Part shown: positions 1-64,000 of the stretch, in pieces
Numbering within the stretch: position 1 is the stretch's first letter
Layout of the letters: each line of letters opens with the position of its first letter
Assembly (NCBI GenBank): GCA_016188575.1
Contig: JACPHN010000022.1
Location: forward strand, 1 to 64,000
Origin: Candidatus Schekmanbacteria bacterium
GTDB taxonomy: Bacteria; CSSED10-310; JACPHN01
DNA: 64,000 nt
Direction: 5' to 3'
Position numbers and translations under genes: made by a program
The notes under the pieces: model-generated
Told to the model about the DNA's origin: nothing
Seen by the model: only the letters and a program-made list of their open reading frames with translations
Database searches by the model: none

Positions 1-1266
1 CACCCGGAGCGCTATAGCCAGCCCCGCCTTACCCCCGAACCCTTGCCGATTCATGAGACACGTCCTTGCCAACCGCCGTGCGCATCGGCCACTGTCACGC
101 CACCTGCAACGAAGCTCGTCTGGGGGCATGCAACGCAACACACCCCAGCCCGGCAGGCCATTGGGAGTGGTGACCAGTTGACTGGGTACGTGCAGCGGAT
201 CGCGCCCTCCGCAGGGATGAAGGCCTACAATCTGCGCCTGGAAGCCGAGTCGGCCTCGGGGTTCGTGCTCTCGGTGCCAGTGCAGATTCCCCGGCCCCGG
301 GTGGAAATCACTGACGTCTCTGCCGCGGAGTCGTGCGTGCCCAACCCGGCTGCGATCACGGGCGGGTCCCGGCTGCTGAGGTGCATTCACGTCGATCTGG
401 AGGCGCGAGGGCACAACTTCGCGAGCGGGCCATCCATGGCATGGGACCTGAAAGCGGAACGAACGGGGACGACGGTAGGGAGTTGCTCGGCGGCCACGTG
501 CAGCCACGATTTCGAAATCGGGCCAAGCGCACCGGATTCGTACTTCAATGGGATCGCCGAGGGCGCCGATTTGTCGCGCGTGGAGTCGGCGAAGGCCAAG
601 ACCTGGTTGGATTACACGCCGCGCGTCAGCATCACCTGCAGGCCCTCGGCAACCGCCTCGGACAAGCTCACGCTCAGCACGGTTGCCGATGGTTTTTGTG
701 GTGCGCTATCGTATCGCTGGAACACCGGAGCCACGACCGCCGAGTCCGACGTCCCATTTATCCTTGAGGCAGCTAGCCTTGCAGAGGTGACGATTACCGA
801 CGAGGCGGGTCAACAGGTTCATATTCGCGGCAGTCGATGCAGAAGCAAAAAGGATCCCCTGGGGCTTTCGATTCTGGAGCTCGACAAGCGAGCTCACGGA
901 ATGATGGCGCTGCTACTAGCGCTAGGGCTCAGCCCGAAGCAGCCACCGGCCCCCGAACCGATTCAGTCGTTCCTGGATCTCCTCAAGGGGTGGATCCAGA
1001 GCGCGCCTGCGAGCACTCCTGGGATGCTATCCCAGCGGGCGCAGCGGCTCGACGCCATCCGCGCCGCAGTGGACAAGGCCCCCAAGACCCAGCTTCCGGC
1101 AACGCTGAAGAGCGAGGCTGGCAAGTTGGTCGACGCGGTCAAGTCCGGAAAATACGTTGAAACCCTCGAGCATCAGGCCAAACTCGCCTCGACGGAGTGG
1201 AATCAGGAGGAGTTTCAGCAGGCAGACAAGCTGATGAGTAGCATCCTCCAAGGGAAAACGCCGTAG
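1..1266 (+). CDS. Hypothetical surface/secreted-type protein, 5' end cut by window
   Basis: The frame is open from the first base of the window to a TAG at 1264-1266, so the gene probably starts outside. The first start-like codon inside is a TTG at 43, without a clear ribosome binding site. I do not recognise the family. The middle part, about 300-840, has a beta-rich, Cys-containing composition with a PKD/Ig-like look (WNTGATTAESD followed by a TVTITD-like strand). The last 130 residues switch to Ala/Lys/Gln-rich helical sequence. Such two-part layouts are common in extracellular proteins, but this is only a compositional argument. The gene is followed by a convergent small gene 38 bases away. 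Confidence 0.6.
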   Translation, partial: HPERYSQPRLTPEPLPIHETRPCQPPCASATVTPPATKLVWGHATQHTPARQAIGSGDQLTGYVQRIAPSAGMKAYNLRLEAESASGFVLSVPVQIPRPRVEITDVSAAESCVPNPAAITGGSRLLRCIHVDLEARGHNFASGPSMAWDLKAERTGTTVGSCSAATCSHDFEIGPSAPDSYFNGIAEGADLSRVESAKAKTWLDYTPRVSITCRPSATASDKLTLSTVADGFCGALSYRWNTGATTAESDVPFILEAASLAEVTITDEAGQQVHIRGSRCRSKKDPLGLSILELDKRAHGMMALLLALGLSPKQPPAPEPIQSFLDLLKGWIQSAPASTPGMLSQRAQRLDAIRAAVDKAPKTQLPATLKSEAGKLVDAVKSGKYVETLEHQAKLASTEWNQEEFQQADKLMSSILQGKTP

Positions 1267-1304
1267 GGGTGCCCGAGCTCCCTTGGGGCAGTCGTTGCCG
1301 GCAA

Positions 1305-1631
1305 TCAGTTCCCTGTCTGAAGCTCTTCGACTAGCTGCTTGGTCAGAAGCACGTACTGGTTGTCGGCAACGCGAATGCTGGCACGGCCGATGAGGTTTTC
1401 CGTGATGAGTACGGTGCGACCGTCAGGAAGATTCAGGCTGATGGAGCGTTGGCGCTGAGGGTATTGAAAGGCGCTGGTGGCGTCGAGCTGGGAGAGTGCG
1501 GCCCGGGATTCAGCCTCCGAATAGACACGGGTAATTTGGTGTCGGCCGGCGTGCGCATCGACCGCTAGCAGCGGCACGAGGAGAAGGCTGATGCAGATCG
1601 TGGCAACAGAGGTGAGGTTTCGAGTAGTCAT
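1305..1631 (-). CDS. Small secreted hypothetical protein
   Basis: This is a 108-residue protein starting at the ATG at 1631, chosen because AAAGGAG lies about eight bases upstream and a signal peptide follows directly. The N-terminus has MTTRN, a hydrophobic core (VATICISLLLVPLLAVDA) and a probable signal peptidase site after DAHA. The mature part is about 80 residues with a basic, heptad-like middle and no Cys. It contains an LPDGRTVLITENL strand motif but matches no family I know. The frame extends upstream to 1841, but that extension has no SD and no signal sequence. It is convergent with the preceding gene. Export is the only supported functional statement. Confidence 0.65.
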   Translation of the reverse strand: MTTRNLTSVATICISLLLVPLLAVDAHAGRHQITRVYSEAESRAALSQLDATSAFQYPQRQRSISLNLPDGRTVLITENLIGRASIRVADNQYVLLTKQLVEELQTGN

Positions 1632-2631
1632 GGAGTTGCTCCTTTGGGCCATTTCAGGAAGGGACCTGCTGACATTTCCGCAGCCCACCGTGCAGGGAAT
1701 GCGCCAGCGCGTCGACCCGAGAAGGGATCTCGCAGAGTGGCGGGAAACGGCGGGTTGATGCGGAGATCGGGAGGATGCGCAGGAGTGGGCACTAGCGGTC
1801 CGGAGTGGGCAGTGCCGGCGGAGACCGACAAAGTCGGTCACGACGTTTTTCGTCGTCTCGCGCGACGCGGATGGATGCGAAAACGCGGTGAGGCGTCGGT
1901 GGATGACCTGCTACGACGTCTCGGCCCGGACATCTTTTGAACGCTGGCGCGCGTCGATGTTGGTGGCATCCTCGCGGCGAAAGCCGGCCTTCCGGCACGC
2001 CGCGGCGGCGACCGGCACCGTGACCGGCGGCGCCGGCGGTGCGGACGCTGCCACCGGCCGACCGCGACGGGATCCCCCGCCTTGCGCCTCGATTGAAAAG
2101 CGGGGCGGGCGCGGCGACTGAGACCGGTCACCGCGCCCCATTTGTTTTCAGCCCGTGGCGGCGAGCCTACGCGCGCGCAACCGTCAAGGTGGGCCGGTAC
2201 GGGAAGCGAGCTGGCGTCGAACGGATACACCGCGCGCCGCCAGCGGAAAGGGAATGGTCGTTCTGGTTGACAATACCGAGACTCGGTAAGACCGGGCATC
2301 GCGCTTGACAGCGCCCGCCTCCGGATGCAACAATGGCGCCCCACCGTACGAGAAGCAGCGTGCTGGCATCATCGATCCCATTGCCCTGGTGGATGAGCTC
2401 GGAACCGCTCACGTGCTTGCGACACCCAAGACGACGCAACGAAGTGGATGAGGTGAGCCGACGTCCCACGACGGGGAGAGCTTTGATGCGGCCGGTTCAA
2501 GGCGCTGCCCAGTAGCAGCCGCACTGATCGGGCGCCAAACCGTAGGTGTGCGGAGGGCGGGCAGGGCGCAAAATCCAGCTCGTCTGAGAACGGTCCCGGA
2601 GCGCAGTCGCGCCATCAACACAGTATGAGCC
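1632..2631. other. 1-kb intergenic stretch without a convincing gene
   Basis: Open frames in this stretch run on both strands and are Arg/Pro/Ala-rich, as expected for chance frames in GC-rich DNA. None has an SD, a signal sequence or recognisable motifs. It contains a hairpin around 2075-2110 with the loop tcgattgaaaa (annotated separately) and a perfect small inverted repeat accgag-a-ctcggt near 2273-2285. Two TTGACA hexamers, near 2267 and 2305, could be -35 boxes, but neither has a good -10 at the right distance. No tRNA or rRNA was seen. Confidence 0.5.
2075..2125. repeat. Hairpin repeat, left flank of AT-rich block
   Basis: The sequence tcgattgaaaa (2089-2099) is flanked by complementary CCCCGC and GCGGGG arms and followed by gcgcggcgactg. 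A related hairpin with the same loop (tcgattgaaaa) and the same trailing cgcggcgactg occurs at 6120-6157, on the other side of the two AT-rich acyltransferase genes. The copies differ by about nine bases between loop and tail. They could be REP-like elements or remnants of an integration boundary. Confidence 0.45.
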
Positions 2632-4140
2632 ATGCTGTTTAGTTCCTTGGTGTTCATCTTCAACTTCTTGCCTATTGTTATAATCCTGTATTATCTTCTC
2701 AATAGCAAGTACAGGAATGCGTTTCTCCTTCTGTCAAGCCTGTTATTCTACGCCTGGGGTGAGGGAAGATATGTTTTTGTAATGATATTGTCTTCCGCGA
2801 TTGATTATATTTGCGGCCTTATCATATACAATTCCAGAAAACGAGTCAGTGTTTACAACTCTGATACAGAACTCAGGCGCGCGAAAACCATTCAGCGCCT
2901 TTTTCTATCCGCATCGATATTCGGAAATCTTGGGTTATTGTTCTTCTTCAAGTATTTTGAATTTGGGATCGCCAACATCAATGCTGCTGCGCAGCTTGTT
3001 GGTGCCAATTCTCCATTTATTAGTACCTCATTTTCCGTCATATTGCCGCTGGGAATCAGTTTTTATACCTTCCAGTCCATGAGCTACACGATCGACGTGT
3101 ATCGTGGAGAAGTCGAGGCAACCAGCAATATCGTAGATTTTGCTTGTTTTGTCACGCTCTTTCCACAATTGGTCGCAGGACCGATCGTGCGCTATAAAGA
3201 TCTTGCATGCGAGTTGAAGGATCGGGAGTGCTCGATATCCGCTTTTTCCGACGGTGTAGCCCGGTTCACGACGGGATTGGGCAAGAAGGTATTGATTTCC
3301 AATGTAGTTGCGAAGCCAGCAGACGTGATCTTCGGACTTCCTGCCGCGGATCTTACATTTGAGCTTGCCTGGCTCGGCGCTCTATGCTACACTCTACAGA
3401 TCTATTTCGACTTCTCCGGGTACTCGGACATGGCGATCGGCCTGGGCAGGATGTTTGGCTTTCACTTCCCCGAGAATTTCAACTATCCGTACGCTGCAAA
3501 ATCCATAAAGGATTTCTGGAGGCGCTGGCACATATCACTCTCAACGTGGTTTCGCGACTATTTGTACGTTTCACTTGGCGGCAATAGACAGTCGGTTCGC
3601 AGGACATACTTTAATCTGATCACGGTGTTCTTCATTTGCGGACTATGGCACGGAGCAAGCTGGAATTTTGTCGTATGGGGGTTGTTTCATGGAGTATTTC
3701 TTGCCGGTGAGCGGACGTCAGCGGGCAGAGCTCTGGAAAAATTGCCGTCTCCTATAAGAAGCGTTTATGTCATGCTAGTTGTCATCACGGGCTGGGTGTT
3801 CTTTCGCGCTGACACGCTGGGATCCGCCCTCTCATTTCTGGCGGCCATGGTTGGCGCCGGCGCCGAGGTATCGGCGGGATGGCCCACAAGACAGCTCATC
3901 AACCCCGAATTGGTGACCATAATGATATGCGGAGCGATCTTGTCTGCTCCGGTCATCAATCATGTTGGCACGGTTCACAAATATCTGACCTCAATCGCAG
4001 GGAAGGCTCAACCGATGGGCGATGTCGTGCGATTTTCTGGCGCTGTTTTGCGGACTGCCTGGGTTGCATCAATATTCGTCCTTGCGGTTGCGAGCTTGAC
4101 TGGCGATGTGTACAATCCTTTCATATATTTCCGATTCTAG
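2632..4140 (+). CDS. MBOAT-family O-acyltransferase (AlgI-like)
   Basis: This is a 502-residue multispanning membrane protein of the MBOAT family, AlgI type. In alginate and other polysaccharide systems AlgI-like proteins carry acyl groups across the inner membrane for periplasmic O-acetylation. The N-terminus MLFSSLVFIFNFLPIVIILY is the usual AlgI-like opening. The conserved region QIYFDFSGYSDMAIGLGRMFG lies around residues 263-283, and the active-site histidine lies in CGLWHGASWNF around residue 340, with a second His in WGLFHG. Length is normal for the family. Coding sequence is clearly AT-richer than its neighbours, which suggests recent transfer. The next gene encodes the expected periplasmic partner. 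The acceptor polysaccharide is unknown. Confidence 0.92.
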   Translation: MLFSSLVFIFNFLPIVIILYYLLNSKYRNAFLLLSSLLFYAWGEGRYVFVMILSSAIDYICGLIIYNSRKRVSVYNSDTELRRAKTIQRLFLSASIFGNLGLLFFFKYFEFGIANINAAAQLVGANSPFISTSFSVILPLGISFYTFQSMSYTIDVYRGEVEATSNIVDFACFVTLFPQLVAGPIVRYKDLACELKDRECSISAFSDGVARFTTGLGKKVLISNVVAKPADVIFGLPAADLTFELAWLGALCYTLQIYFDFSGYSDMAIGLGRMFGFHFPENFNYPYAAKSIKDFWRRWHISLSTWFRDYLYVSLGGNRQSVRRTYFNLITVFFICGLWHGASWNFVVWGLFHGVFLAGERTSAGRALEKLPSPIRSVYVMLVVITGWVFFRADTLGSALSFLAAMVGAGAEVSAGWPTRQLINPELVTIMICGAILSAPVINHVGTVHKYLTSIAGKAQPMGDVVRFSGAVLRTAWVASIFVLAVASLTGDVYNPFIYFRF

Positions 4141-4224
4141 ATCCATCTCTGGTTGCGATTGTCTATAGTACACTGGACCGCCTGAATAGGTCCCACCCCA
4201 CACATCCGCGATTCGTTGTAGCCC

Positions 4225-6069
4225 ATGAGCTCATCGCAAGAACGTGACAATGACCCTGCTGCCACCCCCGCGCCAAAACCCGGTCGAATGCTCCGCCTTG
4301 CGGCTGCGGTACTCTCCGCCGGAGCCACGCTGGCGTGTCTGTGGGCGTTGGCCTCCGTTTTTGGTCTGGCAAGCGCGCTCGGCGCGGTGGTTGTAAGGGT
4401 TCAGGTCAAGAGCCAGTTTCGCGGACCATTCGAGGTCCGGGCCATGGATGGTCACGGGACAGAGCTGGCGCGCAGCATTCCTCTCTATGTAGGCAAGCAG
4501 ACGTCCGCCTTTTTTGCGGGTCTGCCGGGAGTCGCGTTCGAGAAACTGGAGATCGGGTTCGGGGATGATACGAAAGCCACCGCGCTGCAGTTGGAGAGGA
4601 TATGGCTGGCATCTCGGTTCGGCTGGGCGGATTTCAAGAGGGCAACGCTGGCGAGCGCTCTGGTCGCCGGACGGCATGTCTTGCGCACCGCTCTCGATGG
4701 ACCGCAGGTCGTGGTGGAGTCGGAACCCGGACGCGCCTCTGTTGTTATCACGTCCTCGGCGTTGCGAGACTTTTCGCAACAGTGGTCAAGCCGCCGAACG
4801 CGACTTTTAGCTGAGATTTTCGTCGCATCTGCCATACTAATGGCTGCAATATCATATTTGTCTCCTTTGTCATCGTGGATCGCAACGAGGCTCTCCGAGG
4901 CTGTCGTCCTGTCCGCGCTGTTCATTGGCGCCATTGTTTTTCCGCAAGTAAATGATTGGGTAAGCGCATTCCCAGATCTGGAATCGACGGATCAAAGGGT
5001 ACTAGCACGAAAACCGCGTCTGTTAGAAAACGGGTCTATTCGCAGCGTATTCCCAGAGGAATATGAGCAGTTTTTTAATGACAATATGACAATCCGCAAT
5101 AGACTAGTGCGGCTCAATAGCATCATCAGAGTTTTCTTGCTCCACCATTCTCCAGTAGATGATGTCGTCGTTGGTAAGGATGGTTGGTTATTCTACGCCG
5201 GCGAAGGCATATTGGATTATACAGAGGGACGACCACCATTTTCGGATGATCAGATCGAACTTTGGCAATCATCTCTCAGGAACCTCCGTAATACCCTGTC
5301 ATCTTGTGGAGTTGCATTTTACTTCGTGGCCGTGCCAAACACACAGTCGATCTATCCGGATCGCCTGCCGGATGGTATCGTTCCCGCAGCAACAACACGA
5401 CGGGACCAACTCTATGAATCGCTCCATCGTTCGGGTATTGATACCATTGATATTGAGACGCCTTTGCTAAATGCGCGTGATGATGTGCCGTTCTTGTATT
5501 CAAAAGTTGGCACTCATTGGAATGGGTACGGTGCATTCATCGCCATGAAGAGCATAGTACAACGCCTCTCGGAACGTTTCGCCGCGCTGACCAGTCTGAA
5601 CCAGTCGCTGCTCGGACGCTATGTTGCGGCTCGGCCCACTGATGTCGGTTTGCTCAACATGCTCTCATTACCCACCGACTTGCTGCAAGCGGATGACGGT
5701 GGTGACGTGTCCCTGGGTCATTCGATCCGCGCGCAATCGCATCCCGCGCCATCATACGTCCCAAAATCGCTGCGGCCTGTCCTGTACGCGCAGAGCGACT
5801 CAAACCTTCCCAAAGCCATCATCCTTCGCGATTCTTTCGGTATTCAGCTTGCCCCGCTTATGGCCGAGGCTTTCCAGCGTTCGCTGTTCTTGTGGAGCTG
5901 GAGGTACACCGAGGAAATCGGCGAGATCGTGCGGCGAGAACGGCCTGATGTAGTGATCTGGATGATCGTGGAGCGCGCCTTGCAAGGATCCGGAGCAGCG
6001 CCTCCAGATCCCCAGGCGGTGGCGGCATCCGCATCGGACCTGGAGCACGCGTATGCTCGCCCCGAGTGA
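4225..6069 (+). CDS. AlgJ/AlgX-like SGNH acetyltransferase with extended N-terminus
   Basis: This 614-residue protein has an N-terminal TM helix (about 20-45), a roughly 140-residue beta-rich periplasmic segment, further hydrophobic segments (about 195-245), and an AlgJ/AlgX-type SGNH-like domain from about residue 305 (VGKDGWLFYAGEG). In this family the domain moves acetyl groups from the AlgI-like partner onto a polysaccharide. The Ser motif ILRDSFG is present near residue 535. The usual D-x-H-W motif reads VGTHWNGYGA (around 427-436), so the Asp is replaced by Gly while His is kept. The extra N-terminal domain is not part of standard AlgJ. Composition is AT-rich in the middle. It follows the AlgI-like gene by 84 bases on the same strand. 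Confidence 0.85.
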   Translation: MSSSQERDNDPAATPAPKPGRMLRLAAAVLSAGATLACLWALASVFGLASALGAVVVRVQVKSQFRGPFEVRAMDGHGTELARSIPLYVGKQTSAFFAGLPGVAFEKLEIGFGDDTKATALQLERIWLASRFGWADFKRATLASALVAGRHVLRTALDGPQVVVESEPGRASVVITSSALRDFSQQWSSRRTRLLAEIFVASAILMAAISYLSPLSSWIATRLSEAVVLSALFIGAIVFPQVNDWVSAFPDLESTDQRVLARKPRLLENGSIRSVFPEEYEQFFNDNMTIRNRLVRLNSIIRVFLLHHSPVDDVVVGKDGWLFYAGEGILDYTEGRPPFSDDQIELWQSSLRNLRNTLSSCGVAFYFVAVPNTQSIYPDRLPDGIVPAATTRRDQLYESLHRSGIDTIDIETPLLNARDDVPFLYSKVGTHWNGYGAFIAMKSIVQRLSERFAALTSLNQSLLGRYVAARPTDVGLLNMLSLPTDLLQADDGGDVSLGHSIRAQSHPAPSYVPKSLRPVLYAQSDSNLPKAIILRDSFGIQLAPLMAEAFQRSLFLWSWRYTEEIGEIVRRERPDVVIWMIVERALQGSGAAPPDPQAVAASASDLEHAYARPE

Positions 6070-6119
6070 CGGCGTTTCGCCGATTCGTCTATGCTGTGGC
6101 GGCCGACTTTGACGGACCC

Positions 6120-6157
6120 TGCGCCGCGCGCTTTCGATTGAAAAAACGCGGCGACTG
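6120..6157. repeat. Hairpin repeat, right flank of AT-rich block
   Basis: Perfect arms CGCCGCG and CGCGGCG enclose a core with TTTC/GAAA pairing around gatt. The loop tcgattgaaaa and trailing cgcggcgactg match the hairpin at 2075-2125. It could act as a terminator for the acyltransferase pair, but no U-tract follows, so a REP-like repeat is more likely. Confidence 0.45.
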
Positions 6158-6265
6158 TGGTATGGACACCGACCAGCCCAGCACCTGCGCCCGGCGCTCC
6201 GCGGCGGATCAGCTTTCGTGGTGGGCATGGCCCTGAACGTGACCTGGCCCCGTAGGAGAATAACC

Positions 6266-7633
6266 GTGCAGATGACGTGTACCAGCGAATCGACGAAGGG
6301 ACCGTACCGACACCTCTGGCGGCACGGCAGTCAGCGCCGCGCGACGACATTCTGCGCGTGGGCACTCCTGGCATTGGCGACGGTGGCGCTGCCGTCCTGC
6401 ACGCGGACCGGCAATGGGGACGGTGCAGGCGCCGCGAGCGATCTCTACATCGGGCTCGCCGGACCGATGACGGGAAGCGCCGCCGAGTATGGCGCGATGA
6501 TGAAGAGTGGCGCCGAGCTCGCGCAGGACGAGCTCAACGCGGGCAACGCGTTTGGCGGCAAGAAGCTCCAGCTTGTCACCGGCGATGATCAGAGCAAGAA
6601 CGATCAGGCCAAGCTTGTCGCCAAGAAGCTCGCCGAGGACCAGCGCGTCTCCGTGGTGGTGGGTCACTTCAATTCCACGTGCAGTCTCGCCGGCAAGGAT
6701 ACGTACAAACGCGCAGGCGTCGTGCAGTTTTCACCGGGCTCCACCAACGTCAACGTCTGCAAGGGCAGCGAATGGACTTTCAGGAACCTCTACCACGACG
6801 AGTTCCAGGGGCAGTTTCTGGCGCGCTATGCGAAGAACGTGCTGCACGCGCAGCGCATCGCCGTTTTCTATGACAATGACGACTATGGCATCGGGCTCAA
6901 GGATGCTCTCGTCACAGAGGCCAAGGCGCTGGGCATCGAGGTGCTCCGGGAGGAGAGTTACGTCCGTGAGAAGACGCTGGACTACTCGGCGGCCCTCGAC
7001 ACCGTCGCGGGCCTGGCGCCGGACCTGATCGTCGTTTCGGGGCTGTACAACGAGGCCGGTGCGATCATGAAGCAGGCGAGAGCCAAGGGAATAACGGCGC
7101 CGTTCATCGGCGGTGATGGTCTGTTGAGCAGCGGCCTGGTGGACATCGGCGGACCCGCCGTGGAAGGGGCCGTAGTTTCGTGCCCCTTCATTTTTGACGA
7201 TGCGGTTGGCACACCCCGGTCCAAGGCATTTCGTGAGGCGTTCAGGAAGCGTTTCAACAAGGAGCCGGACACCTGGGCGGCGCTGTCGTACGACGCCGTC
7301 ATGATGTCAGCGGCGGCCATTGCCAAGGTCGGAACAGACCGCAAGGCCATCCGCGACTACTTCGCCTCAATCGACACAGAAGCGGAGGCGTTCCAGGGCG
7401 TTACGGGTCCGACGTACTTCGACGCGAACGGCGACTGCCTGAAGCCGGCCTACATGGCCCTGGTCAAGGATGGACATTTCGTGGCGGCGCCCGTGCAGAT
7501 GAGCACGGACGGTACACCGCACGCGGTCGGTGACGGCGGTGGCGCCCCGGCTCCGGAGGCGGCGGCACCTCCCGCCGAGGCCGTGCCAGCCACGCCGCGG
7601 CCGGCGGGGGCAGGCGGAAAGGCCCGCGAGTAG
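6266..7633 (+). CDS. Branched-chain amino acid-type ABC transporter substrate-binding lipoprotein
   Basis: This 455-residue protein is a LivJ/LivK-like periplasmic binding protein (type 1 fold). The GTG at 6266 is chosen as start because AGGAGAA lies six bases upstream; an ATG at 6218 in the same frame lacks an SD. A hydrophobic stretch ends in the lipobox LPSC (about residue 42), so it should be a lipoprotein. The mature part shows family landmarks YIGLAGPMTGSAAEYGAMMKSGAELA, VVVGHFNSTCSLAG and FIGGDGLLSSG. The last 40 residues are an Ala/Pro-rich tail. It opens the operon with permease and ATPase genes. The ligand could be amino acids, amides or aromatic compounds and cannot be read from sequence. 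Confidence 0.9.
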   Translation: MQMTCTSESTKGPYRHLWRHGSQRRATTFCAWALLALATVALPSCTRTGNGDGAGAASDLYIGLAGPMTGSAAEYGAMMKSGAELAQDELNAGNAFGGKKLQLVTGDDQSKNDQAKLVAKKLAEDQRVSVVVGHFNSTCSLAGKDTYKRAGVVQFSPGSTNVNVCKGSEWTFRNLYHDEFQGQFLARYAKNVLHAQRIAVFYDNDDYGIGLKDALVTEAKALGIEVLREESYVREKTLDYSAALDTVAGLAPDLIVVSGLYNEAGAIMKQARAKGITAPFIGGDGLLSSGLVDIGGPAVEGAVVSCPFIFDDAVGTPRSKAFREAFRKRFNKEPDTWAALSYDAVMMSAAAIAKVGTDRKAIRDYFASIDTEAEAFQGVTGPTYFDANGDCLKPAYMALVKDGHFVAAPVQMSTDGTPHAVGDGGGAPAPEAAAPPAEAVPATPRPAGAGGKARE

Positions 7634-7694
7634 CGGCGGCGCGGCGCCATTCGACCGGGGCGCCAGGGGCCGCCCAGCATCCGCTGAGAATCGC

Positions 7695-8948
7695 GTGGAG
7701 ATTACCCCGACCACATTGTTCTTGCGCCAGGCGGCCAACGCCGCCACGCTGGGTGCAGTTTATGCGCTCATCGCCGTCGGCTACACCATGGTCTACGGCA
7801 TCGCTCAGCTCATCAATTTCGCCCATGGCGAAATCTACATGCTGGGCGCCTTCCTCGGGATCTTGTTCATCGGCGCGGGAATGTCTTTCCCGGTCGCGAT
7901 GCTGCTTTCGATGGCTTCCTGCGCGGCGGTTGGCGTCGCCGTCGACCGCGTCGCCTACCGGCCGTTGCGCTCCTCGCCCCGGCTGGCGCCACTGATCACC
8001 GCCATCGCCGTAAGCCTGATCCTCCAGAATGTCGCGATGCTCGTGTGGGGTGCCGAGCAGCGGCCATTCCCCGACCTTCGTCCGGAAGTGGAGTACGCCA
8101 TGCCACAAGCTGCGAGTGCCGACAGCAATGGCGAGTGGGTGGCGGGACGGCGGTGGCTCGAAGCGTTCGATGCCGCGCTGCGGAACCGCATTGCCGCGGG
8201 GGTCGAGCGCCGAAGCGCGGGGACACCGGTGCTACCTGAGGCGACGCTCCGTCTGCTAGCGGAAAACGGCGAGCTGGTTGGACTGCGCGTTTCCTTCGCG
8301 TCCGGGACGAAAATCGCGGCGTCGCGCCCCACCTTGCAAGCGGCGAGCCAGGAGGCGTGCCGGGTCGTGGGAATTCCGGCGCGACCCGGCATCATCGCAG
8401 AGTCTCGCCTCGTGCACTGGCTCGAAGCCCCGGCATTCTCCGTACTGCGCGCCGTCGTGACCTGGAAAGTCGTGCTGATCTGGGTCATCACCTCGGTGAT
8501 GATGCTGGTCCTCGAGCTCATCGTGCTGAAGACGCGCCTCGGACGCGCCATGCGCGCCTGCGCCCTGGATCGCACCACCGCGGCGCTGATGGGCGTCAAC
8601 GTCAATGCCGTGATCGCCTGTGCTTTCGCGATCGGCTCGGCCATGGCCGCTGTCGCGGGGCTGCTGTACGGCCTGTATCTCGGGTCGGGAATCTACTTTC
8701 GCATGGGAACTTACGCCGGGGTCGTCGCGTTTGCCGCGGCCGTGCTCGGCGGCATCGGCAACCTGCGCGGCGCCATGCTCGGCGGTCTTCTGCTTGGCAT
8801 CGTGCAGGTATTTACCAAGGCATACGTGACAGACTGGCTGGGGATCGACTCCTCGTACGACATCGCCTTTGCATTTCTTGTGCTGATTCTCGTCATCCTG
8901 GTGCGCCCCAGCGGGCTGCTTGGCACGCCTGGAGCGGAGCGCGCGTGA
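7695..8948 (+). CDS. livH: LivH-type ABC transporter permease with large insertion
   Basis: This 417-residue inner membrane permease begins VEITPTTLFLRQAANAATLG at the GTG at 7695. The start is chosen by alignment with the usual LivH N-terminus, preceded only by a weak GAGAA. Landmarks are GYTMVYGIAQLINFAHGE (about 27-44) and, after the insertion, RLGRAMRACALD with the EAA-like segment. LivH proteins are normally about 290-310 residues. Here about 120 soluble residues, roughly 118-245, sit between LVWGAEQRPFP and VVTWKVVLIW, without any obvious membrane segment. The stop TGA overlaps the next ATG (TGATG), indicating translational coupling. Confidence 0.88.
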   Translation: MEITPTTLFLRQAANAATLGAVYALIAVGYTMVYGIAQLINFAHGEIYMLGAFLGILFIGAGMSFPVAMLLSMASCAAVGVAVDRVAYRPLRSSPRLAPLITAIAVSLILQNVAMLVWGAEQRPFPDLRPEVEYAMPQAASADSNGEWVAGRRWLEAFDAALRNRIAAGVERRSAGTPVLPEATLRLLAENGELVGLRVSFASGTKIAASRPTLQAASQEACRVVGIPARPGIIAESRLVHWLEAPAFSVLRAVVTWKVVLIWVITSVMMLVLELIVLKTRLGRAMRACALDRTTAALMGVNVNAVIACAFAIGSAMAAVAGLLYGLYLGSGIYFRMGTYAGVVAFAAAVLGGIGNLRGAMLGGLLLGIVQVFTKAYVTDWLGIDSSYDIAFAFLVLILVILVRPSGLLGTPGAERA

Positions 8949-10894
8949 TGGCCAGGTGGCGCGGGTGGTCAGCGGCGAAACTGGCGGAATCGCTCCGCGA
9001 CCGGTGGCGGCGACTCGGGCTGCCCGGCCAAATCGCGGCCGCGCTACTGCTCGCGGGCGCGCTGATGCCGTTTTTCAGCCGCGGCAGCTACGGTTCGACG
9101 CCGACCATCGGCCGCGCCGGGGAAATTGCCTCACTGGTCATGCTCTATGCCATCTTCGCCCAGGGGCTCAACATCGTCGTCGGCTTTGTGGGCCTGCTCG
9201 ACCTGGGATACGTGGCCTTCGCGATCGTGGGCGCGTACACGACCGCGGGCCTGTACTCGCTCGCGCTCTTTCAGAACGAGGGGGGATTCCTCTGCGCGCT
9301 GATCATTGCGGCGTTTCACTGCGCGGTCTGGGGAATCATCCGGGGGGCGCCGACGTTACGGCTGACGGGAGACTACTACGCCATCGTCACGTTTGCATTT
9401 GCGGAAATCGTTTTCCTCTTCGTGCTCAACGAGGTGTGGCTGACCGGCGGACCCATGGGACTCAAGGGCGGGAGCGATCCCGGCCAGTTTCCGCCGATCC
9501 GCATCCTCGGGGAGGACTGGTTCGAAGCGACGCGCGGCTTCTACTACATTACATTCCTGGCGCTGCTCGGAACGATACTGCTGGTGTCGCGGCTCCGGCA
9601 CAGCCGCGTCGGCAGGGCCTGGCTGGCGATGAAGGCGGACGCAATCAGCGCCGGGACTTGCGGCATTGACCGGTCGCGGTACAAGCTGCTCGCGTTTGCC
9701 GTCAGCGCTTTCGTCGGCGGCATCGGCGGCGGTTTGATGGCGTTCAAGCTCGAGATCGTCACGCCGAACACCTACGATTTCTGGCTGAGCGTTATTGTCC
9801 TTTGCTGCCTGGTGCTCGGAGGCATGGGCAGCATTCCCGGGGCCCTCGTTGGCACCGCAGTGCTCATGTCCCTGGGCGAGCTGCTGCGCGAGGAGATCGC
9901 GATTGGGGGAATTGTGCTGCACGTGCCGGACCAGACGCGGTATCTGGCGTACGGTGTGCTCCTGCTTCTGGTCATGGTTTTCCGACCCCAGGGGCTGTTG
10001 CCGGTCGGACGGCACCGCGTGGAACGTCCGAACGCGGAGCTGGAGGCAGCGTTCGCCCTGCCCACACGTCACTTCCGCCTCACTCCGGGCGCGGCGCGAT
10101 GGGAGGCTGCGGGCACAGCGATCTTGCACGTGAGCTGCGTGAGCCGGCGCTTCGGCGGAGTGCGCGCGGTCGACGACGTCAGTTTCGACGTGCGTGAAGG
10201 CGAGATCACCGCCTTGATCGGGCCGAACGGGGCCGGCAAGACAACGCTCTTCAACGTCGTTTCTGGCCTGCTGGCCCCGAGCGGCGGCACCGTCTCGCTG
10301 CGCCAGGACGCGCGGGCAATCATGCTCAGCGGCGCGCCCCCCCATCGGATCGCGGCGCACCAGGTCGCCAGGACGTTCCAGAACATCCGACTCTTTGGCG
10401 AGCTTTCGGTGCTCGACAACGTCACCGTCGGCCTGCATCGGTGGCTCGCGGCGCCGCTTTGGGCTATCGTTGTGGGTTCCGCGCGCGTGCGGCGCGAAGA
10501 GGCGGAGGCGGAGGCCGCGGCGCTGCGCTACCTCGACTTTGTCGGCCTGCGCCGCAAGGCGCAGTGGCCAGCCAATGCCCTGGCCTATGGCGAGCAGCGC
10601 AGACTGGAAATCGCTCGGGCGTTGGCTGTAGGGCCGCGCCTGCTCCTGCTCGATGAACCGGCGGCCGGCATGAATCCGTCGGAGACGAGTGAGCTGATGC
10701 AGCTCATCAGGCGGGTGCGATCGTCGGGAATCACGGTGCTGCTGATCGAGCACGACATGAAGCTGGTCATGAACGTGAGCGATCACGTCGTGGTGCTGGA
10801 TCACGGCACCAAGATCGCCGATGGTACGCCAGCCGAAGTGCAGGGCGACCCGGCGGTCATCGAGGCCTACCTGGGAGTGGCGGCCCATGGTTGA
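8948..10894 (+). CDS. livMG: Fused LivM permease and LivG ATPase
   Basis: This 648-residue protein fuses two normally separate subunits. Residues about 1-365 form the LivM-type permease (QGLNIVVGFVGLLDLGYVAF, then LRLTGDYYAIVTFAFAEI). Residues about 395-648 form the LivG-type ATPase with Walker A GPNGAGKTT, the LivG-typical QVARTFQNIRLF, a signature-like YGEQRRLEIARAL, Walker B LLLLDEPAAGM and the switch His in IEHDM. The signature motif starts YGEQ rather than LSGG, which is common in LivG. The start ATG overlaps the livH stop by one base, and the end overlaps livF by eight bases. Fusions of this pair are known in other bacteria. Confidence 0.92.
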   Translation: MARWRGWSAAKLAESLRDRWRRLGLPGQIAAALLLAGALMPFFSRGSYGSTPTIGRAGEIASLVMLYAIFAQGLNIVVGFVGLLDLGYVAFAIVGAYTTAGLYSLALFQNEGGFLCALIIAAFHCAVWGIIRGAPTLRLTGDYYAIVTFAFAEIVFLFVLNEVWLTGGPMGLKGGSDPGQFPPIRILGEDWFEATRGFYYITFLALLGTILLVSRLRHSRVGRAWLAMKADAISAGTCGIDRSRYKLLAFAVSAFVGGIGGGLMAFKLEIVTPNTYDFWLSVIVLCCLVLGGMGSIPGALVGTAVLMSLGELLREEIAIGGIVLHVPDQTRYLAYGVLLLLVMVFRPQGLLPVGRHRVERPNAELEAAFALPTRHFRLTPGAARWEAAGTAILHVSCVSRRFGGVRAVDDVSFDVREGEITALIGPNGAGKTTLFNVVSGLLAPSGGTVSLRQDARAIMLSGAPPHRIAAHQVARTFQNIRLFGELSVLDNVTVGLHRWLAAPLWAIVVGSARVRREEAEAEAAALRYLDFVGLRRKAQWPANALAYGEQRRLEIARALAVGPRLLLLDEPAAGMNPSETSELMQLIRRVRSSGITVLLIEHDMKLVMNVSDHVVVLDHGTKIADGTPAEVQGDPAVIEAYLGVAAHG

Positions 10895-11618
10895 ACCGGT
10901 GCGGCCACTGCTCCGCCTCAGCGGCGTGCATGCCGGCTACGAGCGCATGGCCGTGCTGCACGGTGTGGAGCTCGAAGTCCATCCCGGTGAGATCGTCACG
11001 CTCGTCGGCGCGAATGGCGCGGGCAAGAGCACAACCCTCAACACGATCTCCGGCGTTATCAAAGCGCGACGCGGGCGCGTGGAAATCGACGGCGAGGATG
11101 TCACGCAGGCTTCGATTCCGGGCATTGTCAAGCGCGGCGTGATTCAGGTCCCCGAGGGCCGGCGGCTTTTTTCCGAGCTCACCGTCCACGAGAACCTCTT
11201 GATGGGCGCCTATCTGCGCCGCGACAAGGCGGCAATCCGCGCTGACATCGACCGCGTGTTCCACCTGTTTCCGCGGCTGGAGGAGCGCCGCAAGCAGAAG
11301 GCCGGCAGTCTCTCGGGAGGCGAGCAGCAGATGTGCGCGATCGCGCGCGCACTGATGGCGCGACCGCGGCTGCTGCTCCTGGACGAGCCGTCGCTGGGGT
11401 TGGCTCCGCTGACTGCGCAACGGATCTTCAGCGTGATCAAGGAGCTGAACGAGCAGGGCGTGACCGTTTTTCTGGTCGAGCAGAACGCTTTCGCCGCGTT
11501 GCGCCTGGCGCACCGGGGTTACGTCATGGAGACCGGCGCGGTGGTGATGAGTGGACCGGCGGAGGAGCTGTTGCGCGATCCGCGGGTGCGGGCTGCGTAT
11601 CTCGGCGAGGTCGCGTGA
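10887..11618 (+). CDS. livF: LivF-type ABC transporter ATPase
   Basis: This 243-residue ATPase completes the transporter. The ATG at 10887 lies inside the end of livMG, preceded by GGGAGTGG. Walker A is GANGAGKST (about residue 40), the LivF-specific segment VPEGRRLFSELTVHENLLMG follows, the signature is LSGGEQQMCAIARAL, Walker B is LLLLDEPSLGLAPL and the H-loop position is VFLVEQNAF with Gln-Asn as usual in LivF. Length is typical. It is the last gene of the operon that starts at 6266; the next gene is 290 bases downstream. Confidence 0.93.
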   Translation: MVEPVRPLLRLSGVHAGYERMAVLHGVELEVHPGEIVTLVGANGAGKSTTLNTISGVIKARRGRVEIDGEDVTQASIPGIVKRGVIQVPEGRRLFSELTVHENLLMGAYLRRDKAAIRADIDRVFHLFPRLEERRKQKAGSLSGGEQQMCAIARALMARPRLLLLDEPSLGLAPLTAQRIFSVIKELNEQGVTVFLVEQNAFAALRLAHRGYVMETGAVVMSGPAEELLRDPRVRAAYLGEVA

Positions 11619-11908
11619 ATCCACCGCCTGTTTGACGTCGACGCGACATCGCGCCCCTGCCTGGCGGCCTCAGGTGTAAAGCAGATTCGGCCGACGCCAG
11701 GATTTTTCACTTCTCACCACTGTGGCGGAATTTGCCACCTCCTCACGCCAGAGACCTGAAAAAAACGGCACTCGGCTATTTCAGAGATTGCTTGTTGTCG
11801 ACATTTCCGCCCACGACAACGGCCAATCCCGGGGCATGTCGTTTGCAGCGTAAGGCGTGCAGGCCGATGACAATCAGGTCCCCAGCCGTAAACCACAGGA
11901 GCCCGTCC
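11619..11908. other. Intergenic region with dispersed 35-bp repeat
   Basis: No gene is seen. Bases 11664-11698 are a near-perfect inverted copy (34 of 35 bases) of 54230-54264 and belong to a modular repeat annotated there. The stretch after 11700 is richer in A/T and contains a run of seven A at 11758-11764 but no convincing terminator stem before it. Confidence 0.5.
11664..11698 (-). repeat. 35-bp dispersed repeat, half-module
   Basis: This matches the reverse complement of 54230-54264 with one mismatch (gacgcc versus gatgcc). A shorter direct match (attcggccgacgccag) occurs near 54332. Only the second half of the 54-kb element is present here. Confidence 0.7.
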
Positions 11909-12343
11909 ATGATCCAAACCTCGAAGCTCGTCGCCATTGCCCTCAGCCTGGTCGTGCTCATCGGCGCTTCAACCGCTGTAGCCATCGAGACGGAAGAAGA
12001 GGAATCGTGCTCGAGCTGCGTGAACCTGTGCTCCTGCTACACCATCCGCCATGCCGAGACCTGCCGCGACCTGATGGATATGATCCACTCGGGAGTCTGC
12101 GGCGGCAAGCTCGGCATCCTGGACAATTCGTGCTCGCCGATATACGGCAACGGCGCGCTGTTGGTGGACGGACTTGAGTGCCCGGTGTCCGAGCTTCATG
12201 CGATCGTCGAAGCCTGTCCGGATCTGGTGGTCACCAGGCGGGCATGCCCGGTATTCCCGCTGAACGCGTGCCAGGCGCCGGCGGAATGCCCGGATGGCTC
12301 GCCGGCAGGGGCGCGATACACGATTTGCGAATCGGAGCTATGA
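11909..12343 (+). CDS. Cys-rich secreted hypothetical protein
   Basis: This 144-residue protein starts at the ATG at 11909 with AGGAG eight bases upstream. A clear signal peptide (MIQTSKLVAIALSLVVLIGA, cleavage near AVA) leads to an acidic stretch (ETEEEE) and a mature region with 13 cysteines, starting CSSCVNLCSC. The density suggests disulfide-stabilised periplasmic or extracellular protein, or a metal-binding one; I recognise no family. Its TGA at 12341 lies six bases inside the end of the convergent kinase gene, so the two transcripts overlap tail to tail. No function is proposed. Confidence 0.8.
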   Translation: MIQTSKLVAIALSLVVLIGASTAVAIETEEEESCSSCVNLCSCYTIRHAETCRDLMDMIHSGVCGGKLGILDNSCSPIYGNGALLVDGLECPVSELHAIVEACPDLVVTRRACPVFPLNACQAPAECPDGSPAGARYTICESEL

Positions 12344-15300
12344 CCGCTCGACCTCGCCGCGCACCAGCGGTGCTCCAGACGCGAATGCCGCCTGCGCCTG
12401 CTGCAGCCGCGTCACCGCGGGTTGTGCCCGGATGCCTGCGGCATCGCCGTCCTCAGCCGCGAGCGCCGCGATGCGCGTGAGGATCTCCGCGGCCGAGGCC
12501 CCAGCAGCAAGCAGCAAGTGCCCTTTCTCGCAGAGGGCATCGACGGCATCGCCGCGTTTGCCGAGCGCCGTCAGGCTGCGGATCGCGGCGTCGATGGGAG
12601 CGTGCAGCTCGGCGAGTGAGTCGCCCTGACGCCGCGCGCCGCCGATCAGCTCCGTCGTGGCGATCGCCTCTATCCATTCATCGTTCAGGCGTCGCGCCTC
12701 CTCAATTGCCGCCGCGAGGTGCCGGCGGCCGTCGTCATAGGCACCCGATCGCAGGCATACGGTCCCGAGATTGAATGCCCTGAGGGCAACGTTCCAGTGA
12801 TCGCCGGTATGCACGGCGAGGCGCAGCGAGGTCTCGTAATGGCGTCGCGCCGTCGCCAGCTCCTCGATCTGCTCGAACGAAGCGCCGAGATTGCTCAAGA
12901 TAATGCCCTCCTTGTTTCGGTCTCCCATTTCTCGCGCGACTTGCAGGGATCTGGACAAGAGCCGAATGGCGCCGGCTCGGTCGCCGCTCTCTCCGAGCAC
13001 GACGCCAAGGTTCATCAGGGACATGAGCTCGATGCGCCGGTCGCCCAGGGAGCGCGCCACCGCCACGACTTTCTCGAAGCAGCGCCGCGCGGAGCCCCAC
13101 TGATGAGCGCTCCATGCGAGGCTTCCCTGGTTTGACAGCACGATGCACTGGGTCGCCGGGTCCGCGCAGGCGCGCGCCAGCTTGAGCGCCCGCCGGTGAC
13201 AGCGAAGCGCTTCGTCGGGCCGGTGCCGGCGCCGCATGATGGTGCCAAGCCCGGTCTGCATGAGACTCTCCGCGCGCCCATCGCCCCGCTCGTGAGCGAG
13301 AAGAATGCCGCGCCTGAATATCCGTTCCGCGGCATCAACGTCGCCGAGCGCGAGATACAATAGAGCACTGGTGCGCAAGCCGGTGACGACGAGCTGGTCT
13401 GCACCGAGCGCCTCCGCCTCGGCCAGGCCGGCGTCCTGGTGCCCGGATGCCGCTGCGAGCCTGCCCATCCGATAGAGCACTTCCGCAAGCTGGAAGCGCA
13501 CCTCGACGCGCTCTTCACCCGGCTCGGCGCGCAGCTCCAGGTGTTTCTCGAACAGGCGCACGGCGTCGCCGTTGGCGAATGCGGCCGCGGCCGCCTTGCC
13601 GGCGCGTGCGTAGCATGTGCACGCCTTTGCGGTCTCGCCAGCCAGCTCCCAGTGTCGCGCCAGCCCGCTGTCTCGCGCGAAGGTGTCGGCGTGGCTCGCC
13701 GGCGCGCTCAGGTCGAGATCGGCCGCCAGCGCGGACGCGGCCTCCCGGTGCAGGTGCTTTTTCCGGTGTTCGGGGAGTCGCCCGTAGGCGGCCTCGCGGA
13801 TCTTGTCGTGACTGAACCGCAGCACATCGGCGGCGCCGAGGTCAACCAGGATTTTCCGGTCCACCAGCTCCATCACGGCCGCGTGAAAATCTCGCCCGCG
13901 CACGGTGCTGACGCTTTCCGCCAGTGGCGCCGGCGCCTCTCTACCCAGGACGGACATCGCCTCGAGCAGCGCGCCGCTCGCCGCCGATAGCGCGGCGAAG
14001 CGATGGTCCAGAAGCTCGCGCAGCGTCGCCGGGAGCGGTAGAGATGCGAGATTAGCGGCGGCGACCGTGTCCCCGCCAAGCATCCAGGCGCCTCGATCCC
14101 CGCGCTTGAGTAGCCCGTCGTTGGCAGCAGCGTACAGATACTCCGAGACGAAGAACGGATTCCCTTCGGAATGTCGCATCATCTGCTCGGCCAGGGCGTG
14201 GGCGGGCGCCGGCAGCGCGAGCATGTCGGCGATGATGCTACTGACCGCGTCGCCGTCGAGTCTGCCGAGCTCCAGCGGGCGACCGCCGGTCACCGTAATC
14301 AAATCGTTGAGCTCGGGGCCAAGCTCCTCACTGCGAAAGGCGCCGACGATGACGGTGGGCGGCTCGCGCAGGTGCCCGCCGCGCGTCAGGTAGGACAGCA
14401 GGCCCAGGCTGAGCTCATCGGCCCATTGCAAGTCGTCGACCAGGAGCAGCAGTCGTTCCTGAGCGGCGAGCGCGCGCAAGGTGTCGGCAAGAAAAGAGAA
14501 CAAGCGCAGGCGAGACTCCTCGGGGCCGAGCTCGATCGGGTCTGCATGCTCTTGCTGGCCGGGCAGTGTCGCGATCGCCGGTTCGAGCTGGGCGAGCACC
14601 TTGCCACGAGTGCCGAAGAGGCTCTCGGTGAGCTCGCGGCCGAGAGCTCGGCACTGATCACACAAGGCGAGGAGCAGCTTGCGGACGATCTGGAGGTGCC
14701 GATCCTGACCGCTAGCGCACTCCTCGGTGATCACCAACATCCCTTGGCGGTCAGCGCGGCGGCCAAGCTCCATCAGCAACTTGGTCTTGCCGATGCCGCT
14801 CTCGCCGTGGACCAGCAGCATGCCGCCCGCGGCGCCGCTCAAGACCTGCTCGAGGCGAGCTGTGAGCGCGGCAAGGGCAGCGTCGCGCCCGTGAAATCCC
14901 GGGCGGTAGAGGTAAACTCGCGTCGGGGGTGCGCCGAGCCACGGGGGAGCCGGCGCGCCGATTCTCTCGAGCTCGTCCGCGACCAGGTCCGCGTAGCCGA
15001 TCCGCGATCGCGGCCGCTTTTCCAGGAGGGCGGCGACGAGGCGGTCGAGGCGGTCAGGGATCCCCGCAACCACGGTCGCAAGGCGCGGGGGATCGTCGCG
15101 CACCTGGGCGCGAGCGACCGCCGAGCCGGCCCCGACAAAGGGCGGCCGGCCCGCGATGAGCTCGAAGATGATGCAGCCGAGCGCGTAGAGGTCGGCGCGC
15201 GCGTCGACGCCGCCGTGCTGGAGCACCTCGGGTGCGATATAGGTCAGTGTGCCACCCGGGCGGCGCACCTCGAGTGCCTCTCGCGAGCCGCCCTCGTCGG

Positions 15301-15838
15301 CGGGGCCGCCGCGCCGGATCCAGCGCGCCATGCCAAAATCGACGAGCACCGGTCGCTCCTCGGTCGTTACGAGGATGTTGCTCGGCTTGAGATCCCCGTG
15401 CACGACGCCCTCACCGTGCACATAAGCCAGCGACCAGCAGATGCGGCGGATGAGGCTCAGAACGCGCGGCAAGAAGTCGGCCCCGCCGGCCGCTCCGCCC
15501 CCGCCGGGGTGCGGGAACGCGTCGCACGCTTCTCGCAGGGTCTGGCCCGCGACATACTCCATGGCGTACCACGGAAGCCCCGCGTCCACACCGTCATCTA
15601 CCACCGCCACGACGCCCGGGTGGCGGAGCCGCGTCAGGGCGTAGATCTCGCGGCGAATACCCTGCACGAAAACGGGATTCGGGACGAGCACGACCTTCAG
15701 CGCGCACACGCGATCCGTCAGATGGTGCCGCGCCAGATACACGGCGCCCATGGCACCGCGTCCAAGCTCCTGCTGGATCTCGTAACTCGATATCCGCAGC
15801 GGCGCCTCGGGGCTGCCGTCGTGTTGCGTGTTTGCCAC
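12338..15838 (-). CDS. PknK-type Ser/Thr kinase with AAA-like ATPase and TPR repeats
   Basis: This 1166-residue signalling protein starts at a GTG at 15838. An N-terminal Ser/Thr kinase domain (about 20-295) has the P-loop ELGRGAMGAVYLAR, Lys in CALKVV, HGDLKPSN in place of the usual HRDLKPEN (catalytic Asp kept, Arg replaced by Gly) and DFG. An ATPase module (about 325-600) has Walker A GESGIGKTK and Walker B LLLLVDDLQWAD, followed by EGNPFFVSEYL. The C-terminal half (about 720-1130) consists of tetratricopeptide repeats. This layout matches PknK-like regulators. The HGD motif marks a non-RD kinase. The doxX-like gene lies 47 bases upstream on the same strand and may be cotranscribed. Confidence 0.92.
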   Translation of the reverse strand: MANTQHDGSPEAPLRISSYEIQQELGRGAMGAVYLARHHLTDRVCALKVVLVPNPVFVQGIRREIYALTRLRHPGVVAVVDDGVDAGLPWYAMEYVAGQTLREACDAFPHPGGGGAAGGADFLPRVLSLIRRICWSLAYVHGEGVVHGDLKPSNILVTTEERPVLVDFGMARWIRRGGPADEGGSREALEVRRPGGTLTYIAPEVLQHGGVDARADLYALGCIIFELIAGRPPFVGAGSAVARAQVRDDPPRLATVVAGIPDRLDRLVAALLEKRPRSRIGYADLVADELERIGAPAPPWLGAPPTRVYLYRPGFHGRDAALAALTARLEQVLSGAAGGMLLVHGESGIGKTKLLMELGRRADRQGMLVITEECASGQDRHLQIVRKLLLALCDQCRALGRELTESLFGTRGKVLAQLEPAIATLPGQQEHADPIELGPEESRLRLFSFLADTLRALAAQERLLLLVDDLQWADELSLGLLSYLTRGGHLREPPTVIVGAFRSEELGPELNDLITVTGGRPLELGRLDGDAVSSIIADMLALPAPAHALAEQMMRHSEGNPFFVSEYLYAAANDGLLKRGDRGAWMLGGDTVAAANLASLPLPATLRELLDHRFAALSAASGALLEAMSVLGREAPAPLAESVSTVRGRDFHAAVMELVDRKILVDLGAADVLRFSHDKIREAAYGRLPEHRKKHLHREAASALAADLDLSAPASHADTFARDSGLARHWELAGETAKACTCYARAGKAAAAAFANGDAVRLFEKHLELRAEPGEERVEVRFQLAEVLYRMGRLAAASGHQDAGLAEAEALGADQLVVTGLRTSALLYLALGDVDAAERIFRRGILLAHERGDGRAESLMQTGLGTIMRRRHRPDEALRCHRRALKLARACADPATQCIVLSNQGSLAWSAHQWGSARRCFEKVVAVARSLGDRRIELMSLMNLGVVLGESGDRAGAIRLLSRSLQVAREMGDRNKEGIILSNLGASFEQIEELATARRHYETSLRLAVHTGDHWNVALRAFNLGTVCLRSGAYDDGRRHLAAAIEEARRLNDEWIEAIATTELIGGARRQGDSLAELHAPIDAAIRSLTALGKRGDAVDALCEKGHLLLAAGASAAEILTRIAALAAEDGDAAGIRAQPAVTRLQQAQAAFASGAPLVRGEVERS

Positions 15839-15885
15839 TTCGTGGTCCCGAGAAAAGCCAATCGGGCTGGCATCAACTGGTCAGT

Positions 15886-16275
15886 CTAGGCGCCTCGCCT
15901 GTCCAGGCACCACTTCACCCCGCCCCGGCAGGCAATGTACAGGAAGATGAAGCAATAGAGAGCAGCCAGCTCACCCTTGTTGATCCCCGGGAAAAACTCC
16001 GGCCCCATCTGAAGCTTCCAGTGGAACTGAAAATACGCAACCGCCATCTGGCCGCTACACAGAAACGCGGCAAGCCGCGTGTGGAAACCCACCATGATGG
16101 CCAGGCCGCCGAGCAGCTCGATGATGCCGCCAAACCAGAGCTGCGAGAACGCCGGTGGTTGGGTTGTCGAGAGCACTCCGAGAATCTTCTGTGCCCCGTG
16201 GAACGAAAACATGAACCCCGCGACGATGCGCAGGAGAGCATACGCGCGGTCAGCGTATTTTTCGAGACGTTTCAT
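15886..16275 (-). CDS. DoxX family membrane protein
   Basis: This 129-residue protein of the DoxX family starts at the ATG at 16275, preceded by AAGGAGGAG seven bases upstream. It has four predicted membrane segments (LLRIVAGFMFSFHGAQKILG, FGGIIELLGGLAIMVGF, FLCSGQMAVAYFQFH, LAALYCFIFLYIA). The HGAQK and GGxxELxGG motifs are typical of the family. Members are implicated in redox and stress physiology, without a single agreed reaction. It precedes the large kinase on the same strand by 47 bases, which suggests a shared transcript but not a proven functional link. Confidence 0.9.
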   Translation of the reverse strand: MKRLEKYADRAYALLRIVAGFMFSFHGAQKILGVLSTTQPPAFSQLWFGGIIELLGGLAIMVGFHTRLAAFLCSGQMAVAYFQFHWKLQMGPEFFPGINKGELAALYCFIFLYIACRGGVKWCLDRRGA

Positions 16276-16400
16276 CGGTGGACTCCTCCTTCATTGATCG
16301 TGGCGGTCAGCTACCTCCCGGTCAGCCTACCGCGCAATGGTGCGCCGCGCCAGGGCGTGCGTCACCCTGAATCCACCGCCGCTGCGACTGCAAGCGGTGC

Positions 16401-16436
16401 CCGCAAGCGGGGGGAGGGATGGAGGGGGCGCTGTCG
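16401..16436. repeat. REP-like palindromic repeat, copy 1
   Basis: The sequence cgcaagcggggggaggga and the following ggagggggcgctgtcg are the reverse complement of the copy at 52801-52856. It belongs to a family with consensus ccccacctcacctccccgcaagcgggggagggac, seen six times in the window, and lies in the divergent gap between doxX and the metalloprotease gene. Confidence 0.6.
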
Positions 16437-16540
16437 CGTCGACGTCGAGCAAGCGGCGCATTCAGGATCGGCCGCTTGTCCCCGCGCCGCGAAGCTGATA
16501 AGGTGAGGCGAACGCGATCAACCGGCAGCCGAGGGGGACA

Positions 16541-19126
16541 ATGGAAAGAGCAGAGAGATCCGGGGCCGGCCTGCGCCGCCGCGTGCTCGGCGTTTGTCTG
16601 GCCGTGCTCGCCTGCCACTCAGCCCATGCCGGCGACACCCTCGCGCCCACGCCCAGCAAGGAGCCTAGCGTCGTGACGACGATGTCCCAACCAGCGCCGA
16701 CTGCCACTGCCGAACAGCTCCCCACGGTTTCCGAATTTACGGCGAGCATGGAATCGCGGCGCGGGCTGCTCGACTTGTACGTAGACCACAAGCGGGGCAA
16801 GGTCTGGCTGAGCCTGCCGCCGCCGGCACAGGCAAACGGCGAGATCGCTCGCTTCCTCTACGTCGAAGGGCTGGTTACCGGGCTCGGGTCCAACGAGGTC
16901 GGCCTGGACCGCGGGCAAGTGGGCGACACGCGGCTCGTCGCGTTTCGCCGCCTCGGCGGGCGCGTTCTCGTGGAGCAACACAACGTGCGGTATCGCGCGC
17001 AGACGGAGGATGCGAGCGAACGGGCGGCCGTAGAGCAATCCTTCGCTACTTCCGTGCTGTGGGGCGGAGAGACGGCGGCGCTAGATGAAGACGGGCGAGC
17101 AATTGTCGACCTCACCTCGTTCCTGGTCCGCGACGCCCACGGCGTGGTGCCGGCGCTGAAGGCCAGCAAGCAGGGGGCGTATACGCTGGACAGCGATCGC
17201 AGCGCGGTGGATTTGGCGGCCTGTCTCGCGTTTCCGGACAATCTGGAATTCGAGGCGGTGCTGACATTTGCGGGCACCGACCCGGGAGACCAGGTGCGAG
17301 CGACAACGCCCGCGGCGGAATCGGTAACCCTGGTGCAGCACCAGTCGTTTCTGCGGCTGCCCGATCCGGGCTATCGGCCGCGCCGGTTCGATCCGCGCGC
17401 CGGCATTTTTGGGATCACGTTCAGCGACTACGCGGCGCCGCTGGACGCGCCGCTCGAAGTACGCTGGATCGTGCGCTTTCGGCTCGAGAAGACAGATCCG
17501 TCGGCGCCGCGGTCACCGGTGCGCAAGCCGATCGTCTATTACCTCGATCCGGCGACGCCGGAGCCGGTGCGGGGCGCGCTGCTCGACGGGGCGCGCTGGT
17601 GGTCGGAGGCCTTCGCGGCCGCGGGATTCGTCGACGCCTTTCGGGTGGAGATGCTCCCACCAGACGCTCACCCGCTGGACGCGCGCTACAACGTGATTCA
17701 GTGGGTGCACCGCTCGACCCGCGGCTGGTCCTACGGCGGCGGCGTCATCGACCCGCGCACGGGAGAGGTGATCAAGGGTCACGTCACGCTCGGCTCGTTG
17801 CGCGTTCGCCACGACCGCCTGATCTTCGAGGGCCTCGCCGGCGCGGATGCCACCGGCAGCGGCGGGCCCGGCGACCCGGTGCAGCTCGCCCTGGCGCGGC
17901 TGCGGCAACTCTCGGCGCACGAGCTCGGGCACACTCTGGGACTGGCCCACAACTTCGCCGCCAGCACCTACGGGCGAGCCTCGGTCATGGACTATCCGGC
18001 GCCGCCCGTCAAGATCACGGAAGACGGGGTGCTCGACTTTTCTGAAGCGTACACGGTCGGCATCGGGCCGTGGGACGTGCAGGCGATTCGCTATGCCTAC
18101 ACCCAGTTTCCCCCGGAGGTCGATGAGGATCACGAGCTTGGAGCGATTGTCGACGACAGCCTGCGGCGCGGGCAGTTGTTTCTTTCCGACGCCGACGCGC
18201 GCTCCGCAGACGCCGCCCACCCGCTCGCCGGCATGTGGGACAACGGGACTGACCCCGTGGCAGGGTTGCACCACGAGCTGCGCGTGCGCGCCATCGCCCT
18301 GGGGCGCTTCGGAGAGCGCAACCTCCGGGCCGGGCAACCGCTGGCGCTGCTACAGGAGGTGCTCGCGCCGCTGTACTTTCATCACCGCTACCAGCTCGAG
18401 GCCGCGGCAAAAGTCATTGGCGGGCTGCTCTACGCGCATGCGGTGCGGGGCGACGGCCAGCCGGCGGCGCGCCCCACCGACGGCGGGGCCCAGCGCCAGG
18501 CGATCCGCGTAGTCCTCGGCGTGCTGTCGCCGGCGGTGCTCGACTTGCCGGAATCGGTGCTCGCTCTGCTCGGACCGCGGCCATTTGGGTACGAATCGCC
18601 CGCGGAGCTGTTCGGCGGGGGCGCCGGGGCTGCCTTCGACGCGCTCGGTGCCGCGGCCACCGCCGCAGATATGGTGACGCGCGCGCTCCTGCAACCGACG
18701 CGGTGCCTGCGACTCGTCGACCAGCACCGGCGGCACCCGGATTTTCCGGGGCTGGAAGATTTGCTGGACGCGCTGGTCGAACAGGCGTTCGGGGGCCATG
18801 GCGCCGGCGGCAGTGAGCGCGCGGCCGAGCTGCGGCGCGTGATCCAGCGCGTCGTCGTTGACGCGCTTGTCGACGGCGCCGGTGACCCTGCGACGCCGGC
18901 GCCGGTGCGCACCCGGCTGGACGATTCCTTGCGCCGACTGCGCGCGGCGCTTGGCGCCTCGGCCGCTCAGGAGCGGGCCGAGCAGGCGCACCGCGCCTTG
19001 CTGGCAGCGGATATCCAGCGGTTTCTGGACCGCACCGAGTCGCTGCCACCGCCCCGCCAGCGGCCGCTCCCGGCGCCGCCCGGGAGCCCGATCGGCGCCG
19101 CCCTGGGCGACGATGAGGCGTGGTAG
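16541..19126 (+). CDS. Secreted zinc metalloprotease (DUF5117/DUF4953-like)
   Basis: This 861-residue protein has a signal peptide (RRRVLGVCLAVLACHSAHAG) after a basic N-terminus. The zinc site HELGHTLGLAH is near residue 460, matching the extended HExxHxxGxxH metzincin motif, and the preceding part (residues about 100-330) resembles the DUF5117-type N-terminal domain, with the DUF4953-type region around the zinc site. The family comprises large periplasmic or extracellular zinc-dependent proteases of unknown substrate. The conserved SVMDYP after the zinc motif is also present. The ATG at 16541 follows a GGGGGAC purine tract. The last 150 residues are Arg/Ala-rich and helical. Confidence 0.88.
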   Translation: MERAERSGAGLRRRVLGVCLAVLACHSAHAGDTLAPTPSKEPSVVTTMSQPAPTATAEQLPTVSEFTASMESRRGLLDLYVDHKRGKVWLSLPPPAQANGEIARFLYVEGLVTGLGSNEVGLDRGQVGDTRLVAFRRLGGRVLVEQHNVRYRAQTEDASERAAVEQSFATSVLWGGETAALDEDGRAIVDLTSFLVRDAHGVVPALKASKQGAYTLDSDRSAVDLAACLAFPDNLEFEAVLTFAGTDPGDQVRATTPAAESVTLVQHQSFLRLPDPGYRPRRFDPRAGIFGITFSDYAAPLDAPLEVRWIVRFRLEKTDPSAPRSPVRKPIVYYLDPATPEPVRGALLDGARWWSEAFAAAGFVDAFRVEMLPPDAHPLDARYNVIQWVHRSTRGWSYGGGVIDPRTGEVIKGHVTLGSLRVRHDRLIFEGLAGADATGSGGPGDPVQLALARLRQLSAHELGHTLGLAHNFAASTYGRASVMDYPAPPVKITEDGVLDFSEAYTVGIGPWDVQAIRYAYTQFPPEVDEDHELGAIVDDSLRRGQLFLSDADARSADAAHPLAGMWDNGTDPVAGLHHELRVRAIALGRFGERNLRAGQPLALLQEVLAPLYFHHRYQLEAAAKVIGGLLYAHAVRGDGQPAARPTDGGAQRQAIRVVLGVLSPAVLDLPESVLALLGPRPFGYESPAELFGGGAGAAFDALGAAATAADMVTRALLQPTRCLRLVDQHRRHPDFPGLEDLLDALVEQAFGGHGAGGSERAAELRRVIQRVVVDALVDGAGDPATPAPVRTRLDDSLRRLRAALGASAAQERAEQAHRALLAADIQRFLDRTESLPPPRQRPLPAPPGSPIGAALGDDEAW

Positions 19127-19207
19127 AGGCCGTTCGCTCCACACCGCCGGGGACGCGGAGGCCGCCGGCCGGCCCGCCGGACGCCGCGACGTCGCCCGCG
19201 CCGATGA

Positions 19208-19240
19208 TGCACCATCACCGCGAACGGATCGGTGGCCACG
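19208..19240. repeat. Repeated gene fragment (ATDPFAVM), copy 1
   Basis: The 25-base core catcaccgcgaacggatcggtggcc recurs at 22743-22770. On the minus strand both copies encode ATDPFAVM. The GC-rich neighbouring module (cgtccgg near a cggacg) occurs on opposite sides in the two copies, so the parts are permuted. Confidence 0.6.
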
Positions 19241-20027
19241 GCCGGTGCGATTCGTCCCGCGATGGCACTCATGCCCTGGCCGATGGCGAGGCTGGCAAGC
19301 TCCTCTCCCAGCGTATCCAAGTCGGTGCGGACACAGAATCGGTAGAGCCCGGTGTCAGCTTCGGCATCCACCCACACGTCGGTCGCTTCGTAGACGCGAA
19401 CCGCGGTCGTCGCCAGCTCTAGCGCCAGAAGCACCGATGCCACGACCTCCCGCGGCCGGCCCGGAGCCCGGCCCAGGTCGTCAGCATCGATGCGAAGGGT
19501 TTCGGGGAAATGGCCACCGCTGGGATCATAGGCGGAGACGACAAGCTGCTTGCTCGTCAACGCGCCGTAGCAGATCGCCCCTGCGATCGGCGCGCCGGCG
19601 CCGTCCTGGGTGGTGCAAGTCACCTGTCCGGCCTGCCGGCCCGACGGCGTCGTCAGAGAAAGTGTCGCGGTTCCCGAGCTGTCGGTCGTGCCCGATCCCG
19701 TCGCCGCCGGTTCGGCTCCGGGCGTCACCTGCACCTCGTTGCTCTGCTGAAACCAACCGCTGGCATCGAACGCGAGGACCTGGTAATAGTACGTGTTGCC
19801 CGCGGTCACACCGGTGTCGACATGAGCCCGCGAGCCCGCGTCGTCGCTGCTCGTCACCAGGAACCAATCCGCCGCGGCCGCCCGACGACGATCGGCGCGA
19901 CGGCGATTGCCATGGTTAGCACCAGGAGGGCCGGTCGCCCCCGCCACCGTCGACCCAGTCCAGCGCCGGCGAGCAGCAACAGCGACAGGGCCGCTGGAAT
20001 GCTCAAGAGCGCCACGGGAGCTGGAAT

Positions 20028-20055
20028 AAGGAAGGAAGGAAGGAAGGAAGGAAGG
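20028..20055. repeat. Tetranucleotide tract (AAGG)7
   Basis: Seven perfect AAGG units lie inside the 5' part of a minus-strand reading frame. Tetranucleotide tracts in the N-terminal coding region are typical of slipped-strand contingency loci. Each gain or loss of a unit changes the reading frame downstream. Confidence 0.9.
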
Positions 20056-20380
20056 CAAGAATCGTGCCATGGCGGCGCCTGTGGCCGTGGTCTTCCCAGG
20101 TCGCGGCTCGAAACCGTGTCTCATGAACGCCTTCCCCAGGGTCCTAGGCGACCCCTCCCAGCGGCGGCCGCGGATCTCGGCCCGCGCTCGGGAGGATAGG
20201 GTCTGATGATCGTCCGTTGCTGTGCCGGGGTCAAGGCGCAAGCATTTGCAGCCGACCCGCAAGCAAACCTCGCACCCAGGGGCGCAATTTGGCGATGCCG
20301 CACGCGAATTCGGAGGCTGCGGCCGGACATCAGAAGAGTCGCCGGCCCTCCCCTCCTGGAGTACCCACAACGTAACGGCT

Positions 20381-20408
20381 CACCTCCCCCAGCAAGTGGA
20401 GGGAGGTG
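20381..20408. repeat. REP-like palindromic repeat, copy 2
   Basis: Perfect eight-base arms CACCTCCC and GGGAGGTG enclose cccagcaagtgg. It belongs to the same family as copies at 16401, 20551, 48361, 52801 and 56272. Confidence 0.65.
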
Positions 20409-20550
20409 AACAGCTACGAAATGACCGGCGCTGAATGACTTTTCGGGGCGCAGATGGCTCAAAGCGGTCGCAGCGCTTGCAGACCGCGCTTGCCTTACCG
20501 ACCGGCGAGGTGCTAGTGTCGTGTAACCCAGATACGTTCCGGTGCTCGCC

Positions 20551-20587
20551 CCCCACCTGACTTCTCCCCGCATGCGGGGGGAGGGAC
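20551..20587. repeat. REP-like palindromic repeat, copy 3
   Basis: The sequence ccccacctgacttctccccg continues with catgcggggggagggac; CTCCCCGCATGCGGGGGGAG forms a strong stem. It ends 36 bases before the following Rpn-like gene start. Confidence 0.65.
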
Positions 20588-20622
20588 GGACTTGCGCTAC
20601 CCGACACCAGGTTACCAGCGCC

Positions 20623-21564
20623 ATGATCTTCGCCGACCTGAAGAATGACTTTGTTTTCCGCCGCATCTTCGCCGCGCACCCCGACATCCTCCGGGGTTTG
20701 CTCAACGATTTGCTCGGCCGCCAGGGCAGCCAGGCCATCGAGTCTATCGAGTACCTACCGAGCGAACAGCTCCCACTGGTGGTCGGCGCGAAGCTCTCGA
20801 TTCTGGACGTCAGGTGCCGCGACCGCTCGGGCACGACATTCGTCGTCGAGATGCAGTTGCTGCACGTCTCCGGCTTCCTCAACCGGGTCGTCTACAACGC
20901 CTGCAAGGCGCACGTGGGGCAGCTCGAGCGGGGTGCGTCGTACACGAGGCTCACGGACGTCGTCGCCATCTCCATTTGCGACTTCGCAATCTGGGCGGAC
21001 GCCGATCAGGACGCCGCGAACCTCCCCCGGGTGCCGATGCTGAGCCGCTGGAACCTGACGGAGCGCGGCTCGGGCAACCATGGGCTGTTGCAGGTGCAGT
21101 ACGTGTTCGTGGAGCTGCCCAAGCTGCCACCGCGGCGGCCCGAGACGGGGGCCGAGCTGTGGGCATGGCTGTTCGTGCATGCTCCGGAACTGAGCGAGGT
21201 GCCGCCCGATCTGCCGCCTGGACCCCATCGGGAGGCCGTGGAGCTCGCCAACGAGGCGACCTTCACACAGCTCGAGCTCGATGCCTACCAGAAGGTGATG
21301 GACGAGATCGAGCAGGCGCGCCAGTATGGCGAAGACAAGCGAGCGGAGGGGAAGGCTGAAGGCAAGGTGGAAGGCAAGGTGGAAGGCAAGGTGGAAGGCA
21401 AGGCCGAATATGTTCTCGCCGTGTTCGCCATCCGGGGCCTGCCGGTGAGCGATCGGCAACGGTCGCAAATCCTCGCCTGCAAGGACGTCGAGCGCCTCGA
21501 CCGCTGGCTGCGGTCCGCGATCATGGCCTCATCGGCGGCTGAGGTGCTCGACGGGGCGAGCTGA
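20623..21564 (+). CDS. Rpn/PD-(D/E)XK nuclease family protein
   Basis: This 313-residue protein starts at the ATG at 20623 ([20 protein letters not shown]), the standard opening of the Rpn/PDDEXK_2 transposase-like family. The N-terminal two thirds carry the PD-(D/E)XK core (KLSILDVRC with Asp, then TFVVEMQL with Glu). A charged linker has repeated [15 protein letters not shown] units (about 243-262). The C-terminal 45 residues ([20 protein letters not shown] to [11 protein letters not shown]) are closely matched by the tail of the next gene. Family members promote recombination or act as nucleases; some are associated with phage defence. The upstream in-frame extension is encoded by a REP-like repeat and was excluded. 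Confidence 0.85.
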
Positions 21565-21570
21565 GACCGT

Positions 21571-21637
21571 CTCGAGTTTCGAGTTTCGAGTTTCCGAGCG
21601 GCAAAACTACAAACTCGAAACTACTAACTCGAAACTG
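21571..21637. repeat. Heptameric tandem repeats forming a hairpin
   Basis: Three units of tcgagtt with period seven (21571-21594) face the complementary units aaactcgaaac and aactcgaaac (21611-21636). They sit between the two Rpn-like genes. The unit tcgaaac resembles the tagaaac heptamers at 46578-46599, next to the ATPase-nuclease gene. Confidence 0.75.
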
Positions 21638-21704
21638 GTCAAGCGCTCCCGGATGGCCCATCGGCCATCGACGCCAGGGGCAGTCGGCAGTATGCTCGCC
21701 GCCC

Positions 21705-22643
21705 ATGCCCCACCAGCAAGACAGCGTCTGGAAAGACCTCCTCGATCGGTACCTGGAGCCGTTTCTGGCCTTTTTCTTCCCCGCGGTCCACGCGGACGTG
21801 GACTGGTGCCGCCCGCCGGAAAGCCTCGACAAGGAATTCCAGCGCATCGTTCGCGACTCCACCATCGGCGTCCGACTCGCCGACAAGCTGGTGAAGGTCT
21901 GGCTGCGCGACGGCAAGGAGACCTGGTTACTCGTTCACCTGGAGGTGGAGCGCCGGCCGGGGCCGGAGTTTCCCGAGCGCATCTACGTTTACGGGTATCG
22001 CATTTTCGATCGCTACCGGCGCCCCGTGATCTCGCTGGCGCTGCTGACGGACGTCGGCAGGGGGTATCGCGCGGCACTCTACCGGGTCGCGCGCTGGGGG
22101 TTTTCGCTTCGGCTGCGGTTCCCGGTCGTCAAGATCGCCGACTACCGCGACCGGCGAGAGGCGCTCGAGCAGGACCCGAACCCGTTCGCGCTCGTGGTCC
22201 TCGCTCATCTCGCCGTCCAGGATGCGAAAGGCAGCATGCCGGACCTGCGCGACAGCAAGCTTCGGCTGGTCCGCCTGCTGTTTCGCCGGGGCTACGCGCG
22301 CGCGCAGGTGCTCGAGCTGCTGCGTTTTCTCGACTGGCTCGTTGCGCTGCCGGAAGACTTGGAGGTAGTCTTTTGGGCAGAGGTGGAGAAGCTCGAGGAG
22401 GAAGCATCCATGCCGCACGTTTTAAGCATCGAGCGCATTGCCGAGAAGCGCGGGCGCGAGGAAGGCATCGCTGTAGGAGAGGCCAAAGCCCTCCTTGCCG
22501 TGCTCGCCGTTCGCGGGCTGCCGCTCACCGAGGCGCAGCGCAACCGAATCCTGTCCTGCGAGAGCGGCGACTGCCTCGAGCGGTGGCTGCGACGAGCCGT
22601 CACTGCTTCCTCGGCGGCCGAGGTCTTCGAGGAAGCGAGCTGA
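21705..22643 (+). CDS. Rpn-like (DUF4351-type) putative nuclease/transposase family protein
   Basis: This 312-residue protein starts at the ATG at 21705 without a visible SD. The sequence [24 protein letters not shown] (about 66-89) holds the Asp and Glu of a PD-(D/E)XK-like core, as in cytosolic Rpn-type or YadD-like families. The body is different from its upstream neighbour. The last 47 residues ([20 protein letters not shown] to [11 protein letters not shown]) are clearly homologous to the neighbour's tail, which suggests a shared interaction or regulatory module. The intervening 140 bases hold the heptamer hairpin. The pair looks like an accessory unit; the role is unknown. Confidence 0.75.
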
Positions 22644-22684
22644 GCGCCGGGAGCGGGGTTGCCGGGACGCTAATCGCCGCGCCC

Positions 22685-22831
22685 CTACCACAAGACGCCC
22701 GTCCCGGAACCGGCCAACGCGATGATCCCGCGCTGGTAATCCCGCATCACCGCGAACGGATCGGTGGCCCCGTCCGGCCGCCCGGACGCCATCACGTCGC
22801 CCCGCGCCGGCGCCGCAAGCAGGTCGGGCAT
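22685..22831 (-). other. Possible 48-codon frame containing repeated fragment (ATDPFAVM), copy 2
   Basis: A minus-strand frame from an ATG at 22831 to TAG at 22685 encodes 48 residues including [20 protein letters not shown]. It lacks an SD. The segment ATDPFAVM and its DNA match the broken fibronectin-type gene at 19.2 kb, so this is more likely a gene fragment than a gene. It occupies most of the gap between the Rpn-like gene and isocitrate lyase. Confidence 0.4.
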
Positions 22832-22936
22832 TTCGCCGCTACACGCGCTATGCTGTGGTTCCCGCGAGCCTATCGGGGGCGCCTGCGCCGGGCGAATCTC
22901 CGCGCCATCCGGTGCCCCGCATTCTCCTGGAGCCCA

Positions 22937-25195
22937 ATGATGTTCGACCTCGAGCACGAAATAACCCAAATGCAGCGCTGGTTCGACAGCCCGCGCTTTG
23001 CCGGAATCAAACGCCTGTACTCCGCGCGCGAGGTCGTGGAACAACGCGGCACGATCCACGCCGTCTACGCCGTCGCGCGCGATGCCGCAACCCGCTTCCA
23101 CGCCCGCCTCCGCGAGCTCTTCGAGCAGAACAAGTCCATCACGACCTTCGGCCCCTACACACCGGGCCAGGCCGTCACCATGAAACGCGCCGGAATCGAG
23201 GGGATCTACCTCGGCGGCTGGGCCACCAGCGCGAAAGGTTCAGCGGCGGAGGACCCCGGGCCGGACCTCGCGAGCTACCCGCTCAGCCAGGTTCCCGATG
23301 AGGCCGCACCGATCGTGCGCGCGCTGCTGACCGCGGACAAGAACCAGTTCCACGCCCGGACACGGATGACCGAGCAGCAGCGGCGCGATACCCCGGCGAT
23401 CGACTTTCGCCCCTACATCATCGCCGACGCCGACACCGGTCACGGCGGCGATGCCCACGTGCGCAACCTCATTCGGCGCTTCGTCGAGGTCGGTGTGCCC
23501 GGCTATCACCTCGAGGACCAGAAGCCCGGCGTGAAGAAATGCGGGCACCAGGGCGGCAAGGTGCTGGTCTCCAGCGACGAGCAAATCAAGCGCCTGTCCG
23601 CCGCGCGTTTCCAGCTCGACATCATGCAGGTTCCCGGCATCATCGTGGCGCGCACCGACGCCGAGTCCGCCACGCTCCTCGACGGCCGCGGCGACGAGCG
23701 CGACCACCCCTTCATCCTGGGCGCGGCAAACCCGAGTGTGCCGACGTTCCGCGCCGCCTTCCTCGCCATACTTCGCCGCTTCCAGCGCGCCGGTATCCGG
23801 GAGCTCAGCGGCCACGAGCTGTTCGCCCTCTGCGAGGAGGAGTACCAGGACGCCGAAGCGTGGCTCGATCGCTGCGGGCTCGGTTCACTGATTGCCGAGA
23901 CGGCCGACGCCTATCGGGCAGGCGACATTGCGCAGGTCGACGTCGCCCTTGAACGGGTCTTCAATCGCTTCGTCGACGTCTTCGTCGCCGCGGCGGACGT
24001 CAAGACCTACGGCGAGGCCGTGGCCGCGGTCATGCGATTCCGCGCCAATGAGGGGGCCCAGTTCCCACTAACCGAGAGCGAATGGCTCTCCTTCGCCTCG
24101 CGCTCCTCCTTCTACGCCGCCAGGAAAAAGGCGCTCGACATGGGAATCGGCGTCTCCTGGGACTGCGAGCATCCCAAGACCCCGGACGGCTACTATCAGG
24201 TCCGTGGCGGCATCGAATTTGCCATCGCCAAGTCGCTGGCGGTGGCGCCCTACGCCGACCTCCTGTGGATGGAAACGAAGACTGCCGACCTTCATGACGC
24301 CAAAACCTACGCCGACGCCATCCACGCTCAGTACCCCGACAAGATGCTCGCGTACAACCTCTCGCCGTCGTTCAACTGGGATACGACCGGCATGAGCGAC
24401 GACGACATGCGCAACTTTCCCGCGGAGCTCGGGAAACTGGGCTACGTGTTCAACTTCATCACCTACGGCGGCCACCAGGTGGATGGCCTCGCCGGCGAGG
24501 AGCTCTCCAAGGAGCTCCGCGAGGATGGCATGTTGGCACTGGCGAGGCTGCAGCGCAAGTTCCGCCTGCTGGAGTCGCCGTATCGGACGCCGCAGACGCT
24601 CATCGGCGGGCCACGGGCCGACGCGGGCCTGATGTCGATCTCGGGCCGCACCGCGACCACCAAGGCCATGGGCCAGGGTTCGACCCAGTTCCAACATCTC
24701 GTGCAGACCGAGCTCCCTCCCAAGGTGCTCGCGGAGTGGCTCGAGCTGTGGCGAGAGCACCATGAGCTCCGCGGCCGCCTGACCGTGTCGCTGCGACCGC
24801 ACTCGGCCGGTTTCGAGCTGCTGGAGCTCGCCGTCCACACCGAGATCGGCGAGAAGGTGGCGAACGTGGTTTTTGCCACCATTCAAGATCGCCGTGGGCG
24901 CAACATCCTGTCCGTCCGCGATCAGAACACGTTCGCGGAGGTGCTGCGGCGCAAGCGGCTGATGACGCTTTGCCAGTTGTTCCTGATTCACCGATACAAG
25001 ACCGATTCGGTCCACTACGTCACACCGACCGATGACAATCACCGGCAAACAGAGCGGATGCGCGAGTATGGACTGTTCTCGGCGGTGACCCAGGAGGTCG
25101 GTATGATCATTGTGGCGGACGTCAACAAGGAGCGGGTCCGGCAGTTGCTCGGAGCGGACCGCGTCGCGCTGCGGGAGCTCATCACCCGCGCGTGA
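22937..25195 (+). CDS. aceA: Isocitrate lyase, long form
   Basis: This 752-residue enzyme splits isocitrate to glyoxylate and succinate in the glyoxylate shunt, allowing growth on acetate or fatty acids. The catalytic signature KKCGHQGGK lies near residues 199-207, with the Mg-binding region [11 protein letters not shown] before it and the [10 protein letters not shown] segment later. Length is that of the long AceA2-like forms rather than the roughly 430-residue E. coli form. The ATG at 22937 (MMFDLE) follows TGGAG; an ATG three bases later is possible. No malate synthase gene lies in the window. The XPB cassette begins 55 bases downstream on the same strand and may be cotranscribed. Confidence 0.95.
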
Positions 25196-25250
25196 GGCGC
25201 GCCCCCGGCGCCCGGCGCCCGGCCCCCCCCCACGCACCAGCGAGGAATCC

Positions 25251-26669
25251 ATGTCGATGCTCGAAGATCTCAGCGGGGGAACCTGCGAGGCATACATGAC
25301 GGTGGCGCAGCTCATGGCCGTCTGCGAGCACCGCGGCTTCCGCCCCCCCAAGCGTGACAAGGCCTCGCTCGCCGCTTTCGTCGCCCCGCGGCTGCTCTCC
25401 AGCGCGGGCGTCGAGCGCGCGATGGCCAAGCTGAAGGTACCATGGCTCTCGACGATGCATGCGCTCGCCCTCGCTCCTGATGACGTGGGTGTCAGCATGC
25501 GAGTCGTCCGCAGGGTCGCGCAGCTCGAGGGCAGGGAGTACCGTGACGCGTTTCGCGCTCTGGGCGACGAGCTCCTGGCGCGCGGCGTCGTCCTGGTCCG
25601 CGATGAGGACGAGCCGGGCGCGGAAAGCCGATTCGCGAGCCTCTACCTGATTCTCCCCGAGGCGCATCGCCGGTTCCTGCCGCCGTTTCCGGTGCCCTCC
25701 GCTCCACTGCCGGCGCCGCCGCCATCCGGCGCCGCGAGCAAGCGCATGGAGTATTGCCGGCGCGCGCTCAGGGCCGCCGTAGATCGCCACCGGGGCGGGG
25801 GGGGATCGGCAGGAACGGCGAGCGGGTTGCTCGCGCGCTGCGCCGCGCGGGTGACCATCGAGGGGGAGCGCCTGAAGGTCGGAGGCAGCGAGATCTCCGC
25901 GGTAGCCGCCCTCGTCGATAGCAACCGTGCGCAGTGGATGCGCGACGAGACCGATGCGAATACGTCTCGGTACTTTTACTTGTCGGCTCCGCCCTGGACC
26001 TGGCGCGAAGCGGCGGCCTACGTCTGGCACCACTTGCCTTCCGGTCACGGAGCGAGTTGCAAGGCGCTCGCCGAGTCGCTGGGGCTACTGGCCGTCGAGG
26101 TCGATGTCGCGAAGCTGGAAGCCTTTGCCAGCGAAGGCGAAGAGGCCGGGATCTTGATGTCCGCCGAAGTCGCAGGAGAAAGGCTCTACGCGGCGGCGCC
26201 GGAAGGCGACGTCGGCGACGAGACACTGGTCTCGCGGCCGTGCGCCGGCGGCATCGCAGTCGATTTGAGCTGTACGGGCATGGCGCCGCTGCTCGAGCTC
26301 GTGGCGCTATGCCGCGTTCGCGCCGAGAAGCAGGGTCAAACGCTGGTGCTCGTGCCTGACCTGGTTCGCATCGGCCGGCGCTGGGGAGAAGAATCCGTTC
26401 AACTCATGCTCGGCGCCGTATCCCGCAACAGCCCGGCGTTTGGCGCAGCGGTCGTGAAAGTGAGGCAGAGCTACGGCAAGCTGCTCGTGCATGCGGGCCT
26501 GGTGGTGATGCGCGTCGCCGATATCGGCCTGCGAGCGCTGCTGCAGCACCAGCTCGAACCACACATCCGCGAGCTGGGTGACGACTATCTGGCAGTCCCG
26601 CGCGGATTTCTGAGAGACGTGGAAGTCATCGCCCGCAACGCCGGCTTCGTGCCGAGGAGGTTGCCATGA
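25251..26669 (+). CDS. XPB-operon accessory protein, possibly helicase-associated
   Basis: This 472-residue protein starts at ATG 25251, after CGAGGA. I do not recognise a named family with certainty. The N-terminus (about 14-80, LMAVCEHRGFRPPKRDKASL) looks like a helical, winged-helix-type module similar in style to the start of actinobacterial XPB-associated proteins. The C-terminus (about 375-472, QGQTLVLVPDLVRIG to RNAGFVPRR) resembles the end of XPB/Ssl2-like helicase-associated proteins. Its last four bases overlap the next gene (ATGA), indicating tight coupling. By context it is a partner of the helicase at 28527. No catalytic motif is visible. Confidence 0.7.
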   Translation: MSMLEDLSGGTCEAYMTVAQLMAVCEHRGFRPPKRDKASLAAFVAPRLLSSAGVERAMAKLKVPWLSTMHALALAPDDVGVSMRVVRRVAQLEGREYRDAFRALGDELLARGVVLVRDEDEPGAESRFASLYLILPEAHRRFLPPFPVPSAPLPAPPPSGAASKRMEYCRRALRAAVDRHRGGGGSAGTASGLLARCAARVTIEGERLKVGGSEISAVAALVDSNRAQWMRDETDANTSRYFYLSAPPWTWREAAAYVWHHLPSGHGASCKALAESLGLLAVEVDVAKLEAFASEGEEAGILMSAEVAGERLYAAAPEGDVGDETLVSRPCAGGIAVDLSCTGMAPLLELVALCRVRAEKQGQTLVLVPDLVRIGRRWGEESVQLMLGAVSRNSPAFGAAVVKVRQSYGKLLVHAGLVVMRVADIGLRALLQHQLEPHIRELGDDYLAVPRGFLRDVEVIARNAGFVPRRLP

Positions 26670-28543
26670 GCGGCGAGACGGCGCTCCGGCCGGTCGCGGA
26701 TGAGGAGCTTGTCGGGCTGGTCGTGAGAAGGGCCGGCGAGGTCGACTTGCGCCGCGACATCTTTCAGGTGGCACGCTACGCCAAAGAACGCGGCATCCGT
26801 ATGACCAAGCGCGAAAACACCATACCCAGGACCGATGCGCGGCGGTTGGCAAAGCTGCTCTCGCGCCAGGGTGAAGATACGATCATCGAGCAGGAAGGAT
26901 TTTCCGAGTGGGCGGAATATGTTCTGCGCGTGGCCCGGGATCTCGGCGTCGTCGAGTTCGATATCGAGGGGATATACGCGGGGTATACGAGCGATGAACC
27001 GTGCTTCCCGGACAACGATGTGGTGGTGAAGCAGCGCGAGTGGGACCGTTATCTGGGCGGTACGCCGACAGGAAAGGAGCAGGCGCTGCTGGATGTCCTG
27101 GTGAAGACCACCCCGAATGAGTTTTTCGCGCGATCACTGCTGATACCGCAGGGCGTTTTCTCCTCCTTCGGCTCGGGACTCGGTCCCGCTTCACGGATGA
27201 ATCTCTCGAACATCCGCCGGCGCCTGCTCGAGCTGCTGGCCACGCTGCCTGCGGCGGTCTGGTACGAGCTCACCGATCTGATCGACCTGATCCAGCTGCG
27301 TGAGCCGAACCTGATCCTCGATCCGGCAACCCGACGGGAGGATCCCAGCTCCAGAGCGGAGCTCGAGCGCTGGACCTTCGAAAAGAAGCGGCAGGCTCTC
27401 GCCGCGAAGGGCGCTCGGGGGAAGGTCGTGTTCCTGGAGAGGCCGGCGGGACCACGGCCGGAGATACGGCTAGAGAGTATCTACTGCAACTTCCACGAGG
27501 GTCCGGCCGGCGATGAGTCTCATCAAGAGCGCCAGCCGATACCGCCCGATGCTCCAGACGGTTTTCGCCGCGTCGAGGGCCGCTACCTGGAGTGGTTTCT
27601 GGCGGGGATTCCGTTTCTGTGCGGATTCGTGGATCTGGCGTACCGCGCCGACAACGATGACCACGGGCGCGAGATGCGGCCGTACCGCGAGCGGTTGCGT
27701 GCGGTGCGCCTGACGGCGAAGTTGCGTCAGGTCGTCACGAAGGACCCCGCGCTGGACCGCGTGGCGGTCACCGTCCTGCCGACGCACGAAGTCATCGTGG
27801 AAGCCCCGAGCTATCCGGACTGCCAGCTCGCGGTCCTCGCGCGATACTGCGAGCTGCGCGGCGAGGATCGACCGGTGTACCGCTTGCGTCTCGACCGCAA
27901 ACGCATAATCGGGCATTTCGCGGCGGCCCCGGTGGGGGCGCCGAGCGCCGTTGTGGAGCTTGGCCGGCTGACCGATCGGCCCATTCCGCCCAATGTCGTA
28001 GCGGAGCTCGAAGCGTGGAGCGGCCATGCCGAGAAGCTGCTAATCTTCGAAAACGCCGCCGTCGTAGAGCTGCACGACGCCGCCAAGAGGCGGGGCAAGG
28101 TGTGCGGAGATCTCGGCGAGCTACTGGTGACGGCCGGGCCGGCCCATTCGGCCTTCATTGTTGCCCGGGACCCGCTGCGGGTCTACGCGGCACTCGAGGC
28201 GCTCGAGCACGTGCCGCTGCTGGTGCAGCATGATGACCGAGAGCTCGCCGCAGCGCCCGCCCCAAGCAAGCTGGCGCCCCAGCAGGCGCACCGGGACAAA
28301 CGCCGGCCGGCACAAGCGGAAAAGGTGGCGCCACAAAAGGTGGGTCTGCAAGCCGTGGATATTGTGGGCTATCGCTCCTCCGTTCCGGAGCTCATGCGCG
28401 CGGTTCAGGAGAGACTCCAGACCGTTGCTGGAGCTGGCGCGCTCGTTGGCGATGACTTGCTCGTGCTGCCGGCGGCGGCGCTTCCAGCCCTGCGGCGAGT
28501 GATCAACGAGCTCTCGGAGCAGTACGATGTGGAGCTCCTCTGA
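26666..28543 (+). CDS. XPB/Ssl2-like helicase-associated domain protein
   Basis: This 625-residue protein resembles the helicase-associated (Helicase_C_3 / XPB-Ssl2 N-terminal-like) proteins encoded beside XPB in actinobacteria. Supporting segments are EVIVEAPSYPDCQLAVLARY with YRLRLDRKRIIGH (about 372-415), RPIPPNVVAELEAWSGHAEK (about 435-454) and GELLVTAGPAHSAFIVARDP (about 482-501). The first 300 residues have no family that I can name. A Lys/Gln/Ala-rich linker (about 530-560) separates a small C-terminal domain. It overlaps the previous gene by four bases and the helicase gene by 17, so the three proteins are probably made together and may form a complex. Confidence 0.78.
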   Translation: MSGETALRPVADEELVGLVVRRAGEVDLRRDIFQVARYAKERGIRMTKRENTIPRTDARRLAKLLSRQGEDTIIEQEGFSEWAEYVLRVARDLGVVEFDIEGIYAGYTSDEPCFPDNDVVVKQREWDRYLGGTPTGKEQALLDVLVKTTPNEFFARSLLIPQGVFSSFGSGLGPASRMNLSNIRRRLLELLATLPAAVWYELTDLIDLIQLREPNLILDPATRREDPSSRAELERWTFEKKRQALAAKGARGKVVFLERPAGPRPEIRLESIYCNFHEGPAGDESHQERQPIPPDAPDGFRRVEGRYLEWFLAGIPFLCGFVDLAYRADNDDHGREMRPYRERLRAVRLTAKLRQVVTKDPALDRVAVTVLPTHEVIVEAPSYPDCQLAVLARYCELRGEDRPVYRLRLDRKRIIGHFAAAPVGAPSAVVELGRLTDRPIPPNVVAELEAWSGHAEKLLIFENAAVVELHDAAKRRGKVCGDLGELLVTAGPAHSAFIVARDPLRVYAALEALEHVPLLVQHDDRELAAAPAPSKLAPQQAHRDKRRPAQAEKVAPQKVGLQAVDIVGYRSSVPELMRAVQERLQTVAGAGALVGDDLLVLPAAALPALRRVINELSEQYDVELL

Positions 28544-30269
28544 CGCGACAGAAAGCGTTCGGGCGGCGTTCGAGAGCAGCATGCCGCAGGCGGAGATTCC
28601 GCCCACGGAACGTCCGATCGTGGTGCAGAGCGACGCGACCGTGCTGCTCGAAACCCAGAGCCCATGGGCGGCCGCGGCGCGCAACGCGCTCAGCGCGTTC
28701 GCGCACCTGGAGCGCTCACCCGAGTACATCCACACGTATCGAATCACCCCGTTGTCGCTGTGGAATGCGGCCGCGGCGGGCGTGACGGGCGAGTGGATCG
28801 TGCGCACGCTGGCCGCGCTGTGCCGCTATCCGCTGCCTGAGCTCGTGCGCACGGAAATCGCGGAGCAGATTCGCAGGTTTGGCAAAACCCGGCTCGTGCT
28901 GTCTCGCGAGCGCGTGGGCTTCTTGCGCCTGGAGATCGCCGACCCGCGGCTTGGCCTCGAGCTGGAGCGCGCCAAGGAAATTGCGCCATTTTGGCATGAG
29001 CGCGAGGATGATGCGCTACTGGTGCCGACGTTTCACCGCGGCGCCATCAAGCAGGCGCTCGTGCAGCTCGGCTATCCCGCCGAGGATCTGTGCGGCTATG
29101 CCACGGGTGAACCGCTCGCGCTGAGCCTGCGCGAGATCACCTGCAGCGGCGACGGCTTCCGCTTGCGGCCCTACCAGGTCGAAGCGGTCGATACGTTTCA
29201 TCTGGGCGGCGGCCCCCGCGGCGGTGCGGGGGTCATCGTCCTGCCGTGCGGCGCCGGGAAAACCGTGATCGGCCTCGCCGTGATGGCGCGACTGCAGGTC
29301 TCCACGCTCATTCTGGCCACCAATACCGTCGCCGTTCACCAGTGGCGCGACGAAATCCTGGACAAGACCGGCCTCGACCCCCACCTCATCGGCGAATACA
29401 CCGGCGCCGAAAAGGAGATCCGGCCCGTCACGATCACCACCTATCAGATGCTGACCCATCGCGGCTCGCGCACCGAGGAGTTTCGCCACCTCGAGCTGGT
29501 GCGGCGCAGCCAGTGGGGACTGCTCATTTATGACGAAGTGCATCTACTCCCGGCGCCGGTTTTCCGGGTGACCTCGGAGATTCAGGTCCGGCGGCGGCTC
29601 GGCTTGACGGCGACGCTGGTGCGCGAGGACGGCCGGGAAGGCGACGTGTTCGCGCTCATCGGTCCCAAGCGCTACGACCTGCCCTGGCGGGTGCTCGAAG
29701 AGCGCGGATACATCGCCGAAGCCACGTGCTGCGAAATCAGGTTGCAGCTCGACGAGGCGCGGCAGGTGGAGTACGCGCTTGCCGAAAAATCCGACAAGTT
29801 CCGCATCGCGGCGGAAAACCCGCGCAAGATACACATCGTCGAGGAGCTCATCAGCAACAATCCGGACGATTCCATCCTGGTCATCGGCCAGTACATCGAC
29901 CAGCTCGAGCACGTCGCGGGCGACCTCGGCTTGCCGCTGATCACCGGAAAGACGCGGAACAGCGAGCGCGAGGCGCTCTACGAAGCGTTTCGCCAGGGCC
30001 GGCAGCGCGTCCTGGTGGTGTCCAAGGTCGCCAACTTCTCGATCGACCTGCCGGATGCGTCGCTCGCGATTCAAATCTCGGGGACGTTCGGCTCGCGCCA
30101 GGAGGAAGCTCAGCGCCTCGGTCGCATCCTCCGCCCCAAAGCGCGCTCGGCACGCTTCTATACGGTCGTGTCACGAGACACGACCGAACAAATCTTCGCC
30201 GCCAAGCGCCAGCTTTTTCTCGTCGAGCAGGGCTACCGCTATCGCATCGTAAACTGGGACGAGCGGTGA
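28527..30269 (+). CDS. XPB/Rad25-like DNA helicase
   Basis: This 580-residue SF2 helicase is of the XPB type. Motif I is LPCGAGKTVIG (about 239-249), motif II is IYDEVHLLPAPVF (about 333), followed by the XPB-diagnostic LTATLVREDGRE containing the RED motif (about 359-370), and motif VI is SRQEEAQRLGRILRPK (about 524-539). XPB proteins open or translocate on duplex DNA in transcription and repair; bacterial members are 3'-5' helicases of uncertain physiological role. The ATG at 28527 lies inside the upstream gene; a later ATG near 28580 is possible. It is the last gene of the trio; the next gene is convergent. Confidence 0.93.
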   Translation: MWSSSDATESVRAAFESSMPQAEIPPTERPIVVQSDATVLLETQSPWAAAARNALSAFAHLERSPEYIHTYRITPLSLWNAAAAGVTGEWIVRTLAALCRYPLPELVRTEIAEQIRRFGKTRLVLSRERVGFLRLEIADPRLGLELERAKEIAPFWHEREDDALLVPTFHRGAIKQALVQLGYPAEDLCGYATGEPLALSLREITCSGDGFRLRPYQVEAVDTFHLGGGPRGGAGVIVLPCGAGKTVIGLAVMARLQVSTLILATNTVAVHQWRDEILDKTGLDPHLIGEYTGAEKEIRPVTITTYQMLTHRGSRTEEFRHLELVRRSQWGLLIYDEVHLLPAPVFRVTSEIQVRRRLGLTATLVREDGREGDVFALIGPKRYDLPWRVLEERGYIAEATCCEIRLQLDEARQVEYALAEKSDKFRIAAENPRKIHIVEELISNNPDDSILVIGQYIDQLEHVAGDLGLPLITGKTRNSEREALYEAFRQGRQRVLVVSKVANFSIDLPDASLAIQISGTFGSRQEEAQRLGRILRPKARSARFYTVVSRDTTEQIFAAKRQLFLVEQGYRYRIVNWDER

Positions 30270-30283
30270 CCGCGCTGGACCGC

Positions 30284-31102
30284 TCATCGCGGTCCGCCCC
30301 CACCCGCGAGACGCTGAAAGAGCTGACCGGAGCGCAGGCGCAGGTCGAGCGGCAGCAGGTGAGTCGAGACAAAGATTGCGGCCGCGTTCGCCAGGCCCGC
30401 GATCACCGAGCGGCGGCCTCGCGCCATGGCCCGCAGCCCGATGCGCGCCACGGTCTCGGCAGGCATCAGCCCGAGCTGAGTCAGCTTGGTCGGCTTCATG
30501 CCGGCCACGTCCAGAAACTCCGTGCGCGTGCCGCCCGGGTTGAGCACCGTGACGGTGACGCCCGTGCCGCGCAGCTCGTGCCCGATCGCCTCGCCAAAGC
30601 TGGTCACAAATGCCTTCGTCGCCGCGTAGGTGGCGAACGTGGGCATGGACACGAAGGCGGCGATCGAGGAGACGAGCAGAATATCGCCGCGGCCGCGCTG
30701 CAGCATTCCCGGCAAGAAGCGCTTGGTGAGCTCGACCAGGGCGACGACGTTGAGCTGAATCATGGCCAGCTCGCGAGCGAGCTCATGGTCCGAGAAGCGA
30801 CCGTCGATGCCGAATCCCGCGTTGTTGATCAGCAGGTCGACGGCGCGGCCCAGCTTCGCCACCTCCGCAAAGACTGCGCCCGCGGCCTCGGGCGTCGCCA
30901 GGTCGACGGCGATAACATCGACCGTGACCCCGTACCGGTCCCGCAGCTTCTCCGCTAGCGCTTCGAGCCGGTCACGCCGCCGCGCCACGAGAATCAGGTG
31001 ACAGCCACTTTGCGCCAGAAGGTGCGCAAACGCCTCGCCAATGCCCGCGCTGGCCCCCGTTACCAGGGCGGTCTTCCCGTTCCACTTCGCATCTGTCGAC
31101 AT
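30284..31102 (-). CDS. Short-chain dehydrogenase/reductase (SDR)
   Basis: This 272-residue classical SDR has the NAD(P)-binding motif TGASAGIGE (about 16-24), NNAG (about 92-95), the catalytic Ser in LLVSSIAAF, and YAATK (Tyr and Lys) near 161-165. The substrate is unknown. The ATG at 31102 is preferred because GGGAGG lies five bases upstream; the frame extends to 31174 without an SD. The C-terminus (about 235-272) has a hydrophobic stretch (ANAAAIFVSTHLLPLDL) that could associate with membrane. The gene is convergent with the XPB operon, 14 bases away, and stands alone on this strand. Confidence 0.92.
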   Translation of the reverse strand: MSTDAKWNGKTALVTGASAGIGEAFAHLLAQSGCHLILVARRRDRLEALAEKLRDRYGVTVDVIAVDLATPEAAGAVFAEVAKLGRAVDLLINNAGFGIDGRFSDHELARELAMIQLNVVALVELTKRFLPGMLQRGRGDILLVSSIAAFVSMPTFATYAATKAFVTSFGEAIGHELRGTGVTVTVLNPGGTRTEFLDVAGMKPTKLTQLGLMPAETVARIGLRAMARGRRSVIAGLANAAAIFVSTHLLPLDLRLRSGQLFQRLAGGGGPR

Positions 31103-31189
31103 TCCCCACCTCCCTTCGGTCCGTCTTCCATCTCGATTCCGCGGCGCGCCCTTTGCGCCCGCGCTCATGGCCACATCAACTGCGCGGCG

Positions 31190-32131
31190 CTACAGGGTCG
31201 CGCGCCGCACGAGCGTCCGACCACCGAGTGGATCGGCCTCCAGCCAGAGCACGTGACACCCGTCGGGCGTGAGCGCCCATTCTCGCCCGGAAAGCAGCAC
31301 GCGCGCGGCGGCGGCAGCGACTGTCCGGTGCGGCGCTGATCCCGGCGCGGCTCCCGCCTCCGCCAGTGCGAATGCTCCGTTTCCGTCTTCTTGTTGCAGC
31401 AGCATCAGGCGGCCATCGGGCATGGGAAGCAGCGCACGGCGCTGCTGCGGCCCGGCTGTCGCGATCTCCGGCAGCGCCTGCAGAAATGCTCCGGAAGGCA
31501 ATCGGAAAAGACCCGCCGCGGCCTGCACGGCACGATACGGCGGCGCCAGCACGACGTAGGAAACCCCGCGATTCACCAGCTCGAGGGCGATCGCGCCATC
31601 TGGATAGGCAACGAGCCGGCTCACGGTGTCGAGCGGCGCGGTGCGGTCGGCAGCTTCGCCAGCTCGATCGTATTCCCCTAGCAATGCACCGTCGGTGCCG
31701 TAGCGTTGCAGGAGGTAGCCCGGCTGCCAGGGGGTTGCGGCGGATACGCTCTGCTCGCCGGCGACGAAGACGCTCCCGGCGGCCGCCGCCAGATGCCTGA
31801 TGAGACCCACGCGGCCGTCCACCGGAAACTCGCGGGAGAATGCTCCGGTCGCGCTCAACACGACGATTTTCGTCCGCGCACCCAAATAGAGGAGCCCGTC
31901 TTCGTCGATGGCGAGCCCGGACGAATCCACGAAGACGCCGTCTGGTCCGGCGCCCAGAGGGATAGCTCCGGGTCCGTCGCCCGCGGGCAGCGTCGTCAGG
32001 ATCGCTGTATGTTCCACCGCCAACACGCCTGGCGCGGCCAGGGCCCCGGCGGCGAGCAGGCAGACGAGTGTCGCCATCGGCGGCAAGACGCCAAGAAGGC
32101 GTCTGAGTTGTGATGCGTGGCGCGTTTTCAT
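31190..32131 (-). CDS. Secreted beta-propeller-like hypothetical protein
   Basis: This 313-residue protein starts at the ATG at 32131 with GGAGG upstream. A signal peptide (about 1-38, containing MATLVCLLAAGALAAPGVLA) precedes a region with repeated strand patterns typical of NHL/PQQ-like propellers: SGLAIDEDGLLYLG, RHLAAAAGSVFVAGE, RLVAYPDGAIALE and LLPMPDGRLMLLQQ. The spacing of the D-G-turn motifs is about 50 residues, compatible with four or five blades. The assignment to a propeller is inference from that periodicity. It follows the NlpC/P60-like gene on the same strand, 22 bases apart, so the two may be an operon. Confidence 0.75.
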   Translation of the reverse strand: MKTRHASQLRRLLGVLPPMATLVCLLAAGALAAPGVLAVEHTAILTTLPAGDGPGAIPLGAGPDGVFVDSSGLAIDEDGLLYLGARTKIVVLSATGAFSREFPVDGRVGLIRHLAAAAGSVFVAGEQSVSAATPWQPGYLLQRYGTDGALLGEYDRAGEAADRTAPLDTVSRLVAYPDGAIALELVNRGVSYVVLAPPYRAVQAAAGLFRLPSGAFLQALPEIATAGPQQRRALLPMPDGRLMLLQQEDGNGAFALAEAGAAPGSAPHRTVAAAAARVLLSGREWALTPDGCHVLWLEADPLGGRTLVRRATL

Positions 32132-32153
32132 GGCTCCGGCCTCCTCTTCCTTT

Positions 32154-33650
32154 CTACAGGTCCTTGAAGCGGCGAATTAGCATGACGGGTGGGCTCGCGC
32201 TGCTCTTGCGCCCCCCGAGCGTCGCGTCGAGCGTATCCCAGCCGACGCCGCCGTCAGCGTGGTGGTTGGGCTCGTAGGTGCCCGTCCAGGAGTTGTAATA
32301 GCGGTGGGTCGCGTAGGTCAGGCTGTCGTACAGATCGAGACGGCCAGGCGTCTGCCCATCGTCGGCGCGCACGATCGTGGTGTGATCGTAGCGCTGGTCC
32401 GCGGCACCGACGGCATCGAGCCCGTCCCAGTCAAAGAAGATCAGATCTCCTGGCCGCACCTGCTGGCTCGCCGTGCCGATTTCGACTGTGACGGCCTCGC
32501 GGGTAGTGGCGTCGCGCCAGGTCGAGCTGTCCACATCCCAGTAGAGCTTGCCGAGAGCGCCGACCGCCTTGGTCTGGGAGCCGGTGCCGAGCCAGTGAGC
32601 CGACGTGTAGGTCGCCGACTTGCCGCTGGCGCGATAGGCCGCTACCGCGAGGTCGGCGCAGTCGAATCCGACGTAGCGTTCCGACTGGTGGCTGGACGTG
32701 GAGCTACCCTCGGAGCCGTAGAGCCACGGGATGCGGCGAAAGGCTTCGGCGTGCTCGACCACGCGTCCGACGGAAGTCCCGGCGGCGAGCGCACCGAGAC
32801 GGCTCAGGCGGTGCACGCCGGCGGTGATGCCGAGCGAGTACGCGGCGGCCTCGAGGTTGCTCGCGGTGGCCTCGTCGCCGCTTCCCAAGGTCGAGTAGGT
32901 GTTGCCCTTGCTGCTCACCTCGGCGCGCCAGAAGCGCGTGCCCGCATCGCTCGCGAGAACGTGGCGCCACCCGGATTGTGCCAGCGTCTGGGGGAAACCG
33001 TATTCGATAGTGTCGTACGCGATCCAGGAAGCGGTGTCGGGGTCGACGTTGGTGTAGAACGGGTAGGTTGATGTGACCCATTCGGCGCTGTCCTGATGGT
33101 GATCGTGGACGGGGATCTCGTAGATGCGCACGTCGAGCGGGCCAAGGGCGGCGTCGTCCCAGGGTGTCAAAGTCAGTGTCTTGCCGGCGACGATCGCCTG
33201 GGCCGGCAGGCCGGAGGTCGCGCCGCCGACGTAATGGCGGGTCTCCCCGGTGGCGTCGTAGATCACGTGGACGACGGCGTACAGGGTCGCGCTGTCGGTG
33301 GCGCCGACGACCTTGTTGTCGGAGGTCGGGGTCGCGGTGCCGGTTGCCGAAACCAGAGCGACGCCGGTAACGGTGACCGTGGGCGTCGCGGCGGGGTGCA
33401 GGAGCAGGGCAGCCGCGGGCGCAGGGAATGGAAGTAGGATGCTGGAGGCGCGGGCAGGAGCGACGGTGAGCGCGGCGAGGGCGATGGTGAGGCAGGCGGT
33501 GAGCGGGGCGGCGCGCCAGGAGGCGGGCGCGGCCGGAAGTCCGCGGGTGAGCAGGCGGAGTTTGCGACCAATATGGCTGCCGGCCTTCAGGCCGGCGACA
33601 TGTTTGGGCGGGGATTCGGACCGGCTGACGAATGGATGATGGGGGTTCAC
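32154..33650 (-). CDS. Secreted protein with NlpC/P60-like C-terminal domain
   Basis: This 498-residue protein starts at the GTG at 33650, with AAAGGA eight bases upstream. The N-terminus is basic, followed by a hydrophobic segment (APLTACLTIALAALTVAPARA, about 48-68), which fits an unusually long signal region. The C-terminal part (about 330-450) shows an NlpC/P60-like arrangement: Cys in YVGFDCADLAVAAYRA, RPGDLIFFDWDG, and His in YDHTTIVRAD. Those are the Cys and His positions expected of a cysteine peptidase or amidase acting on cell wall or small peptides. The third residue is not obvious. The middle (about 80-320) is beta-rich and unrecognised. Confidence 0.7.
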   Translation of the reverse strand: MNPHHPFVSRSESPPKHVAGLKAGSHIGRKLRLLTRGLPAAPASWRAAPLTACLTIALAALTVAPARASSILLPFPAPAAALLLHPAATPTVTVTGVALVSATGTATPTSDNKVVGATDSATLYAVVHVIYDATGETRHYVGGATSGLPAQAIVAGKTLTLTPWDDAALGPLDVRIYEIPVHDHHQDSAEWVTSTYPFYTNVDPDTASWIAYDTIEYGFPQTLAQSGWRHVLASDAGTRFWRAEVSSKGNTYSTLGSGDEATASNLEAAAYSLGITAGVHRLSRLGALAAGTSVGRVVEHAEAFRRIPWLYGSEGSSTSSHQSERYVGFDCADLAVAAYRASGKSATYTSAHWLGTGSQTKAVGALGKLYWDVDSSTWRDATTREAVTVEIGTASQQVRPGDLIFFDWDGLDAVGAADQRYDHTTIVRADDGQTPGRLDLYDSLTYATHRYYNSWTGTYEPNHHADGGVGWDTLDATLGGRKSSASPPVMLIRRFKDL

Positions 33651-33991
33651 GGCGACATCCTTTCGGGGAGCGAGGAATGCGGCGTTTGGCGCTGAGATGC
33701 AAGTCTTGCGCCAACCTGGATCCACCACCTGCTCGCCATCGCCGCGTGCCGCCTGCGTCCCGAAGTGCGCGTATTTGTCTCACTTCGCTGGCGCCATCCG
33801 AAAAACAATGCACTGCAAGCTCTTTTCTTTCTGTGAAAACAAGTTCGCCGACAATGCGCGCGCGTGCATAGTCAGCCGCTCTTGCGCAGGGCTCTGCGGT
33901 GTGCATCACCGGCCGAGCAGCGAGGTCGGCTATGAAGTCTCCTCGTCACCCGATCTCCGGCGCGGAAACCTCGGCCTTCAGTCCGGCATCC
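33651..33991. other. Intergenic stretch without a gene
   Basis: This stretch separates the NlpC/P60-like gene from the phosphoesterase gene, both on the minus strand. Around 33780-33860 it is AT-richer and could hold a minus-strand promoter, but no convincing -35/-10 pair was found. No small gene is supported. Confidence 0.4.
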
Positions 33992-34711
33992 TCACTGGTG
34001 CGATGGCCGCTCGTCTCGCATCGCGGTGATCCAGCGCGGCTCCGCGGTTTCCCCGGCGATACGCAAGGCCGCTTGCCAACTGTGCCCATCCACGTGCACA
34101 TCGACGTAGCCCCCGTGTGCGAAGGCTCCCGGGTTGATCACCACGGTTCTGCCGATATTGTCGGCGCCGACGCCCTCGTGAATGTGGCCGGTCACGAGCA
34201 GATCCGGCTGCGTGTCGACCACGAAAGCCCGCACCGCCTGGCTGCCGACGTGCGCTCCCGAATGCAGTCGGTCCGCAACGGTGTCGCGCGGCGGCGCATG
34301 ACAGACGACGATGCGGATGGCCGCGTCGCGAATTGGGGCGTGCGCCTCCGCGAGATACTCGGCCAGCTCCTGCTCAGAAAACTCCGTCGGCGTGTGAAAC
34401 GGGGTCCGGTTAGAGCCGCCGACGCCGCAGATGCCGACCGAGCCATCCCCGAGCAGGTGCGCCCGCCGATGCAGGTTGACGCCTTCGGCCGTGAGGTAGC
34501 GATCGACGTCGGCAGTATCCATGTTACCGACCTGCGCGAGAACCGGCGAGAAGCACGCCCGCGCGGCATCGAGAACGCGCCGAGCCTGGGGTCTCGCGCC
34601 GCCGGTGGTGATATCCCCGGCGAGAACCGCCAGGTCAACGGCCGGAGGAACGGGGATGCCGGCGAGCTGGGACGTGCGGTCGTGAATATCGCCGAAAAAG
34701 ATGAGCCGCAT
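33992..34711 (-). CDS. Calcineurin-like metallophosphoesterase
   Basis: This 239-residue protein has metallophosphoesterase motifs in order: FGDIH (Asp and His, about 6-10), VLAGDITTG (about 29-37), VGNMD in place of the usual GNHD (about 61-65; His replaced by Met), VVCHAPP (about 143-149) and TGHIHEG (about 180-186). The GNHD His is normally a key catalytic residue, although GNxD variants occur in YfcE-like families. The ATG at 34711 is preceded by GGAGTG. The gene is divergent from the flippase-like gene, with a palindrome between them. Confidence 0.9.
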   Translation of the reverse strand: MRLIFFGDIHDRTSQLAGIPVPPAVDLAVLAGDITTGGARPQARRVLDAARACFSPVLAQVGNMDTADVDRYLTAEGVNLHRRAHLLGDGSVGICGVGGSNRTPFHTPTEFSEQELAEYLAEAHAPIRDAAIRIVVCHAPPRDTVADRLHSGAHVGSQAVRAFVVDTQPDLLVTGHIHEGVGADNIGRTVVINPGAFAHGGYVDVHVDGHSWQAALRIAGETAEPRWITAMRDERPSHQ

Positions 34712-34760
34712 GGTCGCACTCCGGTGGCGCCCTACGAGCGGGCTTTCGCGGTCACGGCAG

Positions 34761-34782
34761 AGCATGATAGCATGCTTTTTTC
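34761..34782. promoter_or_regulatory. Palindrome with T-run between divergent genes
   Basis: AGCATG-atag-CATGCT forms a perfect six-base stem followed by seven T. It lies 50 bases upstream of the phosphoesterase start and 97 bases before the flippase-like gene. It could be an operator or a weak terminator-like attenuator for the plus strand. Confidence 0.35.
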
Positions 34783-34878
34783 CGCTTCGCTGGTGCCGCT
34801 GCGGCGGCGGCAAGCCGGCGAGGTTTGCGATCGGGGCGAATGCCGGCGTGTCCGGTTCTCAGGAAAGCAGCTCAGACC

Positions 34879-35928
34879 ATGACCGAGGAACAGACCGCCC
34901 GGCGGCGGGTGCCGTGGAAACTGATCGTCCGGTGCGCCGGGAGTATTCTGCTGGTTGCCTTCGTCTTGCGAGCCGTGCCGGTGCGCGCGATCGCAGCGCG
35001 CCTCGGCTCAGCCGACATGGCACTCGTGGCAGCGGCGTTCGCGCTCAATGTGACCGGGTTTTTCTTCAGCGTCCTGCGCTGGCGGGTGCTCCTGCGCGGC
35101 CAGGGAACCGACGCGCGGATCCGCGACCTGTGCGAAATCTATCTGGTTGGTATCTTCTTTGGCAGCCTGCTGCCGGGGTTCTTGCTCGGCAGCGATGTGG
35201 TACGTTCCGAGGCGACGGTCAAGATCGCGCGCTCGCGCACGCGCGCCTATCTGACGGTGGCGATCGATCGTTTCTCGGGTCTCGTCGTGCTGGCGACCTT
35301 CTCCCTGTGTGGCGTGGCGCTGGGTGGCGCCGAGGTGACGGACATGAGGGCGCGGGGCATCGCGATTGCCGTCGCGTTCGCCGTGCTGGTGGTGGGCGCA
35401 GTGCTCTACTTGCCCCTCGCCTCGTCGCTGCTGCGGGCGGCGCGGCAGCTCCCGATCATCGGCGGCTTCAAGCTGCTGCAGTCGGTCGCGGATGGTCTGG
35501 AGGTATTCCGAGCACAGCCGCGGGTGCTGGCCAAAGCGATGTTCTGGGCGGTGGTCTTGCAGCTCAACGTCATCCTTTACTACGCTCTGATCGGCGCCGC
35601 GGTCGGCATCTCGCCGGTCCGGGTGGCCTACTTCATCGTCGTGCCGCTCGTCCTCATCCTTTTGATGCTGCCCGTAAGCATCAACGGCATCGGCCTCCGC
35701 GATGTCTTGTTCTGGCACCTGCTCGCGCCGTTCGGCGTTCCGCGCGACGGCGCGGTGGCGCTCGCGTGGGTCGATCTGGCTCTATATCTCGGCATCGGCT
35801 TGATCGGCGGTGCGGTCTTCCTGTGGCGCGGGCAGGATCTGCTGCGCCTCGCCCGCGCTGGCGGCGGCGAATGCCCCGCAGCGGAGATCGCGCCCGCGGG
35901 CGCCCAGGCTGATGGCGGGAGGACTTGA
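34879..35928 (+). CDS. UPF0104/AglD-MprF-type flippase-like membrane protein
   Basis: This 349-residue protein has about eight hydrophobic segments and belongs to the lysylphosphatidylglycerol synthase TM/UPF0104 family. Landmarks are RWRVLLRGQG (about 67-76), YLVGIFFGSLLPGFLLGSDV (about 91-110) and VAIDRFSGLVVL (about 128-139), the conserved (D/E)R-x-x-G segment. Family members such as MprF's membrane domain move lipids or lipid-linked products across the inner membrane. The ATG at 34879 follows AGGAAAG. It opens a co-directional set with a methyltransferase, a radical SAM protein and an SCP2-E1 fusion, suggesting that it handles a lipid product of those enzymes. Confidence 0.85.
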   Translation: MTEEQTARRRVPWKLIVRCAGSILLVAFVLRAVPVRAIAARLGSADMALVAAAFALNVTGFFFSVLRWRVLLRGQGTDARIRDLCEIYLVGIFFGSLLPGFLLGSDVVRSEATVKIARSRTRAYLTVAIDRFSGLVVLATFSLCGVALGGAEVTDMRARGIAIAVAFAVLVVGAVLYLPLASSLLRAARQLPIIGGFKLLQSVADGLEVFRAQPRVLAKAMFWAVVLQLNVILYYALIGAAVGISPVRVAYFIVVPLVLILLMLPVSINGIGLRDVLFWHLLAPFGVPRDGAVALAWVDLALYLGIGLIGGAVFLWRGQDLLRLARAGGGECPAAEIAPAGAQADGGRT

Positions 35929-35960
35929 CATAAGCTGCCGGCGCGGTTACGAATCGAGGC

Positions 35961-36785
35961 GTGAACCGCGCGAGATCCGAAACTCTTGTGAGCGAGGCGA
36001 TGAGCGTCGAGGCGCTCCGCGCCCGGGAGCGTGCGGAAATCAGCCGCAGCGACGTGGAGGCCGAGCTCATTGCCGAGGCGCGGCTGCTCGCTGATGAAGC
36101 GAACGTCTCCCGCTACCTCGATCCACCCGAAGACACGCCATTCCCCCTCGAGTACGCCTTTCACTTGCTGGGCGACGTGCGCGGGGGAACGGTGATCGAT
36201 TTCGGCTGCGGCTCGGGTGTGAACACCCTGCTCGTGGCGCGCCGCGGTGCTCGCGTGATCGGCGTCGATGTCTCCGAATCGCTGCTGCGGGTAGCGGCGC
36301 GCCGGATGGCGACGAACAACCTGGCGGCCACGACGACGTTTGTCGCGGGGTCGGCGCACGAGGTGCCGCTGCGGTCCGCGTCTGCCGATGTGGTGCTCGG
36401 CATCGCCATTCTGCACCATCTCGACCTCGATCGGGTGGCAAGCGAGACGTGGCGGTTGCTGAGAGCCGGCGGGCGCGCCATTTTCCAGGAGCCGATCCGG
36501 AGCTCGGCGCTGCTGCGGGGCCTCCGACGCCTCATCCCCTACCGGGCGCCCGACGTTTCAGCCTACGAGCGGCCGCTGGTGGACGCCGAGCTGGCGCGGT
36601 TTGCGAGCCGGTTCTCGCACTCCCGGGGCCGCTCGTTTCGTCTCCCCTTCGTCAGCATCGCCGAGTTGATGCGCCTCCCGCTGCGCCGGCTGCGCCCGCT
36701 GTACCAGGCGGATGCGGCGCTGATCCGCACGGCGTCCTGGCTCACGCGGTACTGCTCGGTGCGCGTGCTGGAGGTCACCAAGTAG
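35961..36785 (+). CDS. Class I SAM-dependent methyltransferase
   Basis: This protein of up to 274 residues has motif I VIDFGCGSGVNTL (about 77-89), motif II VIGVDVSES (about 99-107), and the post-motif ADVVLGIAILHHLD (about 139-152), all typical of class I SAM methyltransferases. The last third (about 185-274) is Arg-rich with hydrophobic patches, similar to lipid or quinone methyltransferases. The GTG at 35961 and an ATG at 36000 in the same frame are both possible starts; neither has a strong SD. It lies 32 bases after the flippase-like gene and 57 bases before the radical SAM gene. The substrate is unknown. Confidence 0.88.
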   Translation: MNRARSETLVSEAMSVEALRARERAEISRSDVEAELIAEARLLADEANVSRYLDPPEDTPFPLEYAFHLLGDVRGGTVIDFGCGSGVNTLLVARRGARVIGVDVSESLLRVAARRMATNNLAATTTFVAGSAHEVPLRSASADVVLGIAILHHLDLDRVASETWRLLRAGGRAIFQEPIRSSALLRGLRRLIPYRAPDVSAYERPLVDAELARFASRFSHSRGRSFRLPFVSIAELMRLPLRRLRPLYQADAALIRTASWLTRYCSVRVLEVTK

Positions 36786-36842
36786 CGCCGCGCGCCGGGA
36801 ACACGTGGCCCAGCCCACCTCATTGCTTGAAAGGTCGACGCC

Positions 36843-37907
36843 ATGAGCTCCAGACCCGGCGCGTTTGCGATCCTTCGCGCCATCGCGGGTGCCAGGTTTC
36901 GTTTCCAACACCCCGTCTACCTGGTGCACGCGCTCACGGCGCGCTGCAACGCACGGTGTGGCTTCTGCGCCTGGAATCCGGACTTTTACGACCCCCACGA
37001 GCAGCTCTCCACGCCTGCAATCAAAGCGCTCTACCAGGACGCGCGCCGGGCGGGCTTTCTCGGCTTGTCGCTCTGGGGAGGAGAGCCGCTCCTGCATCCG
37101 GACTTCGAAGAGATCGCGGGGCACGCCCACGAAATCGGCCTGATCACGCACCTGGTGACCAACGGCTTCTTGCTCGAGAAAAAGGTGGAAGCCGTCGCGC
37201 GATACGTCGACCGCGTATGCGTCTCTCTGGATTACCCATCGGACAAGCACGACGAGCTCCGCGGCATACGCGGCCTCTTCGACAAGATTCTGGACGGCAC
37301 TCGGGCGCTGCGGCGGTGCGATCCGCGCAAGCGGATCATCTACATCTGCACGCTGCAGAAGGACAACGCCGACGCGGAAACACTGTGCGCGCTCGCCGAG
37401 CTGATGGCGGATCTGGGAGTGCTCGGCATCTTCAACCGCCTGCGCGAGGAGGCCGCGACCGTCGCGCGGGACGTGGACCTCGGGCGATACGCGCCGTCTC
37501 CCGAGCAGCTCCGCGCGGCTTTCTCCACCCTGAAAGACCTGAAACGCCGCGGCTATCCGATTCTGAGCTCCAACACCTACATGACCATGATGCAAAATGG
37601 TCCGCCTGTATATCGCTGCCACTGGCCCAAGCTCATGCTCCCGGTGGAGGCCAACGGTGACCTCGTCGACTGCATGCACTGGGGCACTCGGCCCCTCGGC
37701 AACGTGAAGCAAACGGCGTTCACCGAGCTCTTACAGCACCCGCGGCTGCGCGAGCTCGCGGGAACGACAGGGGAGAGCTGCCACAAGTGCGTGTCGATTC
37801 ACCGTGTCGAGATTTCTGAAGTGTGCTCGGGCAACCTCGAGCCGCTGGCGTCCTGGGCCATGCTGGCGGCGCCAGGAAGGCGGCGGAGCGCCGTTTCCGG
37901 GGCGTGA
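36843..37907 (+). CDS. Radical SAM protein with SPASM-like C-terminal cysteines
   Basis: This 354-residue protein has the CxxxCxxC cluster motif in TARCNARCGFCAW (about 33-43) and GGEPLL (about 79-84), as in radical SAM enzymes. C-terminal cysteines in YRCHWPK (about 257), DLVDCMHWG (about 276), CHKC (about 313-316) and SEVCSGN (about 325) resemble a SPASM or twitch auxiliary cluster. Such enzymes modify peptides, lipids or sugars by radical chemistry; the substrate cannot be told. The last codons overlap a 25-bp tandem duplication. It sits between the methyltransferase and the SCP2-E1 fusion on the same strand. Confidence 0.9.
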   Translation: MSSRPGAFAILRAIAGARFRFQHPVYLVHALTARCNARCGFCAWNPDFYDPHEQLSTPAIKALYQDARRAGFLGLSLWGGEPLLHPDFEEIAGHAHEIGLITHLVTNGFLLEKKVEAVARYVDRVCVSLDYPSDKHDELRGIRGLFDKILDGTRALRRCDPRKRIIYICTLQKDNADAETLCALAELMADLGVLGIFNRLREEAATVARDVDLGRYAPSPEQLRAAFSTLKDLKRRGYPILSSNTYMTMMQNGPPVYRCHWPKLMLPVEANGDLVDCMHWGTRPLGNVKQTAFTELLQHPRLRELAGTTGESCHKCVSIHRVEISEVCSGNLEPLASWAMLAAPGRRRSAVSGA

Positions 37908-37934
37908 ACGGAGCGCCATTTCCGGGGCGTGAAA
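37885..37934. repeat. 25-bp tandem duplication
   Basis: Two units with period 25 (ggagcgcc, then tttccggggcgtgaa) differ by one base. The first carries the TGA stop of the radical SAM gene; the second ends ten bases before the next ATG and creates a second, unused copy of the stop region. Confidence 0.9.
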
Positions 37935-37944
37935 GGACGTGACC

Positions 37945-40479
37945 ATGGGCTTTTTCAGGGATCGCGCCGAAGTCGAGCAGGTCATGGGCCGACTTTTTGA
38001 GCGCCTGATGGCGGCACCGGACATCGCCGGACCGCTGACTGACACCGCGCTAGTGGTCCGCTTTCGCTACCCCGACCTCGACGCGGTGCTGACCTTCGAT
38101 TTCAAGCGCCGGCCGCCGACCTTCTCGGCGCACTCCGACGGTGGCGCGGACGTGGAGATGGTGCAGTCGTCGGATACCGCCCACGAGTTCTGGCTGGGCC
38201 GGCTCAACGCGGTGCGCGCGATCGCCACGGGGCGCGTGCGGGCGCGCGGTGAGGTCGCCAAGGCCCTGAGGCTCTTGCCCGCGATCCGCCCGGCGTTTCA
38301 GGTTTACGCCGGCGTGCTGCAGGAGCTCGGGCTTGCGGAGCGGATCGTCGCAGAGGCGCCGGCCGCTCCGGGGCGCGGCCGCACCTGGCGACGCCTGCTC
38401 AAGCTCTTGTGGCGCCGCCGCGCCGCAGCCGACCTGACGCGGTTGCCACGCGATGCGGTGCCGCCGGCGACCGCGGAGCCGCGCGTGGCGGCGACCGGGC
38501 GCCCGGCGCTGCCGGACGACGCGCCGCGCTTGCACCTCGAGATGCTCTACCGGATGGGCCTGATCCGGGCATTCGAGGAGGAGCTCGCGGCAGCCTGGGA
38601 GGACGGTGAGCTGCCCACGTCCGCCATCCACCTGAGCACGGGACAGGAAGCCGTCGCCGTGGGCGTCTGCTTTGCGCTTCGTGCCGACGACGTCATCGCC
38701 ACGACCCACCGCGGACACGGTCACATGCTGGCCAAGGGTGCGCCGGCCGACCGGATGATGGCAGAAATCTTCGGCAAGGAAACCGGGCTGTGCGCGGGCA
38801 AGGGCGGCAGCATGCATGTGACGGATGCGAGCATCGGGGCGATTGGAGCCAACGGCATCGTGGGCAGCTCGCCGCTCTTGGCGGTCGGCGCGGCGCTGGC
38901 GTTTGCCTACCAGGGGCGCGACAGCGTGGCCGTGGCGTTTATGGGCGATGGCGCCACGAACCAAGGGATGTTCCACGAGGCGCTGAACCTGGCCTCGGTC
39001 TGGAAGCTACCCGTGCTGTTCGTGATCGAAAACAACGGATACGGAGAATTTACGCCTCAGGCCTGCTCGACCAACATCTCGCGGCTGGCGGATCGGGCTC
39101 CCGCGTACGGAATCCAGGGGGTCACCGTGGATGGCAACGACGTCGACGCGGTCTATCGCGCCGCGCGTGCGCTCACGGAAAAGTCGCGCGCCGGCGCCGG
39201 GCCCGCGCTGCTCGAATGCCTGACCTACCGCTGGCGCGGCCACATGGAGGGCGATGCCCAGGAGTACCGCAGCGCTACGGAAGTGGCGGAGTGGAAGCTC
39301 AAGGACCCGTGCGTCCGCTACCGGCGCCTGCTAATGGCCGAGGGGGTCATCGACGAAGCCGGTGCGCAGGCCGTTTCCGACAAAGCTGTCGCGCAGGTCG
39401 AGGCGGCTCTCGATTTCGCGCGCCGTTCGCCTGAACCTGCGCCGGCGACAATGCTCACGCACGTGTTCGCCCCGGAGGCGAATCGCGTCGAGCCCGGCTC
39501 GGTTGGCGCCAGTGTGACGATGACGGGCTCCGCGGCGATCAACCTGGCGTTGCGCGAAGAGATGGAGCGGGACGAGCGCGTCGTGCTGCTCGGGGAAGAC
39601 ATTGCGCTCGGGGGCTATCTCGCGGTGACCAAGGGCCTGGTCGACGATTTCGGCCGCCAGCGCGTGCGCGACACGCCCATCAGCGAAAACGCCATCCTGG
39701 GTGGCGCCGTAGGTGCCGCCATGAACGGCCTGCGTCCGGTGGCGGAGATCCTGTTCGCTGACTTTCTCACCGTTTGCGCCGATCCCCTGGTGAACCAGGC
39801 GGCGAAGCTGCGCTACATGTCCGGTGGTCAGTACAGCATTCCGATGGTCGTCCGCACCCCTGGAGGTGCGGGCCTCGGCATGGCCGCGCAGCACTCGCAA
39901 TCGTTGCAAGCGATGTTCATGAACGTGCCGGGTCTGATCATTGCCGCGCCGGGGACGCCGCGCGACAGTCGCGCGTTGCTCAAGGCCGCCATTCGTTCCG
40001 ACAATCCCGTGCTTTTTTTCGAGCACAAGCTGCTCTACCTCGTCGAGGGACCGGTGCCCACAGGCGAGGATGTGGCTCGGCTGGGAGAGGCCCGGATCGT
40101 GCGCGCGGGGAAGGACGTCACCGTCGTCGCGCTTTCGTACATGGTGCAGGTGGCGCTCGAGGCCGCGGCTCAGCTTGAACGAAGGGGAATCGACATCGAG
40201 GTCATCGACCCCCTTACGGTGGCTCCTCTCGACAGTGAGACCATTCTGGCTTCGGTCACCAGAACGCGGCGTCTGGTCACGATCGAGGAAAGCCCGATGC
40301 GCGGGGGTTTTGGCGCCGAGGTCGTCGCGCGTGTCGCCGCTGCAGCCCATGGCATCCTGGCGGCGCCGCCCGTTCGCGTCGGTGCCGGAGACCACCCCAT
40401 TCCCTACAACAAGGCACTCGAGTGCCTGAGCGTGCCGGACGTGGCGCGCTTGGTGACGGCGGTAATGAGCTGTCTCTAA
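37945..40479 (+). CDS. SCP2-like domain fused to 2-oxoacid dehydrogenase E1 alpha and beta
   Basis: This 844-residue protein has three parts. Residues about 1-130 look like an SCP2 sterol-carrier domain (PDLDAVLTFDFKRR, HEFWLGRLNAVRAIATGRVR). Residues about 190-510 are E1 alpha, with HLSTGQEAVAVG, THRGHGHMLAKG and the thiamine pyrophosphate motif GDGATNQGMFHEALNLA ending in ENN. Residues about 525-844 are E1 beta (VVLLGEDIALGGY, PISENAILGGAVGAA, PGGAGLGMAAQHSQ). The enzyme would decarboxylate a 2-oxoacid, acetoin-like substrate or similar. No E2 or E3 gene is adjacent. The ATG at 37945 has AAAGGA seven bases upstream. The TAA stop coincides with the edge of a MITE-like element. Confidence 0.9.
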   Translation: MGFFRDRAEVEQVMGRLFERLMAAPDIAGPLTDTALVVRFRYPDLDAVLTFDFKRRPPTFSAHSDGGADVEMVQSSDTAHEFWLGRLNAVRAIATGRVRARGEVAKALRLLPAIRPAFQVYAGVLQELGLAERIVAEAPAAPGRGRTWRRLLKLLWRRRAAADLTRLPRDAVPPATAEPRVAATGRPALPDDAPRLHLEMLYRMGLIRAFEEELAAAWEDGELPTSAIHLSTGQEAVAVGVCFALRADDVIATTHRGHGHMLAKGAPADRMMAEIFGKETGLCAGKGGSMHVTDASIGAIGANGIVGSSPLLAVGAALAFAYQGRDSVAVAFMGDGATNQGMFHEALNLASVWKLPVLFVIENNGYGEFTPQACSTNISRLADRAPAYGIQGVTVDGNDVDAVYRAARALTEKSRAGAGPALLECLTYRWRGHMEGDAQEYRSATEVAEWKLKDPCVRYRRLLMAEGVIDEAGAQAVSDKAVAQVEAALDFARRSPEPAPATMLTHVFAPEANRVEPGSVGASVTMTGSAAINLALREEMERDERVVLLGEDIALGGYLAVTKGLVDDFGRQRVRDTPISENAILGGAVGAAMNGLRPVAEILFADFLTVCADPLVNQAAKLRYMSGGQYSIPMVVRTPGGAGLGMAAQHSQSLQAMFMNVPGLIIAAPGTPRDSRALLKAAIRSDNPVLFFEHKLLYLVEGPVPTGEDVARLGEARIVRAGKDVTVVALSYMVQVALEAAAQLERRGIDIEVIDPLTVAPLDSETILASVTRTRRLVTIEESPMRGGFGAEVVARVAAAAHGILAAPPVRVGAGDHPIPYNKALECLSVPDVARLVTAVMSCL

Positions 40480-40643
40480 GGACTCGTAACGAAATAACTG
40501 TTGCATTCGGCCGGCTGCAAAGGCCGCCGGCTTCGTCTCTCCTCCTCACCGTATCGCTCCATTGATACGCTTCGTCGTCGTTCCTCGCCGGCGGCCTTCT
40601 CGCTCGGCCTCGGTGCTTGACACAGTTGTTTCGTTACGGGTCC
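40480..40643. mobile_element. 164-bp palindromic MITE-like element
   Basis: Terminal inverted repeats of 22 bases, GGACTCGTAACGAAATAACT at 40480 and its complement ending 40643, match at 20 of 22 positions. Inner perfect arms aaggccgccggc (40520-40531) and gccggcggcctt (40587-40598), and a central gtatc/gatac hairpin (40551-40568), make nearly the whole element foldable. There is no coding capacity. TA dinucleotides flank both ends (40477-40478 and 40644-40645), a possible target duplication as seen in IS630/Tc1-type insertions. If so, the TAA stop of the upstream gene was created by the insertion. Confidence 0.8.
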
Positions 40644-40912
40644 TACGCGGCCGGCGCGGCCGGCCCTGAATTCGGCGTCGGTTCGACGTCGACGCCACAG
40701 CGTGCAGTCGAACCGGCGGTGGACGCAACCAGCGTGCCGCCGTTGACACGCCGCGCAACGGGATGTACGGTTCCCCACCAGAGGTGCTTCACCGAGAGTC
40801 ATGCGCACCGAACCCGGTCGCCATGATCCACTGAGCAATCGTTTCCCTGACAAATCGAGGAGGCGGCGCTTGCCCGGTAGCCACGGAACGGGATCTACGC
40901 GCCGGATATGAG
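40644..40912. other. Region between the MITE-like element and dapA
   Basis: A frame that continues the reading frame of the SCP2-E1 gene beyond the element (starting YAAGAAGPEF) remains open for about 60 codons to 40826. Otherwise there is no gene. No clear dapA promoter was found. Confidence 0.4.
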
Positions 40913-41821
40913 ATGAAATTCCACGGTTCCTTCGTCGCCCTCCCCACGCCGTTTCGCGGGGGCGCCGTCGATCACGAGGCCCTCCGGGGGCTCGTCGCGT
41001 TTCACCTGTCGGCAGGGACCAATGGCCTGGTTCCGTGCGGCACGACCGGGGAGGCCGTCGTGCTCTCCGCTCGCGAGTATCGGGAGGTTATCGAGACGGT
41101 GGTGGCGGCGGCGGATGGCCGCCTCCCGGTGATCGCGGGTGCCGGCACCAACAGCACGGCGCGCGCCGTCGAGCTCGCGCGGATGGCGCGCGAGGCCGGC
41201 GCCGATGGCCTCCTGGTGGTCACTCCGTATTACAACAAGCCACCGCAGGACGCGATGGTAGAGCACTTTGCGGCGGTTTCTGTAGCGGCCGGCCTACCCG
41301 TTTGTGTGTACAACGTCCCCGGGCGCACCGGCGTCAATCTCCTTCCGGAAACGGTCGCCGAGCTTCACCATCGCGGGGTGGCGGCGGCGGTCAAGGAGGC
41401 AAGCGGCAATATCGCTCAGGTCAGCCGCATCATCGCCTTGACGCGCGGCGAGCTCCCGGTGATGTCGGGAGAAGACAGCGCCATTCTGCCCATTATGGCG
41501 GTGGGCGGGACGGGAGTGATCTCGGTCGCCGCCAATGTCGCACCGGCTGCGATCGCCACTCTCGTGCGTTGCGCCGCCGCTGGTGACCTCGCCGCGGCGC
41601 GCCGTATCCAGCTCGGGCTGTTGCCGCTCATCGACGCGCTTTTCTGGGAGTCGAACCCCATCCCCGTCAAGGCGGCGCTCGCGCACATGGGAATGATCGC
41701 GAACGAGCTCCGGTTACCCCTGCGCCCGCTGCAGGCGCACTTCGAAAAGGCGCTGATCGAGGTCATGAACAAGAGCGAGCTCGAACCGGCGCGGACGGCG
41801 CGCCAGGACGGCGGCGAATGA
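40913..41821 (+). CDS. dapA: 4-hydroxy-tetrahydrodipicolinate synthase
   Basis: This 302-residue enzyme condenses pyruvate with aspartate semialdehyde in the lysine/diaminopimelate pathway. It has the family pattern GTTGEAVVLS (about 43-52), the catalytic Tyr in VYNVPGRTGVNL (about 134-145), the Schiff-base Lys in AAVKEASGN (about 160) and GTGVISVAANVAP (about 200-212). Length is normal. The ATG at 40913 has no strong SD. Its last four bases overlap dapB (ATGA), so the two consecutive pathway enzymes are coupled. Wholly convincing. Confidence 0.96.
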   Translation: MKFHGSFVALPTPFRGGAVDHEALRGLVAFHLSAGTNGLVPCGTTGEAVVLSAREYREVIETVVAAADGRLPVIAGAGTNSTARAVELARMAREAGADGLLVVTPYYNKPPQDAMVEHFAAVSVAAGLPVCVYNVPGRTGVNLLPETVAELHHRGVAAAVKEASGNIAQVSRIIALTRGELPVMSGEDSAILPIMAVGGTGVISVAANVAPAAIATLVRCAAAGDLAAARRIQLGLLPLIDALFWESNPIPVKAALAHMGMIANELRLPLRPLQAHFEKALIEVMNKSELEPARTARQDGGE

Positions 41822-42681
41822 CGCGGCCAGACGCGGCGGAGCAAACACCGGTGCTGCGGCTCGGGGTCTGCGGCTACCTGGGAAGAATGGGGCTACAGAC
41901 GGTAGCGGCGGCTCAGGACTGCCCCGACATCGAGCTGGTGCTCGGATTGGTGACCGCAGAGGAGCTCGCAGCATTGGCGCCGAGGTCGCCCGACAACGAG
42001 CAGGATGTCATCTTTGCCACCGTCGGCGGTGCCGGTCCCGCGCTGCGTGAGCGGCGCGTCGACGTCGTCGTCGACTTCTCGGCGCCCGCCGCGACGACCG
42101 CGCTGGCCCGCGTGTGTCGCGCCGGGGACAGGGCCACGGCGGTGGTCGCGGCATGCACGGCGCTCGGCGCGGAAGAGCGTGCGGCGCTGGCGTCCTTGAG
42201 TGAGGTAGCCGCTGTCGTGATCGCTCCCAACCTGAGCATCGGGGCGAATCTGCTGTTCTCCCTCGCCGCCAGCGCGACGGGAGCGATGCCGCCACCTCCC
42301 GCCACGGGTATCGAAATCACGGATATCCACCATCGGCACAAGCGGGATTTCCCGAGTGGCACCGCCAAGCAGCTCATCCGCAGCATCGCCGCCGCTCTGG
42401 GGCGCGCAAACGAGGACATCCTGCACGGCGACGGGGTCGCCGCCACCGCGGCCCGGCCCGCCGGCATGCGGTCGTTGCGGGTCGGTGAGGTGGTCGGCGA
42501 GCACCGGGTGCTGTTTGCGACCGACGTCGAGGAGGTCGAGATCGTTCACCGCGTCCACAGCCGGCGCGCCTTCGCGGAGGGTGCCCTGCGAGCGGCGCGC
42601 TTCGCCGCCACCGCGCCGCCAGGGTCTTACACGATGGCCGATGTTCTCGCTGCCGACGTCCGCCAACCGGCCAGCGGCTGA
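41818..42681 (+). CDS. dapB: 4-hydroxy-tetrahydrodipicolinate reductase
   Basis: This 287-residue NAD(P)H-dependent enzyme acts directly after DapA. The nucleotide-binding [10 protein letters not shown] (about 17-26) replaces the usual Gxx[16 protein letters not shown] (about 82-93) follows, and the active-site motif [18 protein letters not shown] (about 168-185) includes the catalytic His and Lys. The final part has the typical [19 protein letters not shown] segment. It overlaps dapA by four bases and precedes ligA by 23 bases, so dapA-dapB-ligA is a probable operon. Confidence 0.95.
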
Positions 42682-42704
42682 CGTTTCCTGCAGGAGGCAC
42701 TGCG

Positions 42705-44681
42705 ATGGATAGAACCGCCGCCGCGGAACGTGCGCAGAAGCTGCGCGAAGAGCTTTGCTACCACAACTACCGCTACTACGTGTGCGACGATCCCGTCATT
42801 TCGGACGCCGAATACGATCGCGCGTTTGCCGAGCTCGCCGCCATCGAAAGCTCATTCCCCGAGCTGGTCGCGCCAGACTCCCCGACGCAGCGGGTCGGCG
42901 CGGCCCCGGTCGCGTATCTTCCGAAATATGCTCACCGCCTCCCGATGCTCAGCCTGCAGAACGTCACCAGCGCGGGCGAGCTCGCCGACTTCGAAGGGCG
43001 CATCCGCCGCCTCCTGGAGCTCGAAGCCACGGTACCGATCCGCTTCGTTACCGAGCCCAAGGTCGACGGCGTGGCGATCGAGCTGGTTTATGTGCAGGGG
43101 CTGCTCACCAGCGCCTCCACCCGCGGCGATGGCATCACCGGTGAGGACATCACCCCGAACGCGCGCACGATCCGCACCGTGCCCCTGCGTCTTTTCGCGT
43201 CGCCGGCGGGGCCGGCAGTGCCCGAGCTCCTCGAGGTGCGCGGCGAGGTCTATATCGGCAGAAGTGCCTTCGAGACTGTCAACCAGCGCCGCCTCGAGGC
43301 CGGTGAGGAGCTGTACGCGAACCCGCGCAATCTCGCCGCCGGCAGCTTGCGGCAGCTCGATCCGCGCGAAACGGCGGCCCGACCGCTCGATGTGTTCTGC
43401 TATGCACTCGGCACGGTCAAGGGAGTCGCTCTGACCTCCCAGTGGCAGCTCCTGCAGACGCTTCCCTCCTGGGGTTTGCCCACCAACGGAGAAGCTCGGC
43501 AGTGCGACTCCATCGCGGCGGTCGAAGCGGAATTTCGGTCACTGGCGGCGCGGCGGGATGACCTCGCCTACGAGATCGACGGAATGGTGGTCAAGGTTGA
43601 CGACTTTGGCCTTCAGGAGCGCCTGGGCGCCATTTCGCGGAGCCCCCGCTGGGCGGTCGCCTACAAGTTTCCGGCGCGCGAAGCGACCACGCAGCTCGTC
43701 GACATCGTTGCCTCGGTTGGCCGGACAGGTGTCATCACGCCGGTGGCGGTCATTGCCGCGGTGGAGGTGGGAGGCGTTACCGTTTCCAGGGCAACGCTGC
43801 ACAATCTCGACGAGGTGCGGAAGAAGGACGTGCGCATCGGCGACTGGATTCTCGTGCGCCGAGCCGGCGACGTGATCCCGGAGGTCGTCAAGCCGATCAA
43901 GGAGCGGCGGACGGGTGCGGAGAGAGTCTTTGAGATGCCTGAGAAGTGCCCCGTGTGTGGCGCCGCCGTGGTGCGAGACGAGGGCGAGGTCGCCTTTCGC
44001 TGCTCCGCGGGGCTGCAGTGCGCGGCGCAGCGCAAGGAAATGCTTCGCCATTTTGCATCGCGCGATGCCTTGAACATCGACGGAATGGGCGAAAAGCTCA
44101 TCGATCAGCTCGTCGATCGCGGCCTGGTGGCGTCCCGAGCGGACCTGCTGTCGTTGACCGCGGCGACGCTGGCGAATCTGGATCGCATGGGTGAGAAGTC
44201 CGCCGCGAACCTCGTGGCCGCGATCGATCACGCCAAGCACACGACGCTGGCGCGGTTGGTCTATGCCCTTGGCATCCGTCACATCGGCGAGCGCACGGCC
44301 CGCGCGCTTGCCGACTATGCCGGTGCGCTCGACCACCTCGCCGCGATGTCAGTCGCCGAGCTCACGGCGATAGCGGACGTGGGCCCGGTCGTCGCCGCCT
44401 CGGTGCACGCGTTCTTTGCGGACGAGAGCGTCGTGGAGGAGATTCGCCGCCTCCGACAGGCGGGCGCCACCTGGCCCGAAACGGCGCGCGCCGCCGCCGG
44501 CGCCACTGTTGCGGCCGCCGCGGCCGGCGCCAGGCCATCTTCGTCCGTGAGCCGCAAGACCGACTTCGTCATTGCCGGCGCCGACGCCGGTTCCAAGGCG
44601 CAGAAGGCCGCGCAACTGGGCGTTCGTATCCTGTCCGAAGAGGACTTCCTGGCGCTGCTTGGCGCCGCGCCACTCTCATGA
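42705..44681 (+). CDS. ligA: NAD-dependent DNA ligase with shortened BRCT domain
   Basis: This 658-residue enzyme seals nicks during replication and repair. The adenylation lysine is in [11 protein letters not shown] (about residue 119), and the Cys4 zinc finger is CPVCG (about 415) with [11 protein letters not shown] (about 433-441; usually C-x-x-C-type spacing is longer). Helix-hairpin-helix repeats follow (about 445-590). The BRCT domain is incomplete: the usual opening strand (a GKTFVLTG-like motif) is missing, and the tail starts [17 protein letters not shown], replaced upstream by Ala-rich sequence. The ATG at 42705 has AGGAGG eight bases upstream. Confidence 0.95.
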
Positions 44682-44730
44682 CCCCACGCGCGGCGCCGGT
44701 AGCGACCGGCGCTGGCAAGGAGATGGAACA

Positions 44731-45459
44731 GTGAGCTCGCAAACGATCGGTTACGAGCGCCGCGGAAAGATCGCCTGGATCACCATGGACGACGGCAAGG
44801 CCAACGCCATCAATGGCGCTCTGCTGTCGGGAGTGGAGGACGCGCTGGCCCAGGCCGGTGAGGAGAGCTGCAGTGCCGTGGTTCTCGTCGGCCGACCTGG
44901 CTTCTTCTCGGCGGGTCTGGACCTGAAGACGTTGCCCGTGCTGCCGCGGGACGAGCTGCTCGCGACGCTCGCGCAGTTCACCCGGGTCAGCCGCCGGCTG
45001 CTGACCTTTCCGCGCCCCATCGTCGCCGCGATTACCGGCCACGCCATTGCCGGCGGCGCCGTCCTCTCGCTCTGTTGCGATCACCGAATCGCCGCGCTCG
45101 GTGAGGGCAAGATCGGGCTGAACGAGGCGGCGATCGGAATTCCATTGCCGACCTTCGTTGTGGAGCTCGGGCGGCATCGGCTTTCCGTACCTGCCCAGGT
45201 CGCCGCCATGGTGCATGGAACGCTCTATAGCGTCACCGGAGCGCATGCGATCGGGTTCCTCGATGCCGTCGCCGCGCCCGACGAGCTTGCGCAAAAAGCC
45301 CAGGAAGCTGCGGAGCGGCTGGGAAATCTCCCGCACCTGTCCTATACGCAATCGAAGTCGCGCCTCTATGCTCCACTCCTCGCGGGCGACGCCGAGCTGG
45401 CGACAGCGCACGAGCTCGAGTCCTTTTTGCGCGCCATGGAGCTCAAGAAGCCCCGCTGA
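44731..45459 (+). CDS. Enoyl-CoA hydratase/isomerase family (crotonase-like) protein
   Basis: This 242-residue protein of the crotonase family starts at the GTG at 44731, with AGGAG nine bases upstream. The oxyanion-hole pattern appears in GFFSAGLDLKTL (about 57-68) and AITGHAIAGGAVLSLCCDHRIA (about 97-118). The usual catalytic Glu region reads GLNEAAIGIPLP (about 130-141). The exact reaction (hydratase, isomerase or other acyl-CoA chemistry) cannot be decided. It follows ligA by 49 bases; a functional link to ligA is unlikely. Confidence 0.9.
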   Translation: MSSQTIGYERRGKIAWITMDDGKANAINGALLSGVEDALAQAGEESCSAVVLVGRPGFFSAGLDLKTLPVLPRDELLATLAQFTRVSRRLLTFPRPIVAAITGHAIAGGAVLSLCCDHRIAALGEGKIGLNEAAIGIPLPTFVVELGRHRLSVPAQVAAMVHGTLYSVTGAHAIGFLDAVAAPDELAQKAQEAAERLGNLPHLSYTQSKSRLYAPLLAGDAELATAHELESFLRAMELKKPR

Positions 45460-45575
45460 TCCACCGGCGCCGGAGCGGCCGCGGCGACGTGCCGCGCATG
45501 CGGCATGCCGCGCACCGCGCGCCACGGGTCCAATGCTCGAGCATCACGACAAGAACCACTCCCAGGAGCAGCGAG

Positions 45576-46595
45576 ATGAGCCGTCTCGAGTCTCGGCAAA
45601 TGCGCAGCAGCCTGCACGCGTACCCTGCAGCGTCGGCACTGGGGAGCGTCGCGGCCGCGGCAGTGCTCGCCCTCGCCCTCGGGAGCTGCGGCGACGCGCT
45701 GGTGGAGCACGGCTACCGGGGCGAGCCGCTCTTTACCTTTGTCGGCCAGATTCGCTCGTTCGGTGAAATCCAGGTCGGTGACTGGCCGATCCGCGCGTCG
45801 CTGTTCTGGAGCCGCACCGGGCGCAGCGATGAGGCCATGGACGCGCTCATCGAACAGCGCTCGGTCACCGTTGGCGTGACCTTTCCTTCGGCATTCACCG
45901 TCAATGTCTTCGAGCCGCCGCCGCCGGAGCTCGGAGCGGACGCCCTCTCTCCATACGCCGTCGGGCTCGTGCTCGCCTACCAGGATGTCGACGGCAATGA
46001 CGCCTACACCCCGGGGCAAGACCCGGAGGAGCTGCTTGGCGGCGCGACGGAAAGCGCCGTCCTGTGGGTGCCTCAGGAGCTCGCGGCCGATGAATCACCC
46101 ACCGGTCGCGACCTCGCAGCGGGCTTCTCGATTGTGCACCTGCCGCTACCCTGCGGCGCCTTCGAGCCCGCCTCGGGAGACGCGGAGGACGACTGTGGCG
46201 TCGCTCTCGGCAGCGCCTGTCAGAGCGACGCGGACTGCGGAGATGCCGGCGTCTGCCTGAGTGCCCCGGATTGGAGCACCTTTCGCAATGGCTACTGCGT
46301 TCTACCCGAAACGGTAGGCGGCTGCGCGCCCCTTCACGGATCGCTGATCGGGCTGTTTGGACTGGATTCGTTCGGCTTTGAGATTGGTTCGTGGTACTGG
46401 TTCAGAGTCTGCACGGATGACGCCGAGTGCCGCCTGAGCGAGTCCTACGGATGCGATTATGTGCTTTCCGCCTGTTGGCCGCGAGACCCCGTGTGGCTCG
46501 ACATCACCCGGGACTTCTCCGTCTGGCCGCTCTGCGTCGAAATCATCACCGAGGAATCGGGATCATCCCTGCGTCAGCTAGAAACTAGAAACTAG
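45576..46595 (+). CDS. Cys-rich hypothetical lipoprotein
   Basis: This 339-residue protein starts at the ATG at 45576 with AGGAG eight bases upstream. After a basic N-terminus and a hydrophobic core (SVAAAAVLALALGSC) comes a lipobox with Cys near residue 37, so it is probably a lipoprotein. The middle is an unknown beta-rich domain (VTFPSAFTVNVFEPPPPELG). A Cys cluster follows near 205-285 (CGVALGSACQSDADCGDAG, then further Cys), a pattern often seen in deltaproteobacterial surface proteins. The last codons are made from a tagaaac heptamer repeat that overlaps its stop. No function is proposed. Confidence 0.78.
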   Translation: MSRLESRQMRSSLHAYPAASALGSVAAAAVLALALGSCGDALVEHGYRGEPLFTFVGQIRSFGEIQVGDWPIRASLFWSRTGRSDEAMDALIEQRSVTVGVTFPSAFTVNVFEPPPPELGADALSPYAVGLVLAYQDVDGNDAYTPGQDPEELLGGATESAVLWVPQELAADESPTGRDLAAGFSIVHLPLPCGAFEPASGDAEDDCGVALGSACQSDADCGDAGVCLSAPDWSTFRNGYCVLPETVGGCAPLHGSLIGLFGLDSFGFEIGSWYWFRVCTDDAECRLSESYGCDYVLSACWPRDPVWLDITRDFSVWPLCVEIITEESGSSLRQLETRN

Positions 46596-46599
46596 AAAC
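46578..46599. repeat. Heptameric tandem repeat between convergent genes
   Basis: Three units of ctagaaa with period seven run across the end and stop of the lipoprotein gene and end one base before the stop of the convergent ATPase-nuclease gene. They resemble the tcgaaac heptamers at 21571-21637. Confidence 0.75.
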
Positions 46600-48168
46600 C
46601 TACAACCTCACCACCCTGACCACCCGTTCCCCATGCTCCACCTCCTGGATCCCACACCGCTCCGCCAGCGGCGGCGCCTGCGCGCGCCGGTCGAAGATCA
46701 CCAGCGTGCCCGTCGCCAGCCCAAGCCGCTCCAGATACCCTCCAAGCTGCTCGATCCCGCGCCCCAGCGGGTCGGCTTGGCGGTCGCGCCAGACCTTTAG
46801 CTCGAGCGCATGGCGCTCCTCGCCCGCCGGTCCGCGCCAGCGCACCAGCAGGTCCATGCGGCCGCTGCCGGCGGCATACTCGCGCGCGATCGTGCCGCCG
46901 GCGTTGACGATGCGCTGCAGGTAGGCCAGGAGCACGAGCTGCGGGGCGGCCTCGGAATAGGGATGCCGCCCGAGCAGGAACTCGGCGTGCTCGCGCCAGA
47001 AGGCGACGAAGTCCTCGAGCACTTTCCCGAACCGCAGCGCCCCACCGGCGGCGATGTAGGGCGCGCGCGGGATCGGGAGCGTTTCCTGGAGCACCCAGGA
47101 GAGCGCCCGCGGGATCACCTCGCGGTAGATCGGATTGGCGATCTCCAGCCCCGACGGGCCGCTGGTCACCAGGCCCAGGTCCATGGCAAAAGCGATGTCG
47201 TCGCTGAGGGTATCGGGCGGCAGCATTTGCCCGGCGAGGATGGGCTCGATGATGCGCTGTACGCGCGGCTCGTGCAGGCGCTCGATCAGCGAGTCGAGGT
47301 GGGTGTCGCGGCGCAGGATGAGCGCCTCTCGGGCGGCGTCGATGTGCGCGGCGGTGATTGCCAGGGCGCGGTCGCGAACGTCCTTCTCGACGACCTGACG
47401 CGCAAGGGCGTTGACCAGCCACGGTTGCCCGCGAGTCAGCTCGAAGGCGAGGGACTTGGCCTCGGCCGTGAAGACTTGACCCGTGTCGGCGGTATGCTGC
47501 TCGTAGAGCTCGACAACTTCGGCGGCCGTGAAGTCCCGGATGGTAATCGATTCGACCTTGATATTGAACGGCGAGGAGGTGCCGAGGCTGTTGCGGTCGG
47601 GCCGCACGTGGACCTGATAATCGCGCACGTCGCGCAGGCCGATGAGCGCGACCGCTTGCGGGAAGCCCTGCGGGCGGCTGGGGTAGCCGCTGCGAAGCTG
47701 CCGGAGCACGGCGATGAGCGTCTCGTCGAGCAGCGCGTCGATCTCGTCGAGGAAGAGGACCAATGGCACGGGTGCCAGCTCGCTCGACCACCGCGACAGG
47801 AGCTCCTCGAGCCGACGTTCCGGCGTGACCCCGGCATCTGGATCCGGCGGCTGCCGGCTCGCCGGCAGGCGCTTGCGGGCATCCAGCTCGATCCCCTGAA
47901 TCACGGCCATCACGCCACGCTCGACATCCCGCCCCGCTGCCTGCCCGGTCTCGCAGCTCGTGTGCAGCGCCACGTAGCGACCCTTGGCCGTGAGGTCTTC
48001 GGCAAGAGCGCGACAGGCGGTGGTCTTGCCGACCTGCCGCGGCGCGTGCACCACGAAATAGAGCCGCTGGTCGATCAGCTCACGCACGCCGGGAAGGCGC
48101 CGCTCGGGCGGCAGCATGTAGTGATACTCGGGATCGCAGGGGCCGGCGATGTTGAAGAAGCGCGCCAT
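46600..48168 (-). CDS. AAA-like ATPase with C-terminal PD-(D/E)XK nuclease-like domain
   Basis: This 522-residue protein starts at the ATG at 48168 with GAGGA seven bases upstream. The start MARFFNIAGPCDPEYHYMLP is typical of a widespread, often multi-copy ATPase family. Walker A is HAPRQVGKTTA (about 45-55), Walker B is LVLFLDEIDALLDE (about 140-153). A winged-helix-like part follows (about 290-370). The C-terminus has GRMDLLVRWRG and HALELKVWRD (about 432-458), the Asp and Glu-x-Lys of a PD-(D/E)XK core. Family members have been suggested as accessory or defence-related genes; here the role is unknown. Its end abuts heptamer repeats. Confidence 0.82.
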   Translation of the reverse strand: MARFFNIAGPCDPEYHYMLPPERRLPGVRELIDQRLYFVVHAPRQVGKTTACRALAEDLTAKGRYVALHTSCETGQAAGRDVERGVMAVIQGIELDARKRLPASRQPPDPDAGVTPERRLEELLSRWSSELAPVPLVLFLDEIDALLDETLIAVLRQLRSGYPSRPQGFPQAVALIGLRDVRDYQVHVRPDRNSLGTSSPFNIKVESITIRDFTAAEVVELYEQHTADTGQVFTAEAKSLAFELTRGQPWLVNALARQVVEKDVRDRALAITAAHIDAAREALILRRDTHLDSLIERLHEPRVQRIIEPILAGQMLPPDTLSDDIAFAMDLGLVTSGPSGLEIANPIYREVIPRALSWVLQETLPIPRAPYIAAGGALRFGKVLEDFVAFWREHAEFLLGRHPYSEAAPQLVLLAYLQRIVNAGGTIAREYAAGSGRMDLLVRWRGPAGEERHALELKVWRDRQADPLGRGIEQLGGYLERLGLATGTLVIFDRRAQAPPLAERCGIQEVEHGERVVRVVRL

Positions 48169-48645
48169 CGGAGCTGTCCTCGGCAGGCTTGCGGGTGGTC
48201 TTGGCAGAGGTTGTACAGGGTTGCGCCCCAAGGGGCAAGGCAGTTGAGGCAGCAGGCGACCCACAGGGGGTAAGCGACGGGAGTGTCGGTTCGCTCCACT
48301 ACGAGCTCATCGCAACCAGCGTCCAAACGCGCGCGCGCGTTGTTGCGCGATTCCTGATCGCCCACCCTCTGTCCCCCCCGGCAAGCAGGGGGAGGTGAAC
48401 AAGTTCTCGCGCGCGCTACCGCTTGCGTCCGGCCGCCGATACCGGTAACCTGTGACGTGACTTGAGCCCGCCCCGCCCTACGCACGGTGCCCGACAGTCC
48501 GCAGCACCTGCGGGCCGTGCCAGGGTTCGGGCGAAAACACCGCAACGGGGTCGTCTCAGGGTGGCGCATGACGCACGCGTCGACATGGCTTCTTCCCAGG
48601 AGGTCGCACGCCGTGCTGGGCACGCCACACTAATCGGGGGCAGAA
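48169..48645. other. Divergent gap with REP-like repeat
   Basis: No gene is supported. It holds the REP-like palindrome at 48361-48400. The frames in it are Arg/Ala-rich chance frames. It separates divergent genes, so promoters are expected, but none is clear. Confidence 0.45.
48361..48400. repeat. REP-like palindromic repeat, copy 4
   Basis: The sequence cccaccctctgtcccccccg followed by gcaagcagggggaggtgaac fits the family consensus and shows the same C-run/gcaag/G-run hairpin as copies 2 and 5. Confidence 0.6.
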
Positions 48646-51264
48646 GTGGCCTGGCATGGAAAACTCGCCTCTCTGTCGCTGGGGAGCCTGGTAGAGGTCC
48701 TTTGCGACAGGCGCTGTTCCGGTGAAGTGGTTATCATGTCGCCAACGGCCAGCGCTCGCCTCCTTTTTCGGCTTGGCGCGATCGTGCACGCCGAGCATTC
48801 CCGGTGGCGGCAAAGCTCCCTGGATTTCCTGGTCGAGCAGGGCATCATCCCCGCGGACGCGGCCATGCCCGACGCCGTCGAAGGTACGCGCCCGTCGTTA
48901 GTCCGCGTCTTTGAAGAGCTCAGCGCGGAGGAGAAAGCGGGGGCGCGGGCGGCCTTGCGTTCGCGGGCGTCGGTAATCTTGTTTGAAGCGACTGCGTGGC
49001 AGGAAGGAACGATCGATTATTCGCCATACGACTTGAGCCCTGCCGAGCTCGGGGCGCTCGGCAAGAAATTGGCCGACGACACGGGACCGGAGGAGGCGAT
49101 GCGGGTCGTCAGTCTCAGGCGCTCGCTGCCGTGTCTGGACATGCGCGTCGAGGCGGTCGACGGCGGCGGAGAGGTCGATGTGGCTCAGCAGGATGAGCTG
49201 GCGCGCGCGCTGCTGGAAAAGGTGGCCAGCGCCCACACCGTACGCGAGCTGCTGTCCGCGGAGTCGGCGGACCCCTACTTCCTCGTGGGCGCCCTGCAGC
49301 GGCTGCGCGAGGCCCACCGCGTGGCGCTCAAGCCAGCGCTCGCGGCGCTCCCGCTCACCGAAATCAGGCGACAACTGCAGTCGGCCGTGGCCGTGTACAA
49401 CACGGTGATGAGGAAACTCGGCGCGGTCATCCACGAGCGGTGCGGAGAAACTGGTCAGGTCGAGCTCGAAATCGCCATCGGTGGGTTGCGGAATCGCGCG
49501 CCGGCGATTCTTGGGGACGTGCAGGTAGACCGGAGCGGCGCGGTAGACCTCGAGGCGGTGCTCCCACGTCTGGGGACCCTGGCCTTCATGAGCGTCGGCC
49601 CTGGGTTCCGGGACGTCGCCAATGCCATGGTGGTCCACGGGCTGCTTGCAGCGCGCAACGCCCTGGGCGACGCCGCGACCTGTGAGCTGATCGAGCAGCT
49701 CACGCCACCGCTTTCCTCCCTGCTCGAGCGGGGCAAGGAACAGCACCGCGAGGCGGCGCGGGATATTCTCTCGGCAATTGACTTCGCCGTGGCCGTGCCG
49801 AGCACCTACGGCGTCGCGGAGACGCTCGCAGATGCCGGCTTGCCGCATGAGAGCGAGACGTTCCTACGCAACATCCCCGCGACCCACCCCGACGCCGAGC
49901 GGGCGGGCAGGCTCTCCGAGCGCATCGCCGGCCTCCTCGCTTCGGCCAGCCACGCCAGAACGCGTGAGCTCGAGCTGCGCGCGGCGTTTACCGGGGCTCA
50001 CGAGGCGGCCGAGCTCGCTTTCATGCATGGCGATCTCAAGCTGCTTCGCGCCGAAATCGAAAGGATGGCGGATCTGGAAGTAGACGCGGAGGCCTTGCTG
50101 GAAATCGAGCTCAGAATGTCCTCGGCTCTCGAGCGCTACCGGGCGACCTGGTCGGAATCGCAGGGATGCCCTCGAATCAACCCTCGCTTCGACATGCGAG
50201 GGCTGCAGAACTTCGAGCTTGCCCCTCATTGTGGCTACCTGCTATCGCGCATCGACGGCCAGACGACCACGCACGAGCTCCTGGTGGTCTCGGGAATGGG
50301 CACCGACGAAGCGATGTTCGCGCTGGGGCGGCTGCAGGCGCTCGGGATTGTCGCGGAACCGCAGCCGATCGCGAAGCGACCGGTGGGGCAGACAGCGGCC
50401 CGCGTGCCCGGCGTCATCGCGACCGCTTCCGGAGCGGCGCCGCCAACGCCGCCGCTCGCCCCGCGCACAGGTCCGGCGGTGTCCAATGCCTTGCCAGCGG
50501 CCTCCCAACGTACCGTTGATGCGCCGCCCGCCGCGGCGAGCAGCGCTTCCGACCATCCCGCCAGGGTAGCGGTGGTCGCACCCGTCGCCGCGGTCAATGC
50601 CGGCGCCCCGTCCGCACCCGAGCCGCGTCCCGCGCCCATGACGGCGGCTCCCGATCGAGCACCCGCGGCGCCACCGGTGCGCGAGGCCGCCAGGCCCACG
50701 GACTCGCGCCGGGCAAAGGCCCGCCCCGACGCCGCTGAAGGCACGCCTCCAGAGGTACGCGACGAGGCCGGCCGCCTTTTCAGCGCCGGCATGAGCACGC
50801 TCTATCAGGGAAACGCCGCCGCCGCCGCGGACCTCTTTCGCCGGGCAATCGCCCTGGCCCCAGGAAGAGTCGCATACTACGGCTTGCTCGACCAGGCCAC
50901 GGCAAAGATGAGCAGCGCACAAAGCGCCGAGCTCGCGTTGCGGGCGGTGCAGGCGCGAAACACAGGACAGCTCCGCGAGGCGGTTTCCCTCTTCGAAGCC
51001 GCCTGCCGGCACGCCCCAAAGGACGTCGGCAATATTCTCGCGTTGGCCCAGACGCTGCTCGACCTGCGCCGCTTCGACACGGCGAAGGTCGCCGCGAACC
51101 GGGTGATCGCCCTGGAGCCGGGAAACAGCCACGCCTACGTCTTGCTCGCCCGCGCTCTCAAGGCAGAGGGAAACATCGCCGAGGCTCACCTGCAACTCAA
51201 GCTGGCGCTACGGTGGAATCCGAAAGATGACGAGGCGCGCAGGGAGCTCAAAGGCCTCCCCTAG
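48646..51264 (+). CDS. DUF4388 domain protein with C-terminal TPR repeats
   Basis: This 872-residue protein starts at the GTG at 48646. Residues about 1-170 match the DUF4388/PATAN-like domain (GKLASLSLGSLVEVL, then GEVVIMSPTASARLLF and GAIVHAEHSRW), which occurs in delta-proteobacterial signalling proteins. A second winged-helix-like part occurs near 520-580 (HCGYLLSRIDGQTTTHELL). A low-complexity Pro/Ala linker (about 595-700) leads to tetratricopeptide repeats (about 705-865; GMSTLYQGNAAAAADLFRRA and similar). It is probably a cytoplasmic scaffold or regulator. No enzymatic motif is seen. Confidence 0.85.
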   Translation: MAWHGKLASLSLGSLVEVLCDRRCSGEVVIMSPTASARLLFRLGAIVHAEHSRWRQSSLDFLVEQGIIPADAAMPDAVEGTRPSLVRVFEELSAEEKAGARAALRSRASVILFEATAWQEGTIDYSPYDLSPAELGALGKKLADDTGPEEAMRVVSLRRSLPCLDMRVEAVDGGGEVDVAQQDELARALLEKVASAHTVRELLSAESADPYFLVGALQRLREAHRVALKPALAALPLTEIRRQLQSAVAVYNTVMRKLGAVIHERCGETGQVELEIAIGGLRNRAPAILGDVQVDRSGAVDLEAVLPRLGTLAFMSVGPGFRDVANAMVVHGLLAARNALGDAATCELIEQLTPPLSSLLERGKEQHREAARDILSAIDFAVAVPSTYGVAETLADAGLPHESETFLRNIPATHPDAERAGRLSERIAGLLASASHARTRELELRAAFTGAHEAAELAFMHGDLKLLRAEIERMADLEVDAEALLEIELRMSSALERYRATWSESQGCPRINPRFDMRGLQNFELAPHCGYLLSRIDGQTTTHELLVVSGMGTDEAMFALGRLQALGIVAEPQPIAKRPVGQTAARVPGVIATASGAAPPTPPLAPRTGPAVSNALPAASQRTVDAPPAAASSASDHPARVAVVAPVAAVNAGAPSAPEPRPAPMTAAPDRAPAAPPVREAARPTDSRRAKARPDAAEGTPPEVRDEAGRLFSAGMSTLYQGNAAAAADLFRRAIALAPGRVAYYGLLDQATAKMSSAQSAELALRAVQARNTGQLREAVSLFEAACRHAPKDVGNILALAQTLLDLRRFDTAKVAANRVIALEPGNSHAYVLLARALKAEGNIAEAHLQLKLALRWNPKDDEARRELKGLP

Positions 51265-51309
51265 ATCCGCGGCCGCGGCCGGGCCAACGGGCGACCGGGG
51301 CGACGCTCC

Positions 51310-52587
51310 CTACTTGCGGGGCGGCATCCACCAGGGATCTGTGCGGTCAAGCTCGTCGGCGGCGGCGGGGTGATGGACGCGGTCTTCGTGCAAGTACGTG
51401 GTGATCGCCTCGGCCACCTTGCCGGCGACGCGCTGCACGTTTTCCACCTTCGGCTGGAGCGGTCGTCCCGCGCCGTCGAGCTCGTGAATGATGTCCTTGC
51501 GCACCTCGATCACCAGCGAGCTGGGCCGGCTCGGCGAAAAGCGATACGCATCGACCATGCCAGGGCGCTGGCCCCGCATGAACGAGCTAATGTGCTCGTA
51601 CGCCCGCTCCGCAGCGGCGAAAATCACGTCCTGGCCGCAGGGCGCACGCCGGTACATGTGCAGGTAACTGCGCAAAACCTCGCTCTCCATCCGCCGCAGG
51701 CTGGTGTCCTGCAGCATCCGCCAGACCATCTCGTACGCCGGGGCTTCCACCGTCTCCGGGTGCCGGCTCTCGAAGGCGCGACGCAAGTAGCGAAAATACG
51801 CCCACACTTGAAAACGGACCTCGAGGCTTCCCTCCGGTAGGCAGTATGGGTAGTTGTGCTCGACCGCGATATTTGCCTTCTCGAGAGTGAGCGAAATGCG
51901 ATCTCGCAAGATGCGGTGGCACGTGAACTCACACAGAATGTCCGGGTAGAGCGGGTCGTAGAGGCCGACCGGCAGCTCGGAAGCGGTCTGATAGCCAATC
52001 GAGCGGGTGATGATGCTGACGGGAGGACGCTCGGTCCCGCTTTGATTGAAGCGATCGTACGTGTGAATGGCGACCTTGATGAGGATATCCTCGAGCAACT
52101 CGTCAAAGCGCGCGGAAATGGGATCGTAGAAGCGCTCCAGGAGGTCCTTTTTTTGTAGATAGGAGAGCCGGCGGGAAAACGGATAGTTGATCGCGAAGCG
52201 TTCGAGGTGATTGGCTTGCCTGGGCGTGCTGCCGGGAAAGCGGCCGAAATCCAGAAGCACACGCGCGACGTTGACCCGGCAGTAGCTCGCGAGCCCCAGG
52301 GCAACCGTCAACTGTTCTGCCATGAGGCTCGCACCCCAGTCGCGCTCGGCGATGTAGCACGGCTCGATTTCGCCTGCCTCGATCGGGCATCCGACGCCAT
52401 CCGTCAAGAAATCGTCGGGAATCCACTCACCGTCATGAATGACGTCGATCAGCACCCGCTGCCGGTAGCGCTCGGGCAACCCCTCGGCCGCCACGGCGTC
52501 GCCACTGCCGCCCACCGCGACGAGCTCCACGAGCGGAGGCGCGAGTCGACCATGCGAGACCTTCGCCGGTGGCGTATTTGGAGTCAC
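51310..52587 (-). CDS. N-formylglutamate amidohydrolase-like protein
   Basis: This 425-residue protein is related to the N-formylglutamate deformylase/amidohydrolase family. Supporting segments are DVIHDGEWIPDDF (about 47-59), ERDWGASLMAEQLTVALG (about 80-97) and VARVLLDFGRFPGSTP (about 106-121), which match the family's RD and R-x-x-x-D-x-N/G-R pattern, and KVAIHTYDRF (about 171) near the usual histidine. The start GTG at 52587 is chosen because the frame upstream is composed of repeat-derived sequence; the SD is weak. A hydrolytic role on a formyl or amide group is likely, the substrate unknown. Confidence 0.72.
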   Translation of the reverse strand: MTPNTPPAKVSHGRLAPPLVELVAVGGSGDAVAAEGLPERYRQRVLIDVIHDGEWIPDDFLTDGVGCPIEAGEIEPCYIAERDWGASLMAEQLTVALGLASYCRVNVARVLLDFGRFPGSTPRQANHLERFAINYPFSRRLSYLQKKDLLERFYDPISARFDELLEDILIKVAIHTYDRFNQSGTERPPVSIITRSIGYQTASELPVGLYDPLYPDILCEFTCHRILRDRISLTLEKANIAVEHNYPYCLPEGSLEVRFQVWAYFRYLRRAFESRHPETVEAPAYEMVWRMLQDTSLRRMESEVLRSYLHMYRRAPCGQDVIFAAAERAYEHISSFMRGQRPGMVDAYRFSPSRPSSLVIEVRKDIIHELDGAGRPLQPKVENVQRVAGKVAEAITTYLHEDRVHHPAAADELDRTDPWWMPPRK

Positions 52588-53049
52588 TGCGGCACCTGTG
52601 CTGCCAGAGCTGGTGAGCAGCAAGGGAGAAGTGGGAAAGAGAGCATCACCGCGCCGTGTTTCGCCGGGTCGGGGAGGTAGGACGATGCGCCTTTCTGACC
52701 GGGCCCGCGCGCGTGGTGGCCGTCGGGTTACTGTACGGTGCGACCGCAACGTTGTCAACGAACGCACCAGCCCGCCATCCACTGCCCGTTCGGCGCCGGA
52801 GCGACAGCTCCCCCTCCGTCCCTCCTCCCGCTTGCGTGGGGAGGTGAGGTGGGGGGTCCTCGTGATGCGCTTGCCAGCAGGCGAGCGATCCCGGCGAGCA
52901 GCGGGCACTTGCAAGCGCGCGGTCAGGCCGGGATAATCAGGCCACGAGGCGGCGTTCGCCGCCAGGGCGCGCTTCCGGGGCGCGGGTGAGCCGGGAGCAC
53001 GTGGCGACAACCGGGATGAAGGCGGTAGCTGAGCGCAAGGAGACGATCT
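52588..53049. other. Divergent gap with REP-like repeat
   Basis: The gap between two divergent genes contains REP-like copy 5 at 52801-52856 and no supported gene. Chance frames on both strands are Arg/Pro-rich. No promoter stands out. Confidence 0.45.
52801..52856. repeat. REP-like palindromic repeat, copy 5 (longest)
   Basis: The sequence gcgacagctccccctccgtc continues cctcctcccgcttgcgtggg and then gaggtgaggtgggg. Its complement matches copy 6 at 56272 along nearly the whole length, and half of it matches copy 1 at 16401. Confidence 0.7.
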
Positions 53050-54171
53050 GTGAGAATCATCGTGTTGGGCGGAGCTGGCGACGTTGGGAGCCGCGCGGTT
53101 CAGGAACTGGCGCGCGAGCCCGGAGTTTCGGCGATCACGATCGCCGACCGGCGACAGGAAGAGGCAGAACGTCTGGCGCGCGACCTGTCCACCGGCGCGC
53201 ACCCGGTCCAGGCTCGCGCCTTCGACGCCAACGATCACGAAGCAACCGTGGCGGTGATGCGCGGCCACGAAGTTGTCGCCTCCGCGCTCGGACCTTTTTT
53301 CCGCTACGAGGCCAGGATGGTCGCGGCGGCGCTCGACGCCGGAGTCGATTACACGAGTGTTTGCGACGAGTGGGATGCCACCGAGTCCGTGTTCGCCATG
53401 TGCTCGGCGACAGCCCGCGAGCGCGGCCGTATCGTTCTGAGCGGACTTGGCACGAGCCCGGGGATCTCCAACGTCGGCGTCCGCTTTCTTGCCGAAGACC
53501 TCGATCGCGTCCGGCGAGCGGAGATTTCTGTGTTCCAGCCGCTCACCGCCGGCGGCGGCGAAGCCGTCATTCGGCACCTGCTCCACATCATGACCGGCGA
53601 TACTCTGGTCTGGCGCGCCGGGGAAGCGAAGACGGTGCGTGCGCTAGGCGAATGCCGGGTGGTGGCCTTTCCGAGCTTTGGACGCGTGAAAGTCTGGAAC
53701 ATGGGGCATGCGGAACCCGCGACCATTCCGCGCTTTCTTCCCGATATCGAGGAAGTGAGCTTTTTCATGGGCTTTGGCCGCGGCGCAAGCTTGCTCGTGC
53801 ATGCCGCCAAGCTCGGCCTCTTTCAGTCGCAGCGCTTCGTGGACTGGCTCGTGAGCAGACTGCTGAGACTTGAGAACCGGATGGGCCTCGCGGGCCGCGC
53901 TACTCGCGGCGCGGTGCGGGTCGACGTCTGGGGCGAGCGCCACGGGGAGCCGGTCCATCGCCTGGCGTGCGGTGTGGGCCTCATGCGCGAGGCGACCGGG
54001 GTGTCGCTGGCGGTGGGCGCCTTGATGCTGGCGCGCAAGCAGGTCACGGTGGCGGGAGGCGGCGTCTACGCACCGGAAGCCTGCCTGGACGCGCGCATCT
54101 TCATGCAGGCGATGAAGGACAAGGGAATTGTCGCGTTCCGCGATCTCGGCATGACGCGGGTGGCGCTGTAG
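53050..54171 (+). CDS. Saccharopine dehydrogenase-like NAD(P)-binding reductase
   Basis: This 373-residue protein starts at the GTG at 53050 with AAGGAG eight bases upstream. The N-terminus VRIIVLGGAGDVGSRAVQEL is a Rossmann GxGxxG-type motif (GGAGDVG). The region ASALGPFFRYEARMVAAALD and DYTSVCDE (about 80-110) fits the saccharopine dehydrogenase/lysine-ketoglutarate reductase NADP domain family. The substrate is unknown; members include lipid and polyamine-related reductases. A 58-bp repeat begins 12 bases after its stop. Confidence 0.88.
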   Translation: MRIIVLGGAGDVGSRAVQELAREPGVSAITIADRRQEEAERLARDLSTGAHPVQARAFDANDHEATVAVMRGHEVVASALGPFFRYEARMVAAALDAGVDYTSVCDEWDATESVFAMCSATARERGRIVLSGLGTSPGISNVGVRFLAEDLDRVRRAEISVFQPLTAGGGEAVIRHLLHIMTGDTLVWRAGEAKTVRALGECRVVAFPSFGRVKVWNMGHAEPATIPRFLPDIEEVSFFMGFGRGASLLVHAAKLGLFQSQRFVDWLVSRLLRLENRMGLAGRATRGAVRVDVWGERHGEPVHRLACGVGLMREATGVSLAVGALMLARKQVTVAGGGVYAPEACLDARIFMQAMKDKGIVAFRDLGMTRVAL

Positions 54172-54182
54172 ACGGCGCGCAA

Positions 54183-54264
54183 TACCGGCGGGAGCTCGCG
54201 CGCAGCGGGCCGACGCGACCGGGACGGGCGGCATCGGCCGAATCTGCTTTACACCTGAGGCCGC
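54183..54264. repeat. Two-module dispersed repeat, full copy
   Basis: Bases 54183-54240 match 56444-56501 at 54 of 58 positions in direct orientation. Bases 54230-54264 match 11664-11698 in inverted orientation at 34 of 35. This copy joins both modules; the others have one each. A degenerate second copy of the tail (gtgtaaa then attcggccgacgccag) occurs at about 54309-54347. Confidence 0.75.
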
Positions 54265-54386
54265 GATGAACCGCACCCCCGCTCACCCAAGCCTGCGGCG
54301 GAAAGAAGTGTAAAGGACGAAACCGGACATTCGGCCGACGCCAGCAATGGGGAGCCGTGCTTGCGGTGGAGGTCTATTCCGCTCGG

Positions 54387-54713
54387 CTACGCTCCGGGTT
54401 GACGGTAGCCGACCGCCTGCGCACGGCGAAGGGCGTCGAGGGTCTCCTCGACCGTGAGCAGCACCGTCGTCTCGAATTTCGACAACGCGCCACCGCCGCT
54501 GATCGCGATCGCGACTGCGGCCATCGAGACGTTATCAGGCGCTTCCCAGAGGTTGTAGCCGTCGTACGCACCAAGGGCGTACCAGAAACCGTGCAGCTTC
54601 CCGCCGACTGACTCGATGTACTTGCGTGCCGCCTCGCGGCGGTCTTCGGGGTTCTTGGTCAATCGCGCCCAGGTTTCCGGCGTATAGCTGAAGCGCGTCA
54701 AATAGAAAGCCAT
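54387..54713 (-). CDS. GYD domain protein
   Basis: This 108-residue protein starts at the ATG at 54713 with AAGGAGGA six bases upstream. It opens MAFYLTRFSYTPETWARL and contains GAYDGYNLWEAPDNVSMAAV (about 49-68), the G-Y-D motif and following segment that define the GYD domain family. The domain is a small ferredoxin-like alpha/beta fold of unknown function. Length is typical. It stands alone, with the lipoprotein gene 154 bases away on the same strand. Confidence 0.9.
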   Translation of the reverse strand: MAFYLTRFSYTPETWARLTKNPEDRREAARKYIESVGGKLHGFWYALGAYDGYNLWEAPDNVSMAAVAIAISGGGALSKFETTVLLTVEETLDALRRAQAVGYRQPGA

Positions 54714-54867
54714 GGTCAAATCCTCCTTCCCGCGTCCTGGCCCGCTCGCAATCCACGGGCGATACGCATTGGAATCCTCCGCGAAGGGCGGCGTGAGAGT
54801 TGAGCCGGTCGGCCTAGCTTGTGGATAGGCGGTGGTCGACCTGTTCCCCAGGAATGCTCGGTTCTCC

Positions 54868-55296
54868 TCACGGCCTGGCCTCCGGCGCCCGGAACCGCGC
54901 ATGCCCGTCATGGCCATAGGAGTCCCCTACGTCCACCGAGTACGCGATGCCGGCCGAGAGTTGCGGGAATTCACCAATCGCCGGTGCCTGCTGGCTCCAG
55001 TCCGGCGGCACGCTCCCGAAGCGGATCGCCTCGTGCGTGCCCGGGCCGTAAATGTCCCAGACCAGGGTCCCCCGGTCCGCGTCCGAGTCGTCCGCGTCTT
55101 CCCAGACGCGGAGCTGGGAAACCTCCCAGTCGCCGTCGAACCAGCAGCCGCGGTCGGGTTTCTCGAAGTGAAATATCGGCGTGCTTCCCTCCCACCGAAC
55201 CTCGACACCGATCGGGGGCGGCTGGCAGGTCAAGAGCGCGAGCATGGTGGCCGCGGTGGCGAGGCCGGCGAGGCGATGGGAGAGAGGCTGGCGCAT
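54868..55296 (-). CDS. Small hypothetical lipoprotein
   Basis: This 142-residue protein starts at the ATG at 55296, with AGGA nine to ten bases upstream. The N-terminus MRQPLSHRLAGLATAATM leads to a lipobox ALLTC (Cys about 24), so it is a probable lipoprotein. The mature part is acidic, aromatic-rich and beta-like (HFEKPDRGCWFDGDWEVSQL), with a second Cys. I recognise no family. It is divergent from the next small gene, with a promoter-like pair and palindrome between them. Confidence 0.72.
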   Translation of the reverse strand: MRQPLSHRLAGLATAATMLALLTCQPPPIGVEVRWEGSTPIFHFEKPDRGCWFDGDWEVSQLRVWEDADDSDADRGTLVWDIYGPGTHEAIRFGSVPPDWSQQAPAIGEFPQLSAGIAYSVDVGDSYGHDGHARFRAPEARP

Positions 55297-55365
55297 GACG
55301 ATGATCCTAGCACAGCGCCACGACCTCCGCCCGCCAGAGCGGCGGTTCATGGAGCAACGCGGGAG

Positions 55366-55394
55366 TTGTCTGCGGCGGCTCATAAGGCTATGCT
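55366..55394 (+). promoter_or_regulatory. Sigma70-like promoter
   Basis: TTGTCT (55366-55371) and TATGCT (55389-55394) are separated by exactly 17 bases. The promoter points to the small gene at 55434. A perfect palindrome gctatg-ctaaa-catagc (55387-55403) overlaps the -10 box and could be an operator. Confidence 0.5.
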
Positions 55395-55403
55395 AAACAT
55401 AGC
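55387..55403. promoter_or_regulatory. 17-bp palindrome over the -10 box
   Basis: Six-base arms GCTATG and CATAGC around ctaaa cover the putative -10 hexamer. Its position suits repressor control of the plus-strand gene or of both divergent genes. Confidence 0.4.
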
Positions 55404-55433
55404 TCACATTTGGCTCTCAGGGCGGAGGCAACA

Positions 55434-55739
55434 GTGAAGACCGAAGATGGCCAACACAAGTGCGCGCCAACGGGCTCGCAGCCGCCGGACCAGGCCGCAG
55501 AAACGGCGCCGGTGGCGGCGTTCATCCGGGCTGAGGATTCCAGGCCGCCCGCAGCACAGCCGGTCGCGGCGGATACCTTCGAACAATCCGAGGCCGATCC
55601 GTTCGGTCTTTCCCGCCAGTTGCCCGACCCTGCCGGCTTCTACAGTGGCCGCGCCGGCAAGGCGATCCCGGTACAGCACTTCCGCGCCGGTGCCCTCGCG
55701 GCGCTGCCTCGTCAGGAGCCGAAACTCCGCTCAGGATAG
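55434..55739 (+). CDS. Short hypothetical protein
   Basis: This 101-residue frame starts at the GTG at 55434, with GGAGG six bases upstream and a promoter-like pair at 55366-55394. The sequence MKTEDGQHKCAPTGSQPPDQ is rich in Pro, Ala, Gln and acidic residues and looks disordered up to about residue 60; the end is basic. No family is recognised. Its 3' end overlaps a possible minus-strand frame (55712-55999) that lacks an SD and was not accepted. The case rests on SD and promoter only. Confidence 0.45.
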   Translation: MKTEDGQHKCAPTGSQPPDQAAETAPVAAFIRAEDSRPPAAQPVAADTFEQSEADPFGLSRQLPDPAGFYSGRAGKAIPVQHFRAGALAALPRQEPKLRSG

Positions 55740-56099
55740 CACTCCGAGTCGGCGCTTTGCGAGGCGCCCGCGTCACCGGTGAAGGGCAGATGCGGAACCG
55801 TTCCGGCTGCGACCAGAGCGCGCGGCTCGGCGTCGTCCGCCATACCCGCGGCCACTCTCGAACCGATGTCGAGCTCGATCGCCCGGGCGAAGCTGACCGC
55901 CGCTGGCCGGGGCACCGTTTTCCGCGCGCCTCCATCAGCGGCGACTGCGGACAGAAGGGAGGTCACCAGCACGAGCTCCCCCGCCCCGTTCATATGCACC
56001 CAGTCGGCAAGGCCCAGCCATCCGCCGGCGTTTCTGGCGCCGCTCCCCGTTACCTACCGACGCACGCGGAATGCGCTTCGACCCCTATGATCTCGCTCC
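55740..56099. other. Gap without a supported gene
   Basis: A minus-strand frame at 55712-55999 starts with a GTG, has a weakly hydrophobic opening (GAGELVLVTSLLSAVAADGG) and reads smoothly, but it has no SD. I leave it unannotated. No repeat was recognised in this part. Confidence 0.35.
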
Positions 56100-56271
56100 A
56101 TGGCTTTCCTCTTTTCCGCCGCGGTCGAGAAGCGCAGTCTGTCGAAGATAGACGTCCTTGCCGCGTGCCGCGCCGTCAACCGCAATCTCCCCGTACTCAT
56201 CACCGCTCATGGCACGGTCGAGGCCGCGGTCAAAGCGATAAGGAAAGGCGCGTTCGATTTCATGACGAAGG
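56100..56271 (+). pseudogene. Response-regulator receiver fragment truncated by a repeat
   Basis: The frame from 56100 contains NLPVLITAHGTVEAAVKAIR then KGAFDFMTKA, which is the beta4-alpha4-beta5 part of an NtrC-type receiver domain, including the Thr-type position ITAHG and the Lys of the TK motif. The usual KPF and the rest of the domain and output module are replaced at about 56272 by REP-like copy 6. The phosphoacceptor part upstream is also missing. It is a gene fragment, truncated on both sides. Confidence 0.7.
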
Positions 56272-56322
56272 CCCCACACCTCACCTTCCGCAGCCAGCGG
56301 GAGGAGGGACGAAGGGGTGCGC
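56272..56322. repeat. REP-like palindromic repeat, copy 6
   Basis: The sequence ccccacacctcaccttccgc continues agccagcgggaggagggacg. It matches the complement of copy 5. It starts exactly where the receiver-domain fragment ends. Confidence 0.7.
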
Positions 56323-56442
56323 CATCGCGCCGCCGTCGAACAGGCGATGGCTTCAGGGTTTGGAGGCAAGTTGCACTTGGCGCGGCCACATCGTTCGCAG
56401 CGGGCCGGTGACGAGCCCGGGGATCTCGCATGTCGGCTCCCC

Positions 56443-57393
56443 CTACCGGCGGGAGCTCGCGCGCAGTGGCTCGACGCGACCGAGACGGGCGGCATCGGCC
56501 GCAAAAATATGGCGCGCGATGCGCTCGGCCACCCGCGAGTGCAGCAGGGGTGGCAGGTCGTGGCCCAGGCCGGCGATGATTTCCAGCGACGCGCCGGGAA
56601 TCGCGGCCGCCGTGTCGTAGGCCGCGGCGACGGGAATGAGTGGATCGCTGTCGCCGTGGATGACCAGGGTCGGCGCGGAAACGTGGCGAAGAAGCCGTCG
56701 CCGATCGCCCGCCGCAAACACCGCGGCGGCCTGACGCGTAAACCCGAGGCGATAGGGGGAGCGATCATAGCTCGTGGTCACAATGGCGCGGATGTCGTCG
56801 CGGCTCGCCCGAAACCCCGGGCCACCGAGCTTTTCGAAGGTCGCGATGGTGTGCTCGATGATGTTCTCGCGGGACCCCGTCGCGGGGCGGCGAGCCAGGT
56901 GCAGCAGCACGCGAGGACTGGGACCATACAGCAGTGGATTGCGTGGCGCCGACATCATCGAGGTCAGTGTCGAGACTCTTTCGGCGTGAAACACGGCCAA
57001 CAACTGCCCGATCATGCCACCCATCGAGGCGCCGATGACGTGCGCTTGCCCCACTCTCAGCGCGTCCAGCAGCGCCGCAGCATCGTCCGCCATTTCGGTG
57101 AGCGTGTACGGCGTCGGGGGGTTCATGCCCAGAAGCGAAAAGAGCGCATGCCGGACCACCTGCGGCCGGCCCTGATGGTCGAGCTTCGTCGATAACCCAA
57201 CGTCGCGATTGTCGAAGCGAATGACCCGGAGCCCGGCGCCGGCAAGGGCCTCGCAAAACGACTCGGGCCACATGGTCAACTGGGAACCGAGGCCCATGAT
57301 GAGCAGCGCCGGCGGCCCAGACGGATTGCCCCCCAGCTCGTACGCCAGCTCGATCTTGCCGATGCGTGCTCGTTTCGCTTCCGTCCACTCCAT
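56443..57393 (-). CDS. Alpha/beta hydrolase
   Basis: This 316-residue protein starts at the ATG at 57393. It has an oxyanion region LLIMGLGSQLTMWPESF (about 30-46), the nucleophile elbow GASMGG (Ser about 113), Asp in VIHGDSDPLIP (about 255) and His in GLGHDLP (about 282), a complete catalytic triad. The last 19 residues and the stop codon are encoded by a copy of the 58-bp dispersed repeat, so the C-terminus is probably not original. The substrate is unknown; haloperoxidase- or esterase-like relatives are common. Confidence 0.92.
   Translation of the reverse strand: MEWTEAKRARIGKIELAYELGGNPSGPPALLIMGLGSQLTMWPESFCEALAGAGLRVIRFDNRDVGLSTKLDHQGRPQVVRHALFSLLGMNPPTPYTLTEMADDAAALLDALRVGQAHVIGASMGGMIGQLLAVFHAERVSTLTSMMSAPRNPLLYGPSPRVLLHLARRPATGSRENIIEHTIATFEKLGGPGFRASRDDIRAIVTTSYDRSPYRLGFTRQAAAVFAAGDRRRLLRHVSAPTLVIHGDSDPLIPVAAAYDTAAAIPGASLEIIAGLGHDLPPLLHSRVAERIARHIFAADAARLGRVEPLRASSRR
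56444..56501. repeat. 58-bp dispersed repeat, half-module
   Basis: This direct copy of 54183-54240 (54 of 58 identical) lies over the 3' end of the alpha/beta hydrolase gene and contains most of its stop codon. Confidence 0.75.
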
Positions 57394-57718
57394 GATGCGG
57401 TATCCTCGCTCTTGCTTGCCGGGGGTCGGGCGCGGCCTCGTGCCGCGGATGAGCACAATTGTAGGCCGGAACGGCAAAGATCTCACGCTGCCAGCGCCGA
57501 GCCCGGGCACTCGCCATTGGCGACCCGACCATCAGCAGGGGGGCGCCGCTCGCGGGCATGGCCGGCAAGCCCGGTTTCATTTCAAAGACCCCGGCGCTAC
57601 GCTCACATCCGTGATGAATACCTCATGGCCAGCTATTGCTTCCCGTGGGCGCGTGATGCACCTTGCTCCGTCTCCCCGGCGCAACCCGGGGTCTACACAT
57701 GCGGTTGCGCCAGGACGA
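57394..57718. other. Divergent gap with a hairpin repeat
   Basis: No gene is supported between the hydrolase and the transglycosylase. A hairpin at 57678-57711 is listed separately. No clear promoter was found for either direction. Confidence 0.45.
57663..57711. repeat. Dispersed repeat of the DPGLRRGD-encoding type, with hairpin
   Basis: Perfect nine-base arms GGCGCAACC (57678-57686) and GGTTGCGCC (57703-57711) enclose 16 bases. Read on the minus strand the stretch encodes CVDPGLRRGDG, a peptide often seen in chance frames of known dispersed intergenic repeats. It ends eight bases before the transglycosylase start. Confidence 0.55.
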
Positions 57719-60274
57719 ATGTGCATCATGCGTCGTGGGGTAGAGCTTGCTTGCTTGCTCGTGGCAGTCTTTGCACTGGTCTCGCTCGGGCGCGCCCCCA
57801 TCGCTTCCGGCGAGGTCGAAGCAGCGCTTGCGACCCCAGAGAGCCAGAGCGCCCGCGCCGAAACGCTGCTCGGCCACCTGGCTGTGCTTTCGGCGGTTCA
57901 CGCCGAGGGAAACGCTCTTACCGTGCCGGATGTCGAGAACCGGCTGGCGCCACTGCTGACAGCTCCCCTGGTGAGCCAGCACGCCCGCTGGGAGCTCGCC
58001 GGTCGCTATCGCGATGCCGGAGACCCTGCACGAGCCGCCGCCGCATACGCGGCCATCGTGGAGGCGGCGAGCGGGACAACGCCGGCGGTGATGGGGCCAG
58101 GCGACGCCCGTCTCGCGGAGGCGTACTTCGCGGCGATCGACGCCTGGCTGGCGGCCGGTGAGCTGGCGCGTGCCGATGCCGCCCTGGCGGCGATGCCGGT
58201 CCGGCTGCACAGCGCCGCCGCCGGCCAACGCCTGGCCCTCCGCCGCGCCGAGGTCCTGCGCCTGCGCGGAGATGCGCGTGGAGCAACCCGCGCGTACGCC
58301 GCGATCCTCGCGGCCGAATCGCAGGACGGCGTCGCCGCGGCGGCGCTGGCCCGACTCGACGAGCTCGATGCGGCCAACCCGCGCACCGCAAGCGACCTCG
58401 GCCCGGAGGAGGTCTATGGCTGGGCCGCTGCCAGACATCGAAGCGGCAATCAGGCCGGTGCCCGCACTCTGCTCCACCACGTGATCGCGGGACCGCACAA
58501 GCGCTGGCGTGACCAGGCCATGTATCTGCTCGGCCGCACCCACCAGCGGGACGAAAGCTGGCTCGAGGCAGCAGCGGCGTTTCGCCGCGCCGCCGCCGCC
58601 GCAGGACGATCTGGTGTCGCGCCCCAATCACTCCTGCAGGCCGGACGCTGCCTCGTGATTGCGGGCAAGCTGAACGAGGCCCGCGACGCTTATCGACAGC
58701 TCTATCGCGCCTTTCCGCGCTCCGACCACGCACCGGCGGCACTTTTCGACATCGGCAGCATCTACGAACGGCGAAACAACACCAAAAGCGCGGTGCAAGC
58801 CTATGCCTCGCTCATTCGTCGCTACCCGCGCGCGCGCCAGGTAGGAGCGTCGCGCTGGGAGATCGGCAAGCTCCGGCTGCGATCCGGAGACCCCGGCGGT
58901 GCCGTGGCTGCACTCGAGAAAGTGGAGGGCTCCCCCGGCGGCGACCGCTTCGCCGAGGAGGCCGATTTCTTTCTGGCGGCGGCTTACGAGCAGGCCGGCG
59001 ACCTTGCCGCCGCGATTGAAGCCAATCGGGTCTTCCTGGAACGGCACCCGAATTCCTACTACGCCGACGCCGCCAGATCCGCGTTGCAGCGGTTGACCGC
59101 GGATCCGACCGCCCCCGCCGCCACGACGGCGAGAGAGGCGGCCGGTACGCGGGTTCAGTGGGCACGTGAGGGCCTTGCGCCATCCGGCACGTCGGCGGAA
59201 ACTCTCGACGCGCTGCGCACGGCACTGGCGGCGTACCCCTTGGCGGAGATCGCCGGCGCCAGCGAGCGCGAGCTGGGCGATGCGATCCGACGCCGAATGG
59301 CCGCGGATGCGCTCTGGGCCGAAGTCCTCTCCGCGGGCTCCGCCGCCGAGGTCGCGGGCGTGGGAGCGTCGCGTGAGCGTCTGACGGCGCTCGCGCTGGC
59401 GTGGGTATCGGCAACGGATAGCGGTGCAGCCACGCCGTTGCACCGCGGTCGCCTCCTCCTGGCGGCGGGGCTTGCTGAGGAGGCCGCAAGCGAGTTTGCC
59501 GCGTCACGCGCGACGGCGGCACCCGAGCGCCTGGACGCGCTCGCGGGGCTCCTGGCCGCTGCGCGCGCCACGGGCAACCTCCGACGGTCTATTCAGGCCG
59601 CCGAGCGGCTACGTGAGCTGCTCGGATCCCGCTTCTCGCCGCGGCTGGAGCTGCCGGTCGCGCTCCTGCCCGACTGGCTGCTGCGCGAGCTCTACCCGCT
59701 CGGCTACGCGGAGGAGATCATCGGCGCGGCGGTGGCGCGCGAACTTCCCCCCGAGCTCGTTCTGGCGCTCGTCCACCAGGAGAGCCGGTTCGATCCGACG
59801 GCGCAGAGTCCGGCGGCCGCGCGCGGCCTCTTTCAAATCATCCCGGCCACGGCCGCCGCCGTCGCTTCCGACCTCGGCGCCGCCGCGCCCCCCGGCACCA
59901 GCGACCTCTTCCAGCCTCCCGTGGCGGCTCGCCTGGGCACCGCCTATCTCGCCTCACTTGTGAAGCGATTCAACGGCTCGCCCGAGCGCGCTCTCGCCGG
60001 GTACAACGGGGGCCCCGACAATGCCGCGAGCTGGCTGGACCGGTGCGCCTGCCCCGAGCGCGCAGTGGAGTATGTCGCCTCCATACCGTTTTCAGAAACG
60101 CGCACCTACGTGAAGCTCGTGATGCTCCGCAGTCGCCTCTACGCCTGGCTCTATGGTGAGACACTTGCCGCATTCAGACCTGGGAAGCCCGCGCCCACTC
60201 CCGCGGGAGACGCGGGCTCGGAAAACGTTTCGCCCACACCAACCGCCGGCGCTCGCACGGATCCAGGCAGTTGA
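57719..60274 (+). CDS. slt: Soluble lytic murein transglycosylase with TPR repeats
   Basis: This 851-residue protein starts at ATG 57719 ([11 protein letters not shown]); ATG 57728 is an alternative. A signal peptide ([19 protein letters not shown]) precedes a superhelical region with tetratricopeptide-like repeats (about 60-480; for example [20 protein letters not shown]). The C-terminal SLT domain (about 655-790) has the catalytic Glu in [29 protein letters not shown], and [14 protein letters not shown]. This matches the Slt70 arrangement, cleaving peptidoglycan to anhydro-muropeptides in the periplasm. The tail is Pro/Thr-rich. Confidence 0.93.
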
Positions 60275-60324
60275 TCCAGGCAGAGCTGCACCCAGATGCC
60301 GCACCCGACCCGGAGAAGATTCCG

Positions 60325-60777
60325 ATGAATGAAGCCGCTCGCCCCGAAGATCGGGAAACCCCCATTCGCGTTCTGATCGCGAAAGCCGGGCTCGACGGCC
60401 ACGACCGCGGCGCGAAGATCGTCGCCCGAGCACTGCGAGACGCAGGAATGGAGGTGATCTACACCGGCCTGCGCCAGACTCCGGAACAGATCGTCACCGC
60501 CGCCGTTCAGGAAGACGTGGCCGCGATCGGCATTTCGAGCTTGTCAGGGGCGCACCAGTATCTGTTCGTCCGCGTTCTGGAGCTGATGGCCGAGCAAGCG
60601 CTCGATGATGTCGTCCTGTTCGGTGGCGGCGTCATGCCGGAGGCGGACCGCGAGCTGCTGATCAAACGCGGGGTCGCCGGTATCTTCGGCCCCGGCTCGG
60701 CGCTGGCGGACATCGTCGCATTTGTACGCAGAGTGGTCGCGGAACGACAAGGCAATGGCGAACGCCATAGCGAGTGA
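60325..60777 (+). CDS. Stand-alone cobalamin-binding protein (methylmalonyl-CoA mutase small-domain type)
   Basis: This 150-residue protein starts at the ATG at 60325 with GGAGAAG seven bases upstream. It is a complete B12-binding domain of the methylmalonyl-CoA mutase C-terminal type: [15 protein letters not shown] (cobalamin-coordinating DGHDRG, about 21-26), ISSLSGAHQ (about 73-81) and [13 protein letters not shown] (about 96-108). No catalytic mutase subunit lies in the window, so its partner is elsewhere or it acts as a sensor. The last 23 bases overlap the start of the kinase gene, which suggests translational coupling. Confidence 0.9.
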
Positions 60778-63700
60778 GACGCCTCCGGAACGACTGGGCC
60801 CGTATCGCGTGACCGGCACGATCGGTCGCGGAGGCATGGGGGTTGTCTATCGCGCCCGGCACGAATCGACCGGCGCTGAGGTCGCCATCAAGACCGTTCG
60901 CGGTGCGAGCGAGAGCTTGCTCGCAACAATCCGGCGCGAAATTCATGGCCTGTCGCGCATCGAGCACCCGGACATTGTCCGCATCGTGGATCACGGAATT
61001 GATGATGGCCTTCCGTGGTATGCAATGGAGCTCCTTGACGGCTTGCCGATGCGGCGATTCTGGGAACAGCTCGACGACGGCGAGGGCCGCGATGGTGGTC
61101 ATGGTCGCCGAGCTGACAGGGCCGGCGACGAACGCACCGGGCCAGCCGCTACCGTTCTCGTCGGAACGCAGGCACATGCGGCGCTAACCAGCACGGACGC
61201 GTCGACATTGCCGGCCCCTGCAGGAGAGGCGTCGCCTGGCCCGTCGCCACCGCGGCTGTCCGGGATTCTCACGCTCGTGCGCAGACTCTGCGTGCCGCTC
61301 GCCTATCTCCACGGCGAGGGCATGGTGTTTCGCGACCTCAAGCCGGACAACGTGCTGGTGCGACCCGATGGCTTTCCTGTGCTCGTCGACTTCGGCCTGC
61401 TCACCTCCTTCGGCGGCGAGCGCTCTCCAGGCGCGGGCTGGCACCGCGAAAGCCTGGAGGTCGCGGGCCTGGCGTCCGGGACCGTGCTCTACATGCCGCC
61501 GGAGCAGATTCGAGGCGAGCTGGTCGATGCGCGCGCCGACCTCTACGCCTTGGGGTGTATTCTGTACGAGGCGTGCATCGGCCGGCCGCCCTTCACGGGC
61601 GAAACCCTGGCGGAAATCGCGCTGCAACACTTGCGCCGCCAGCCGACACCGCCGACGATGCGGTTTCCCGACTTTCCGGCGGATCTCGAGCGGCTGATCC
61701 TGCGGCTGCTGCAGAAGGAGCCGCGCCGGCGCATGGGCTACGCCAGCGACGTGGCGAGCGCCCTCGCCGCGCTCGGCGCCACCAACGGCAGTTCCCGGCG
61801 CCGGCCCCCCGCCCGCGCCTACCTCTACCGGCCGGCCCTCGCCGGTCGCACGGAGGTCCTCGCGGGCCTCGATCAACTCCTCGAGGCGCTGGAGCACCGG
61901 CGCTTCGGCGCCGCGGCGATCGTTGGTCCGAGCGGCATCGGCAAGACCCGCATCGCGATGGAGCTGGCTCGCGGCGCGGCGCGGCGCGACCTCCAGGTGA
62001 TCCCCGCCGAATGCGTGGAAGGTGGCACGCCGTTGCACGGCTTTGCCGTCTTTCTCGAGCGACTCACCGACCGATGCCTCGCGAAGGGGGCGGGAGCTCA
62101 GAAGACGCTCCTCGGTCCCCGCGGCGCGCTGCTTTCACTGTATGAGCCACTGTTGCTCAGCCTGCCGGGCTTGGCCGAAACCGCCGGACAGGAAGAGATC
62201 ACTCTGGACGTTGCCCGGCGAAAGGTGGTCGACGCGGTCGTCGAGACCGTTCTGGCGTACTGCAGCGATGAACCGAGCGTGATGATATTCGACGACTTCC
62301 AGTGGGCGGACGAGCTGACGGCGGACGTCGTCCATGAGCTCGTGGAGCGCGGCGGAACCCGGGGCGTCCCCGCGCTCGTGCTGCTGACCTGTCGCAGCGA
62401 CGAAGTAGCACCGCGGCTCGCCGAGATCACCGCGAGTCCGGCAGTGCGGCGGTTCGAGATCGCAGCTCTCGATACCGGGGCCGTCGGTCTGATCATCCGC
62501 GACATGCTGGCGCTGGACTCGGCGCCGCCGAAGTTCGCGCGGCACGTCGCCGGCCAGTCCCAAGGGAACCCGTTTTTCGTTGCGGAATATCTGCGCGCCG
62601 CCTTCGAGGAAGGCATCCTGTGGCGCGACCTGGCGGGCGTGTGGCAGGTGCTCGAGCCCGAGGGGCTGGCGACCGAGTCGGACTACTCCCGGCTGCCGCT
62701 ACCGTCGTCGCTGCGCAAGCTCGTCGAACGCCGCCTCGAGGCGCTGACGGGAAGGCTGTTCGACGTCGCGGCTGCAGCGGCGGTGCTCGGAAAAGAAGTC
62801 GACAGCAAGGTGCTCCAGACCATGGTCCGGGGGACCGACCGCGATTTCCTGGAAGCGACGGCCGAGCTCTTGCGGCGAGCGATCTTCGAAGAGCCCCGGC
62901 CCGGATTCTTGCGGTTCTCGCACGAAAAGGTGCGCGAGCTCAGCTACGCCCGCATCGTCGGGAAGGCCGCGGAGCTGCATCGCCGGGCCGCGGAGGCCAT
63001 CGAATTGGTGCGCGCTGCGGACACCGAGGAGCGCCTCGCGGCCGAGCTCGGCATGCACTGGGAGGCCGCCGGCGAGCCCGGGCGCGCGCGGAGCTACTAC
63101 CTTCTCGGTGCACGGCGCGCGGTGCGGATTTTCGCGCACGAGGAGGCGGAGCGACTCTACAAGTCCCACCTGCGCCTGTTCGGCGCCCCCGACATCGCGG
63201 CGGTGCGCGCCCGCAACGAGCTCGCCCGGAACGTCTACACGGCCATCGGCCGCTCCGACCTCGCCGAGGTCGAGCATCGCGAGGCGCTCCAGCAGGCGTT
63301 GATGCTCTCGGAGTACGGCGCGGCCGGGGATAGCGTGCTGGGCGTGGCGCATACGCACTTCCTCCGATCGCGCCAGAAGAAAGCCCGACGCTGCTCCGCC
63401 ACCGCGCTGCGACTGTTTCGGCAGGCGGGAAGCAAGGAGGGCGAGGCACGAGCGATCGGCGCGTTGGCGAGCAGCTACATGGCTGAAGGCCGACTCGAGC
63501 GGGCCCTCAAACTCTACCGCAAGGTGCTGGCGCTCTTCACTGCAATGGATGCTCGGTTCTTTGTGTGCACGACTCTCAACAACATGGCGGCTATCTGCTA
63601 TTATCAGGGAAAGCTGACTGAGGCAAAGGAGTACTTCGAGCAGGCCATCGGCGACGCCAGGTCGGCCGGCCAGAAGGGCCAGGAATGCCAGTCCGCGGCC

Positions 63701-64000
63701 AACTTGGCGGTCTTGATCCTGTCGCTAGGCCACGTGGAGCAGGCGATCTCCCTTGGCAAGAACAACCTCAGGAGGCTCCGGGAGATTGGTTATCGCATCG
63801 GCTTCGGCGCACAACTTCAACAACTCGGCTTTTTCGAGCTCATGGCAGGCCGCGACGATGCGGCTGCAGAGCTGGTAGATCAGGCCATCGCGATTCACCG
63901 TGAGGTCGAGGATCGCGAGTCGGAGGGGGGCGCCCTCGTTCTTCAGGGTCGGATCGCAATGCGCCGTGGGGACCTCGAGGCCGCCTTGGCCTACTGTCGG
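60755..64000 (+). CDS. PknK-type Ser/Thr kinase with AAA-like ATPase and TPR, 3' end beyond window
   Basis: About 1082 codons are visible and the frame runs off the window. The ATG at 60755 lies inside the cobalamin-binding gene. The kinase domain (about 15-330) has [14 protein letters not shown], Lys in VAIKTV, an insertion of about 50 residues after the hinge, FRDLKPDN in place of HRDLKPEN (His replaced by Phe, Asp kept) and VDFG. The ATPase module has Walker [10 protein letters not shown] (about 390) and Walker [13 protein letters not shown], with [11 protein letters not shown], and TPR repeats start at about 750. It is a paralog of the kinase at 12338, with a partly different kinase core. 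Confidence 0.92.

Follow-up and report, generated by a model that had tools for sequence, protein, structure and literature searches.

Among the closest described relatives of the locus analysed here are XPB proteins that work with a dedicated partner. In archaea, this partner is the nuclease Bax1 (DUF790), which forms a helicase-nuclease with XPB. In TFIIH, it is p52 (human GTF2H4/p52, yeast Tfb2), in which the p8-binding domain sits directly after the clutch. Within TFIIH, the clutch of p52 is a structural homologue of the N-terminal domain of XPB, with which it pairs via beta-sheets (PMC6422496), and the pairing of p52 and XPB through the clutch is established (PMC6422496, PMC9557730). Among bacterial XPB proteins, that of Mycobacterium tuberculosis (Rv0861c) is a 3'-5' helicase and ATPase; it resembles the helicase described below in being a bacterial XPB and differs from it in that no partner was reported (PMC3353954). 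In this 2012 Mycobacterium study and in a 2025 review of TFIIH (PMC11855273), p52 is described as missing from bacteria or as confined to eukaryotes. The literature searched, mostly open-access papers and no bioRxiv preprints, yielded no description of a p52 in bacteria, although the link may already be recorded in other sources, such as domain databases. Here, we analysed a 64,000-nucleotide stretch of DNA (hereafter the window) in which an XPB gene is preceded by genes for two accessory proteins. On the basis of the results presented below, this operon probably encodes an XPB translocase and two diverged partners of p52 architecture, which belong to a widespread bacterial family and would form one DNA-opening complex with XPB. 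The occurrence of two p52-like partners at one XPB is new, and the wider point is the link with p52.

The three genes are collinear on the forward strand, to which all coordinates refer: P1 (window positions 25251-26669, 472 aa), P2 (26666-28543, 625 aa) and P3, the XPB helicase (28527-30269, 580 aa). An earlier note on this DNA described them as coupled by overlaps of 4 and 17 bases, and both overlaps were confirmed. The first, between P1 and P2, reads ATGA, with GAGGAGGT directly upstream of the P2 start codon ATG, and the second joins P2 and P3. The neighbouring genes that were scanned included isocitrate lyase, SDR, metallophosphoesterase and similar ordinary-looking genes, as well as a PD-(D/E)XK transposase. 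Isocitrate lyase was found in a long ORF directly upstream of P1 (21653-25195), with matches starting at residue 436. Co-transcription of this ORF with P1 is possible because both lie on the same strand and the ORF ends 55 bases before P1. The transposase (20542-21564) belongs to the PD-(D/E)XK nuclease family (PF12784), and an ORF at 21705-22643, which had no Pfam match, looks like a second, diverged copy of it.

Judged from its sequence, P3 is a true bacterial XPB with predicted helicase and ATPase activity. It scored 819.4 bits against the NCBIfam XPB equivalog NF045503 (cut-off 610), its Pfam domains were PF16203, ResIII and PF13625, and its best PDB matches were TFIIH XPB chains. The motifs GAGKT (Walker A, residues 242-246), DEVH (residues 336-339) and VREDGRE (residues 365-371) could all be identified. 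The last of these (29619-29639) is the XPB-diagnostic RED motif already pointed out in the earlier note, and the sequences of yeast Ssl2 and human XPB align with it. The XPB N-terminal domain (PF13625, 100 bits in Pfam; residues 32-158, positions 28620-29000) retains the YRITPLSLWNAAAAG motif, and the P2 clutch is predicted to dock on it.

The two accessory proteins were much harder to place. Neither P1 nor P2 had a Pfam or PADLOC match, and their NCBIfam matches were sub-threshold and meaningless. Searches with the single proteins were also empty: among 60 relatives, P1 and P2 were found in their own genome only, phmmer searches with both proteins against 48 XPB neighbourhoods gave nothing, and a scan of the genome contig collection with P2 gave nothing either. 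Therefore, profile methods were needed. The genes next to XPB in 48 additional genomes revealed a family of proteins of 520-920 aa, and profile comparisons place both P1 and P2 in this bacterial XPB-partner family. Using hhalign, P1 (together with its homologue from locus L081 of a Candidatus Riflebacteria MAG) matched 39 family members with a probability of 97.1 and a score of 85.3, collinear over residues 10-469, and P2 matched the family with a probability of 99.2 (98.7-99.2%) and a score of 150, its residues 23-518 falling on family positions 167-525. All control scores (reversed and 100 column shuffles) were below 25; the shuffles peaked at 20.6 for P1 and did not exceed 24 for P2. Against an HMM of 28 family members from which the window's clade had been left out, P2 gave E=3.5e-12 (HMMER) and the L081 homologue of P1 gave 2.8e-4. 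Because these profile matches lie far above the controls, P1 and P2 are two diverged members of one family and not an enzyme. The earlier note had stated that the 625-residue protein resembles actinobacterial XPB-associated proteins, an accessory type which the P2 profiles bear out, and that both ends of P1 resemble the same type, a likeness that now extends over the whole length of P1; P1 did not turn out to be an unrelated known enzyme, as the note had allowed.

It should be noted that the family is wider than the corresponding Pfam entry. In a Pfam scan, PF13625 matched 29 of 30 aligned family members, the exception being P2. This entry had no match on P1 or P2 themselves, and it reached E 3.6e-4 on the L081 homologue of P2, under the curated cut-off. 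We therefore assign P1 and P2 to the wider partner family as defined by profiles and not to the Pfam entry. Compared with other bacterial PF13625 (Helicase_C_3) proteins associated with XPB, P2 lies below Pfam detection, lacks the N-terminal region and carries an extra C-terminal domain, whereas P1 is a short protein whose clutch is degenerate.

Family members combine winged helices with a clutch, which is homologous to the N-terminal domain of XPB, and with a small domain resembling p8 and the p52 C-terminal domain (CTD). In P1, the N-terminal helical/winged-helix region (residues 10-148, positions 25278-25694) matched the family N-terminus by itself with probabilities of 90 and 82. The AF2 model of P1 was confident for residues 1-60, and the VIA-align matches of the N-terminal region were winged-helix regulators; the matches that VIA-align listed for the P1 model comprised winged-helix proteins and no p52. 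The C-terminal part (26223-26666) comprises a degenerate clutch (residues 325-400), located by collinearity only and with nearly all motif residues lost, and a CTD (residues 401-472) that matched the family by itself with a probability of 76. The top nine Foldseek matches of the P1 model were TFIIH p52 chains, which were modest (best E 1.4e-3) and obtained with a low-confidence model. The mean quality of the AF2 models was poor for both P1 and P2 (pLDDT 43.9 and 48.7), and the alignments used for modelling included other family members, so that the models and the family alignment do not count as independent evidence.

P2 lacks the N-terminal winged-helix region of the family that is present in P1. 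Its middle helical/winged-helix region (residues 23-217, positions 26732-27316) matched the family alone with a probability of 97, and its clutch domain (residues 364-455, positions 27755-28030) matched the family with a probability of 96.6 and the XPB N-terminal domain with 91.5. The model shows a predicted clutch (HubA) fold for this region, which was moderately confident (pLDDT mostly 50-78 per ten-residue block) and could be superposed by VIA on residues 303-398 of human p52 (7nvv_2) with a Z of 11.2 and an rmsd of 2.1 over 87 residues. In addition, the top 39 Foldseek matches of the P2 model in the PDB, although the model was poor overall, were all TFIIH p52 or XPB chains. Besides the fold, the P2 clutch retains the P-x-N-V and W positions; the T/S-x-x-S motif has been lost, with the conserved T/S and S both gone. 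The CTD that follows (residues 456-520, positions 28031-28225) lies at the position of the p52 C-terminal domain and was predicted, at low confidence, as strand-helix-strand-helix-strand; on its own it had no sequence match in profile comparison. The extra C-terminal alpha/beta domain (residues 556-625, positions 28331-28540), predicted as beta-alpha-beta-beta-alpha, is kept in L081 (motifs DLVGYRS and LLIVPA) and, as a separate piece, in locus L082 of a Candidatus Wallbacteria MAG, and profile comparison revealed no sequence relation between this domain and the CTD or XPB. A tandem ACT-type fold (Z 7-8) was considered for it and set aside, the coordinates being of low confidence.

The N-terminal region that is found in P1 and missing from P2, together with a clutch that is degenerate in P1 and good in P2, would also fit a single accessory protein that has been split in two, instead of paralogues. 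This seems unlikely to us: P1 is collinear with the whole length of the family including the C-terminal CTD, an approximate tree of 45 sequences pairs P1 and P2 each with its L081 counterpart and not with each other, and L082 has a full-length family member in addition to P2-type pieces. Two p52-like proteins thus remain the preferred description.

To what extent these proteins are like p52 depends on the region compared. Against the PDB, the family profile without the window's clade matched Chaetomium p52 (3.5e-8) and yeast Tfb2 (1.3e-7), and, with or without this clade, its only significant relatives were p52/Tfb2 and the XPB N-terminal domain, apart from marginal matches. The p52 matches run mainly through the clutch. 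Because this domain is common to p52 and XPB, sequence alone cannot separate a p52 from a paralogue of the XPB N-terminal domain joined to winged helices. The partner family may therefore represent a duplication of the XPB N-terminal domain that became fused to winged-helix modules, in which case the likeness to p52 would be convergent and the role as XPB partner unchanged. Consistent with such an origin, the family profile scores the XPB N-terminal domain as well as p52, the family matched XPB over its N-terminal region at 99.4% in hhalign, and a profile of the pre-clutch part found generic winged helices only and no p52. However, the domain order is the same as in p52, the full-profile alignments to yeast and Chaetomium p52 begin upstream of the clutch (at profile position 225 or 253), in a region to which XPB has no counterpart, and one member, a p52-like protein of another genome of the same phylum (G001, L124:5001-6626), shows a weak match to Tfb5/p8 (E 0.006) immediately behind the clutch. 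On balance, we regard this convergent origin as an alternative with clearly less than even chances.

The wording used here reflects these results. The Pfam entry for Tfb2 (PF03849) had no match in P1 or P2, and in other family members its matches were sub-threshold only and mostly confined to the clutch. P1 and P2 are therefore called p52-like and not p52. Moreover, p52-like refers to architecture and makes no claim of descent, since XPB and p52 share the clutch and the region preceding it does not by itself match p52; compared with TFIIH p52, the sequence homology of the bacterial partners is secure for the clutch only. In comparison with the XPB-p52-p8 assembly of TFIIH, the bacterial locus likewise has an XPB with an N-terminal clutch-type domain and a partner in which winged helices, clutch and a small C-terminal domain follow in this order, whereas it differs in having two p52-like proteins, no separate p8 identified and an extra in-chain alpha/beta domain in P2.

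We also measured the occurrence of the partner family in a sample of 386 genomes. Outside XPB itself, the family was present in 47 of 49 genomes with XPB and in 8 of 337 genomes without it (Fisher p=1.8e-49), a strong co-occurrence whose p-value is only a guide because the genomes are phylogenetically non-independent, and for which the 49 XPB genomes were counted more laxly (E 0.001) than the other 337 (1e-8). Of 48 loci, 22 have a family member next to XPB, and the two genes mostly overlap or come close to doing so; in the remaining loci, including those of the window's own phylum, the family member is unlinked to XPB. The other XPB-adjacent loci contain a single family member each, which in L082 is accompanied by the P2 pieces. 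As a family member occurs in nearly every sampled XPB genome, one accessory protein is the rule and two are the exception. The two XPB genomes without a family member were G021 and G054. Among 17 genomes searched for Bax1 (DUF790), it was found only in G054, a complete bacterial genome with XPB and without a p52-like protein, and it was absent from the window's own genome, G386 and G387. The presence of Bax1 in G054 suggests that alternative XPB partners exist in bacteria; G021 had neither a p52-like protein nor Bax1. Like the archaeal XPB-Bax1 helicase-nuclease, the system described here combines XPB with a dedicated partner; in the archaeal system, this partner is a nuclease, which was not found in the window's genome.

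In our preferred reading of the operon, an XPB with two partners of p52 architecture, the P2 clutch would pair with the N-terminal domain of XPB in the same way as p52 in TFIIH, and would thereby anchor the helicase and tune its ATPase. P1, which retains the winged-helix N-terminus, would supply DNA or scaffold contacts; as nearly all of its clutch motif has been lost, it may have swapped XPB docking for another role, such as DNA contact. The resulting XPB-P2-P1 complex would open duplex DNA, and by analogy we guess that its likeliest task might be DNA opening at damage or at stalled transcription. More generally, we would give only slightly less than even chances to the idea that bacterial XPB usually forms the core of an XPB-p52 module like that of TFIIH, either older than its eukaryotic counterpart or parallel to it, and that this lineage has elaborated the module with two specialised p52-like subunits, one of which contains a p8-like domain within its chain. 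With a p52-like partner accompanying it in 47 of 49 sampled bacterial genomes, bacterial XPB, which has long lacked an explanation, would gain an obvious regulator; if true, this would also offer a convenient system in which to study XPB activation biochemically, and a scenario for the origin of the TFIIH core that can be tested. As a counterpoint to the trio model, a third and more canonical p52-like protein, unlinked and with the canonical clutch VVQPNFEILVP, is encoded on contig C12 of the window's own genome (L123:6807-8183). Its gene is flanked by a YceI-like ORF and by FHA-domain/glycine-cleavage ORFs, and it is either genuine or a binning contamination.

Further investigation of the trio itself drew on the window's genome (9.2 Mb), seven other sampled members of its phylum and an XPB scan of genome contigs, which retrieved L081 and L082 with 72% and 71% identity, respectively. 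L081 carries the whole trio in the same order (P1 ∼36%, P2 ∼40% and XPB ∼72% identical), with overlaps of 17 bases between P1 and P2 and 14 bases between P2 and XPB, for which the ATG and TGA positions were checked. Beyond these three genes, the L081 locus (21.7 kb) had no similarity to the window. The identity of the three proteins, set against the lack of any other match, indicates that their coding is not due to chance and that the trio is conserved and not the neighbourhood. L082 contains a full-length family member (as two ORFs), pieces of P2 and XPB; its P2 homologue (L082:4503-5678), which was read piece by piece, is in pieces in more than one frame, without a profile match to the clutch/CTD stretch, which the full-length member beside it could supply. 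The exact trio was seen in two genomes only, from different phyla and with different flanks, and partially in L082. Beyond the window's genome, L081 and L082, P1 and P2 were not found in the genomes searched for either, and tblastn against the plasmid collection found neither. The earlier note had asked whether the trio is conserved as a unit or separable in relatives, and the answer is divided: the trio is intact in one distant genome with different neighbours, though in one other genome only, whereas in the window's own phylum no family member adjoins XPB and the p52-like gene is located at another site, so that the genes are separable at phylum depth.

A trio that is patchy and common to different phyla could also be a defence or anti-mobile-element system with an XPB-like motor, a function which the earlier note considered possible, and P3 showed weak PADLOC matches to PbeA helicases. 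However, PADLOC had no match for P1 or P2, the scanned neighbours were ordinary genes plus a PD-(D/E)XK transposase, P1 and P2 were absent from the plasmid collection, and the partner family goes with an ordinary single-copy XPB across the sample. The proposal thus found no support, and we consider a defence role very improbable.

Approximate trees (FastTree) grouped the window XPB with those of L081 and L082 (support 1.0) and not with the XPBs of its own phylum. Its identity was 68-72% to L081/L082 versus 53-56% to its own phylum. In the phylum of L081, 7 of 37 genomes matched the family/XPB profile. This patchy occurrence and the XPB grouping together suggest transfer between phyla, or else misbinning of the contig (contamination estimate 3.7%). 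Finally, an XPB 54% identical to that of the window is encoded in a record of the phage collection (MT836665.1:7718-9223). This record of 9.2 kb, named Bacteriophage sp. and derived from human faeces, is possibly a bacterial fragment.
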